Assembly (NCBI GenBank): GCA_011391125.1
Contig: JAABRE010000050.1
Location: forward strand, 1-36,876
DNA: 36,876 bases
Direction: 5' to 3'
Origin: Synechococcales cyanobacterium S06
Lineage (GTDB): Bacteria > Cyanobacteriota > Cyanobacteriia > Cyanobacteriales > JAABRE01
Below, piece by piece: positions 1-36,876 of the stretch (positions are counted from its first letter, which is position 1; every line of letters starts with the position of its first letter). A model generated the notes under the pieces. It was not told the DNA's origin, made no database searches, and saw only the letters and a list, made by a program, of their open reading frames with translations. Made by a program: the position numbers and the translations under genes.

Positions 1-1
1 A

Positions 2-274
2 ACTTTTCTCTTAATTCATGACCAACATTGGGGGATAGAACAGTATCATCGAGCCTTAAAACAAGTAGCCAATATTGAAAGGTTTCAAGTCAGAAAAACC
101 GATGCCATAAAAACGCATATTTTTAGTTCCATTGTGGGTTTTATCCAATTAGAAATAGCACGGTTTAATTCGGAAATAATAAATTGGTATGAACGGAAAA
201 GAAATCTATTTAATGAAGTGATTCGTTCTTTTATTGTGAATAATTTACCGCCAGAATTTACTATTTCTCAATAA
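2..274 (+). pseudogene. C-terminal part of a DDE transposase (runs off the window's left edge)
   Basis: An open frame enters from the left edge and ends at TAA 272-274. The visible 90 residues include HWGIEQYHRALKQ, a motif typical of the C-terminal part of RNase H-fold (DDE) transposases of the IS4/IS701 type; the E of WGIEQ is the likely catalytic glutamate. The frame then continues with basic and aromatic residues to FTISQ. Only the 3' end is visible, so I cannot tell whether the gene is intact, and the IS family is a guess. The probable right end of the element lies at about 340, where GCGTAAGTCC occurs, a 10-mer also found at the end of the foldback element at 14950-15048. The element has cut the minus-strand gene that follows. 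Confidence 0.65.
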
Positions 275-324
275 CTAAGTTTTTCGTTACCTCAAAAGAG
301 TGAATGCATATTTATCTTTTGTTG

Positions 325-849
325 TCAATGCGTAAGTCCTATATTAGTTAATCCAATTAAATTAGTAACTCCTGTTTTAATTGCGGTGAAAAAACCCTTA
401 TATTCAATTTCTTTTTGATTTACATAGCCAAAATACCAATCAAGAAAACCAGGATCCACTTTTGTTATTAAGTCATCTACCCAAGTTTGTAACTCTTGTT
501 CCGCATAATTTTTCGTATTTTCATTGGCGGTTTGGAGACCATTTTTTATGGCTTCATCTACTTTATTCCAGTCGGGAGATTTAACTTGTATGGTGACTTC
601 TCTTTTTTCTGGAGGGGGCGCATTGAAAGATTTTGCAATAACTAATTGTCCGACCAAGGGAATAATGACAATAACTACTACTAGCGCCCAAAGCCAAGGA
701 GCAAAGGATTTCAGCACATTCGCAATCGAATTGAGTAAACCACTCCAAGCGTTAATTCGTTCAGTTGACTCTTGAGCGCTAGTAGGTTCAACTTTTACTG
801 AATTCTCAGTCTTTTCTTCCGTTAAGTCTGTATTATCCTTTTTATTCAT
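325..849 (-). CDS. Membrane-anchored hypothetical protein, C-terminus truncated by an IS
   Basis: A 174-residue protein with a charged, Thr/Glu-rich N-terminus (about 1-45), one clear transmembrane helix (about 52-74, WLWALVVVIVIIPLVGQLVI) and a soluble region with a long polar helix (about 90-130), followed by FLDWYFGYVNQ. I do not recognise a named family. The last residues (GLTH) and the stop are encoded by what looks like the terminal inverted repeat of the neighbouring insertion sequence (GCGTAAGTCC on the plus strand at 330-339). The original protein was therefore probably longer and lost its C-terminus when the element inserted. Whether the truncated product works is unknown. Confidence 0.6.
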   Translation of the reverse strand: MNKKDNTDLTEEKTENSVKVEPTSAQESTERINAWSGLLNSIANVLKSFAPWLWALVVVIVIIPLVGQLVIAKSFNAPPPEKREVTIQVKSPDWNKVDEAIKNGLQTANENTKNYAEQELQTWVDDLITKVDPGFLDWYFGYVNQKEIEYKGFFTAIKTGVTNLIGLTNIGLTH

Positions 850-1012
850 ATTGATTCTGATCGATAAAATGATTGTTCTAAGAATCTCTGATTCAGGAGA
901 GAAAGTAGTTTAATTCTATTATGACATCTATAAGTCAAATCAAATATATTTATTTAATAGATATCTCCATCAATTTAACTTCTCTACAATAATTTATGGA
1001 GATGTCTAAAAT

Positions 1013-1204
1013 TTACCGCTAGAAAAACAGCAAAAAGTTCTTGAATTTGCTAATTCCTTACCTGAAAACTCCCTTTTTCAGCAAGGGGATAAGATATGTA
1101 ATTCACAAGCTCAAATATTAGACATCTTGCGAAACTCAAAAAATAGTACAATTCATGCAGTGCGATCGTCTCGATCGCTAATTTTCCCGCTTAAATGGGT
1201 CTAA
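1013..1204 (+). pseudogene. Remnant of a small antitoxin-type gene
   Basis: A 63-codon open stretch without a start begins LPLEKQQKVLEFANSLPE. That resembles the N-terminal helix of the small DUF2281-type antitoxins common in cyanobacteria, which typically read LPLEKQQQVLDF. The natural start is lost: the upstream ATG at about 997 reads only eight codons in another frame before a stop. The C-terminal part is not recognisable. This is best read as a decayed toxin-antitoxin relic in the gap before gyrB; the family assignment rests on one short motif. The rest of the 850-1406 gap holds only AT-rich sequence and imperfect CTCAACT-type heptamer repeats around 1235-1270. Confidence 0.4.
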
Positions 1205-1337
1205 GCTGATTAGTTTTTTCGCAAGTCTTCTTGACCTCAACTCTCAACCCTCAATTCTCAACTCTCAACTATTTCTTTGATCCCCTATCTAAAAATATGT
1301 TCAAATAGGGATTAATCCGTTTTTAATCGGTTTATGT

Positions 1338-1343
1338 TATAAT
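1338..1343 (+). promoter_or_regulatory. Candidate -10 element of gyrB
   Basis: A perfect TATAAT lies 64 bases before the gyrB ATG. No good -35 hexamer is found 16-18 bases upstream, so only the -10 is supported. A start about 7 bases downstream would give a leader of roughly 55-60 nt. Confidence 0.35.
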
Positions 1344-1349
1344 TTTTAA

Positions 1350-3329
<1,980 letters not shown>

Positions 3330-3336
3330 TCTCTAT

Positions 3337-3355
3337 GGAGCGGATCAACCGCTCC
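3337..3355 (+). terminator. Hairpin downstream of gyrB
   Basis: GGAGCGG-ATCAA-CCGCTCC forms a perfect 7-bp GC-rich stem 7 bases after the gyrB stop. There is no U-run, so it may be a stabilising 3' hairpin or a cyanobacterial-style terminator rather than a canonical intrinsic one. Confidence 0.5.
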
Positions 3356-3387
3356 CCGACAAAAGAAAACATTATAATTAATTGTAA

Positions 3388-3515
3388 TATAGTGATTCCA
3401 ATTAAGATTAAAACAGTTGAAAAATAGGTTCGTAGTTGCGCTTTAGCGCTTCTTAGGACTAAAGTCCAACAACAAACTAAAAACTTTTGTTTAATTTTTA
3501 TTTGGAATTATTATA
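3388..3515. repeat. MITE-like repeat family B, copy 1
   Basis: A 128-bp unit with imperfect terminal inverted repeats. The left end reads TATAGTGATTCCAATTAAG and the reverse complement of the right end reads TATAATAATTCCAAATAAA. Internally it carries two hairpins, one built on GCGCTTTAGCGC and one on GGACTAAAGTCC. A near-identical copy in the opposite orientation lies at about 9374-9498. No coding capacity is seen. It looks like a small non-autonomous transposable unit inserted between gyrB and the DUF433 gene; I see no convincing target duplication. Confidence 0.7.
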
Positions 3516-3550
3516 ATTACCCGCTCGATACTATTGAGTAAATAAATATT

Positions 3551-3769
3551 ATGCTGAAAAATTTTTCAATTATAGTAACATCCCCTGAAATCATGGGAGG
3601 AACACCAGTTTTTGCTGGGACAAGAGTTCCGTTGCAGACATTTTGGGATTATCTTAGGGCTGGAGAATCAATTAATGATTTTTTAGACGGATTTACCACT
3701 GTTACCAGAGATCAAATCATTACCTTGCTAAATGAAGTCGAAAAACAACTTGGAAAAATGGTAGCATAG
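3551..3769 (+). CDS. DUF433 protein, putative antitoxin of a DUF433-DUF5615 pair
   Basis: A 72-residue protein with the DUF433 signature: SPEIMGGTPVFAGTRVPLQTFWDYL, then INDFLDGFTTVTRDQIITLL. DUF433 proteins have a small winged-helix-like fold and are regularly paired with DUF5615 PIN-like proteins, which has led to their prediction as toxin-antitoxin modules. The start codon of the next gene lies one base after this stop, so the two genes are surely co-transcribed. A second pair with the same gene order lies on the other strand at 35571-36157. The role as antitoxin is inferred from family and context. Confidence 0.85.
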   Translation: MLKNFSIIVTSPEIMGGTPVFAGTRVPLQTFWDYLRAGESINDFLDGFTTVTRDQIITLLNEVEKQLGKMVA

Positions 3770-3770
3770 C

Positions 3771-4091
3771 ATGAAAATTTTGTTAGATGAGTGTATTGAT
3801 CGCCGACTAGCAAAAGATTTTGTTGGTTCTTATGTGAAAACTGCACCTCAGATGGAATGGGCAGGAGTGATAAATGGTCAACTTCTTGCTCTGGCCGCTG
3901 CCAAGTTTGATGTTTTTATTACAGTTGATCGCAACTTGTCATTTCAGCAAAATTTACCACAGTTTGATATTGCTGTAATTGTACTACAGGCAAAATTAAA
4001 TCGGTTAGCAGATTTAAAGCCTTTAGTACCAAAGATTCTGGCAATGTTAGCGACAACCGTCAAGGGACAATCGCTGACGGTTAGTCTGTAA
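3771..4091 (+). CDS. DUF5615 PIN-like protein, putative toxin
   Basis: A 106-residue PIN-like protein. It begins MKILLDECIDRRLAKDF, where the D6-E7 pair matches the first acidic motif of this group. A second acidic motif is seen in DVFITVDRNLSFQQNL (D at about 53). DUF5615 proteins belong to the PIN-like nuclease clan, a group of Mg-dependent RNases, and pair with DUF433. The C-terminus ends in VKGQSLTVSL. The gene follows DUF433 at one base and converges on the STAND gene, with only 34 bases between the two stops. RNase activity is inferred, not shown. Confidence 0.8.
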   Translation: MKILLDECIDRRLAKDFVGSYVKTAPQMEWAGVINGQLLALAAAKFDVFITVDRNLSFQQNLPQFDIAVIVLQAKLNRLADLKPLVPKILAMLATTVKGQSLTVSL

Positions 4092-4125
4092 TATTCAATC
4101 ACGGACAGTTTTGTCAAGTTGCAAT

Positions 4126-5478
4126 TTATGGCAGCACGAGAGGCGCAACAACAACCTTAACATATTCCTTAAATACTCGAATTAAATCAAAATTGCCCTT
4201 TATATGTATTAATAAAAACCGTAATTTTAGGGATTTTAAACTATTAATTAAATCCCAAGATGAAAGATTTAAAGAATTTTTTAATTCTTCTTTTGATAAA
4301 GGTTTATTTGACGTACTTATGGCTAAGATTACCTCCTTTTCTTGGGGAGATAAACGGTTATATAGGAGTGCGAGCATCCTGCTCGCTTCTGTAGTCAGAA
4401 TTGAAGTATTTTCGGCTAAAAAATCCTTAACTTTACCGTCATAAAAATCCTTTATTAAACTAGCAATTTCCTGTAAATAAACGGGATTACCCCAATATAA
4501 ATTAACTAAATTTAACCAGCATTCTTCATCTTGTAAACCAAGATTTTTCAGAATCTCAATAGTATTTAATCCGCCTAATTCTAGACCATCTACCTCTAAA
4601 TTTTCGTTTAACATTTCTGAACATTGTTCCTGACTAATTAAAATTAAATTACTTTGATGTTCCGTCGTTTTAATTCTGGTAAATAATTCTTGATACTCTT
4701 TATATTCTGGTTTAAATTGTCCCGCAAATTGACCACTAATAAATAATTCTTCGACATTATCAAAGATGATTAAACATTTTTTACTTTGTAATAAGTTTAA
4801 AAAGTTTTCTCTACTTGAAGTTTTGATTAAATTAGTAGTTTTTAACTGTTCATTCGCTAAAATCTCGGTAATAAATTCACCTAAACAATTAGATAATTGC
4901 AAATCTTTCCAAATAATTACCTCAAATTTATCTAAATTTAAGTCGATAAATCTTTTAACTAAATAAGTTTTACCAATTCCACTTAATCCTAATACCGAAA
5001 TTAAGGGAATATTTTTATTTAAAATAAAATCAGATAATTGGTCAAGTTCGGAATGGCGATCAAAAAAACGAGTAATTTTCGGGGCGAATTTTAAATTATG
5101 ATAACAGGAATTAGTAATATTATTTTTATCAGTTTCTTGACTATTTTGAGGAGAATTATAAAGATTTTGTGAACCAAAATTAAAAATACTACAATTATTT
5201 TGACAAGAGTCAGAAGACTTAATATTTAACCTTTCTAAACTAGAACGAAAATTAGACTTTTTTAGATCTTCTCCCAATTCCTCCGATAAAATTTGCCATA
5301 ATTGATAACCGACATCACTAATATGGTTTTTACTGACAAAACATTTTTTAGCAATATCATCATAAGTTTGTTTTTGCCAACTCCCCTCAATCACAGCAGT
5401 TTGAACATCATCTAAATGTTTACCCGTGCGATCAAAAACCAACTTATCGACAAATTGTAAAACTTCATTTACATTCAT
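4126..5478 (-). CDS. STAND (NB-ARC type) NTPase with N-terminal VMAP-type HTH, paralogue 1
   Basis: A 450-residue protein. The N-terminal about 85 residues (VNEVLQFVDKLVF ... YDDIAKKCFVSKNHISDV) form the helix-turn-helix-like domain seen at the N-terminus of many cyanobacterial NB-ARC/VMAP-type proteins. A linker follows, then an NB-ARC ATPase with Walker A LGLSGIGKTYLVKRF (about 155-170) and Walker B KKCLIIFDNVEELF, and a winged-helix-like region (LSPQEKEVILAIST). It ends soon after, without the WD40 or TPR sensor that longer members carry. The start is set at the fourth codon of the open frame (MNVNEVLQ) by alignment with the paralogue at 28861-30180. STAND proteins are signalling switches; members act in bacterial defence, but no effector is visible here. 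Confidence 0.85.
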   Translation of the reverse strand: MNVNEVLQFVDKLVFDRTGKHLDDVQTAVIEGSWQKQTYDDIAKKCFVSKNHISDVGYQLWQILSEELGEDLKKSNFRSSLERLNIKSSDSCQNNCSIFNFGSQNLYNSPQNSQETDKNNITNSCYHNLKFAPKITRFFDRHSELDQLSDFILNKNIPLISVLGLSGIGKTYLVKRFIDLNLDKFEVIIWKDLQLSNCLGEFITEILANEQLKTTNLIKTSSRENFLNLLQSKKCLIIFDNVEELFISGQFAGQFKPEYKEYQELFTRIKTTEHQSNLILISQEQCSEMLNENLEVDGLELGGLNTIEILKNLGLQDEECWLNLVNLYWGNPVYLQEIASLIKDFYDGKVKDFLAENTSILTTEASRMLALLYNRLSPQEKEVILAISTSNKPLSKEELKNSLNLSSWDLINSLKSLKLRFLLIHIKGNFDLIRVFKEYVKVVVAPLVLP

Positions 5479-5721
5479 AAAAACCATACATAGTAAAACT
5501 TTCAGTCATTATAACTAAAATTGAGCCAATTTTTTCCGTATTTTTCCGAATATTTCGGCAAAAAATTCCCGTTAAAATCAGGTTTTTTTAACTAGCTAAA
5601 CTACTCAAATTTTTGGGATTATAGTCAGAGAAAAAATTTTTTGCAAAAAAATTTCTGAGATTCTGCATAAACTCCGAAAGTCATCGGGATATAGAAATAG
5701 AATAATTCACAATTAACTATG

Positions 5722-6009
5722 ATGTCGTACTCAAATACAGCAGAAACAATTGACAGAAAGGTTACGAATACCGAATGCAGCTTTTTAACCTTAGCGAAAT
5801 TCGGTCAAACCGGCACAGAACATCATTAGCTTGGTGCGTCACACAAATAATTTGTCTGTTTCATTTTTATTCTGTCAAGGTGACGCACCCTACCATTATG
5901 ATAATTTACGACAAGGGGGCCATCCCACTACCCGTGTAAAAATTGCGGTCATCAAATTATTTGTTTGATAAAACCAAGAGAGTGTGATGTTTGTACCGGC
6001 AAAGAATAG
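5722..6009 (+). pseudogene. Small Cys-rich gene interrupted by a hairpin repeat
   Basis: An open frame from ATG 5722 (35 codons, MSYSNTAETIDRKV...) stops at TAG in the left part of a GGTGCGTCAC hairpin element. On the far side the same frame reopens at 5905 and runs to TAG 6007-6009, encoding HYPCKNCGHQIICLIKPR and then ECDVCTGKE. The second half has four cysteines as two CxxC pairs, the layout of a zinc ribbon. Both halves lie in frame 1, and the stops between them lie in or beside the inserted repeat. I read this as one small zinc-ribbon gene of roughly 65-70 codons broken by insertion. I do not recognise the family, and the two halves might be unrelated. Confidence 0.45.
5833..5889. repeat. 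Hairpin element family C (GGTGCGTCAC type), copy in the Cys-rich gene
   Basis: GGTGCGTCAC (5833-5842) and its exact reverse complement GTGACGCACC (5880-5889) enclose a T-rich spacer containing TTTCATTTTTATTCTGTC. The same unit recurs at 7321-7377 and 8376-8432, and its right half at 36287-36332. Flanks to about 5910 (CCATTATGATAATTTA) are also shared. Confidence 0.75.
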
Positions 6010-6054
6010 ACCATATTAGCTACAAGTAAACCAATTAATTCAGGAGATGAATCT

Positions 6055-6486
6055 ATGGCTATCGATAAAGATATATTTTCTTCACTAAAATTCCGCCTTA
6101 CTATCGAGAATTATTGCCAAACTTTGGGCTGGAGTATTTACAGTATAGATAATAAAGTGGCGACTCTTAGGTTTAATATGAAGTCTGGAAATACACAAAC
6201 TTTATTTATTATTAAATTTGATTCCACCCTTGAATTTTCTTGTCCCACAGGCTTTAAATTCAACAATATCGCTGATATACCTCATAGTTTATCTACATTA
6301 CTTTTGATGGAAAATAAGAAGTATAAATGGGGCTTTTGGTGTTTAGAGCAAATTAACAATAAACAAGTTTTTTCGATTATGCATAACGCCGAAATGAGTT
6401 TAATTGATATTAATTATTTCTATAAAGTTGTTATTCAGCTAGTAGAAGAATGTGAAAAATTTGAACAAGTTTTAGAAAGTTTATAG
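6055..6486 (+). CDS. Hypothetical protein, possibly of YbjN/chaperone-like fold
   Basis: A 143-residue soluble acidic protein with a good ribosome binding site (AGGAGATGA about 5 bases before the ATG). It alternates strands and helices: an N-terminal helix (DIFSSLKFRLTIENYCQTLG), strands WSIYSIDNKVATLRFNM and QTLFIIKFD, a central loop with CPTGFKF, and a long C-terminal helix (YKVVIQLVEECEKFEQVLESL). That order resembles YbjN- or type III chaperone-like folds, but I recognise no specific family. It follows the broken Cys-rich gene by 45 bases and may once have been its operon partner. No signal peptide or membrane segment is seen. Confidence 0.65.
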   Translation: MAIDKDIFSSLKFRLTIENYCQTLGWSIYSIDNKVATLRFNMKSGNTQTLFIIKFDSTLEFSCPTGFKFNNIADIPHSLSTLLLMENKKYKWGFWCLEQINNKQVFSIMHNAEMSLIDINYFYKVVIQLVEECEKFEQVLESL

Positions 6487-6500
6487 AACTTTCAGTAAAG

Positions 6501-6580
6501 TAGGGTGTGTCAGACAAACCAATTATTAGTTAAAATAATTAACTGAAAAAATCTGACACACCCCTGAGAATAGTTAGCTT
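6501..6580. repeat. Hairpin element family C, left module only
   Basis: GGGTGTGTCAGA (6503-6514) and TCTGACACACCC (6552-6563) are perfect inverted repeats around AATTATTAGTTAAAATAATT. The trailing TAGTTAGCTT is shared with the copies at 7241 and 8296, but the second GGTGCGTCAC module is absent here. It sits between two convergent genes and could act as a bidirectional terminator. Confidence 0.75.
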
Positions 6581-6618
6581 AATCTGCCTTTTAATCTGAT
6601 ATATTTTTACCCGTTAAA

Positions 6619-7002
6619 TTATAAATTATCCAAAGCTGAAATCAAATTTAAGTGAGTAACAAAGGGAATAAAATCTCGATCAGAAAAGAGAAGTGGAAGA
6701 TTATTCTCTATACAAAAAGTCGCAATAATGACATCATTAGTTTTTCTAATTGTGATACCTTTTTTGCGTAATTTACGATAATTTTCTGCACTTTTGATCG
6801 CTAAATTTACACCCAATAAATCATAAATGGTTAATGAAGTCAGCAAACTTTTAGCAGTTTGATAATCTTGATCATTTCTGAATCCTTGTAACACTTCCGT
6901 CAGAATAATATCACCAATTACAACAGGTTTTACTCCCAAACATAAATCTAATTTAACAGTTTCCGGTGTATTTTTACCATTAAAATAATCAATTCCTTTC
7001 AC
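6619..7002 (-). pseudogene. vapC: VapC-type PIN toxin with frameshifted N-terminus
   Basis: The open frame gives 127 residues from GTG 7002 and contains most of a VapC PIN RNase: IDYFNGK, the Glu motif in TEVLQGFRND, TNDVIIATFCIEN and FSDRDF. The first catalytic Asp is missing. On the minus strand just upstream, a different frame encodes LVDSS, exactly where VapC proteins have LVDSSVWIDYFNG, so a one-base indel between VDSS and IDYFNG seems to have split the gene. Without the first Asp the metal site should be incomplete, so the toxin is probably inactive unless the indel is a sequencing error. The gene overlaps the vapB stop by one base. Confidence 0.7.
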
Positions 7003-7205
7003 TAGAATCCACTAAAAGAGTCTAACCTCATTTCATCAAGATTACCCTCCCACCGTAATTTACCTTTAAATTGTTTAATTTGCTCCTGTTTTTTGAGACT
7101 AATCAAAGTTTTTAACCCCAATTCAATCACGTCTTGTTCTGTTTTTAAACCAGTCACTTCTAAGGCTTCACTTATTAATTGATTATCAATAACAAAAGTA
7201 GTCAT
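7002..7205 (-). CDS. vapB: VapB-type antitoxin
   Basis: A 67-residue protein of the DUF2191/VapB type: TTFVIDNQLISEALEVTGLKTEQDVIELGLKTLI forms a ribbon-helix-helix-like start. The C-terminal GKLRWEGNLDEMRLD is the segment that usually inserts into the PIN groove of the cognate toxin. Such antitoxins bind their own promoter and block the VapC RNase. The gene is directly followed by vapC, which carries a frame break, so the antitoxin may be a solitary survivor. It is bracketed by family C hairpin elements on both sides of the pair. Confidence 0.8.
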   Translation of the reverse strand: MTTFVIDNQLISEALEVTGLKTEQDVIELGLKTLISLKKQEQIKQFKGKLRWEGNLDEMRLDSFSGF

Positions 7206-7240
7206 AGTTATAAATCCTATTTTTCTTAGTTAACAGTTAG

Positions 7241-7379
7241 TAGGGTGTGTCAGACCGAGCAATTATTAGTTAAAATAATTAACTGAAAAAATCTGACGCA
7301 CCCCCTAGAATAGTTAGCTTGGTGCGTCACACAGATAAGTTAGCGGTTTCATTTTTATTTTGTCTATGTGACGCACCCT
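7241..7379. repeat. Hairpin element family C, full two-module copy
   Basis: Module 1 is GGGTGTGTCAGA (7243-7254) with TCTGACGCACCC (7292-7303). Module 2 is GGTGCGTCAC (7321-7330) with GTGACGCACC (7368-7377). TAGTTAGCTT joins the two. The outer ends of the compound unit are also inverted (AGGGTG...CACCCT), so the whole could move as one MITE. The copy at 8296 is almost identical. Confidence 0.8.
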
Positions 7380-7447
7380 ACCATTATGATAGTTTATGAG
7401 GGGCGATCGCCTTTTGCCACCTTATAATTTTTAGTTAATATTTATTA

Positions 7448-7855
7448 TTAATTCTGTTTCCATACTGATATTAACATTACTTCAAAATGACGATCATAAG
7501 TCCAAACTGGATAATTTAAACGCTGAGAAATACTTGCAGTTACAGCATCAAATAAAGTAATTTTTTGATCAGAATATTGCTTAACTTTTTGCCATGCCAA
7601 ATTATAATCTTCTTCAGTGGGATGAATTAAATCCGCAGAATCTCTAATTTCTTCAAAAAATTTAATCGCTGTTTGAATCCCTAGACGATATAAAACTAAA
7701 CTATAGGATTCTAACACAATGGGATAAGGAATAATAACCCGTCTATTTAATTTTTGAATTGTTGATAATTCTTGTCTCGCTTTTTGATAATATTGATCGC
7801 TCGGATCAACCAAAGCATAAAGAGGTGTCGTATCCGCAATAATCGCTTTAACCAT
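7448..7855 (-). CDS. PIN-domain RNase toxin
   Basis: A 135-residue PIN protein with all expected acidic positions: AIIADTTPLYALVD (first Asp, D8), the Glu in PYPIVLESYSLVL, Asp in KITLFDAVTASIS and the last Asp in VWTYDRHFEVM. PIN toxins are Mg-dependent RNases. The start codon overlaps the stop of the upstream 82-residue gene by one base, the usual layout of an antitoxin-toxin pair. Unlike the neighbouring VapC, this copy looks intact. Its RNA target cannot be read from sequence. Confidence 0.85.
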   Translation of the reverse strand: MVKAIIADTTPLYALVDPSDQYYQKARQELSTIQKLNRRVIIPYPIVLESYSLVLYRLGIQTAIKFFEEIRDSADLIHPTEEDYNLAWQKVKQYSDQKITLFDAVTASISQRLNYPVWTYDRHFEVMLISVWKQN

Positions 7856-8103
7856 TATTCATTTAATAAGCTATTTACAAATATTTGATCATGATTAATG
7901 GCCGTATCATCAGCTCCACTTCCCGACTCAGCAGGAGTAATATTAAAAGGTTTTTTATTAGTAACTAAAGTATTAAATTTAGTTGATTCGGGAAGCTTAG
8001 AAAACGAAATTTCTTGGCTTAATTGTTGAAACAACCAGCGCTTATCTTCCACCGATAACTGTTTAATTTTTTGAGCAAATTCCTGCACTTCTAAAGATAG
8101 CAT
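7855..8103 (-). CDS. Small protein paired with the PIN toxin, probable antitoxin
   Basis: An 82-residue protein. The N-terminal about 35 residues (LEVQEFAQKIKQLSVEDKRWLFQQLSQEI) form amphipathic helices of the kind seen in small cyanobacterial antitoxins. The C-terminal half is polar and probably disordered (PAESGSGADDTAINHDQIF), as in antitoxin neutralising tails. I do not recognise a DNA-binding motif. The antitoxin role rests on its position directly upstream of, and overlapping, the PIN gene. Confidence 0.65.
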   Translation of the reverse strand: MLSLEVQEFAQKIKQLSVEDKRWLFQQLSQEISFSKLPESTKFNTLVTNKKPFNITPAESGSGADDTAINHDQIFVNSLLNE

Positions 8104-8147
8104 AATTAATTACTACAAAGATTGATAAAACTCGATAATTATAGCAT

Positions 8148-8290
8148 TTTTTACAAGAGATGGTAAAGGGAGAAATTCTGATCGTATTTTATTTACGATT
8201 TTAGAAAATCAAGAATTACCTATAGTTCGCATTTTACCTATTAGACATTCATCACAATCAACATTAGGAGAAAATTTAGATTATGATTAA
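8148..8290 (+). pseudogene. Remnant of a RelE/ParE-type toxin
   Basis: An open stretch without a start reads FTRDGKGRNSDRILFTILEN, then QELPIVRILPIRHSSQSTLGE to TAA 8288-8290. The pattern, a beta strand with RILF, then IVRILPIRHSSQ near the end, matches the C-terminal half of RelE/ParE-superfamily toxins. The N-terminal half is not present upstream, where the divergent 7855-8103 gene begins. It is therefore a decayed fragment, immediately followed by a family C hairpin element. Confidence 0.45.
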
Positions 8291-8296
8291 TTAAGT

Positions 8297-8435
8297 AGGG
8301 TGCGTCAGACTGAGCAATTATTAGTTAAAATAATTAACTGAAAAAATCTGACGCACCCCAGATCATAGTTAGCTTGGTGCGTCACACAAATAAGTTGTCG
8401 GTTTCATTTTTATTTTGTCTATGTGACGCACCCTA
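8297..8435. repeat. Hairpin element family C, full two-module copy
   Basis: Module 1 is GGGTGCGTCAGA (8298-8309) with TCTGACGCACCC (8347-8358). Module 2 is GGTGCGTCAC (8376-8385) with GTGACGCACC (8423-8432). It is nearly identical to 7241-7379, including the flank CATTATGATA and ATGAGGGGCG. All four arms are perfect here, so this is probably the least decayed copy. Confidence 0.8.
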
Positions 8436-8647
8436 CCATTATGATAATTTATGAGGGGCGAAATAAAGTAATAAATAAATAAATAAAAGGGATTTATTGC
8501 TCAGATAAATGTATTTCTAATGATAAACTAAAGAGTAACAAAAAACTAATTTTATGATATAGCAAAATTATCTCCTGAACTATTAGAAACAATTTTTAAT
8601 CTTCTTAAATATCTGAATTAGTTGATGATGCTACGGGAGCAGAATAT

Positions 8648-8899
8648 TTGCTTTTTGAAAGTTATTCTGAAACCGAAGAAACAATTAATTCTTTAGATGA
8701 ATTAAAAGGTGTTGCTTTAGAGGCGGCTTCTCGCTACTCTCAACTTTCTACTTTACGCTTAAGAATAGCAGAAAATCAGCCTAGTTTATCTAATAATATG
8801 CTAAAATTGCTAGAAAATATCATTAACCAAAATCAACTAAGGATTCCAGCAATGGAGCGCAGCATTGAAGAAATTAAAATTGAATGGGGTTTATTATAA
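8648..8899 (+). CDS. Hypothetical helical protein, 5' end eroded
   Basis: An 83-residue open frame beginning at a TTG, rich in helices (ALEAASRYSQLSTLRLRIAEN, MLKLLENIINQNQ). I do not recognise it. There is no ATG at the start: the frame is open back to about 8609 (SELVDDATGAEYLLFE). An upstream stretch at 8553-8621 in another frame encodes YDIAKLSPELLETIFNLL, which would join naturally to it. The gene has therefore probably lost its N-terminus through a frameshift, and translation from the TTG is uncertain. It is followed by a small gene overlapping in TAATG. Confidence 0.45.
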   Translation: MLFESYSETEETINSLDELKGVALEAASRYSQLSTLRLRIAENQPSLSNNMLKLLENIINQNQLRIPAMERSIEEIKIEWGLL

Positions 8900-9090
8900 T
8901 GAAAGAATATTCTATGCCTAATCAAGAAACAAGGAAACGTCCTATTACTAATCTACGTCAAACTCGTTTAGAATTACAGGATTTTGGCTTACAATTAGAG
9001 GAATTATTAGCAGGAATTGAAAGAGAAATACGAGAGCAGAAATTAAAAAGATTAGCTAAAAATAAACGAAATTTATTGGTTGAAAAATAA
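8899..9090 (+). CDS. Small basic helical protein of unknown function
   Basis: A 63-residue protein from the ATG in a TAATG overlap with the preceding gene. An in-frame ATG also lies 15 bases earlier, but the overlapping start is the typical coupled one. The sequence is strongly helical and charged (LRQTRLELQDFGLQLEELLAGIEREIREQKLKRLAKNKRN), possibly a coiled coil. No family is recognised. The overlap implies that it works with the product of the preceding, possibly damaged gene. Confidence 0.5.
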   Translation: MKEYSMPNQETRKRPITNLRQTRLELQDFGLQLEELLAGIEREIREQKLKRLAKNKRNLLVEK

Positions 9091-9642
9091 GTTTTTTTAA
9101 TCTAAAAAAACCATTTATTAGGGTGCTTCATCTTTTTAAATTAACTATTTAATCTTTAATTTTTAAGTCTGAAACATCCTACAATTATAAGAAATTCAAC
9201 CTTAACAACTGTTTCTAAATTATTAGATCAAGTCGGATTTACCACCGCTAATTAATTATCTAACCTAGCAGGATCAGCTATCATTAAAAAAGTTAACTCG
9301 CTAATTTTTGCTCACTTTTTAAAAAACTAATCTTAACATTTTGCTGAAATATTCTCGCCATTTTTGACAAAAATAGTAATTCCAAATAAAAATTAAACAA
9401 AAGTTTTTAGTTTGTTGTTGGACTTTAGTCCTAAGAAGCGCTAAAGCGCAACTACGAACCTATTTTTCAACTGTTTTAATCTTAATTGGAATCACTATAA
9501 TTATCGATCGCCTTTAAGTTTGAAACGCCCTACAATTATGAGACAGCGATCGCCTGTACATATTCCTTGGTAAATTTCTGTAACAACTAATACTATTTAG
9601 CGAAAAAATGTTAGGATGAAAGTAGAATTGGAGGGAAAACCA
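9091..9642. other. Gene-free stretch with repeat debris
   Basis: The stretch contains an open fragment at 9190-9255 (RNSTLTTVSKLLDQVGFTTAN) that resembles the tail of an XRE-type antitoxin, and the family B repeat at 9374-9498. Two related 30-bp motifs (TTTAAGTCTGAAACATCCTA at about 9159 and TTTAAGTTTGAAACGCCCTA at about 9512) are each followed by CAATTAT. They resemble the ends of other small inverted-repeat elements. No complete gene is seen. Confidence 0.5.
9374..9498. repeat. MITE-like repeat family B, copy 2 (inverted)
   Basis: Nearly identical to the reverse complement of 3388-3515, with the same internal GGACTTTAGTCC and GCGCTAAAGCGC hairpins and the same imperfect terminal inverted repeats. 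Two copies within 6 kb in opposite orientation could support inversion of the intervening accessory block. Confidence 0.7.
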
Positions 9643-9756
9643 ATGACTAACGAATTATGGCTCACCTTGCAGGTAATTTTCATTGTCACGGTATTTGCAG
9701 CAATCTTCTCACCCGTGTTAATTTGGTTGTGGCAGAAACCTACTCAATCTAGTTAA
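9643..9756 (+). CDS. 37-residue single-span membrane protein
   Basis: ATG 9643 lies 5 to 6 bases after a strong GGAGGG ribosome binding site. It encodes 37 residues: a polar N-terminus (MTNELWLTLQ), one hydrophobic helix (VIFIVTVFAAIFSPVLIWLW) and a short tail (QKPTQSS). The size and architecture match the small subunits and accessory peptides of cyanobacterial thylakoid complexes, but the sequence does not match PetG, PetN, Psb30 or PsaM as I recall them. Assignment to any complex would be a guess. It is divided from rpmI by about 90 bases and a separate promoter. Coding status is likely because of the ribosome binding site and clean architecture. Confidence 0.6.
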   Translation: MTNELWLTLQVIFIVTVFAAIFSPVLIWLWQKPTQSS

Positions 9757-9786
9757 AATTGATCGAAATTATTTTTGTTTAGTTAC

Positions 9787-9816
9787 TTGCATATTGAAAG
9801 CCGATCGCAGTACAAT
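9787..9816 (+). promoter_or_regulatory. Candidate sigma-70-type promoter of rpmI-rplT
   Basis: TTGCAT (9787-9792) and TACAAT (9811-9816) are separated by 18 bases. Transcription would start near 9823, only about 20 bases before the rpmI ATG. That leaves no room for a long L20-type leader of the sort that regulates this operon in other bacteria. Confidence 0.45.
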
Positions 9817-9845
9817 GATAAATTGTGTCGAATTGATATAGGTTT

Positions 9846-10043
9846 ATGCCAAAACTAAAAACAAAAAAATCGGCCGCCAAGCGTTTTCGTGCTACCGGTA
9901 GCGGGAAAATCTTACGCCGTAAGGCTTTCAAGAATCACTTATTACAGCATAAAAGCACCAAGCGTAAACGTGACCTTTCTCATTTAGCAGTGGTAGATGA
10001 GAGAGACGCGGATAACGTACGCTTAATGATGCCGTATATGTAG
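9846..10043 (+). CDS. rpmI: 50S ribosomal protein L35 (bL35)
   Basis: A 65-residue, very basic protein with the L35 signature: [21 protein letters not shown], then [21 protein letters not shown] and RLMMPYM at the C-terminus. It is a structural component of the large ribosomal subunit. The length and termini are normal. It lies 31 bases upstream of rplT, its usual partner. infC, which often precedes the pair, is not here. Confidence 0.97.
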
Positions 10044-10074
10044 AAAAAAATTAGATTAGAATTAGAAATTAACT

Positions 10075-10428
10075 ATGACTAGGGTAAAAAGAGGTAACGT
10101 TGCTCGTAAACGTCGCAAAAAAATACTGAAGTTAGCGAAAGGTTTTCGCGGATCACACTCTAAGTTGTTCCGCACAGCTAATCAACAGGTAATGAAGGCT
10201 TTACGCAACTCTTACCGTGACCGTCGTAAGAAAAAACGTGATTTCCGCCGTCTGTGGATCACCCGTATCAACGCGGCTGCTAGACAAAATGACATCAGTT
10301 ACAGCAAATTAACTGGTCTCCTTAAAAAAGCAAATATTGAACTTAATCGTAAAATGTTGGCTCAGTTAGCAGTATTGGATAATGAAGCTTTTGTAAAGGT
10401 CGTCGAAATGGCCAAACAAGCGAACTAA
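10075..10428 (+). CDS. rplT: 50S ribosomal protein L20 (bL20)
   Basis: A 117-residue protein of normal length beginning [30 protein letters not shown]. It has the long basic N-terminal extension that penetrates 23S rRNA and the globular C-terminus ([39 protein letters not shown]). L20 is needed for early 50S assembly and in several bacteria represses its own operon. No obvious regulatory leader is visible here. It is followed directly by a hairpin terminator. Confidence 0.97.
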
Positions 10429-10438
10429 TTAACCTTGA

Positions 10439-10460
10439 AAAACCTGCACCAGCAGGTTTT
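10439..10460 (+). terminator. Intrinsic-type hairpin after rplT
   Basis: AAAACCTGC-ACCA-GCAGGTTTT forms a perfect 9-bp stem 10 bases after the rplT stop. The T residues belong to the stem itself. The following gene starts 14 bases later, so read-through into it is possible. Confidence 0.7.
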
Positions 10461-10474
10461 GCTATGTTAAGGGT

Positions 10475-11254
10475 ATGATTAAAATAACCAAATTTTTCGG
10501 GCTGAGTTTGATGATCGCCCTCACCATGTTAGCGAATATTCAGCGAACGGAAGCCGCTCCTTTAGCCGAAATTCAGCAACGAGGTAAATTGATTGTCGCA
10601 GTAAAAGACAATGTGCGTCCCTTAGCTTTCACGGACTCAAAGGGCAATTTACAAGGATTAGAAATTGAGATAGCTAAACATTTAGCTAAGGAAATATTAG
10701 GCGATGAAAATGCGATTATTTTCGTACCAGTGCAGAATCAAGACCGTTTAAAAGTAGTATTAGAAGGGAAAGTTGATCTGGCGATCGGGTCAATAACCCA
10801 GACAAAATCTCGCTCTCGTGTCGTCGATTTTAGCCCTTATTACTATCTTAATGGTACAGCTTTAATTACTAAAAATTCCCCGCTAAAAACTATCAATAGA
10901 TTAGCTCAAGTAAAAATTGCAGTTCTTAATAATTCTGAGACAATTAGCACTATTAAAAACCGATTACCTAACGCTTACCTTATACCAGTAAATTCCTATC
11001 AAGAAGCCTATAATTTATTAGAAAATAATTTAGCTGAATTTTTTGCCGCCGATCAGACCATTTTAACAGGTTGGATACAAGAATATCCCCAATATAGAAT
11101 ATTAGCGCAGACCTTTTCCGTCGAACCCCTTTGTGTTGTAATGCCGAAAGGGTTACAATATCTTGACTTGCGTACTCAGGTTAATGGGGCGATCGCCAAA
11201 TGGCGTAAAGATTGGCTACCAGAACGACTACAATATTGGGGACTAGATAGTTGA
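10475..11254 (+). CDS. Periplasmic amino-acid-type solute-binding protein (SBP family 3)
   Basis: A 259-residue protein with an N-terminal signal peptide (hydrophobic core FFGLSLMIALTMLA, probable cleavage after TEA near residue 27). The mature part follows the family 3 binding-protein pattern: LAEIQQRGKLIVAVKDNVRPLAF, GLEIEIAKHLAKEI, DLAIGSITQTKSRSRVVDFSPYY, then the second lobe. Such proteins bind polar amino acids for ABC transporters. No permease or ATPase gene is adjacent, so it is an orphan subunit that shares a transporter, or a sensor. The start is only about 15 bases after the rplT terminator hairpin. Confidence 0.85.
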   Translation: MIKITKFFGLSLMIALTMLANIQRTEAAPLAEIQQRGKLIVAVKDNVRPLAFTDSKGNLQGLEIEIAKHLAKEILGDENAIIFVPVQNQDRLKVVLEGKVDLAIGSITQTKSRSRVVDFSPYYYLNGTALITKNSPLKTINRLAQVKIAVLNNSETISTIKNRLPNAYLIPVNSYQEAYNLLENNLAEFFAADQTILTGWIQEYPQYRILAQTFSVEPLCVVMPKGLQYLDLRTQVNGAIAKWRKDWLPERLQYWGLDS

Positions 11255-11313
11255 TAGTTGACAATTGACAATTAATAATTGATACTCAAAGAATTGAATA
11301 ACAAAAAAGGATT

Positions 11314-11844
11314 ATGAACGAATATTTGCCGGTAGTTTATCTGTCAGTTTTAGTAATTTTATTAGCGGTAAGTGCCGTATTTTTGCTAAGACAAGTAATC
11401 AAAACTCGTCGCACAGAAAATACTTTTAATGACCTACAAAAAAAATTACAACAGTCCAAAGGAACAGCTAAAGAATATTATGAATTAGGCAGTTTATATT
11501 TAGACAAAAAACTGTTTGTACAATCGATTAGTTTATTTGAAAAAGCTTTAAAAATGGAAAAGAAAGAAGAGTCCGAAAATCAGGCTTTAGTTTATAATGC
11601 TCTCGGTTATGCTTATTTTTCACAAGAACAATATGATTTAGCGATTCGCCAATACAAAGAAGCTTTAAAATACTGCCCTGATTATGTCACAGCCCTCAAC
11701 AATTTAGCGAATGTTTATGAGAAAAAACAGTTAATCAGTAAGGCCTTAGAAACCTATAAAGAAGTTTTAAAATATGAGCCTAGTAATAATACGGCCAAAC
11801 GACGATCTGAATCTTTGGGCAAGCGAGTGGTTGCTTCTAACTAA
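11314..11844 (+). CDS. ycf37: Ycf37-like TPR protein, photosystem I assembly factor
   Basis: A 176-residue protein with one N-terminal transmembrane helix (YLPVVYLSVLVILLAVSAVFLL), the basic stretch RQVIKTRRTE, and three tetratricopeptide repeats (about 55-155) such as AKEYYELGSLYLDKKLFVQSISLFEKAL. Length and architecture match Ycf37 of cyanobacteria and algal plastids, a thylakoid-anchored factor involved in photosystem I assembly or stability. A ribosome binding site (AAAAAGGA) precedes the ATG. A general TPR membrane protein is the alternative. The upstream spacer contains short GATAGTTGATAGTTGACAAT heptamer repeats. Confidence 0.7.
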   Translation: MNEYLPVVYLSVLVILLAVSAVFLLRQVIKTRRTENTFNDLQKKLQQSKGTAKEYYELGSLYLDKKLFVQSISLFEKALKMEKKEESENQALVYNALGYAYFSQEQYDLAIRQYKEALKYCPDYVTALNNLANVYEKKQLISKALETYKEVLKYEPSNNTAKRRSESLGKRVVASN

Positions 11845-11919
11845 TTATGGACTCTCCTTGGCGGTCTTTTTGTTGGTTTTTAATCACAAAACAGTGAAGC
11901 TGATCTCCATGTTTAAATA

Positions 11920-12140
11920 GGGTTTACGGAAAAAAGCTGACAGCTATGTAGATCAATACTTGCAAGTTGGTGGGACTTGAATTAAGGGCAAGGATTTCAA
12001 CAAATAATAGTAAAAAACCTTACATTTACGGGGATTAATCAAGATTTTTGCTCGTCAAAAGACCCGGTCAAACTATCAACTATCAACTATCAACTATCAA
12101 CTATCAACTCGCCCTCACCAGCCATTTATTCAGCAAACCC
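11920..12140. mobile_element. MITE family A, copy 1 (221 bp)
   Basis: The element begins GGGTTTACGGAAAAAAGCTG and ends CATTTATTCAGCAAACCC, an imperfect terminal inverted repeat. It is flanked by the 6-bp direct repeat TAAATA (11914-11919 and 12141-12146), a target duplication. Internally it carries tandem CTATCAA heptamers (about five) and no coding capacity. Two further copies lie at 13188 and 15207, each with its own 6-bp duplication. Confidence 0.85.
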
Positions 12141-12149
12141 TAAATAAAC

Positions 12150-12254
12150 AATCTATCTCAAGAAAGATATTAGTAACCTTGCTAATCTCCTTGAGACAGT
12201 AGGGATTATGATAGGTAAGTGCCTTGTACTTGCTTATCATAATCCCTATTTTTT
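12150..12254 (+). ncRNA. Candidate structured RNA ending in a strong terminator
   Basis: Two adjacent hairpins are visible. The first pairs TCTCAAG (12156-12162) with CTTGAGA (12190-12196), continued inside by ATTAG with CTAAT. The second pairs TAGGGATTATGATA (12200-12213) with TATCATAATCCCTA (12235-12248) and extends inward with G-U pairs to a stem of about 25 bp, followed at once by six T residues. This is an ideal intrinsic terminator. No open frame precedes it on the plus strand for about 300 bases except the MITE, so it does not simply end ycf37. A small RNA or a processed 3' element is plausible. It matches no RNA family I know. Confidence 0.45.
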
Positions 12255-12760
12255 GTAGCTTACCATGAACTTATCACGCTAATACTTCCGCCTTATTCTT
12301 GCTTTATTTCTGTCAATCTCTCGAATTTTCTTCCTCGGGTAAGCAACTAGGTAAACAAAGGTTTCCTAGAGATATATACTTAAATTATCGAGCTTAACCA
12401 TTATGGGTGAAAATAAACAATCTATCTCAAGAAATATCTTAGCAAAGTGTTATCAAAGTTACAGTTTTATCTTCTGTTTTCTCATAATTAATAAATCTTA
12501 ATATCTAGTTTAACCATCTTTTAACTTGATCCCCTACCGTTTTATCTTTTCAAAACTAGGTAGTATATTTTTTTCAGTATTTATAAATGAGTAAGGTCAA
12601 CTTCCTTTGTAACAATATATTAAGCAATTATAAAAAGATTATTAAGAAAAAAATACCCTTGGGGATCATTAAAAGCTATATAGAATCTGTACTGTAAGCC
12701 ATTATTTCCGCTTTTAGCCATAGTACATAATATATATTATAAAAACTTTTTTGAAAAACC
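12255..12760. other. Intergenic AT-rich stretch
   Basis: No supported gene. A second copy of AAATAAACAATCTATCTCAA lies at about 12411-12430, repeating the start of the candidate RNA at 12143-12162, again followed by GAAA and an AT-rich TTAG motif. A 36-codon ORF from ATG 12587 has no convincing ribosome binding site or similarity and is not called. Confidence 0.5.
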
Positions 12761-13015
12761 ATGAAAACAGCCAATTTTTTAACTTCCTCTTGTCGTCTTT
12801 GTCGGTACTATCAACACGAAGGCCGTCGTGGCGGAATGTGTCAGCAACTTGGTGTGGAAGTTCAGTCTGGATGGAAAGCCTGTAGTTTAGCGAATTCACC
12901 TTTTACCACTTCATGGGAAAGAATGGAGGAACTTGTGTTACTCGAACATTCTTTATCTTTAACCACGGTTAAAAGTGCTGAAACTGAGCCGATAACGGCC
13001 CGAATCAAGAGATAA
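12761..13015 (+). CDS. Small Cys-containing protein conserved in cyanobacteria
   Basis: An 84-residue protein. The N-terminal half carries SCRLCRYYQHEGRRGGMCQQ and WKACSLA, four cysteines spaced like a small metal-binding site (CxxC, then two more). The C-terminal half is a helix (SWERMEELVLLEHSLSL) followed by a basic tail. I recall proteins of this layout as conserved hypotheticals in cyanobacteria, without assigned function; metal binding is inferred from the cysteines. A hairpin at 13085-13122 follows the gene. Confidence 0.7.
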   Translation: MKTANFLTSSCRLCRYYQHEGRRGGMCQQLGVEVQSGWKACSLANSPFTTSWERMEELVLLEHSLSLTTVKSAETEPITARIKR

Positions 13016-13084
13016 TTTGCTCAAAAACCCCTAATTTAATTAAATAAACTATAAAAAACACTTTTCCCCTAAATACAATGAAAT

Positions 13085-13122
13085 ATCGCACCTCCATTAA
13101 TTTTAGTAATTTAAGGTGCGAT
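13085..13122 (+). terminator. Hairpin downstream of the small Cys protein
   Basis: ATCGCACCT (13085-13093) pairs with AGGTGCGAT (13114-13122), a perfect 9-bp stem around an AT-rich 20-base loop. There is no T-run after it, so termination is uncertain. Confidence 0.35.
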
Positions 13123-13150
13123 CATACAGTGGTAGCTGATCGCCTTAAAC

Positions 13151-13183
13151 AACTATCAACTATCAACTATCAACTATCAACTA
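13151..13183. repeat. Heptamer tandem repeat (CTATCAA)n
   Basis: About four to five perfect copies of AACTATC directly abut the left target duplication of MITE copy 2. The same heptamer array occurs inside all three MITE copies. It is of the short tandemly repeated type known in cyanobacterial genomes. Confidence 0.85.
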
Positions 13184-13187
13184 ATTA

Positions 13188-13401
13188 GGGTTTACTGAAA
13201 AAAGCTGACAGCCATGTAGATCAATACTTTTAAGTTGGTTAGACTTGAATTAAGTGCAAGGATTTCAACAAATAATAGTAAAAAACCTTACCTTTACTGG
13301 GATTAATCAAGATTTTTGCTCGTCAAAAGACCCGGTCAAACTATCAACTATCAACTATCAACTATCAACTAGCCCTCACCAGCCATTTATTCAGCAAACC
13401 C
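13188..13401. mobile_element. MITE family A, copy 2 (214 bp), at the menB stop
   Basis: The terminal inverted repeats GGGTTTACTGAAAAAAGC and TTTATTCAGCAAACCC are flanked by the 6-bp duplication TAATTA (13182-13187 and 13402-13407). The right duplication contains the menB stop codon (13405-13407, minus strand), so insertion was at the very end of menB without changing its protein. The internal heptamer array is present. Confidence 0.9.
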
Positions 13402-13404
13402 TAA

Positions 13405-14232
13405 TTATGGTAACCAGGGATATTGACTAAAATCTGGGTCACGTTTGTCTAAAAATGCCTGTTTTCCTTCTGCTCCTTCTTCGGTCATGTAATACAAGAG
13501 GGTAGCATTGCCGGCCAATTCCTGTAGACCAGCTTGGCCGTCACAATCAGCATTGAACGCTGATTTCAAGCAACGAATGGCCAGAGGACTTTTTTGTAAT
13601 ATTTCTTCAGCCCATTTGATGCCCTCAGCTTCTAATTCGTTGACAGGTACAACATGATTAACTAAGCCCATGGTCAAGGCTTGTTGTGCATCATATTGAC
13701 GACATAAAAACCAGATTTCCCTGGCTTTTTTCTGGCCGACAATACGCGCGAGATAGCTAGAACCAAAACCACCGTCAAAACTGCCGACTTTAGGCCCAGT
13801 TTGCCCGAAAATGGCGTTATCTGCGGCAATTGTCAAATCGCAGAGCAGGTGTAAAACATGGCCGCCACCAATGGCGTAACCAGCAACTAAAGCGATGACC
13901 ACCTTAGGAACGGAGCGAATTAGACGTTGTAAATCAAGTACATTTAAACGAGGTACGCCTTGGTCATCAATATAGCCGCCATTGCCGCGAATACTTTGAT
14001 CTCCTCCTGCACAAAAAGCATATTTGCCGTCGCTGTGGGGGCCAGCTCCCGTAAGTAAGATTACGCCAATGGTGTTGTCTTCCCTCGCATCACAAAAAGC
14101 CTCGTACATTTCAAAAACCGTTTTCGGTCGAAAAGCATTACGTTTTTCGGGACGATTAATGGTAATTTTGGCGATGCCTTTCGCTTTATGATAGAAAATA
14201 TCCTCGTAATTTTTAACTGTTTGCCATTCCAT
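13405..14232 (-). CDS. menB: 1,4-dihydroxy-2-naphthoyl-CoA synthase
   Basis: A 275-residue crotonase-fold enzyme that closes the second ring of the naphthoquinone, turning O-succinylbenzoyl-CoA into 1,4-dihydroxy-2-naphthoyl-CoA. In cyanobacteria this leads to phylloquinone of photosystem I. Visible family marks: [14 protein letters not shown], the oxyanion-hole segment [58 protein letters not shown], and the C-terminal [14 protein letters not shown]. That last segment distinguishes MenB from general enoyl-CoA hydratases. The length is typical. A MITE is inserted exactly at the stop codon and may now provide the 3' end of the mRNA. Confidence 0.96.
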
Positions 14233-14541
14233 AGTTAATAATGAAAATTTTAGTTTTTAACCTTCTTGTTATATAGCAATTTGTAAGATTTGTAACTAAT
14301 TATTAGTAAATATTAATTTTTGTTTAAGAAATATATTATTTTGGTAACAGATCAATGATAATAGAGAATATTGTTCAAAACAATTTTAGGATCAATTCTA
14401 ACAGCATCATAACTTATTGAGATCACTGTTAAATATCCTTACTCCCTTGTGAACTTTTATCAAAACCAATTTTTTAAAAACCCTCAATCTCTTTTAATTA
14501 AAAACACTTTTTGTTTCACCATCAATGGATAGGAAAAAAAT
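14233..14541. other. Divergent intergenic region between menB and a zinc-ribbon gene
   Basis: AT-rich spacer between two divergent genes, so it must hold both promoters, but I see no convincing -35/-10 pair. AGGA lies about 10 bases before the ATG of the next gene. No repeat or gene is found. Confidence 0.4.
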
Positions 14542-14727
14542 ATGAAAATTACCCAAAAAGTTCGTTGTCCTAATTGTGGCAATCATGCTCACAGAAGTTA
14601 CTTAACTATTCATCAACTTAGTGAAACTTCTTGTCCCGTTTGTGATTATCTGATGATCACTTGTTCGCGAACCGGTAAGGTCGTTGAGGCCTACGCTCCT
14701 GGTTTAAGTGCTCGAATGATGAGGTAA
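14542..14727 (+). CDS. Small zinc-ribbon protein
   Basis: A 61-residue protein with two CxxC pairs (CPNCGNHAHRSYL and SCPVCDYLMITCSRTGK), the pattern of a compact zinc ribbon, and a C-terminal tail AYAPGLSARMMR. Proteins like this are common in cyanobacteria and are sometimes named after PriA because of the resemblance of the zinc ribbon. The helicase domain is absent, so that name is not warranted. The role is unknown; RNA or DNA binding is plausible. Confidence 0.75.
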   Translation: MKITQKVRCPNCGNHAHRSYLTIHQLSETSCPVCDYLMITCSRTGKVVEAYAPGLSARMMR

Positions 14728-14879
14728 TTATACCTTTTTCTGATTAAATGTTATCTACCCCCTCACCCCCCTACCCCCCTCATCCCAAGGGGAGAGGGGG
14801 AAAGAGAGGTAAAATGTAAACTAAAAAGGCTATAGCAATCCTAAATTAGTTATAAAAATTATTTTCACCAAACCCTTAC

Positions 14880-14909
14880 TGTAGAGACGTTGCATGCAAC
14901 GTCTCTACA
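14880..14909. repeat. Perfect 30-bp palindrome
   Basis: The left half TGTAGAGACGTTGCA is followed immediately by its exact reverse complement, with no loop. As DNA it can extrude a cruciform; as RNA it makes a tight hairpin. It lies between two genes of opposite strand. Confidence 0.85.
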
Positions 14910-14949
14910 CAACGAACAGAGGACTGCTATATAATAATTAACCATTATA

Positions 14950-15048
14950 GAACTTACGCAAAATTACTAAAAAACCCGGTTTCTCGTTGTTAATTAGAGG
15001 AGCTAATCCTCTTAAATAGGTTAAGAAACCAGGTTTAGGCGTAAGTCC
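14950..15048. mobile_element. Foldback element (MITE family D), 99 bp
   Basis: Ends GAACTTACGC and GCGTAAGTCC are inverted repeats (9 of 10). Further in, AAACCCGGTTTCT pairs with AGAAACCAGGTTT, and AGAGGA pairs with TCCTCT at the centre, so nearly the whole unit folds on itself. The right end is identical over 10 bp to the end of the insertion sequence at 330-339, so it may be a non-autonomous relative of that element. Confidence 0.65.
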
Positions 15049-15127
15049 TCAATTAATAATGATTATAAGATCATAAATTTTAGTAAAAATGAAAAATTAT
15101 CATTCCACTGAGCAAATCAGGCTGTAA

Positions 15128-15147
15128 GGGGCAACGGCCGTTGCCCC
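15128..15147. repeat. Perfect 20-bp GC-rich palindrome
   Basis: GGGGCAACGGCCGTTGCCCC reads the same on both strands. It stands out in an AT-rich spacer and resembles a dispersed cyanobacterial palindromic repeat. Confidence 0.85.
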
Positions 15148-15206
15148 CTACAAAGCACGACAATGAACTATTTTTCATTATGCTTTTATTCATGATCACT
15201 TAATTA

Positions 15207-15420
15207 GGGTTTACTGAAAAAAGCACAAAGCCATGTCAATCAAGAATTTCAAGTTGGTTGGACTTGAATTAAGTGCAAGGATTTCAACAAATAATAGTAA
15301 AAAACCTTACATTTACGGGGATTAATCAAGATTTTGGCTCGTCAAAAGACCCGGTCAAACTATCAACTATCAACTATCAACTATCAACTCGCCCTCACCA
15401 GCCATTTATTCAGCAAACCC
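15207..15420. mobile_element. MITE family A, copy 3 (214 bp), at the rlmN stop
   Basis: Ends GGGTTTACTGAAAAAAGC and TTTATTCAGCAAACCC are flanked by the 6-bp duplication TAATTA (15201-15206 and 15421-15426). The last base of the element (15420) is the third base of the rlmN stop codon on the minus strand. Removing the element and one duplication restores TAA in place of TAG, so the insertion swapped one stop for another. Confidence 0.9.
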
Positions 15421-16469
15421 TAATTATTAAGTGCCAATTCTTTGTTCGCTGTTTTCAATTGTCCACAAGCTGCTCCGGCTTCTAAACCCCTAGAATAACG
15501 TACACTTACGGCTATTTTATGACGCTTGAGGATGTCCATAAATTCGTCAATGCGGTTTTTGCTGGGACGTTCGTAGTCGGCATCGTCAATGGGATTGTAG
15601 GGAATCAGGTTAACATGATTTTGAAATCCTCTTAATTGTTGTGACAATTCTTCTGCATATTCGGGAAGGTCGTTCACTCCCGATAGTAGAATATACTCAA
15701 AACTGAGTCTTCTACCCGTGATTTTGACATATTCTCGGCATTCTGCGAGGAGTTTACCGAGGGAATAGTGGCTGGCGCTGGGAATCAATTGTTCTCGCAG
15801 TTTTTGGGTGGAAGCATGAAGACTTACTGCAAGGGTTACTTGCAATTTATATTCAGCTAATTGTCGGATTTTTCCGGGCAAGCCAACAGTTGAAATAGTG
15901 ATCGATCGCTGACCAATTCCCACCTCTTGATTTAAAATCTTGACAGCTTCTACGACTTGTTCCAGATTGGCAAGTGGTTCACCCATGCCCATAAAAACGA
16001 CGTGGGAGACACGAGCGCCAAAATCTGATTGTACCGTCAAAACTTGATCGACAATTTCATGGGCCTGAAGATGACGGGTAAAGCCCTGTTTTCCTGTGGC
16101 ACAAAAAGTGCAACCCATGGCGCAGCCAACTTGAGTTGAAAGGCAAACCGTCAGGCGATCGCGACTGGGAATACCAACGGTTTCGATGAGGAGTCTGTCA
16201 TGGAGACGGAGCAGGTATTTGCGGGTTTTATCGGGAGCAATGGTTCGATAATCGATGATAGAGCGCCCAATGGGGTAGTTAGCTAAGTCTTCTCTCCATT
16301 TTTGCGGAAAAACGCTGATTTCTGACAAAGAACGTACGCCTTTTTGGTACAAATATTGATGAAGTTGCTTGCCACGGTAGGCCGGTTGACCTTGCTCTTG
16401 TACCCAATCAGTCAATTCTGATAAAGATTTACCTAAGAGAAATGGTTTTTTTTGAATTTGACTAGCCAT
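15420..16469 (-). CDS. rlmN: 23S rRNA (adenine-2503-C2)-methyltransferase, radical SAM
   Basis: A 349-residue RlmN that methylates A2503 of 23S rRNA and A37 of some tRNAs using two SAM molecules. Visible marks: the 4Fe-4S motif CAMGCTFC (C116, C120, C123), [21 protein letters not shown], YxLLxGVND (YILLSGVND), NLIPYNPI, and the C-terminal catalytic Cys in [11 protein letters not shown]. The start is placed at MASQIQKKP, eight codons inside the longest frame, because that gives the typical RlmN N-terminus. The stop TAG uses one base of MITE copy 3. The gene is divergent from the orphan dndD pair. Confidence 0.95.
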
Positions 16470-16514
16470 AATAATATAATTAAACTCAACCATAATATTA
16501 TCGACTATAAAGGT

Positions 16515-16688
16515 ATGGAATCTGAAACTAGATTAGAAAAAGTACAAGAACCAATTACCACTGCTCCTACTGAGGTTAGGGAAATTATTGAAAGGGTTTT
16601 ACAATTAGAAAAAGATAAACTTTATCAAAAAGCTCCGAAAAATATTAATGATGATATTTTAAAAATTATTAAAGAAGTTCTGCCATGA
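16515..16688 (+). CDS. Small protein translationally coupled to a DndD-like ATPase
   Basis: A 57-residue protein ([20 protein letters not shown]...), acidic then basic, predicted helical ([32 protein letters not shown]). A longer frame begins at 16452, but it overlaps the rlmN leader and has an atypical start, so ATG 16515 is preferred. The stop overlaps the start of the next gene in ATGA, implying coupled translation and perhaps a complex. It is not DndE, which lies downstream of dndD and is larger. I do not recognise a family; a binding partner or regulator of the ATPase is the natural inference. Confidence 0.7.
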
Positions 16689-18763
16689 AACTGTTATCAA
16701 TTAAGTTGTGTAATTTCAGACAATTTTACGGTAAAACACCGGAAATAAAGTTAGCGATGGGGTTAAAAAATACCACCATTATTCATGGTAATAATGGGGC
16801 GGGAAAAACGACTATTTTAAATGGTTTTACTTGGGTTTTATATGAGAAATTTAGTCCTGCTTTTGCTGCTCCTGAGTTTTTAGTTAATAAACGAGCTCTT
16901 AATGAGATTAATTTGGGTTCATCGGTGGAATGTTGGGTTGAGGTTATTTTTGAACATGAACAGAAATCCTATCAAGTAAAACGCCAATGTTATGCTCATC
17001 GTGATGGTAATGATCTCATTAATCATAGCAAAAGTAAGTTATTTATGCTAATTGCTGGAGATGATGGTTGTTGGTATCATCCTTTGGAACAACCCGAGGA
17101 TATAATATCAAGAATTTTGCCAGAAAGTTTACATGAATATTTCTTTTTTGATGGCGAAAGAATTGAACATCGCTTTAGGAATAATAAGCAAAATCAGATT
17201 GCTGAAGATACAAAAGAATTATTGGGAGTTAAGGTTTTAGACAGGGCGATCGAACATTTAAAAAATGCTAAAAAAACGTTACAAAAAGAGTTAAATAATA
17301 TTGGTGATTTAGAGATTAAACAATTTTTAAAACAGGAAAAAATCTTAGAGGAAAGACAGGAAAAAATTGTTAAAAGACAGGCAGAAATTATCCAGGAATT
17401 AGACAATTTTCAGGCAATTAAACAATCTTTATCGGGAAGGTTATTGGAGTTAGGTAGTGCCAAAGAATTGCAACAATTAAAAATACAAATTGAGTTACAG
17501 GAAAAAAGTACTATCCAAGACTTAATGGCGACTAAAAATACTTTAAAAGGTACTATTTCTCGTCGAGGATATAGTGTTTTTGTGACAGAATTAGCGGAAC
17601 AATTTGGCTCTTATGTGAATGAAATGAGGGAGAAGGGGGAGTTACCTAGTGGGATTAAACAAAAATTTGTCGAGGAGTTATTAACTAGGAAAACTTGTAT
17701 TTGTGGTACAGAATTAATCCCTGGAAGTTCGGCCCATCAAAATGTCGAAACTTGGTTAAATAAAGCCGGAATTGCTAATGTGGAAGAGGCTGCGATTCGG
17801 TTGGAATCACAGGTAAGTGATTTAGGAAAACAGGTAGAAGAATTTTGGCAAATAATTGACAATAATCAGCTTAAAATTGGTGAAAATCGGACTAATTTAG
17901 CCCAGTTAGAAAATCAATTAGATGAGTTGAAACATAAGTTAAGAAATTATCCTGATGAGAATATTCAAGAGTTACAAACTAGGTTGGATGCGATTGATCA
18001 ATCAATTAGAGAATTGATATTAGAACAGGGTAGTAATAACCAACAACTAGAAAATCTAGCTACACAAATTAAGGAAATATCCAAAAAAATTGGTCAACAT
18101 AAATTGAAAGAAGAGAAACAAAATTTAGTGCAGAAACGTATTAAAATTACAGAGGAATGTATAGAAAGAATTACGGAGGTAAGAAGTCGTTTAGAGAAAC
18201 AGTTTCGATTGTCTTTAGAGCAGAAAATTCAAGAGATTTTTAACACAATTTCCTTTACACCCTATCAACCAAGATTGACTCAAAATTATCAATTAAACTT
18301 AATCGAAAATAGTTCAGGAATTGCGTTACCGGTGGCTGCTTCCACCGGTGAAAATCAAATTTTGAGTTTATCTTTGATTGGTGCTATTATTGCCAGAGTA
18401 AGAGAATGGAGCAAGAAAAATACTTTAATGGGACCAGATAGTAGTACATTTCCTATCGTCATGGATTCTCCTTTTGGTAGTTTAGATGAAATTTATCGAC
18501 GACAGGTAGCTAAATCTATTCCCCAATTAGCGAATCAATTAATAGTATTGGTAACTAAAACTCAATGGCGAAAAGAAGTTGAGGAGGAGATGAAAAATTA
18601 TATTGGCCAAGAATATGTTTTGGTTTATAATACTCCTAAAGAGGATTGTGAGGAAGATTCTATTACTATTAATGGTGTTATTTATCCTTTAGTTAAACAT
18701 AAACTTAATGAGTTTGAATACACTGAAATAATAGAAGTTAAACCAAGTAAAAATAATCAGTAA
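16685..18763 (+). CDS. dndD: DndD-like SMC/Rad50-type ATPase
   Basis: A 692-residue SMC-type ATPase. Walker A is GNNGAGKT (residues 35-42); EYFFFDGERIEHRF is characteristic of DndD-like proteins. Long coiled coils (about 180-300 and 360-510) flank a hinge with CICG (C338, C340), a short zinc-hook-like CxC rather than CxxC. STGENQILSLSLIGA is the ABC signature, and VMDSPFGSLDE (D594, E602) is Walker B with its D-loop. DndD belongs to the Dnd phosphorothioate DNA modification system, with DndC and DndE. None of these, nor dndB or dndFGH, is in the window, so this is an orphan or a different two-gene system. A RecN/Rad50-like repair role is the alternative. Confidence 0.8.
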   Translation: MKLLSIKLCNFRQFYGKTPEIKLAMGLKNTTIIHGNNGAGKTTILNGFTWVLYEKFSPAFAAPEFLVNKRALNEINLGSSVECWVEVIFEHEQKSYQVKRQCYAHRDGNDLINHSKSKLFMLIAGDDGCWYHPLEQPEDIISRILPESLHEYFFFDGERIEHRFRNNKQNQIAEDTKELLGVKVLDRAIEHLKNAKKTLQKELNNIGDLEIKQFLKQEKILEERQEKIVKRQAEIIQELDNFQAIKQSLSGRLLELGSAKELQQLKIQIELQEKSTIQDLMATKNTLKGTISRRGYSVFVTELAEQFGSYVNEMREKGELPSGIKQKFVEELLTRKTCICGTELIPGSSAHQNVETWLNKAGIANVEEAAIRLESQVSDLGKQVEEFWQIIDNNQLKIGENRTNLAQLENQLDELKHKLRNYPDENIQELQTRLDAIDQSIRELILEQGSNNQQLENLATQIKEISKKIGQHKLKEEKQNLVQKRIKITEECIERITEVRSRLEKQFRLSLEQKIQEIFNTISFTPYQPRLTQNYQLNLIENSSGIALPVAASTGENQILSLSLIGAIIARVREWSKKNTLMGPDSSTFPIVMDSPFGSLDEIYRRQVAKSIPQLANQLIVLVTKTQWRKEVEEEMKNYIGQEYVLVYNTPKEDCEEDSITINGVIYPLVKHKLNEFEYTEIIEVKPSKNNQ

Positions 18764-18776
18764 TTAGGTGATCAAT

Positions 18777-19142
18777 ATGAACGATAGAAGACATTTTTCT
18801 CGATTACATTTAAGCACTTACCCAGCAGAAGTTGAGTTTAATCAGGTAATTAAATCAGCGAAAGTTTTGGATATATCTTTGAAGGGTGTTTTATTGCAAA
18901 TTGAGGATAAATTTGATGATTTATCTGGTTTATGTACCATTAGAATAACTTTAACTCCCAGTAATCTTAACATGGTATTTACTGCTAAATTAGTCTATCA
19001 AAAAGAAGATAAATTGGGTTTTGAATTTGAGGAAGAAGATTTAGATTCCCTGATCCATTTGAGACGTTTATTGGAATTAAATTCAGAACATCCTGAACAA
19101 ATTACCGAGGAATTATTTTTTCTAGTTCATCACGATAATTAA
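18777..19142 (+). CDS. PilZ-domain protein, probable c-di-GMP receptor
   Basis: A 121-residue single-domain PilZ protein. Both c-di-GMP-binding motifs are visible: RRxxxR in DRRHFSRLHLS at the N-terminus, and the (D/N)xSxxG motif in VLDISLKGVLL about 25 residues later, followed by the beta-barrel (ITLTPSNLNMVFTAKLVYQKEDKLGFEFEE). Start ATG 18777 was preferred over GTG 18768 because AGGTGA lies 5 bases before it and it places the RRxxxR motif near the start. The gene follows dndD by 13 bases and precedes the DEP-domain gene by 13, so the three may share one mRNA, linking them to second-messenger control by position only. Confidence 0.85.
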   Translation: MNDRRHFSRLHLSTYPAEVEFNQVIKSAKVLDISLKGVLLQIEDKFDDLSGLCTIRITLTPSNLNMVFTAKLVYQKEDKLGFEFEEEDLDSLIHLRRLLELNSEHPEQITEELFFLVHHDN

Positions 19143-19155
19143 AGAGGTTAAATTT

Positions 19156-20085
19156 ATGCAAATTGTCAGCACAAATCAAGTTAAATTATGTCAAGTTATA
19201 GATAGTAATTCACAAAAAGTCCCTGCTCTTTTATATCAGACAAAATTGTTTCAACAAATAGCTGGATATCCGAAAGAACGTAGTCAAGATGCAATGAAAA
19301 GGGCTAAAGAAGAATTTTTAGAGCGAAAAGGACAGGTTTTAATTTTAATAGTTGAAGGGGAAAAAGGTTTGACAATTTGGTTTCAAAATGAAGAACTAAA
19401 ACCCATGGTAAAAAAAGAAAAACCTCGAGATATTTTAGGGGAAATAAAGTTAGAAAAATTAGTACAAGAAATGCGAAGAAATGAGGGAATAGAGATTAAA
19501 AACCGTTTTTATAATATTAAAAAATATCCCCGTTGTTTCGTTGGTAGTGAAACGGTGGAATGGTTCAAAAATAAGTTTAATATTTCCACAGATGAAGCAA
19601 TTAAATTAGGTCAAAAGTTGATTGATGAAAAATGGATTCATCATGTTACTGATGATCATCAATTTGAAAATGGTAATTTTTTCTATCGTTTTTATGCTGA
19701 TGAAAACGAAATTTCTGAAGTTGCTCACATTGCTTTTAATCGATTTAGCGAAGGTTTAGCACATAAAAATTGGGATTTATTTTTAGAAATTATCACGGAT
19801 GATTTTACTTTTTCTGTTCCAACTGGTCAATTTAAAGGGCAAAATATTGGTAAGGAAAAAGCTGCCGATTTTTTTAAATATGTCTCGGAAACTGTCTTTC
19901 CTGAAGGTTTATTTTTAACAGTAAAAAGGATTACGAGTAGTGAGAATACGGTGGTTTTTGAGGTGGAATCTGAGGGGAAAATGTTTGATAAACCTTATCA
20001 TAATCAGGTGGCCATTTCTTTTGATATTCGCCATAATAAAATAGCTGCTTATCGCGAATATTTAGCTGTAATTGTTTATCCTTAA
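19156..20085 (+). CDS. DEP-domain / NTF2-like two-domain protein
   Basis: A 309-residue soluble protein with three parts. Residues 1-100 have no assignment. About 105-181 is a DEP domain (NRFYNIKKYPRCFVGSETVEWF, then a basic helix and the FYRFY strand), a winged-helix fold used in signalling. About 188-305 is an NTF2-like/SnoaL-like cone (AHIAFNRFSEGLAHKNWDLFLEIITDDFTFSVP ... FDIRHNKIAAYREYLAVIV), which often binds small ligands or forms dimers. An AGAGG ribosome binding site precedes the ATG. The combination suggests a signalling adaptor with a ligand-binding or oligomerisation head. It lies directly downstream of the PilZ gene. Confidence 0.75.
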   Translation: MQIVSTNQVKLCQVIDSNSQKVPALLYQTKLFQQIAGYPKERSQDAMKRAKEEFLERKGQVLILIVEGEKGLTIWFQNEELKPMVKKEKPRDILGEIKLEKLVQEMRRNEGIEIKNRFYNIKKYPRCFVGSETVEWFKNKFNISTDEAIKLGQKLIDEKWIHHVTDDHQFENGNFFYRFYADENEISEVAHIAFNRFSEGLAHKNWDLFLEIITDDFTFSVPTGQFKGQNIGKEKAADFFKYVSETVFPEGLFLTVKRITSSENTVVFEVESEGKMFDKPYHNQVAISFDIRHNKIAAYREYLAVIVYP

Positions 20086-20208
20086 TCTGTTAAGGTATCA
20101 ATTTTATTAATTAGAATTAATCGAGGTTACTTATTTTATTTGGATTTTTATTCTTTTTGTATTTCAGGTAATTGTTTAACCAGAAAAACATTGTTAATAT
20201 TTATTTCT

Positions 20209-21423
20209 ATGCTCAAAAAAATCCTAAAAAACTTCGTATTAATTTTGGTATTTCTCCTCAGTTCCTGTGCTAAATCGGAAACGAATATCACGGATAAATT
20301 GAACCAAAAGCTCTTAATTTGGCATTCTTTTATTGGTAATGATGCTCAAATTTTTAATGAACTTTTAACTTCCTATCAAACACTGTATCCTCAAATTCAA
20401 ATAATCAATGAATATGTAAACAATGACCAAATAACTAATAAATTTATTGAAGATTCTAAATTAGGATTAGGACCAGATTTGGCTCTCGTTGAGTTTTCCA
20501 GCTTGATAGACTTGAGTAAACATAAAAGTATTCTGGAGTTACAGCCTAATGACATTAATTTAACCAGATATTTGCCCATAACTTTAAATCAAATTTATCT
20601 AAAAAATAAAATCTATGCTATACCTTTTTCGATAAAAGTGAGGGTACTTTGTTATAATAAAAATCACATTAAACAACCAGCAAAAAGTTTATCTGAACTT
20701 GTAGAACAAGCTAAACAAGGAAGAGTAGTAGGAATGACATCAAGCTATATTAATACTCTATGGGGAGTGGGCAATTTTGGCGGTAGATTTTTTAATGACA
20801 AAGGTCATTTATATTTATCAGAAAGAGCTTGGAGTCAATGGATGAACTGGCTAAAAATCGTTAATAGTGAATCAACTATTATCCTTAGTGAAGATAAAGA
20901 ATTACTCAGAAAAGCTTTTATTGATCATAAAATTGATTATTATACCTGTGAATCAACTGAAATTTCAGCTCTTAAAGTTCACTTATCTGAAGAAGAATTA
21001 GGAGTGACTTTTCTCCCGAAAGGTAAACAAAATGTAGCTTCTCCTATTATTTACACTCAAACAATTGTTTTTAATTATGTTTCTTCTCCAAAACAGCAAA
21101 AATTGGCATTAGATTTAAGTAATTTTTTAACTAATACTGAGAATCAGCAGCTCTGGGCTATACAAACAGAATCTCAAATTCCGGCCAATGTAAATGTTAA
21201 AATTGATCGACGTTTGTCGGAGATTGAATATATTTTATATCAACAATCTAAACATGGAGTTGCTATTCCTTTAGACTTAATAATTAATATGAAACCAGAT
21301 GATTTTGCTAAACAAGACTACTTTTATAATCGAGTTTTATTCGGTGAAATGAGTCCGATGAATGCGGCAGCTCAAATTAATAAAATTCACAAGTTAGTTC
21401 AAACCAATAATAACCAAGAATAG
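20209..21423 (+). CDS. Lipoprotein solute-binding protein of ABC type (SBP family 1)
   Basis: A 404-residue lipoprotein. The start ATG 20209 is preferred over an upstream TTG because it gives a standard lipoprotein signal: MLKKILKNFVLILVFLLSSC with lipobox LSSC and Cys20 as the lipidated residue. The mature part has the family 1 (sugar-type) layout: LLIWHSFIGNDAQIFNELLTSY, GLGPDLALVEFSSLIDL, YAIPFSIKVRVLCYNK, LALDLSNFLTNTENQQLWA. It would capture a substrate, usually a carbohydrate, outside the inner membrane. No permease genes are adjacent. The MscS gene starts 12 bases after its stop, so the two are likely co-transcribed. Confidence 0.85.
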   Translation: MLKKILKNFVLILVFLLSSCAKSETNITDKLNQKLLIWHSFIGNDAQIFNELLTSYQTLYPQIQIINEYVNNDQITNKFIEDSKLGLGPDLALVEFSSLIDLSKHKSILELQPNDINLTRYLPITLNQIYLKNKIYAIPFSIKVRVLCYNKNHIKQPAKSLSELVEQAKQGRVVGMTSSYINTLWGVGNFGGRFFNDKGHLYLSERAWSQWMNWLKIVNSESTIILSEDKELLRKAFIDHKIDYYTCESTEISALKVHLSEEELGVTFLPKGKQNVASPIIYTQTIVFNYVSSPKQQKLALDLSNFLTNTENQQLWAIQTESQIPANVNVKIDRRLSEIEYILYQQSKHGVAIPLDLIINMKPDDFAKQDYFYNRVLFGEMSPMNAAAQINKIHKLVQTNNNQE

Positions 21424-21435
21424 TAAAATTTTTCC

Positions 21436-22743
21436 ATGATTGATGAGATTTCTGACAATAATCGACAATTTTTTTTTGACGTATTCGCTAAAACTTTTAT
21501 CTTTTTTGAACGTCCTTTTGTGCAATCCCAGGTATTATCAATAGTAATAGTTTTAGCTTTAGTTTTTGGTTTATCAAAACTTATTCAATATTTAATTAAA
21601 CCCGGAAAATTCTTAAGCAAACTATTAAAAATTAATTCAAAATTAGCTCGCATAATTAAGTATTTAATCTCCCCAATTTTGGGATTAATTTTTATTAATA
21701 TATTGACTTCTTTTATGTCTAGTCGTCTTGTTACCATCGGACTAATAAGAGAAGCAAAAGTATTAATCTTTTTATTTTTATGTTATCGCCTATTAATCAG
21801 CTTAATGTATCTATTTTTCCCTGGGAAAAAAACTAATTATTATCATAATCGTTTTTTCGTTCCTTTATTTTGGAGTATCATTGTCATAGATATCTGTAAT
21901 CGATTCATTGATCTTAATAAATTATCCTCCCTGATCCTCGGTAAAATTTTTGATAATACTATTACTTTTGGTGCTTTAATTGAAAGTCTATTGACTTTAT
22001 ATTTATGGATTTATTTTTTATCAGGGTTACAAGATTTGTTTTATTTTATCTTAACCCGTAATAATAATCCAAAAGGAATAATTATAGCTTCACTAATGTT
22101 AATTCGTTACTTTTTAATTGGTTTAGGTATATTAATTTCTTTAACAAATTTAGGGTTAAATTCTACTACTATTGCCGCAATTAGTGGAGGTTTATCGATT
22201 GGTGTGGGTTTTGGTTCAAAGGAAATTATTGGTAATTTTATTAGTGGTATTGTACTTTTATTTGAAGGTGCATTAAAACCAGGAGATATTATTAATTTTG
22301 ACCAAGAAATGACCCAAGTTAAAAAATTAGGTGTTCGTTCTACCACTGTAATTACAGCTAATAATGTGGAAAAAATAATACCAAATCAAACATTTTTAAC
22401 TTCATCTGTTATTACTTATACGGGTAGTGATCCTGTCATACGTCTTTTACTTCCTATTGGCGTTGGTTATGAAAGCGATCCAGAAAAAGTTATCCAAATT
22501 CTATTAGAAATTGCTCAAGAAAATTCCCAAGTTTTAGAACAACCTCAACCCTCTGTTTTTCTTATTTCTTTTGGTGAATCCAGTATTAATTTTGAGTTAG
22601 CTGTATGGTTAGATGATCCGATAATTCGTAAACGTGTTGCTAGTGAATTAAATATTGCTATTTGGCAAGCTTTTAAACACCATGATATTCAAATTCCTTT
22701 TCCTCAAAGAGATATTCATATTCATACTAATAATTCTCTTTAA
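21436..22743 (+). CDS. MscS-family mechanosensitive ion channel
   Basis: A 435-residue membrane protein. It has several transmembrane helices in the first about 260 residues, then the pore-lining segment TTIAAISGGLSIGVGFGSKEIIGNFISGIVLLFEG, the most conserved part of MscS channels, followed by the beta domain (ALKPGDIINF ... VKKLGVRSTTVITANNVEKIIPNQTFLTSSVI) and the mixed C-terminal domain. It opens on membrane tension to release solutes during hypo-osmotic shock. It is longer than E. coli MscS (286 residues) because of extra N-terminal helices. It is coupled to the solute-binding lipoprotein gene. Confidence 0.92.
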   Translation: MIDEISDNNRQFFFDVFAKTFIFFERPFVQSQVLSIVIVLALVFGLSKLIQYLIKPGKFLSKLLKINSKLARIIKYLISPILGLIFINILTSFMSSRLVTIGLIREAKVLIFLFLCYRLLISLMYLFFPGKKTNYYHNRFFVPLFWSIIVIDICNRFIDLNKLSSLILGKIFDNTITFGALIESLLTLYLWIYFLSGLQDLFYFILTRNNNPKGIIIASLMLIRYFLIGLGILISLTNLGLNSTTIAAISGGLSIGVGFGSKEIIGNFISGIVLLFEGALKPGDIINFDQEMTQVKKLGVRSTTVITANNVEKIIPNQTFLTSSVITYTGSDPVIRLLLPIGVGYESDPEKVIQILLEIAQENSQVLEQPQPSVFLISFGESSINFELAVWLDDPIIRKRVASELNIAIWQAFKHHDIQIPFPQRDIHIHTNNSL

Positions 22744-22887
22744 TTTATCAAATATTTGGCAAATTACCGTCTTTTTCTAAAAATTGTTATACTATAAATG
22801 AATTGTTTTTATTGATACATTTAATCAGAAGTACGCCAAGTTATCAATAAAAATGTTCATCTTACTAAAATAATTGGAGTTATTTTT

Positions 22888-23541
22888 ATGTTAATTACTG
22901 TTAGTCCAGAACAAATTAGTTTACCCCCCGGAAGTGAAGTTATTTTGCGTGATCAATCTTGGTCAGATTATGAGGAATTTTTAACTATTCGTAATCAGCA
23001 AATTTATCCTAAAATTTATTTTAATCATTATACAGGAGAAATTGTACTTATGTCACCTTTACCAGCCCATGGAAATCGTATTGATACTTTGCGAGATTTA
23101 ATTAAAACAATGTTACGTTTTCAAGGAAAAGATTGGCATTGTTTTGACCCAATTACTTTAAAAAAATATAGAAAAGGAGGAGTTGAACCTGATACCTGTT
23201 TTTATATTAATAATAGAAACGCTATTTTAGGTAAGGAAAAAATAGATTTATCTCAACTTCCCCCCCCCGATTTAGCTATCGAAGTTGACTTCACTTCTTT
23301 AACTAATCCAGATTATTATTTACCTTTCGCTATTCCTGAATTATGGATTTATAAACAGGGTGAATTACTAATATATATCTATGAAAATAATGACTATAAA
23401 ATTAGTGAGCAAAGTGTTATTTTTCGGGAATTTCCTGTTAATAATTTAATCCCAGAATATGTGGAATTTGCTTGGTCAAATGGTTCTAGTGTTGCGATTA
23501 GAAAATTTGAAAATTATTTAACTAAAAATTACTCTAATTAA
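22888..23541 (+). CDS. Uma2-family (DUF820) PD-(D/E)XK nuclease-like protein
   Basis: A 217-residue member of the large cyanobacterial Uma2/DUF820 family, which has a restriction-endonuclease-like fold. The expected active-site segments are seen: VEPDTCFYI (acidic D) and PPPDLAIEVDF (E-x-D), with the start SVSPEQISLPP-like and YPKIYFNHYTGEIVLMSP. GGAG lies upstream of the ATG. Family members are abundant and often stand alone; their substrates are unknown, though links to transposition and DNA repair have been proposed. The kinase gene follows after 2 bases, so they are co-transcribed. A run of eight C in the coding sequence (about 23264-23271) is a slippage-prone site. Confidence 0.85.
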   Translation: MLITVSPEQISLPPGSEVILRDQSWSDYEEFLTIRNQQIYPKIYFNHYTGEIVLMSPLPAHGNRIDTLRDLIKTMLRFQGKDWHCFDPITLKKYRKGGVEPDTCFYINNRNAILGKEKIDLSQLPPPDLAIEVDFTSLTNPDYYLPFAIPELWIYKQGELLIYIYENNDYKISEQSVIFREFPVNNLIPEYVEFAWSNGSSVAIRKFENYLTKNYSN

Positions 23542-23543
23542 TT

Positions 23544-25571
23544 ATGAGTCAATGTTTTAATCCTACTTGTTTAGCGAAAAATTCCTTACAGGAAAAATTT
23601 TGTTCTTCCTGTGGTAATAAATTGTTATTGGGCGATCGTTATCGTGCTATTAAATATATAGGTGAAGGTGGTTTTGGCCGCACTTTTAAGGCGATCGATG
23701 AACAAAGATTAAATACTACCTGTGTGATTAAACAATTTCTACCGAGTCAAGATGGTGGATCAGCTTATCAAAAGTCTTTAGAATTGTTTAAACAGGAGGC
23801 AAATTGTTTAAAAGATTTGGGAAAACATTCGCAAATTCCTGAACTTTTAGCCTTTTTAGAACAGGATAATCGACTATATTTAGTACAGGAATTTATTGAG
23901 GGTAATAATTTATTACAGGAGTTACAAAAAAAGGGTAAATTTAAGGAAAAAGACGTAGAAAAACTATTAAAAGAAATCTTAGAAATCTTGCAATTTATCC
24001 ATGAAAATAAGGTAATTCATCGTGACATTAAACCCGAAAATATCTTAATCAGAAATAATGATAAAAAATTATTTTTAATTGATTTTGGAATTGCACGAAA
24101 TTTATCAAATTCTCCAGCCACAAAAGGAACAACAATTGGTTCTTTTGGTTACGTTTCTTGGGAACAAATGAACGAAGGAAAAGTCTATTATTCCAGTGAT
24201 TTATATAGTTTAGCAGTGACTTGTTTTCATTTATTAACTGGTAAAAGTCCTTGGGAATTGTATCAGCAAAAAGGTTATAGTTGGCTCGAAAATTGGCAAG
24301 ATTATTTAACAATTAAATTAAGTCCAAATTTGCGTCAAGTTTTAACTAAATTATTACAAATTGATTATAGAAATCGCTATAAATCTGCTCAGGAAGTCTT
24401 GAAAAGGTTAGATTCTCCTGATATTTCTCCTCCGACGGTTAATCAAAATACTAAAACCGTTGTTCAACCTCGACCTTTTAAACCAAATATTAAAATTCTT
24501 GATCAAGTTGTTGAATTGGAATCGAAAAAAATAGGCGAGTTTTTAGTAGAAGGAATTAAGCTTAATAATTATACTGAAAATAATACTATTTCTGGTGAAT
24601 GGAAAATTAAACAACATCAAAATGATCCTCCCTTTACTAATAATAAGCACCCCTGGATATTCTTTAAAAAAAGTAAATTTGTTTCCCATAAACCTGAGTC
24701 GATAGTATCAATAATTACCGTAGATACCAGTAAATTAAAATTAGGAGAAATCTATCACAGAAAATTATCATTATTAATTAATCCGGGAGAAATAGAATAT
24801 ACAGTTAAAATTCGGGTTAAAACTGCTCCTATTCCCCTGAAATTTCCCCGCTTTCCTTATCCACTTTGGTTAAGTTTTCTTTTATCATTAATTATTGTGT
24901 TTTATTTACTCTTAAATTATCAAACTAATTTAAACAATCTACTACAAAATATAGATTTTAATCAGTTAAATGGTATTTTAAATGGTAAAAAAAATCACGT
25001 TTTATTAACTAAAATTATTGTTAATATAGTTATATTAATTGTTAATTTAATTGATAGTTTATTGTTAGGAATTAGTTATTGGAAACGTAAATTAAATAAC
25101 AATAATTTAGACATAACTGCTTATTTTCGTAAGTTTTTAACTCATTTATTTGGGTTAATTTTAATAGAATTAGTCTTAATTATAGGAGTATTTTTTGTTT
25201 TAAATTCCCAAACTAATGATAATTATTTTATTAAATTTTTTCCCTATGTATTACAGGTAATTGGTTTAGGAATGTTAACTTTTATTCTGTTTAATTTATC
25301 TGGTTTATTAATCGGTTTTATTACCTATTTATATCGTCAAATTGTCAAAATTGGTTATCACAAAATGTCAGCGGTTGCTTTTTTGCTATTTACAACAAGT
25401 ATTGCAGGTATCATCTCACTAGCTTTATATGTAGGAAATATGAGTTATTTATTGTTACCATTAGGGATAAATATGAGTATTTTAAGCAGTTTTTTTGTTT
25501 ATAAAATACTTAATAATTATCAAAAAATAAGGGAATTTAAAGAGAAAGAAAAACATTTAATTAAACCATAA
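23544..25571 (+). CDS. Zinc-ribbon Ser/Thr protein kinase with C-terminal membrane domain
   Basis: A 675-residue Hanks-type kinase. Residues 4-23 hold a four-Cys zinc ribbon (C4, C9, C20, C23), a typical N-terminal extension of cyanobacterial Spk kinases. The kinase domain (about 34-290) has the glycine loop GEGGFG (40-45), K63 in CVIKQF, E85 in helix C, HRDIKPEN (D161, N166) and DFG (180-182), so it should be active. A linker of about 130 residues with beta-rich sequence follows, then about five to six hydrophobic helices (from about 430 to 660) that tether it to a membrane. Targets cannot be inferred. It is preceded at 2 bases by the Uma2 gene. Confidence 0.9.
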   Translation: MSQCFNPTCLAKNSLQEKFCSSCGNKLLLGDRYRAIKYIGEGGFGRTFKAIDEQRLNTTCVIKQFLPSQDGGSAYQKSLELFKQEANCLKDLGKHSQIPELLAFLEQDNRLYLVQEFIEGNNLLQELQKKGKFKEKDVEKLLKEILEILQFIHENKVIHRDIKPENILIRNNDKKLFLIDFGIARNLSNSPATKGTTIGSFGYVSWEQMNEGKVYYSSDLYSLAVTCFHLLTGKSPWELYQQKGYSWLENWQDYLTIKLSPNLRQVLTKLLQIDYRNRYKSAQEVLKRLDSPDISPPTVNQNTKTVVQPRPFKPNIKILDQVVELESKKIGEFLVEGIKLNNYTENNTISGEWKIKQHQNDPPFTNNKHPWIFFKKSKFVSHKPESIVSIITVDTSKLKLGEIYHRKLSLLINPGEIEYTVKIRVKTAPIPLKFPRFPYPLWLSFLLSLIIVFYLLLNYQTNLNNLLQNIDFNQLNGILNGKKNHVLLTKIIVNIVILIVNLIDSLLLGISYWKRKLNNNNLDITAYFRKFLTHLFGLILIELVLIIGVFFVLNSQTNDNYFIKFFPYVLQVIGLGMLTFILFNLSGLLIGFITYLYRQIVKIGYHKMSAVAFLLFTTSIAGIISLALYVGNMSYLLLPLGINMSILSSFFVYKILNNYQKIREFKEKEKHLIKP

Positions 25572-25632
25572 AACTGTTAATAAGTTGTTGTATTTTAATG
25601 GTAGATATAAAAACCATAACTGTACTATAACA

Positions 25633-25648
25633 ATATATAGCTATATAT
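25633..25648. promoter_or_regulatory. AT palindrome upstream of feoAB
   Basis: ATATATAGCTATATAT is a perfect 16-bp palindrome 110 bases before feoA. It might be an operator or simply a local AT palindrome; it does not clearly match a Fur box. Confidence 0.25.
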
Positions 25649-25757
25649 GTGTTAAGTTATTATTAAGATTTTCAGCTAGCTTTTTGTCATCAATGAACAA
25701 TAATTAAGAAATATTAAAATTTCAAGCATTCTTTACTCACTTATGTATTAATATTTA

Positions 25758-26027
25758 ATGAAAACTATTATCAATAATTTGAGAATGACTTTATCAGAAC
25801 TAAAACCCGGCAAACTTGCTCTAGTGCAACACATTGAGACTTCTACCGAAACTAACGGCTTAGTTAATCGCTTAGAAGGAATAGGAATTATTCCTAATAA
25901 ACCGATTATGGTTTTGCGACAAGCTTGGTTTGGTGGTCCACTTCATGTGCGGGTAGGTTCAACGACCGAAATTGCCATCCGTCATCAAGAAGCGAAAACT
26001 ATTCATCTTCAGCCTATTGAAGTCTAA
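25758..26027 (+). CDS. feoA: Ferrous iron transport protein A
   Basis: An 89-residue FeoA with an SH3-like fold: MTLSELKPGKLALVQHIE, LVNRLEGIGIIPNKPIMVLRQAWFGGPLHVRVGSTTEIAIRHQEAKTIHL. FeoA is a cytoplasmic partner of the Fe(II) transporter FeoB and is needed for uptake activity. The start could be either the first ATG or the ATG at codon 10 (MTLSELKPG), which aligns better with the family. It lies 21 bases upstream of feoB in a clear feoAB operon. Fur control is expected from the family, but no confident Fur box was seen. Confidence 0.95.
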   Translation: MKTIINNLRMTLSELKPGKLALVQHIETSTETNGLVNRLEGIGIIPNKPIMVLRQAWFGGPLHVRVGSTTEIAIRHQEAKTIHLQPIEV

Positions 26028-26048
26028 GATCAAAAAACGGGGAAAATA

Positions 26049-27881
26049 ATGAACTGTCATCAAAGTGAAACTGCTGTCAACGGTGTCAAACCTAGGAAAC
26101 GGGTGGCCTTGTTGGGAATGCCCAACGCTGGTAAGTCCACACTTTTTAATCGCATTACCGGTGCATCTGCTTTTGTCGGCAATTGGCCGGGGATTACGGT
26201 GGATTTATTGCAGGCAAATGTCAATGTAAATGGCGAGGCGATCGAGTTTGTTGACTTGCCCGGAATTTATGATTTGAATGGCTTTTCTGAAGATGAAAAA
26301 GTAGTACAGCAGTTTCTCAACAAATTTGCGGTTAATTTTATAATAATTGTCTTAAATGCCACACAAATTGACCGTCAAATTCGCCTCGCTTTACAGATCA
26401 AAGCGCTAGGTTTTCCCGCAATTATTCTGTTAAATATGGCAGACGAAGCTAAACATTATGGGGTACAAATTGAGGTCGATGAATTATCTCAACGTTTAGC
26501 TATGCCTACTTTTTTAATGAGTGCTAAATATGGTAAAGGTTATGGGCGCGCTTATCAAGAAATTGTCCGTCAATTAACAACAGAAAAACCTTCTTTTCAA
26601 ATTAAGAACTTAAATGAACAACTATTAGAAAATGGATCAATTTTACCATTAGAAATTGAAGCTATTTTAGCAGGAATTGTGGTAATGCCTTCTAATTTTG
26701 CGAGAACTTTTACCGCTAAATTTGATAGTATTTTACTCCATCCTATTTTCGGACTACCGTTATTTTTCCTAGGAATGTTTTTAGTATTTCAATTAGTTTG
26801 GAATGTTGGTCTTCCTAGTATGGATTTAATGAGTTATATTACTACTTGGATACAAAATTTTATCCTTGAACCTATTTTAAAAGTTTTTCCTTTATTAATA
26901 CAAAATTTTGTGATTAATGGGATTTGGAATGGTTTAGCTACGGTGGCTTCTTTTGTCCCTTTAATTGTCTTATTTTTTATCGTGATGGCCATTTCAGAAG
27001 ATAGTGGTTATCTATCACGAGCAGCCTACCTAATGGACGCTTTAATGGGAAGTTTGGGCTTAGATGGCCGCAGTTTTGTGTTACAAATGATGGGTTTTGG
27101 TTGTAATGTTTCAGCTTTAATGGGAACAAGAATTATGCGCTCAAAAGCGTTAAGATTGCTAACTATGCTAACAATAACATTCTCCCTTTGTTCAGCTAGA
27201 TTGCAAGTTTTTATCTTTATAATTGCGGCCACTTTTCCAAATCAAAATGGTGCAACCGTTTTATTTTCTCTATATATATTAAGCTTTATTGCCGCATTAG
27301 GAGCAGCATTTATTTTAAAAGGCCAATTCCCCAATCAAGAACCATTTGTATTAGAATTACCACCCTATCGTTTTCCCACTTTAAAACAAGTAATAATGAG
27401 AGGATGGGGTGAAGTAATGCACTTTATCAAAAGAGCATCAGGATTTATTGTATTCGGTTGTGTAGCAGTTTGGTTTTTAACAAATTTACCATTGGGAGCG
27501 ACGGGATTAAACACTTTTGGAGGTCAATTGGGACAATTTTTAAGCCCAATTATGCAGCCAATTGGTATTGATCCTTATTTAACTTTATCCTTAGTTTTTG
27601 GCTTTATTGCCAAGGAAGTTGTGGTAGGAGCTTTACCTGTTATTTATGGGATGAATGCCGATAATTTGACTCAATATATCACCGATACAGTAACATGGAC
27701 ACAAGCTTATAGTTTTTGTATTTTCTGCTTATTATATACCCCTTGTTTAACTACTTTAGCAACTCTATTTAATGAATCAAAATCTTGGAAATATGCCGCA
27801 TTTTCGGTGGTATTTTCTGCCGTTTTTGCTTGGGTAATCAGTTTTATTTTTTACCAAGGAAGTTTGTTACTAAGTTTGTAA
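26049..27881 (+). CDS. feoB: Ferrous iron transporter FeoB
   Basis: A 610-residue inner-membrane Fe(II) transporter. The N-terminal G-domain shows G1 GMPNAGKST (23-31), FVGNWPGIT, G3 DLPGIYDL (69-76) and G4 NMAD (129-132). A helical spacer follows, then the membrane domain with two Gate regions: EDSGYLSRAAYLMDALMG, MMGFGCNVSALMGTR and GFIAKEVVVGALPVIYG. It is shorter than E. coli FeoB (773) but of normal length for cyanobacteria; the FeoC partner is absent. The downstream 190-base spacer holds an inverted repeat around AATTCTCC (about 27999-28022) and CCTAAT-type AT-rich DNA. Confidence 0.97.
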   Translation: MNCHQSETAVNGVKPRKRVALLGMPNAGKSTLFNRITGASAFVGNWPGITVDLLQANVNVNGEAIEFVDLPGIYDLNGFSEDEKVVQQFLNKFAVNFIIIVLNATQIDRQIRLALQIKALGFPAIILLNMADEAKHYGVQIEVDELSQRLAMPTFLMSAKYGKGYGRAYQEIVRQLTTEKPSFQIKNLNEQLLENGSILPLEIEAILAGIVVMPSNFARTFTAKFDSILLHPIFGLPLFFLGMFLVFQLVWNVGLPSMDLMSYITTWIQNFILEPILKVFPLLIQNFVINGIWNGLATVASFVPLIVLFFIVMAISEDSGYLSRAAYLMDALMGSLGLDGRSFVLQMMGFGCNVSALMGTRIMRSKALRLLTMLTITFSLCSARLQVFIFIIAATFPNQNGATVLFSLYILSFIAALGAAFILKGQFPNQEPFVLELPPYRFPTLKQVIMRGWGEVMHFIKRASGFIVFGCVAVWFLTNLPLGATGLNTFGGQLGQFLSPIMQPIGIDPYLTLSLVFGFIAKEVVVGALPVIYGMNADNLTQYITDTVTWTQAYSFCIFCLLYTPCLTTLATLFNESKSWKYAAFSVVFSAVFAWVISFIFYQGSLLLSL

Positions 27882-28070
27882 TTGGATATTACTTCTAAAT
27901 TAGCGATAAATCGCAACTACAAACTTTTAAAATGTAGAAAATAACACATAATATTAAGCTAAAATTAGTTATTATTCCCTCACTCGATCCCTCCTTGTAA
28001 TTCTCCCCTTAATAAGGAGAATTAGGATCAGAGAAGATTAATTTTATAGTGGAAAAAAACTAATTTAATT

Positions 28071-28814
28071 ATGTGTCGTTTATTAGGTTATTTAGGTCCG
28101 AAAATTGAACTTGACAAAATATTATTTAAACCCGAACATTCCTTAATTGTACAAAGTTATCAACCCAAAGAAATGACATCAGGATTATTAAATGCTGATG
28201 GATTTGGTATCGGTTGGTATCACCCAGAAAAGGAAAGCAACCCCTATACTTATCGCAATATTTTGCCCATTTGGAGTGACATAAATTTAATACAATTAAG
28301 TCGTTATATTGAGTCTAATTGTATCTTAGCTTATGTGAGAAGTGCCACCCCCGGATTAGCAGTTGACCTCAGCAATTGTCAACCTTTTACTAAGGGTAAT
28401 ATTATGTTTATTCATAATGGTTTTATCGCAAATTTTCGTAATACATTATATCGACCAATTCGCAATCTTTTAGACGATACCCATTATAAATTAATCCATG
28501 GAACAACGGATTCTGAACATATTTTCGCCTTAATAATGCAGTATTTTGATATTACTAATAATCTTAAGGAAGCTGTTAAGAAAACCCTGGAAAAATTAAC
28601 GGAATTAGCAACAGAATATCACACGGAATTTTCCGCAAATATTATCATTAGTGACGGTAAAAAATGGGTTGTTTCCCGTTATGCAACTAGAAAACCTGTC
28701 CCTAGTTTATATTATTTAAAAGATGATTTATTGTATCCTGATAGCATGATTGTTGCTTCTGAACCTTTATTCGAGGGAAATTGGCACAGTTTTGACGAAA
28801 ATATTGTGATTTAG
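28071..28814 (+). CDS. Class II glutamine amidotransferase (EgtC/YafJ-like)
   Basis: A 247-residue Ntn-hydrolase. The N-terminal Cys2 (after Met removal, MCRLLGYLG) is the expected nucleophile. Conserved blocks include the [16 protein letters not shown] loop, [21 protein letters not shown] and [10 protein letters not shown]. This resembles EgtC, which releases glutamate from the hercynyl-cysteine sulfoxide intermediate in ergothioneine synthesis, and the YafJ group of unknown substrate. No egtB or egtD is in this window, so the specific role stays open. It is convergent with the second STAND gene, separated by a perfect hairpin. Confidence 0.85.
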
Positions 28815-28834
28815 AAATTGGGATGAAGAATGGA

Positions 28835-28859
28835 ATTGCTAAACAAATTGTTTAGCAAT
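28835..28859. terminator. Bidirectional hairpin between two convergent genes
   Basis: ATTGCTAAACAA, one A, then TTGTTTAGCAAT: perfect 12-bp arms. It sits between the stops of the amidotransferase (28814) and the STAND gene (28861, minus strand), where a bidirectional terminator is expected. Confidence 0.6.
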
Positions 28860-28860
28860 C

Positions 28861-30180
28861 CTAAATATTTAAAAAATTGATCACATATTCCTTAAATACA
28901 GGAATAACATCAAAATTGCCGTTTATTTGTGTTAATAAATACCGTGATTTTAGGGATTTTAAACTATTAATTAACTCTAAAGATGACAGGTTTAAATATG
29001 AGCTTAATTCTTCCCTTGAAACGGGTTTATTTAACTTATTTATAGCGCAAATTACCTCTTTTTCTTGGGGTGATAAACGATTATATAGGAGTGTGAGCAT
29101 CCTGCTCACTTCTTGAGATATAATTAGCTGATTTTCTGCTAAAAAGTTACTAACTTTACCATCATAAAACTCCTTAATTAAAACAGCAATATCTTGTAAA
29201 TAAACGGGGTTTCCTTGATATAAATTAACTAAATTTAACCAGCATTCTTCTTCTTTTAAACCCATATTTATGAGTATTTCAGTATTATTTAAACCAGATA
29301 ATTCTAAACATTTTACAGGGTATAATTCCTTGTCTAAAGAATTCATTTCGGTGCATTTTTCCTGACTAATTAAAATTAAACTACTTTGATGTTCAATTTC
29401 GGTCATCATTTTGAAGAAGTTTTGATATTCGCAAAATTCTGGTTTAAATTGTCCCGCAAATTCTCCACTTATAAATAATTCCTCCACATTATCAAAGATA
29501 ATTAAACATTTTTTATCCTTTAAAATATCAAAAAACTTACAGACATCCGATTTCTTTAAGAAATCGGATGTCTTAATATTTAAAACCTCATTAATAACCT
29601 CATCTAAACCAGATGAAAACCTGAGATTTTTCCAAATAACAACCTCAAATTGCCCTAAATTTAAGTCGATAAACCTTTTGACTAAATAACTTTTCCCCAT
29701 TCCACTTAATCCTAAGACGGAAATTAACCTAATTTGATTACATATCCAGTTATTTAAAATATTAAATTCCCCTTCCCTAGCACAACATTTAATAATTTCA
29801 GGTGCTAAAGTTAAATTTTGATAACATTGATTAATAAAATTTTTGTTTTTATTTTGAGAAAAATCTTGACTATTATTAGGACAGTGACTAATATTACCAT
29901 TAACAATATTAATAAGTTGAGAATTAACACTTCTTTCTATAGTCCAAGAAAAATTATGTTTATTAATATCTTCTTTTAAATGTTTAGATAAAATTTTATA
30001 TAACTTTCGACTTAAATCGCCAATATAACCTTCATCATAATCTTTATGTTCAGCAATTTCCTTATAACTTTCACCATTCAATAAACCTTGAACAATATTT
30101 TTCTGCAAGTCGTTTAAATGTTCATTGGTCTCCGTAAAAACTAAGGTATCGACAAATTGTAAAAATTTATTAACAGTCAT
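28861..30180 (-). CDS. STAND (NB-ARC type) NTPase with N-terminal VMAP-type HTH, paralogue 2
   Basis: A 439-residue protein built like the one at 4126-5478: N-terminal HTH-like domain (VNKFLQFVDTLVFTETNEHLNDLQ), linker, NB-ARC with Walker A LGLSGMGKSYLVKRF, Walker B KKCLIIFDNVEELF, and winged-helix segment LSPQEKEVICAIN. The ATPase and C-terminal parts are close to identical in places, while the linker has diverged. It also lacks a C-terminal repeat sensor. A dispersed palindromic repeat is embedded in its coding sequence at 29541-29573. The gene diverges from the graspetide locus with 221 bases between the starts; a functional link is possible but not shown. Confidence 0.85.
   Translation of the reverse strand: MTVNKFLQFVDTLVFTETNEHLNDLQKNIVQGLLNGESYKEIAEHKDYDEGYIGDLSRKLYKILSKHLKEDINKHNFSWTIERSVNSQLINIVNGNISHCPNNSQDFSQNKNKNFINQCYQNLTLAPEIIKCCAREGEFNILNNWICNQIRLISVLGLSGMGKSYLVKRFIDLNLGQFEVVIWKNLRFSSGLDEVINEVLNIKTSDFLKKSDVCKFFDILKDKKCLIIFDNVEELFISGEFAGQFKPEFCEYQNFFKMMTEIEHQSSLILISQEKCTEMNSLDKELYPVKCLELSGLNNTEILINMGLKEEECWLNLVNLYQGNPVYLQDIAVLIKEFYDGKVSNFLAENQLIISQEVSRMLTLLYNRLSPQEKEVICAINKLNKPVSREELSSYLNLSSLELINSLKSLKSRYLLTQINGNFDVIPVFKEYVINFLNI
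29541..29573. repeat. 33-bp palindromic repeat inside the STAND gene
   Basis: AGACATCCGATTTCTT (29541-29556) and AAGAAATCGGATGTCT (29558-29573) are perfect 16-bp arms around one T. In the minus-strand reading frame it encodes KTSDFLKKSDV. The paralogue at 4126-5478 has unrelated sequence here, so it looks like an in-frame insertion of a mobile palindrome into a coding region. Confidence 0.8.
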
Positions 30181-30401
30181 AAAACTTAGATATTATAAAG
30201 GTTTTGGTTATTATAGCTTAATTGGAAAAGGAAAAAATCAGGTATTTTCAGGTTTTTTCTTCATAAATTTTAACAAAGATCAAGTTTTTTCAGGGTTTTT
30301 TAAGGTTGCTATGTCAAAACAATAATTATAGGATTAAAGAGGATTTTAACCAAGTATTCATAATTGGTAAATCCTCAAATAATAAGAATAGGAGAAGTTA
30401 C

Positions 30402-30647
30402 ATGACAATACAAACATTAGAAAAACCGGCTAATTCTGTTCCTTTTACTCTCTGTTTCCTCGAAGAAGTACCCCAAGAGATGTATGATCAAGCGATTACA
30501 GAGTCTGAATTATTAAAATCCTCCTATAATCCTGAAACTAAAACTTCCAATATTCCCGTATATGCAGGTACGACACTCACATATCGCACTACTGGAAGTA
30601 TCCCGCTCGTAAAACCATACGAAGATTCTGAGCAAGATGACACCTAA
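30402..30647 (+). CDS. Putative graspetide precursor peptide A
   Basis: An 81-residue peptide. ATG 30402 is chosen because GGAG lies 7 bases upstream; a longer frame from 30306 has no support. The leader (about 1-50) carries VPFTLCFLEE, which resembles the PFFARFL leader helix of microviridin precursors recognised by ATP-grasp ligases, then EMYDQAITESELLKSSYNPE. The core (about 51-81) reads IPVYAGTTLTYRTTGSIP, then LVKPYEDSEQDDT. It is rich in Thr/Ser (57, 58, 60, 63, 64, 66), Lys71 and acidic residues (74, 75, 77, 79, 80), the chemistry needed for ester or amide macrocycles. It lacks the KYPSD motif. The YxGT segment parallels microviridin YGGTFKY. Peptide B downstream shares the leader almost exactly. 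Confidence 0.8.
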   Translation: MTIQTLEKPANSVPFTLCFLEEVPQEMYDQAITESELLKSSYNPETKTSNIPVYAGTTLTYRTTGSIPLVKPYEDSEQDDT

Positions 30648-30845
30648 AAGTGGTGATACTTACGTCAAGAATTAATCAGTTTCAGTCTTATTTTTAAGCT
30701 GTGATGCAATTAATTAAATATCGTTTTTATTAGAATAAATTACATTTTAACATCTGATTTATTCTAAGGTGTATCACATTTTTAAGGTAAATAAAACCCT
30801 ACTTTATTTTTGTGACGCACCTTACACTATTTATTCTTATCTAAC

Positions 30846-31814
30846 ATGATTTTAATTTTCACTAATAAACAAGATGTTCATGCCGATGAAGTTATCAGAA
30901 AATTACAGGAAAAAAATCAGTCTGTTTTTAGATTAAATTCTGAAGATTTACTACTAAAATACCAAACTAATTTTTACATAAATGAAAAAGGGTTTTGGGA
31001 TGGAGAAATTACCGATGAACTTGGCAGAATTTTAAATTTAAAAACCTTAAAAGTCGCTTGGTTAAGAAAACCAGAGTTTACCTTTTTTTCTGATCGAAAA
31101 GCTGAATCTGAATCCGAACAATTTATCGCTTCCGAAATAAATGCTCTCATTAATATCCTCTATTCTTTGCCTAACATAAAATGGATTAATGATCCATTTA
31201 TAGGTAATAGAGCTAAGGTAAAATTTCAGCAACTTTTATTTGCTAATCAACGGGGAATTAAAACTCCTAAAACCCTTATCACTAGAGATCCAGAAAAGGC
31301 AAAAGCGTTTTTTCTCGAATGTGGAGAAGAAGTTTTAATTAAAACTATTTACACAGGAAATGTAATGATAAATGGTCTGAGCCATGGGATTCCTTCCCGA
31401 AAAATTGGCAAAAATGATTTTTATAAATATTATAAAAACATTGCTTTAGCTCCTACCCAATTGCAAGAATATGTGGAAAAAGCTTTTGAATTAAGGGTGA
31501 CAATTATTGGAGAAAAAGTATTTGCTGTCAAAATCGATTCTCAATTAAATGAAGAAACAAAAATTGATTGGCGTTTACATACTAAAATGAATCCCCATTC
31601 GGTTTTTCAACTCTCTTTAAATATCGAAAAATTTTGTCTTGATTTTATCAAAGAGCAAAACCTTTTATACGGAGCAATGGATTTTATTGTTACTCCTGAA
31701 AATGAATACGTTTTCCTTGAAAATAATCCCTTTGGTCAATATCTTTGGTTAGAAATAGAAACGGGTATTCCCCTCACAGAAGAAATGAGTAATTTACTTA
31801 TAAGTTACTCATAA
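30846..31814 (+). CDS. ATP-grasp ligase of the MvdC/MvdD type (graspetide macrocyclase)
   Basis: A 322-residue ATP-grasp enzyme, the length of microviridin ligases. Family marks: an N-terminal pre-ATP-grasp domain (MILIFTNKQDVHADEVIRKL), WLRKP (72-76), LIK with ATP-binding K166, LQEYVEK (206-212), LRVTIIG, VFAVKID with K229 and D231, DWR (241-243), and the metal-binding end GAMDF (D279) ... FLENNP (E292, N294), GQYLWLE. Such enzymes activate Asp/Glu side chains with ATP and join them to Ser/Thr or Lys of a precursor core. There is one ligase here, whereas microviridin loci have two. It sits between two matching precursor genes, which strongly supports the assignment. No transporter-peptidase is next to it. 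Confidence 0.88.
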   Translation: MILIFTNKQDVHADEVIRKLQEKNQSVFRLNSEDLLLKYQTNFYINEKGFWDGEITDELGRILNLKTLKVAWLRKPEFTFFSDRKAESESEQFIASEINALINILYSLPNIKWINDPFIGNRAKVKFQQLLFANQRGIKTPKTLITRDPEKAKAFFLECGEEVLIKTIYTGNVMINGLSHGIPSRKIGKNDFYKYYKNIALAPTQLQEYVEKAFELRVTIIGEKVFAVKIDSQLNEETKIDWRLHTKMNPHSVFQLSLNIEKFCLDFIKEQNLLYGAMDFIVTPENEYVFLENNPFGQYLWLEIETGIPLTEEMSNLLISYS

Positions 31815-31919
31815 AATCAGGTGAATAAATATTAATTTTAACTGTAATTTAAGCCTCAAATTAGGTATTTTTTCACTTGATTAAGCACATTTTTAATTAT
31901 TAACAAAAAAGAGGTAATT

Positions 31920-32315
31920 ATGGCAAAAAAAACTAATTTTTCAATCAACTGGAATAGGGTTATGTGGAAGGAGACTCTATGGCTAAATTTTATGCGCGCT
32001 GTTTGTGTTAGTCCAATAATGACTATATTTTTGGCATCAAGTAATAGTGGTAGTAATAGTGATAGTTGGATATTCGGACTTATTTGGCCAATATATTATT
32101 TTATAGCTGTGCCAATACTTTTATTATTCCGTTCTTTGGTATATTGGACTGGGGGACCTTTAGCACCTCTTGTATGGATACCCGTATGTTTAATAATGAT
32201 TTCTGGGGGAGACCCGATTGTTTTTCTGATTAGCAAAATAAAACCCCAGTTAGTTCCCATTCAAGACTTTAAATTTATTAACTTTGAGATATTTATTTTT
32301 GTTGAAAAACCATAA
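31920..32315 (+). CDS. Small membrane protein within the graspetide locus
   Basis: A 131-residue protein with a good AGAGG ribosome binding site. It has three likely transmembrane helices (about 25-40, 52-72, 78-98): FMRAVCVSPIMTIFLAS, WPIYYFIAVPILLLFRSLVYW and APLVWIPVCLIMIS. A soluble tail follows (PQLVPIQDFKFINFEIFIF). A Gly/Ser-rich loop (SSNSGSNSDS) joins the first two helices. I do not recognise the family. Its location between the ligase and precursor B suggests export, immunity or membrane tethering of the peptide product, which is inference only. Confidence 0.65.
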   Translation: MAKKTNFSINWNRVMWKETLWLNFMRAVCVSPIMTIFLASSNSGSNSDSWIFGLIWPIYYFIAVPILLLFRSLVYWTGGPLAPLVWIPVCLIMISGGDPIVFLISKIKPQLVPIQDFKFINFEIFIFVEKP

Positions 32316-32501
32316 AATATGGGAAATGGGCAAGAAGAAATGATGGATTCGGATTATTAAGGGAATAGCCAAAAAATAATCCAATAATCATTCAGATTTG
32401 CCATCAACCGCCTTGCAATAAATTGACAAGGCTTATAGCTTAAATCTGCTAAAGCGATTAATCATTAAATAAATAAAATTAACACTAAAAATAGAAATCC
32501 C

Positions 32502-32747
32502 ATGATTATCAAAACAGTTGAAAAATCTAGTAATTTTGTTCCTTTTACTCTCTGTTTCCTTGAAGAAGTACCCCAAGAGATGTATGATCAAGCGATTACT
32601 GAGTCTGAATTATTAAAATCCTCCTATAACCCTGAAACTCAAACTTCCAATATTCCTCTCTATGCTGGAACATCATTAACATATGGGGACACTTATACCC
32701 CTCCCTTTCCTTTTAGTAAAGACGATGCAGTGCAAAACGACACATAA
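32502..32747 (+). CDS. Putative graspetide precursor peptide B
   Basis: An 81-residue peptide, the same length as precursor A. The leader is practically identical (VPFTLCFLEEVPQEMYDQAI ... LKSSYNPET), with about four base differences across some 120 bases. The core is IPLYAGTSLTYGDTYTPP, then FPFSKDDAVQNDT. Kept between A and B are YAGT, T60, Y61, T64, D75, Q78, D80 and the terminal T81; the rest is different, with Pro/Phe residues replacing the TGSIPLV stretch of A. The ATG is in good context but has no clear Shine-Dalgarno, unlike A, so expression may be lower or driven separately. It is expected to be a second substrate of the same ATP-grasp ligase. Confidence 0.78.
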   Translation: MIIKTVEKSSNFVPFTLCFLEEVPQEMYDQAITESELLKSSYNPETQTSNIPLYAGTSLTYGDTYTPPFPFSKDDAVQNDT

Positions 32748-32970
32748 TTACAGTATTTGTTTTTGATAGATTCTGAATTATCCTCTTGGGAATCTTATGG
32801 AGTCAAAATTTCTAATTTGTCTCATAATAATAATTGACAATAAAATATGAGTCAATAGCAATTAGGAAAAAAAGTTAAACCCATTACAGGCATATCTAAT
32901 TTTATAGATAATTCTTAATTGTATGACCTGAATAATAACAAAATAAGTTGTTAATAAATTATGTCCAATA

Positions 32971-34002
32971 ATGATAATTTCTGGCAAAAATTGTTATCTT
33001 TATTTGCAAATTCTCCAGCAAAAAACGGTAAGTTTATATCGTAATATTTTTTGGGGTTCTTCTCAATGGTTACAATACGGTGAAAAATTGAGTAATTTAG
33101 GTGATATTCAAGGAGCTTTTTTTGCTTGTGATCAAGCTCTGAAAAAGGATTCTCAAAATTATTCTGCTTGGTGTAAGAAGGGTTATTTGTTTTATCAACA
33201 GCAAGAATATGATCAGACCCTCATTAATTTTAATCAGGCTTTAAAAATTGAACCTAGTTTATATCAAATTAATCATGAAAAAGCCAAGATTTTAACTTAT
33301 CTTAAGCGTTTTGATGAGGCGATTTCTTGTTATGAACAAGCTCTTAAGTTTAAACCAGAATTAGATATTCTCTGGATTGAAAAAGCTGATCTTTTCATTA
33401 TTACACAACAATTTAAAACGGCTTTTAATTGTTATCAGGAAGCCCAAAAATTAAACTCAAATAATCCTCAACTTCAGCAAAAAATTGATTCGGTTTTGCG
33501 TCAATTGCAACTTTCGGCGGATCAATTTTTTAATCAAGGTAATGGTCTTTTTGAAAGCGGTAATTTTAGGGAAGCTCTTGTCAAATACAATCAGGCGATC
33601 GCCCATCGAGAAGATTTTGTTGATGCTTGGTATCAAAAGGGCAATTGTCTGGCTAAACTTAATTCCTTTGATGAGGCGATCGCCACCTATAACCAAACTT
33701 TGAAATTGAAACCTAATTCCAGTCTCCCTTGGGTGGGTAAAGGGGATGTTTTCGCCAGTGGGAATCGCTTTCAGGAAGCTCTCGACTGCTATGAGAAGGC
33801 TTTGAGTTTCAATTCAGGGGATCAAGAAACTTCCCTCAAACGCGATCGCATGATCGAAGAATTGCAAAAACTGGAAACCGAAGGCGAAACTTTACTTCAA
33901 CAAGCGATTAATTTAACCAATTCACAACAATATCATGAGGCAATGAAAATTTATGATCAGGCTCTCGAACTTATCAGCAAGAATCTGGTTTCAGCGTGCT
34001 AA
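32971..34002 (+). pseudogene. TPR protein, N-terminal portion of a gene with two frame breaks
   Basis: The frame encodes 343 residues with about seven tetratricopeptide repeats (WLQYGEKLSNLGDIQGAFF..., WYQKGNCLAKLNSFDEAIA..., WVGKGDVFASGNRFQEALD...). Its natural start is probably ATG 32961 in another frame (MSNNDNFWQKLLSLFANS PAK), which runs into an A6 tract at 33020-33025; with five A's it continues in frame as TVSLYRNIFWGSSQW. The 3' end is also broken: at about 33980 the frame departs from the repeat pattern and stops, while the +1 frame continues as SARIWFQRAKTLEAIA into the next ORF. TPR arrays mediate protein-protein contacts. Both breaks fit one extra base each, so sequencing error and real decay are both possible. 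Confidence 0.7.
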
Positions 34003-35362
34003 AACTTTAGAGGCGATCGCAAAGGAAGCGGACGGAGCATTAGAAGCAATTCCTTATTATGAGGATGGGATCAAGTCCCTTGCTCAATCGTTTTCCTTTA
34101 GCCAACCCCAAGACGAACATTATCAAGAATTACAATCGTTACAACAATCTTTTCCAGAAAGTTTAGCTTCCGAATATTATGGTAGGGGATTTTGCTTAAA
34201 ATTTTTAAATAAAAATGAGGAAGCTCTTATTTATTTTAATAAGGCTATAGAACAAAAAGCTGATTATGTGGATGCGTGGTTTGAACGTGCCACTGTACTA
34301 GGAATTTTAGATAGAATCGAAGAAGCACTTCTTTCTTTTAATAAAGTTTTAGAACTTGATCCCAGACACGTTAAGTCTTTAATATTCAAGGCTTTTATCT
34401 TAAGAGACGGTAAAAAGTACGAAGAAGCTCTTAAGTTACTAGATCGAGCTATTGATGTCGAACCCAATAATGCTGAAGCATGGAAAGAGAGAGGAATGGT
34501 TTTAACATATTTAGACCAAAATGAGAAAGCTCTTACTTCTTTTAATCGGGCGATCGAATGTGATCCAGATGATGCTGAAGTATGGCATTGCCGAGGTTGC
34601 TATTTTAGAATGACTGATAACTATGAGAAAGCTTTGGACGATTCACAGAAGGCGATTGATATTAATCCTGAATATGCGGATGCTTGGTACAATAAAGGTC
34701 GTGTTTTATCGGCTCTGAATCAGACTGAAGACGCAATTTTATCTATGAAAGCGACACTAGAAATTGTTCCCGAATATGTTGATGCTTGGCACTTTTTAGG
34801 TAGATTGCTGGAAGACTCTAATAAAAATGAAGAGGCTTTAGAGGCTTATGATCAAGTGATTGAGATTGATCCGAATCACTACGAAGCATGGTGCGATCGA
34901 GGGGATGTTCTCCAAACTCTCGGAAAAAAGAACGAATCCCTTCTTGCCTACGATAAAAGTATTGAAATTAACCCCGATTATGACAGGGCTTGGAGCAATA
35001 AAGGAAATGCTTTGGGAAGAATGGAAAGATATAAAGAGTCACTGAACTGTTACGACAAAGCTATTGAAATTGATCCTAATCAAGCTAATGTTTGGTTTAA
35101 TCGAGGATGTTCTTTGTACAAACTAGCAGAATTTAACGAAGAAAATCAACTGCGAATAGTTACTGAGGCTCTAAAGTCTTTTATAAAAGCAACTGAAATT
35201 GCACCAAGTTATGCTCGTGCATGGCTATTTCGGGGTGAGCTATTAGTTGATTTAGGACGATATGGGGATGCCCTAAAATGCTTTGAAACAGTCTTGGAGA
35301 TTGATCCTAATTGCGAATATGCAGAATTAGCAAGGGAATATAAACAGAAGATTTTAGGTTAA
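33953..35362 (+). pseudogene. TPR protein, C-terminal portion of the same gene
   Basis: The frame encodes 469 residues, of which the first about 10 overlap the previous ORF and are not native. About 11 tetratricopeptide repeats of 34 residues follow from about residue 60, e.g. WKERGMVLTYLDQNEKALTSFNRAIECDPDDAEV and WYNKGRVLSALNQTEDAILSM. The reading frame joins that of the preceding ORF after about 33980 (GAACTTATCAGC, one base too many). Together the two parts would give a TPR protein of around 800 residues with some 18 repeats. The ATG at 33953 has no role-supporting ribosome binding site. A free C-terminal TPR polypeptide is the alternative. Confidence 0.7.
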
Positions 35363-35570
35363 TATAGTCAGCAAGAAATAGTTTGTAGCAATAATTTTAG
35401 TCCATCGATTGGTAATACACAAAACCCAACATTTATCTTGATTCAATCGCTCAACGCCTCCCTTGGCAATCGATTTGTTGGGTTGCATTTCATTTAACCC
35501 AACCTACATTTTTTAGGAGATGCGATCGCGCTTTGTGGAATGTGGGAGATGCGATCGAGCTTATTTATTC
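35363..35570. repeat. Intergenic stretch with inverted and duplicated repeats
   Basis: TTGGGTT (35478-35484) pairs with AACCCAA (35496-35502), with an outer AACCCAACA at about 35425. TTTGTGGAATGTGGGAG occurs at about 35533 and again at about 36242, each time close to CGATCG sequences. The region around 35443-35475 (CAATCGCTCAACGCCTCCC) is similar to 36210-36240. No gene is seen; this looks like repeat debris between the TPR gene and the DUF5615 pair. Confidence 0.5.
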
Positions 35571-35921
35571 CTAATTCTTAGTGAAATTTCCCTCATCATC
35601 AATAAAAACAATTCCCCTAGATAAAGAAGGCAGTAATTCGCTAACTTTAATCATTAAAGGTAATAGATAATTAGGGTTCGTGCTACGAGTGTTCAAAATA
35701 ACAACTTTTAAAATACTATTGCTTAAATTTTGCTGATATGGTAGGTTTTTGTCGGCGGTGATAAAAACCTCAAAAGGATGATTTTCTGCTCTTTCGACAA
35801 TTTCTCTATCTTTTAAGCCACGCCATCCCATATCATTAACGTTATAAACTTGATAACCCTTAGTCAAAAAAGGTTGTTTGAGTTTTTTACTTAAAAGATT
35901 TTCGTCTAGTAATATGATCAT
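35571..35921 (-). CDS. DUF5615 PIN-like protein, putative toxin (second pair)
   Basis: A 116-residue PIN-like protein. The start is set at ATG 35921 in the TAATG overlap with the DUF433 stop, giving MIILLDENLLSKKL; an ATG three codons earlier also exists. Acidic motifs: DEN near the start and FITADKNLPYQQNL in the middle, matching the other DUF5615 protein at 3771-4091 (FITVDRNLSFQQNL). The C-terminal part (LLPSLSRGIVFIDDEGNF) is longer than in the first copy. It is a likely Mg-dependent nuclease toxin by family. Confidence 0.8.
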   Translation of the reverse strand: MIILLDENLLSKKLKQPFLTKGYQVYNVNDMGWRGLKDREIVERAENHPFEVFITADKNLPYQQNLSNSILKVVILNTRSTNPNYLLPLMIKVSELLPSLSRGIVFIDDEGNFTKN

Positions 35922-36157
35922 TAGGCGCAACGTTGTTGATCTATCATCAACCTAGCTACATTTTCTAAAACCTTCATTGTTTGAGTTTTGAGATAGGGAA
36001 AATCATTGATAAATTCCGTTAACCCTCCTTCCTCCTCCAGATAGTCAAATAATGTTTGTAAAGGTACACGACTACCCACAAAAACAGGTTCACCGCTCAT
36101 AATTTGAGGATCTGAATGAATAATTTTTTGAATTTCTAATAATTGATTTAAAGTCAT
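35921..36157 (-). CDS. DUF433 protein, putative antitoxin (second pair)
   Basis: A 78-residue DUF433 protein: HSDPQIMSGEPVFVGSRVPLQTLFDYL, then INDFPYLKTQTMKVL. This is the same segment order as the copy at 3551-3769 (SPEIMGGTPVFAGTRVPLQTF), though clearly diverged. The stop overlaps the start of the DUF5615 gene (TAATG), giving coupled translation. The two pairs in the window lie on opposite strands and are not recent duplicates. Confidence 0.83.
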   Translation of the reverse strand: MTLNQLLEIQKIIHSDPQIMSGEPVFVGSRVPLQTLFDYLEEEGGLTEFINDFPYLKTQTMKVLENVARLMIDQQRCA

Positions 36158-36286
36158 TGCTTTTTGATAAAAAAATTCTTATATATTAATGTTATCAGAA
36201 AAAGAGTTCGATTGCTCAGCGCCGCCCTTGGCGATCGAGTTTTGTGGAATGTGGGAGGTTCGATCGATCGTAGCGATAGTTTATTG

Positions 36287-36332
36287 ATTTCATTTTTATT
36301 CTGTCAATGTGACGCACCCTACAGTAAAGTAA
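36287..36332. repeat. Right half of a family C hairpin element
   Basis: TTTCATTTTTATTCTGTCAA followed by TGTGACGCACCCTACAG matches the right half of the elements at 5833, 7321 and 8376; the GGTGCGTCAC left arm is missing. It lies directly upstream of the small antitoxin-like gene. Confidence 0.65.
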
Positions 36333-36375
36333 AGTAGTTAGCTATAATATAAATAATTTTTTTGAGTTCATAAAT

Positions 36376-36591
36376 ATGACATTAACCGAAATAATTCCCT
36401 CTTTAAAACAATTATCCTCTCAAGAAAAACTTAAAGCTATTCAGTTTTTAGCCTCTGAATTAGCACAAGAAAATATAGCTCAGATTGAACCTAACAAAAG
36501 TTACGAAATCTGGTCTCCATATAACGCTTTTTCCGCCGAAAAAACTTTAACTCAAATGTTACAAGAACATAGTCAAAAAGCAGAAAAATAA
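36376..36591 (+). CDS. Small antitoxin-like protein upstream of an aspartyl-protease-like gene
   Basis: A 71-residue protein. Its N-terminal helices (LTEIIPSLKQLSSQEKLKAIQFLASELAQEN) look like the start of several small cyanobacterial antitoxins, and its C-terminal segment (YEIWSPYNAFSAEKTLTQMLQEH) is a family hallmark I recall from conserved hypotheticals found before aspartyl-protease-like genes. The following gene begins 4 bases after its stop but is broken by an insertion. The antitoxin role is inferred from the context. Confidence 0.65.
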   Translation: MTLTEIIPSLKQLSSQEKLKAIQFLASELAQENIAQIEPNKSYEIWSPYNAFSAEKTLTQMLQEHSQKAEK

Positions 36592-36594
36592 AAC

Positions 36595-36670
36595 ATGAAT
36601 CACCAAAAAAGATTTAATTTTATTGAGAAAACAGACACCAGTGGTCAAACAAGTTTAGTTCCTTACAGCG
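36595..36670 (+). pseudogene. 5' fragment of a retropepsin-like aspartyl protease gene cut by an IS
   Basis: ATG 36595 begins MNHQKRFNFIEKTDTSGQTS, then LVPYS, after which the frame runs into IS sequence and stops at TAG 36694. Small cyanobacterial aspartyl-protease-like proteins start with the pattern F(D/N)FIEK...GQTSLVPY(I/L)P and reach their DTG site only some 20-30 residues later. The catalytic part is thus lost here. The break at CGTA fits the TA target of IS630-type elements; the remainder would lie right of the window. Confidence 0.55.
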
Positions 36671-36718
36671 TAATGCAAGACAGTATGGGACAATAGAGAA
36701 AACTTTTGAGAGGTTCAA

Positions 36719-36876
36719 ATGCGCCCTTTATCCAAAGATATTCGAGAAAAAATTGTTAGCACCTACTTCGAAGGCAACACCTCTATTAGAAAGGTAGCCG
36801 AACGCTTCAGGGTGAGCCAAAACACGGTACAGAAGCTGGTCAAACAAAAAAGAGAGACAGGAAACATCAATCCCCA
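36719..36876 (+). mobile_element. IS630-type transposase, 5' part (runs off the right edge)
   Basis: ATG 36719, preceded by GAGAGG, begins MRPLSKDIREKIVSTYFEGN, then TSIRKVAERFRVSQNTVQKL. This is the N-terminal helix-turn-helix of IS630/Tc1-like transposases. Only 52 codons are visible, and the DDE domain lies outside. The left end of the element is probably at about 36671, where the aspartyl-protease-like frame is lost. The 36671-36718 stretch is then the IS left end. Confidence 0.75.

Follow-up and report, generated by a model that had tools for sequence, protein, structure and literature searches.

The window analyzed here, 36,876 nt of contig JAABRE010000050.1 (GCA_011391125.1) from Synechococcales cyanobacterium S06, probably contains a tgm-like cyanobacterial graspetide (omega-ester RiPP) cluster, with a product predicted to be a bis-ester hairpin and a dedicated, divergent HTH-STAND gene as its predicted switch. 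An ATP-grasp ligase of the MvdC/MvdD/TgmB superfamily adjoins a small precursor, whose leader is conserved and whose core holds many Thr/Ser and Asp/Glu residues at a fixed spacing. The features are collected in Table 1. Precursor A, the ligase, a membrane protein and precursor B follow one another on the forward strand, and the HTH-STAND gene lies on the reverse strand upstream of precursor A.

Table 1. Positions of the features of the graspetide locus in the window.
Feature	Position	Strand	Basis or remark
HTH + NB-ARC (STAND) protein, predicted regulator	28861..30180	-	439 aa; divergent to precursor A
First 10-bp direct-repeat pair, TCAGGTATTT and TCAGGTTTTT, predicted operator	30238..30257	.	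lag-10 score
Second repeat pair, TCAAGTTTTT and TCAGGGTTTT, predicted operator	30280..30299	.	lag-10 score
Precursor A	30402..30647	+	81 aa from ATG
Leader recognition element PFTLCFL of precursor A (aa 14-20)	30441..30461	+	invariance in orthologues
Hinge YNPETK of precursor A (aa 42-47)	30525..30542	+	alignment of 21 precursors
Predicted core of precursor A, GTTLTYRTTGSIPLVKPYEDSEQDDT (aa 56-81)	30567..30644	+	core motif in orthologues
Hairpin repeat between precursor A and ligase	30768..30821	.	z -5.8
ATP-grasp graspetide synthetase	30846..31814	+	322 aa; TIGR04187 E 5.8e-69; PDB relatives by sequence and fold
Membrane protein	31920..32315	+	131 aa; hydrophobic, three candidate segments
Precursor B	32502..32747	+	81 aa; leader element as in A, tail differs; core GTSLTYGDTYTPPFPFSKDDAVQNDT

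An earlier note on this DNA had placed a graspetide locus at 30402-32747. Its coordinates and motifs were all correct on re-checking the sequence, but it omitted the divergent gene and the repeats at 30238-30299, which are counted here as belonging to the unit. The hinge motif and the distant kinship to TgmA/TgmB had also been overlooked.

The membrane protein had been taken as a member of the unit, which is not supported by the comparison. BLAST against the ORFs of six orthologous loci gave no hit at E ≤ 1e-3, and Pfam none either; being without a counterpart in related loci, the protein was rejected as a conserved component. Roles for it in export or immunity are guesses. Gene reading and an NCBIfam scan of the eight proteins of 28071-35362 revealed no protease, exporter or PIMT gene in the cluster, and an Rfam scan of 28000-33000 gave no match. 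Within 30181-32900 no terminator-like site was found, and the 18 promoter-like sites are not above the number in shuffles (mean 13.7, sd 4.3). The hairpin between precursor A and the ligase is a member of a repeat family found elsewhere in the window; it may lower read-through, and is not considered essential.

Precursors and predicted core

The mechanical ORF of precursor A opens upstream of the ATG, at TTG 30306. Precursors A and B are 72% identical and were the only two copies found on searching the genome. Over residues 13-61 their DNA is 91% identical and 11 of 49 codons differ (8 synonymous, 3 not), whereas over the last 20 residues (62-81) the identity is 43% and 16 of 20 codons differ (2 synonymous, 14 not). 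A conserved and a variable part are what would be expected of the leader and core of a RiPP. The split does not lie cleanly at the leader/core border, because the conserved block extends into the core, covering GT[TS]LTY, and residues 1-12 have diverged too (25 of 36 bases in common). Neither precursor matched the curated RiPP models.

The proposal that PFTLCFL is the leader element is supported by the invariance of P14, F15, T16, L17 and F19 across five orthologues, and by the fit to the general leader motif Phhx(1,2)h given in the main text of Makarova 2022 (PMC8939145). Between leader and core lies a hinge, Y[DN]PxxQ, that is common to related cyanobacterial families. In an alignment of 21 precursors of several families (with the L050 row lacking its first Met) the Y and P are invariant, and Q is found in at least 90%. 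Precursor A has K at this position, while B and nearly all the others have Q. The hinge would set the spacing between leader and core, and may mark the region of cleavage. A strict profile made from five precursor sequences found matches in 4 of 386 genomes across the phylum; in G001 and one of the two G178 loci it matched the second half only, from the hinge onward. An orthologous precursor adjoins a ligase 74-78% identical to that of the window in six further loci (L004, L005, L007, L037, L038 and L039), so the pairing of precursor and ligase is above chance.

The sequence T-x3-[TS]-x(6-10)-D-x4-D is present in all eight orthologous precursors, which equally fit the fuller form G[TS][TS]LTYxx[TS]-x(6-10)-D-x4-D-T-end. 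An assignment of GT[T/S]LTY plus the acidic tail to the core is supported. The loop has 6 residues in one precursor, 9 in four and 10 in three, and both stem spacings are constant. This conserved spacing is close to that of the nested esters of fuscimiditide, and we therefore predict a bis-ester hairpin; the esters and their pairing are inferred. As described in PMC12291112, both esters of fuscimiditide are made by a single ligase, the inner joining Thr7 to Asp18 and the outer Thr3 to Asp22; two Thr and two Asp are nested likewise, with an Asp spacing of x3 there and x4 here.

In the proposed mechanism the single ATP-grasp ligase would bind the PFTLCFL element of A and B and phosphorylate the two conserved Asp of the C-terminal tail, which would then be attacked by the two conserved Thr/Ser hydroxyls. 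This would generate a nested two-ester hairpin with a 10-residue loop, the inner ester being T64-D75 and the outer T60-D80. There is no Lys at a fixed core position among the aligned orthologous precursors, and it is therefore plausible that the one ligase carries out one linkage chemistry, as had been suggested. With a common leader and differing tails, A and B would give two products from one enzyme. The locus points to cyanobacterial graspetides beyond microviridin in which the two-ester hairpin can be predicted and a single enzyme would serve two cores.

A graspetide with other rings is possible, though we do not think it likely. T57/S58 (of GTSL) might participate, as might the additional acidic residues E74, D74 and D79, giving three esters or another pairing. 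G[TS][TS]L is conserved, an acidic residue directly precedes D75 in seven of the eight tails, and related families carry several T/S and D/E. Yet T60, [TS]64, D75 and D80 keep a constant stem spacing in all eight while the loop varies, and L039 has just one acidic residue at the inner position.

The divergent gene and the promoter repeats

An N-terminal HTH and a P-loop are seen in the alignment of the HTH-STAND protein. Its Pfam NB-ARC match (20.8 bits) falls below the cut-off of 23.5, which is attained by the proteins of L038, L039 and L055 and by the second copy in the window. In the fold search it is clearly of the CED-4/plant NLR type. The protein has the NB-ARC-type P-loop fold and predicted DNA-binding domain of a STAND regulator. 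MalT and SARP-LAL are alike in these two respects, and the fold matches include 8bob (negative regulation of the maltose system) at rank 50. SARP-LAL binds heptameric direct repeats, according to PMC5930380. The protein of the window differs from both in having its HTH at the N-terminus, no long C-terminal repeat sensor within its 439 aa, and a repeat period of 10 bp.

Next to the precursor, 25 of 27 hinge-bearing loci (which include the close pair L042/L043) have a divergent HTH gene, often with NB-ARC, as against none of 33 other graspetide loci, or 0/29 on removing the ligase remnant L040 and the contig-end ligases L006, L069 and L073. These counts omit L076 and L081 (10-base placeholder regions) as well as short duplicates of loci. 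Among new loci, an HTH profile built from proteins aligned before these loci were fetched detected the divergent gene in 9 of 10 with the hinge and in none of 28 others (Fisher 8e-9 on 9/9 versus 0/28). The tenth, L077, begins at a contig end.

The other hinge families are of the PFAM (L041, L044-L046), PI[AG]ML (L042, L043, L047) and PLMMH (L048-L050, L062-L072) types. They share the hinge and the divergent HTH gene with the window, and usually the 10-bp repeats, but their ligases are only 26-38% identical to that of the window and their cores differ. L042, L043 and L047 have an extra ORF between precursor and ligase, which in L042 (the one scanned) is GNAT-like by a weak match below the cut-off. 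In the PLMMH type the HTH protein is short. The partner frame has only 159-189 residues in 11 hinge-bearing loci (L048-L050, L062-L068 and L071); in L048-L050 the HTH is kept and the NTPase is absent. The L072 frame is truncated where its contig stops.

The shared promoters of hinge loci usually hold direct repeats with a period of 10 bp. Using a lag score designed after the repeats had been noticed by eye, the summed score at lag 10 is 122 over 19 promoters (excluding the near-copies L053, L043 and L039, with L063, L064 and L072 scored separately), followed by lag 20 at 54, with all other lags ≤14. Compared with dinucleotide shuffles, 22 of 25 promoters have p<0.05. Of 22 promoters, 16 score best at lag 10 and four at lag 20, with one each at 19 and 30. 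The L045 and L046 promoters are not significant alone (p 0.075 and 0.159), and in L072 the HTH gene is present and 10-bp repeats were not detected. The promoter in the window has a lag-10 score of 4 (p 0.004), and its repeat pairs have no other site at ≤2 mismatches in the 4.81-Mb genome. Repeats in a single promoter prove little, because 5 of 21 microviridin promoters used as a control (from 22 loci, L075 giving no usable start) also have p<0.05 at lag 10. The weight of the evidence rests on the summed lag profile and the shared units. G178 and G268 have two such loci each, with repeat units that differ within the genome. Upstream of precursor B there are no 10-bp repeats (lag-10 score 0), and the idea that B lies under repeats like those of A was rejected for that reason.

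We propose that the HTH-STAND protein would bind as an ATP-dependent oligomer to the direct repeats of the shared promoter and so control transcription, activating the precursor gene upon sensing some signal. If this is true, the NLR-like DNA-binding ATPase and its operator-like repeats offer a handle on the trigger of a cyanobacterial RiPP, and regulator and repeats could be used as a search route to further such peptides. More speculatively, and with considerable doubt, graspetide and NLR-like protein might form one signalling or threat-response module. The protein would respond either to an indication of attack or to the mature peptide itself (autoinduction, cf. peptide pheromones), assemble as a resistosome-like oligomer on the 10-bp repeats and switch on the cross-linked peptide. 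Other peptides, among them the bacteriocin-like ORFs of L104 and L107, would be driven by related HTH-STAND genes in like manner.

The HTH-STAND family is not specific to graspetides, since up to 42 members were counted per genome, with many other neighbors. The protein of the window shares 66% and 58% identity with two paralogues of its own genome and 45-46% with those of L042, L043 and L047, but only 28-30% with those beside the orthologous clusters. At the equivalent position L037 has a different protein, a LuxR-STAND-TPR. This pattern suggests exchange of the gene and refilling of its position.

Could the association be an accident of lineage, in which a member of a large family of local regulators hitch-hiked with an ancestral cluster and lost its function? 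The numerous paralogues would allow this, the L046 copy is broken into two frames, and the loci are related within subgroups, so that the 25 of 27 are not independent events. However, the HTH gene is kept in four ligase subgroups of the tree, and the apparent refilling of its position, including by the different protein of L037, also argues against an accident, which we regard as unlikely.

An immunity or effector partner is about equally improbable. The peptide would then be a ligand, inhibitor or trigger of the HTH-STAND protein, on the model of NLR-type conflict systems. In favor of this, the NB-ARC domain has the same fold as CED-4 and plant NLRs, the gene pairing is strict, and the first 79 residues of the L037 LuxR-STAND-TPR match two PADLOC CARF-protein models (best 9e-9), although this may reflect the shared HTH only. 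Against it, the HTH-STAND protein of the window (like the ligase) matches no PADLOC model, the short HTH-only partners in hinge loci make predicted DNA binding the constant part, the repeats are located in the shared promoter, and HTH-STAND genes elsewhere carry repeats with unrelated neighbors.

Graspetides are known as a class, with published groups 1-43 and the 174 families of Makarova 2022. Compared with the main texts of earlier surveys, the core and regulation of this group look new. Among the open-access papers searched, none brings together graspetide or microviridin with NB-ARC, and NB-ARC is unmentioned in the main texts of two surveys (PMC8939145 and PMC13097080).

The ligase and its relation to known graspetides

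The WLRKP, LQEYVEK, GAMDF and FLENNP motifs of the ligase were confirmed, and it is the sole match of its kind in a search of the genome. The comparison with graspetide models and cyanobacterial genomes proposed in the earlier note gave TIGR04187 (TgmB) as the best model and revealed the orthologous loci. Since TIGR04187 scores 232.7 bits, above MvdC (161) and MvdD (155.2), the description of the ligase as MvdC/MvdD-like holds in the broad sense but not narrowly. It lies below every curated cut-off of the graspetide models. D279, E292, N294, R217, R243 and K166 are invariant across 20 ligases. A five-orthologue profile matched only five distinct sequences in the PDB at E ≤ 1e-5, all ATP-grasp peptide ligases (CdnC, MdnC, AMdnB, MdnB and PruB). 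The fold was predicted with a pLDDT of 86.3, and in the fold search the first 32 PDB matches are chains of MdnC, CdnC, AMdnB, PruB, MdnB and PsnB, with ArgX/LysX/RimK after these.

It is very improbable that the ligase is instead a RimK/LysX-type tail-adding enzyme beside unrelated small ORFs: the RimK family TIGR00768 matches it too (3e-9), but 196 bits below TIGR04187, graspetide ligases rank ahead of RimK in the fold search, precursor and ligase remain paired across the orthologous loci, and A and B show one conserved and one variable part. The ligase did not fall in a non-peptide ATP-grasp family, nor the precursors in a known non-RiPP family, as the earlier note had allowed.

The TIGR04187 score links the ligase to the actinobacterial tgm/graspimiditide systems (TgmA TIGR04186, TgmB TIGR04187), which include fuscimiditide and amycolimiditide. 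Among five annotated Streptomyces/Nocardiopsis TgmA, four have a PW[GA] leader element and three have D-P-x-x-Q at the place of the hinge, followed by a tail rich in T/S and D/E. Aligning the 21 cyanobacterial precursors with these five by hhalign gave P 6.8e-5 (probability 63.5%), and the eight orthologues alone gave P 0.0038 (8.8%). TIGR04186 matched 3 of the 21 weakly (best E 0.018), had no match to A or B at E ≤ 1, and gave none in searches of the genome itself or of 14 control genomes, so that the genome search says nothing about absence. At 232.7 bits the ligase falls short of the TIGR04187 cut-off of 350, and the isoaspartyl methyltransferase of tgm is absent here (from the eight proteins of 28071-35362 by NCBIfam, and from related loci by eye). 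Full membership of tgm was rejected because of the missed curated cut-offs and the absent methyltransferase, and tgm is retained as the nearest kin. The main text of PMC13097080 reports DUF397/DUF5753 genes for graspetide groups 11 and 13, where the window has an HTH-STAND gene instead.

A core of the TxKYPSD type is the hallmark of microviridins. The ligases of that group (group 1; MvdC/MvdD, MdnB/MdnC) are homologous to that of the window in sequence and fold, and the leader motif is likewise of the P-F-h-h type. However, microviridins have two ligases (ester and amide) against one here, the PFFARFL leader and KYPSD core are absent from precursors A and B, no PFFARFL-type frame occurs in the window, and the HTH-STAND gene is found in 0 of 22 loci with a PFFARFL-type precursor. 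In a quick tree (excluding L040) the microviridin-ligase branch (SH-aLRT 99) has 46 rows, of which 42 come from a locus carrying a PFFARFL-type precursor; the ligase of the window and all 27 hinge-bearing rows lie outside it, and the long-branch rows L078 and L056 make deeper joins unsafe. Microviridin membership was rejected on the single ligase, the lack of KYPSD and PFFARFL, and the position in the tree. That the locus is a graspetide outside the KYPSD/microviridin class, as first suggested, is supported by the family and fold of the ligase, the ligase tree, the split of A and B into a conserved and a variable part, and the orthologous loci.

The core signature TxxxTx(6-10)Dx(1-4)D given for CPR branch 1 graspetides in the main text of Makarova 2022 (PMC8939145) covers the core type of the window where position 64 is Thr, in seven of eight precursors. 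Those graspetides belong to other phyla, and the neighbors named in that text are TPR and cluster-23 genes, not HTH-STAND.

A ligase 69% identical to that of the window lies at a contig end in a Chloroflexota MAG (L006), in DNA of ~40% GC compared with 54-69% beyond 2 kb, and reflects either transfer or a chimera.

Ligase and layout of the cluster

The cluster in the contig of Synechococcales cyanobacterium S06 comprises the first five features below. One ligase of this type and two precursors turned up when the source genome (4.81 Mb in 168 contigs) was searched.

Positions of the cluster genes and of other features in the window
Feature	Position	Strand
HTH-STAND gene	28861-30180	minus
Precursor A	30402-30647	plus
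ATP-grasp ligase	30846-31814	plus
Small membrane protein	31920-32315	plus
Precursor B	32502-32747	plus
EgtC-like amidotransferase	28071-28814	
Hairpin family with GGTGYGTCASAC ends	5833-8432, 30768-30821, 36307-36318	
174-aa membrane ORF	325-849	minus
Second HTH-STAND gene	4126-5487	minus
Repeats beside second HTH-STAND gene	5530-5600	
36-aa ORF	5719-5829	

Against NCBIfam the ligase scored best with TIGR04187, the TgmB type (232.7 bits), followed by MvdC (161), MvdD (155.2) and the grasp-with-spasm ligase (109.9), each score lying below the curated cut-off of its own model. When the PDB was searched with a profile of five orthologous ligases, the distinct sequences reaching E ≤ 1e-5 numbered five, each an ATP-grasp peptide ligase. 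We modelled the ligase with AlphaFold2 from 20 sequences (pLDDT 86.3). The first 32 matches in a fold search were chains of the graspetide ligases MdnC, CdnC, AMdnB, PruB, MdnB and PsnB, with ArgX, LysX and RimK ranking after them. K166, R217, R243, D279, E292 and N294 do not vary across 20 ligases; we take these to be the kind of residue that binds ATP and Mg in the ATP-grasp fold.

The amidotransferase adjoining the cluster is EgtC-like, with 307 bits against TIGR03442, a model for ergothioneine biosynthesis. The hairpin family is MITE- or REP-like, with 19 matches in the window where 1.5 are expected, and one copy separates precursor A from the ligase. The 174-aa membrane ORF resembles by eye 352-aa proteins in two orthologous loci (L053, 8483-9541; L038, 5949-7007). 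These lie downstream of the ligase in both loci, and the counterpart in the window is 30 kb away. In locus L040 of genome G055 there is a ligase remnant (~8069-8695), 78% identical over residues 113-321 and with one internal stop. It is flanked by genes resembling NRPS/PKS genes by eye, and no precursor was found near it.

Precursors, hinge and probable relation to tgm

Neither precursor matched a Pfam family at E ≤ 1, and precursor A gave only a chance-level match in NCBIfam (E = 0.17). Between A and B, 134 of 147 bases are identical over aa 13-61 (8 synonymous and 3 non-synonymous codon differences), against 26 of 60 over aa 62-81 (2 and 14) and 25 of 36 in the first 12 codons. Leader, hinge and the opening GT[TS]LTY of the core thus all lie within the conserved block. 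The 200 bp flanking the duplication on each side have no visible likeness, with local scores of 22 and 19 within the shuffled range.

Six orthologous precursors lie upstream of ligases with 74-78% identity (L004, L005, L007, L037, L038 and L039). The C-terminal pattern G[TS][TS]LTYxx[TS]-x(6-10)-D-x4-D-T fits all eight precursors, with a loop of 6 residues in one, 9 in four and 10 in three. A nested hairpin predicts just this, a fixed spacing of the stem and a varying loop. In fuscimiditide one ligase makes the inner ester Thr7-Asp18 and the outer ester Thr3-Asp22, and tolerates many loop lengths (PMC12291112). We infer from the sequences that the residues of the A and B cores would pair as a nested hairpin. 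Two microviridin loci, L099 and L100, have 10 and 5 precursor frames of the PFFARFL type respectively.

Alignment of 21 precursors from several cyanobacterial families gave four invariant positions: a leader P, the Y and P of the hinge Y[DN]PxxQ, and a C-terminal D. The hinge Q is present in at least 90%, with K instead in precursor A. The precursors of loci L041-L050, adjoining ligases found through ligase similarity, were first picked because they weakly matched the orthologue profile. The hinge was read off these and then used for listing further loci, so its presence there is by choice. We built a quick tree of 80 ligases. One of its branches (46 rows, SH-aLRT 99) holds the microviridin ligases, and 42 of these rows come from loci whose precursor is of the PFFARFL type. 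All 27 hinge-bearing rows fall outside this branch.

Among five annotated TgmA proteins from actinobacterial plasmids, four have a PW[GA] element and three have D-P-x-x-Q in the hinge position. Comparison of the 21 precursors with these five by hhalign gave a weak but present signal (P = 6.8e-5, probability 63.5%); the eight orthologues alone gave P = 0.0038 and 8.8%. We would read the whole system as distantly akin to tgm. Three hinge-bearing loci (L042, L043 and L047) have an extra ORF of 188-198 aa between precursor and ligase. That of L042 is GNAT-like by a weak Pfam match under the cut-off, and acetylation of the product is possible.

A divergent HTH-STAND gene and 10-bp promoter repeats

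In the HTH-STAND protein a helix-turn-helix at the N-terminus accompanies a P-loop and a fold of the NB-ARC type. Compared with known structures, it comes closest to plant NLR resistosomes and CED-4; entry 8bob (maltose system) is in 50th place. A profile of the HTH, built from 18 aligned HTH-STAND-type proteins, was later run on longer loci. It found a divergent HTH gene directly upstream in 25 of 27 hinge-bearing loci; the other 33 graspetide loci, among them 22 with a PFFARFL-type precursor, gave none. The exceptions are L077, which starts at a contig end, and L037, where a 797-aa protein with LuxR-type HTH, STAND and TPR takes the place. For loci fetched only after the HTH alignment, the numbers are 9 of 10 (the tenth is L077) against 0 of 28. 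The nine testable loci give a Fisher P of 8e-9, which overstates the association because related loci are not independent. The arrangement is common to four subgroups of the ligase tree, and 11 of the 25 loci have a short HTH frame of 159-189 residues.

NB-ARC is absent from the main texts of the surveys PMC13097080 and PMC8939145, and the open literature searched yielded no paper joining it with graspetide or microviridin. Published graspetide groups number 43. Excerpts of a sigma-factor survey note cyanobacterial sigma-70-type proteins with an accessory NB-ARC domain, without a link to RiPPs (PMC11119718).

The promoter between the HTH gene and the precursor contains direct repeats with a 10-bp period, whose unit varies with the regulator subfamily. 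It is TCAGGTWTTT in the window, TTCCGTATTT in L042 and L043, TCCCACTTTA in L041 (similar in the orthologues) and TTCGACTTTA in the short-HTH loci. Summing the scores of 19 promoters gives 122 at lag 10 and 54 at lag 20, with all other lags from 6 to 30 at 14 or below. Taken singly, 22 of 25 promoters have p < 0.05 (20 of 22 and 2 of 3 in two sets); within the set of 22, the best lag is 10 in 16 and 20 in four. Microviridin promoters (n = 21) have a flatter profile, with 30 at lag 7 and 28 at lag 10, and at lag 10 five of them also pass p < 0.05. By eye, a long inverted repeat takes the place of the 10-bp repeats in L037, the locus with the LuxR-type regulator.

In the genome the repeat pattern of the window occurs without mismatch solely at its two source sites. 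One or two mismatches add no further site, and three give 20 matches against 12 for the reversed control. Genomes G178 and G268 each have two such loci whose units differ within the genome, as would be expected of insulated regulator-operator pairs.

HTH-STAND genes beside other neighbours

The HTH-STAND family has a match in 38 of 40 related genomes, with 10 members in the source genome and at least 42 in genome G036. Elsewhere its genes are divergent to other genes, some with repeats. Several such neighbours include, as named from reading of the sequence, a bacteriocin-like 172-aa ORF (L104), a glycine-rich 71-aa ORF (L107) and an AAA-type ATPase (L115). Given these varied neighbours, we regard the graspetide as one of several cargoes of a predicted local switch.

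In L104 (source genome, contig C111, 4676-5443) the HTH-STAND paralogue is divergent to the 172-aa ORF, which has a bacteriocin-like leader (LSSEELEQIEGE) and a glycine-rich tail; TAAAACCCAC-type repeats lie between the two. The second HTH-STAND gene of the window, 58% identical to the first, has no graspetide genes beside it. By eye it has its own 10-bp-like repeats (TTCCGTATTT|TTCCGAATAT), and the 36-aa ORF that follows these is perhaps a lost or unrecognised cargo.
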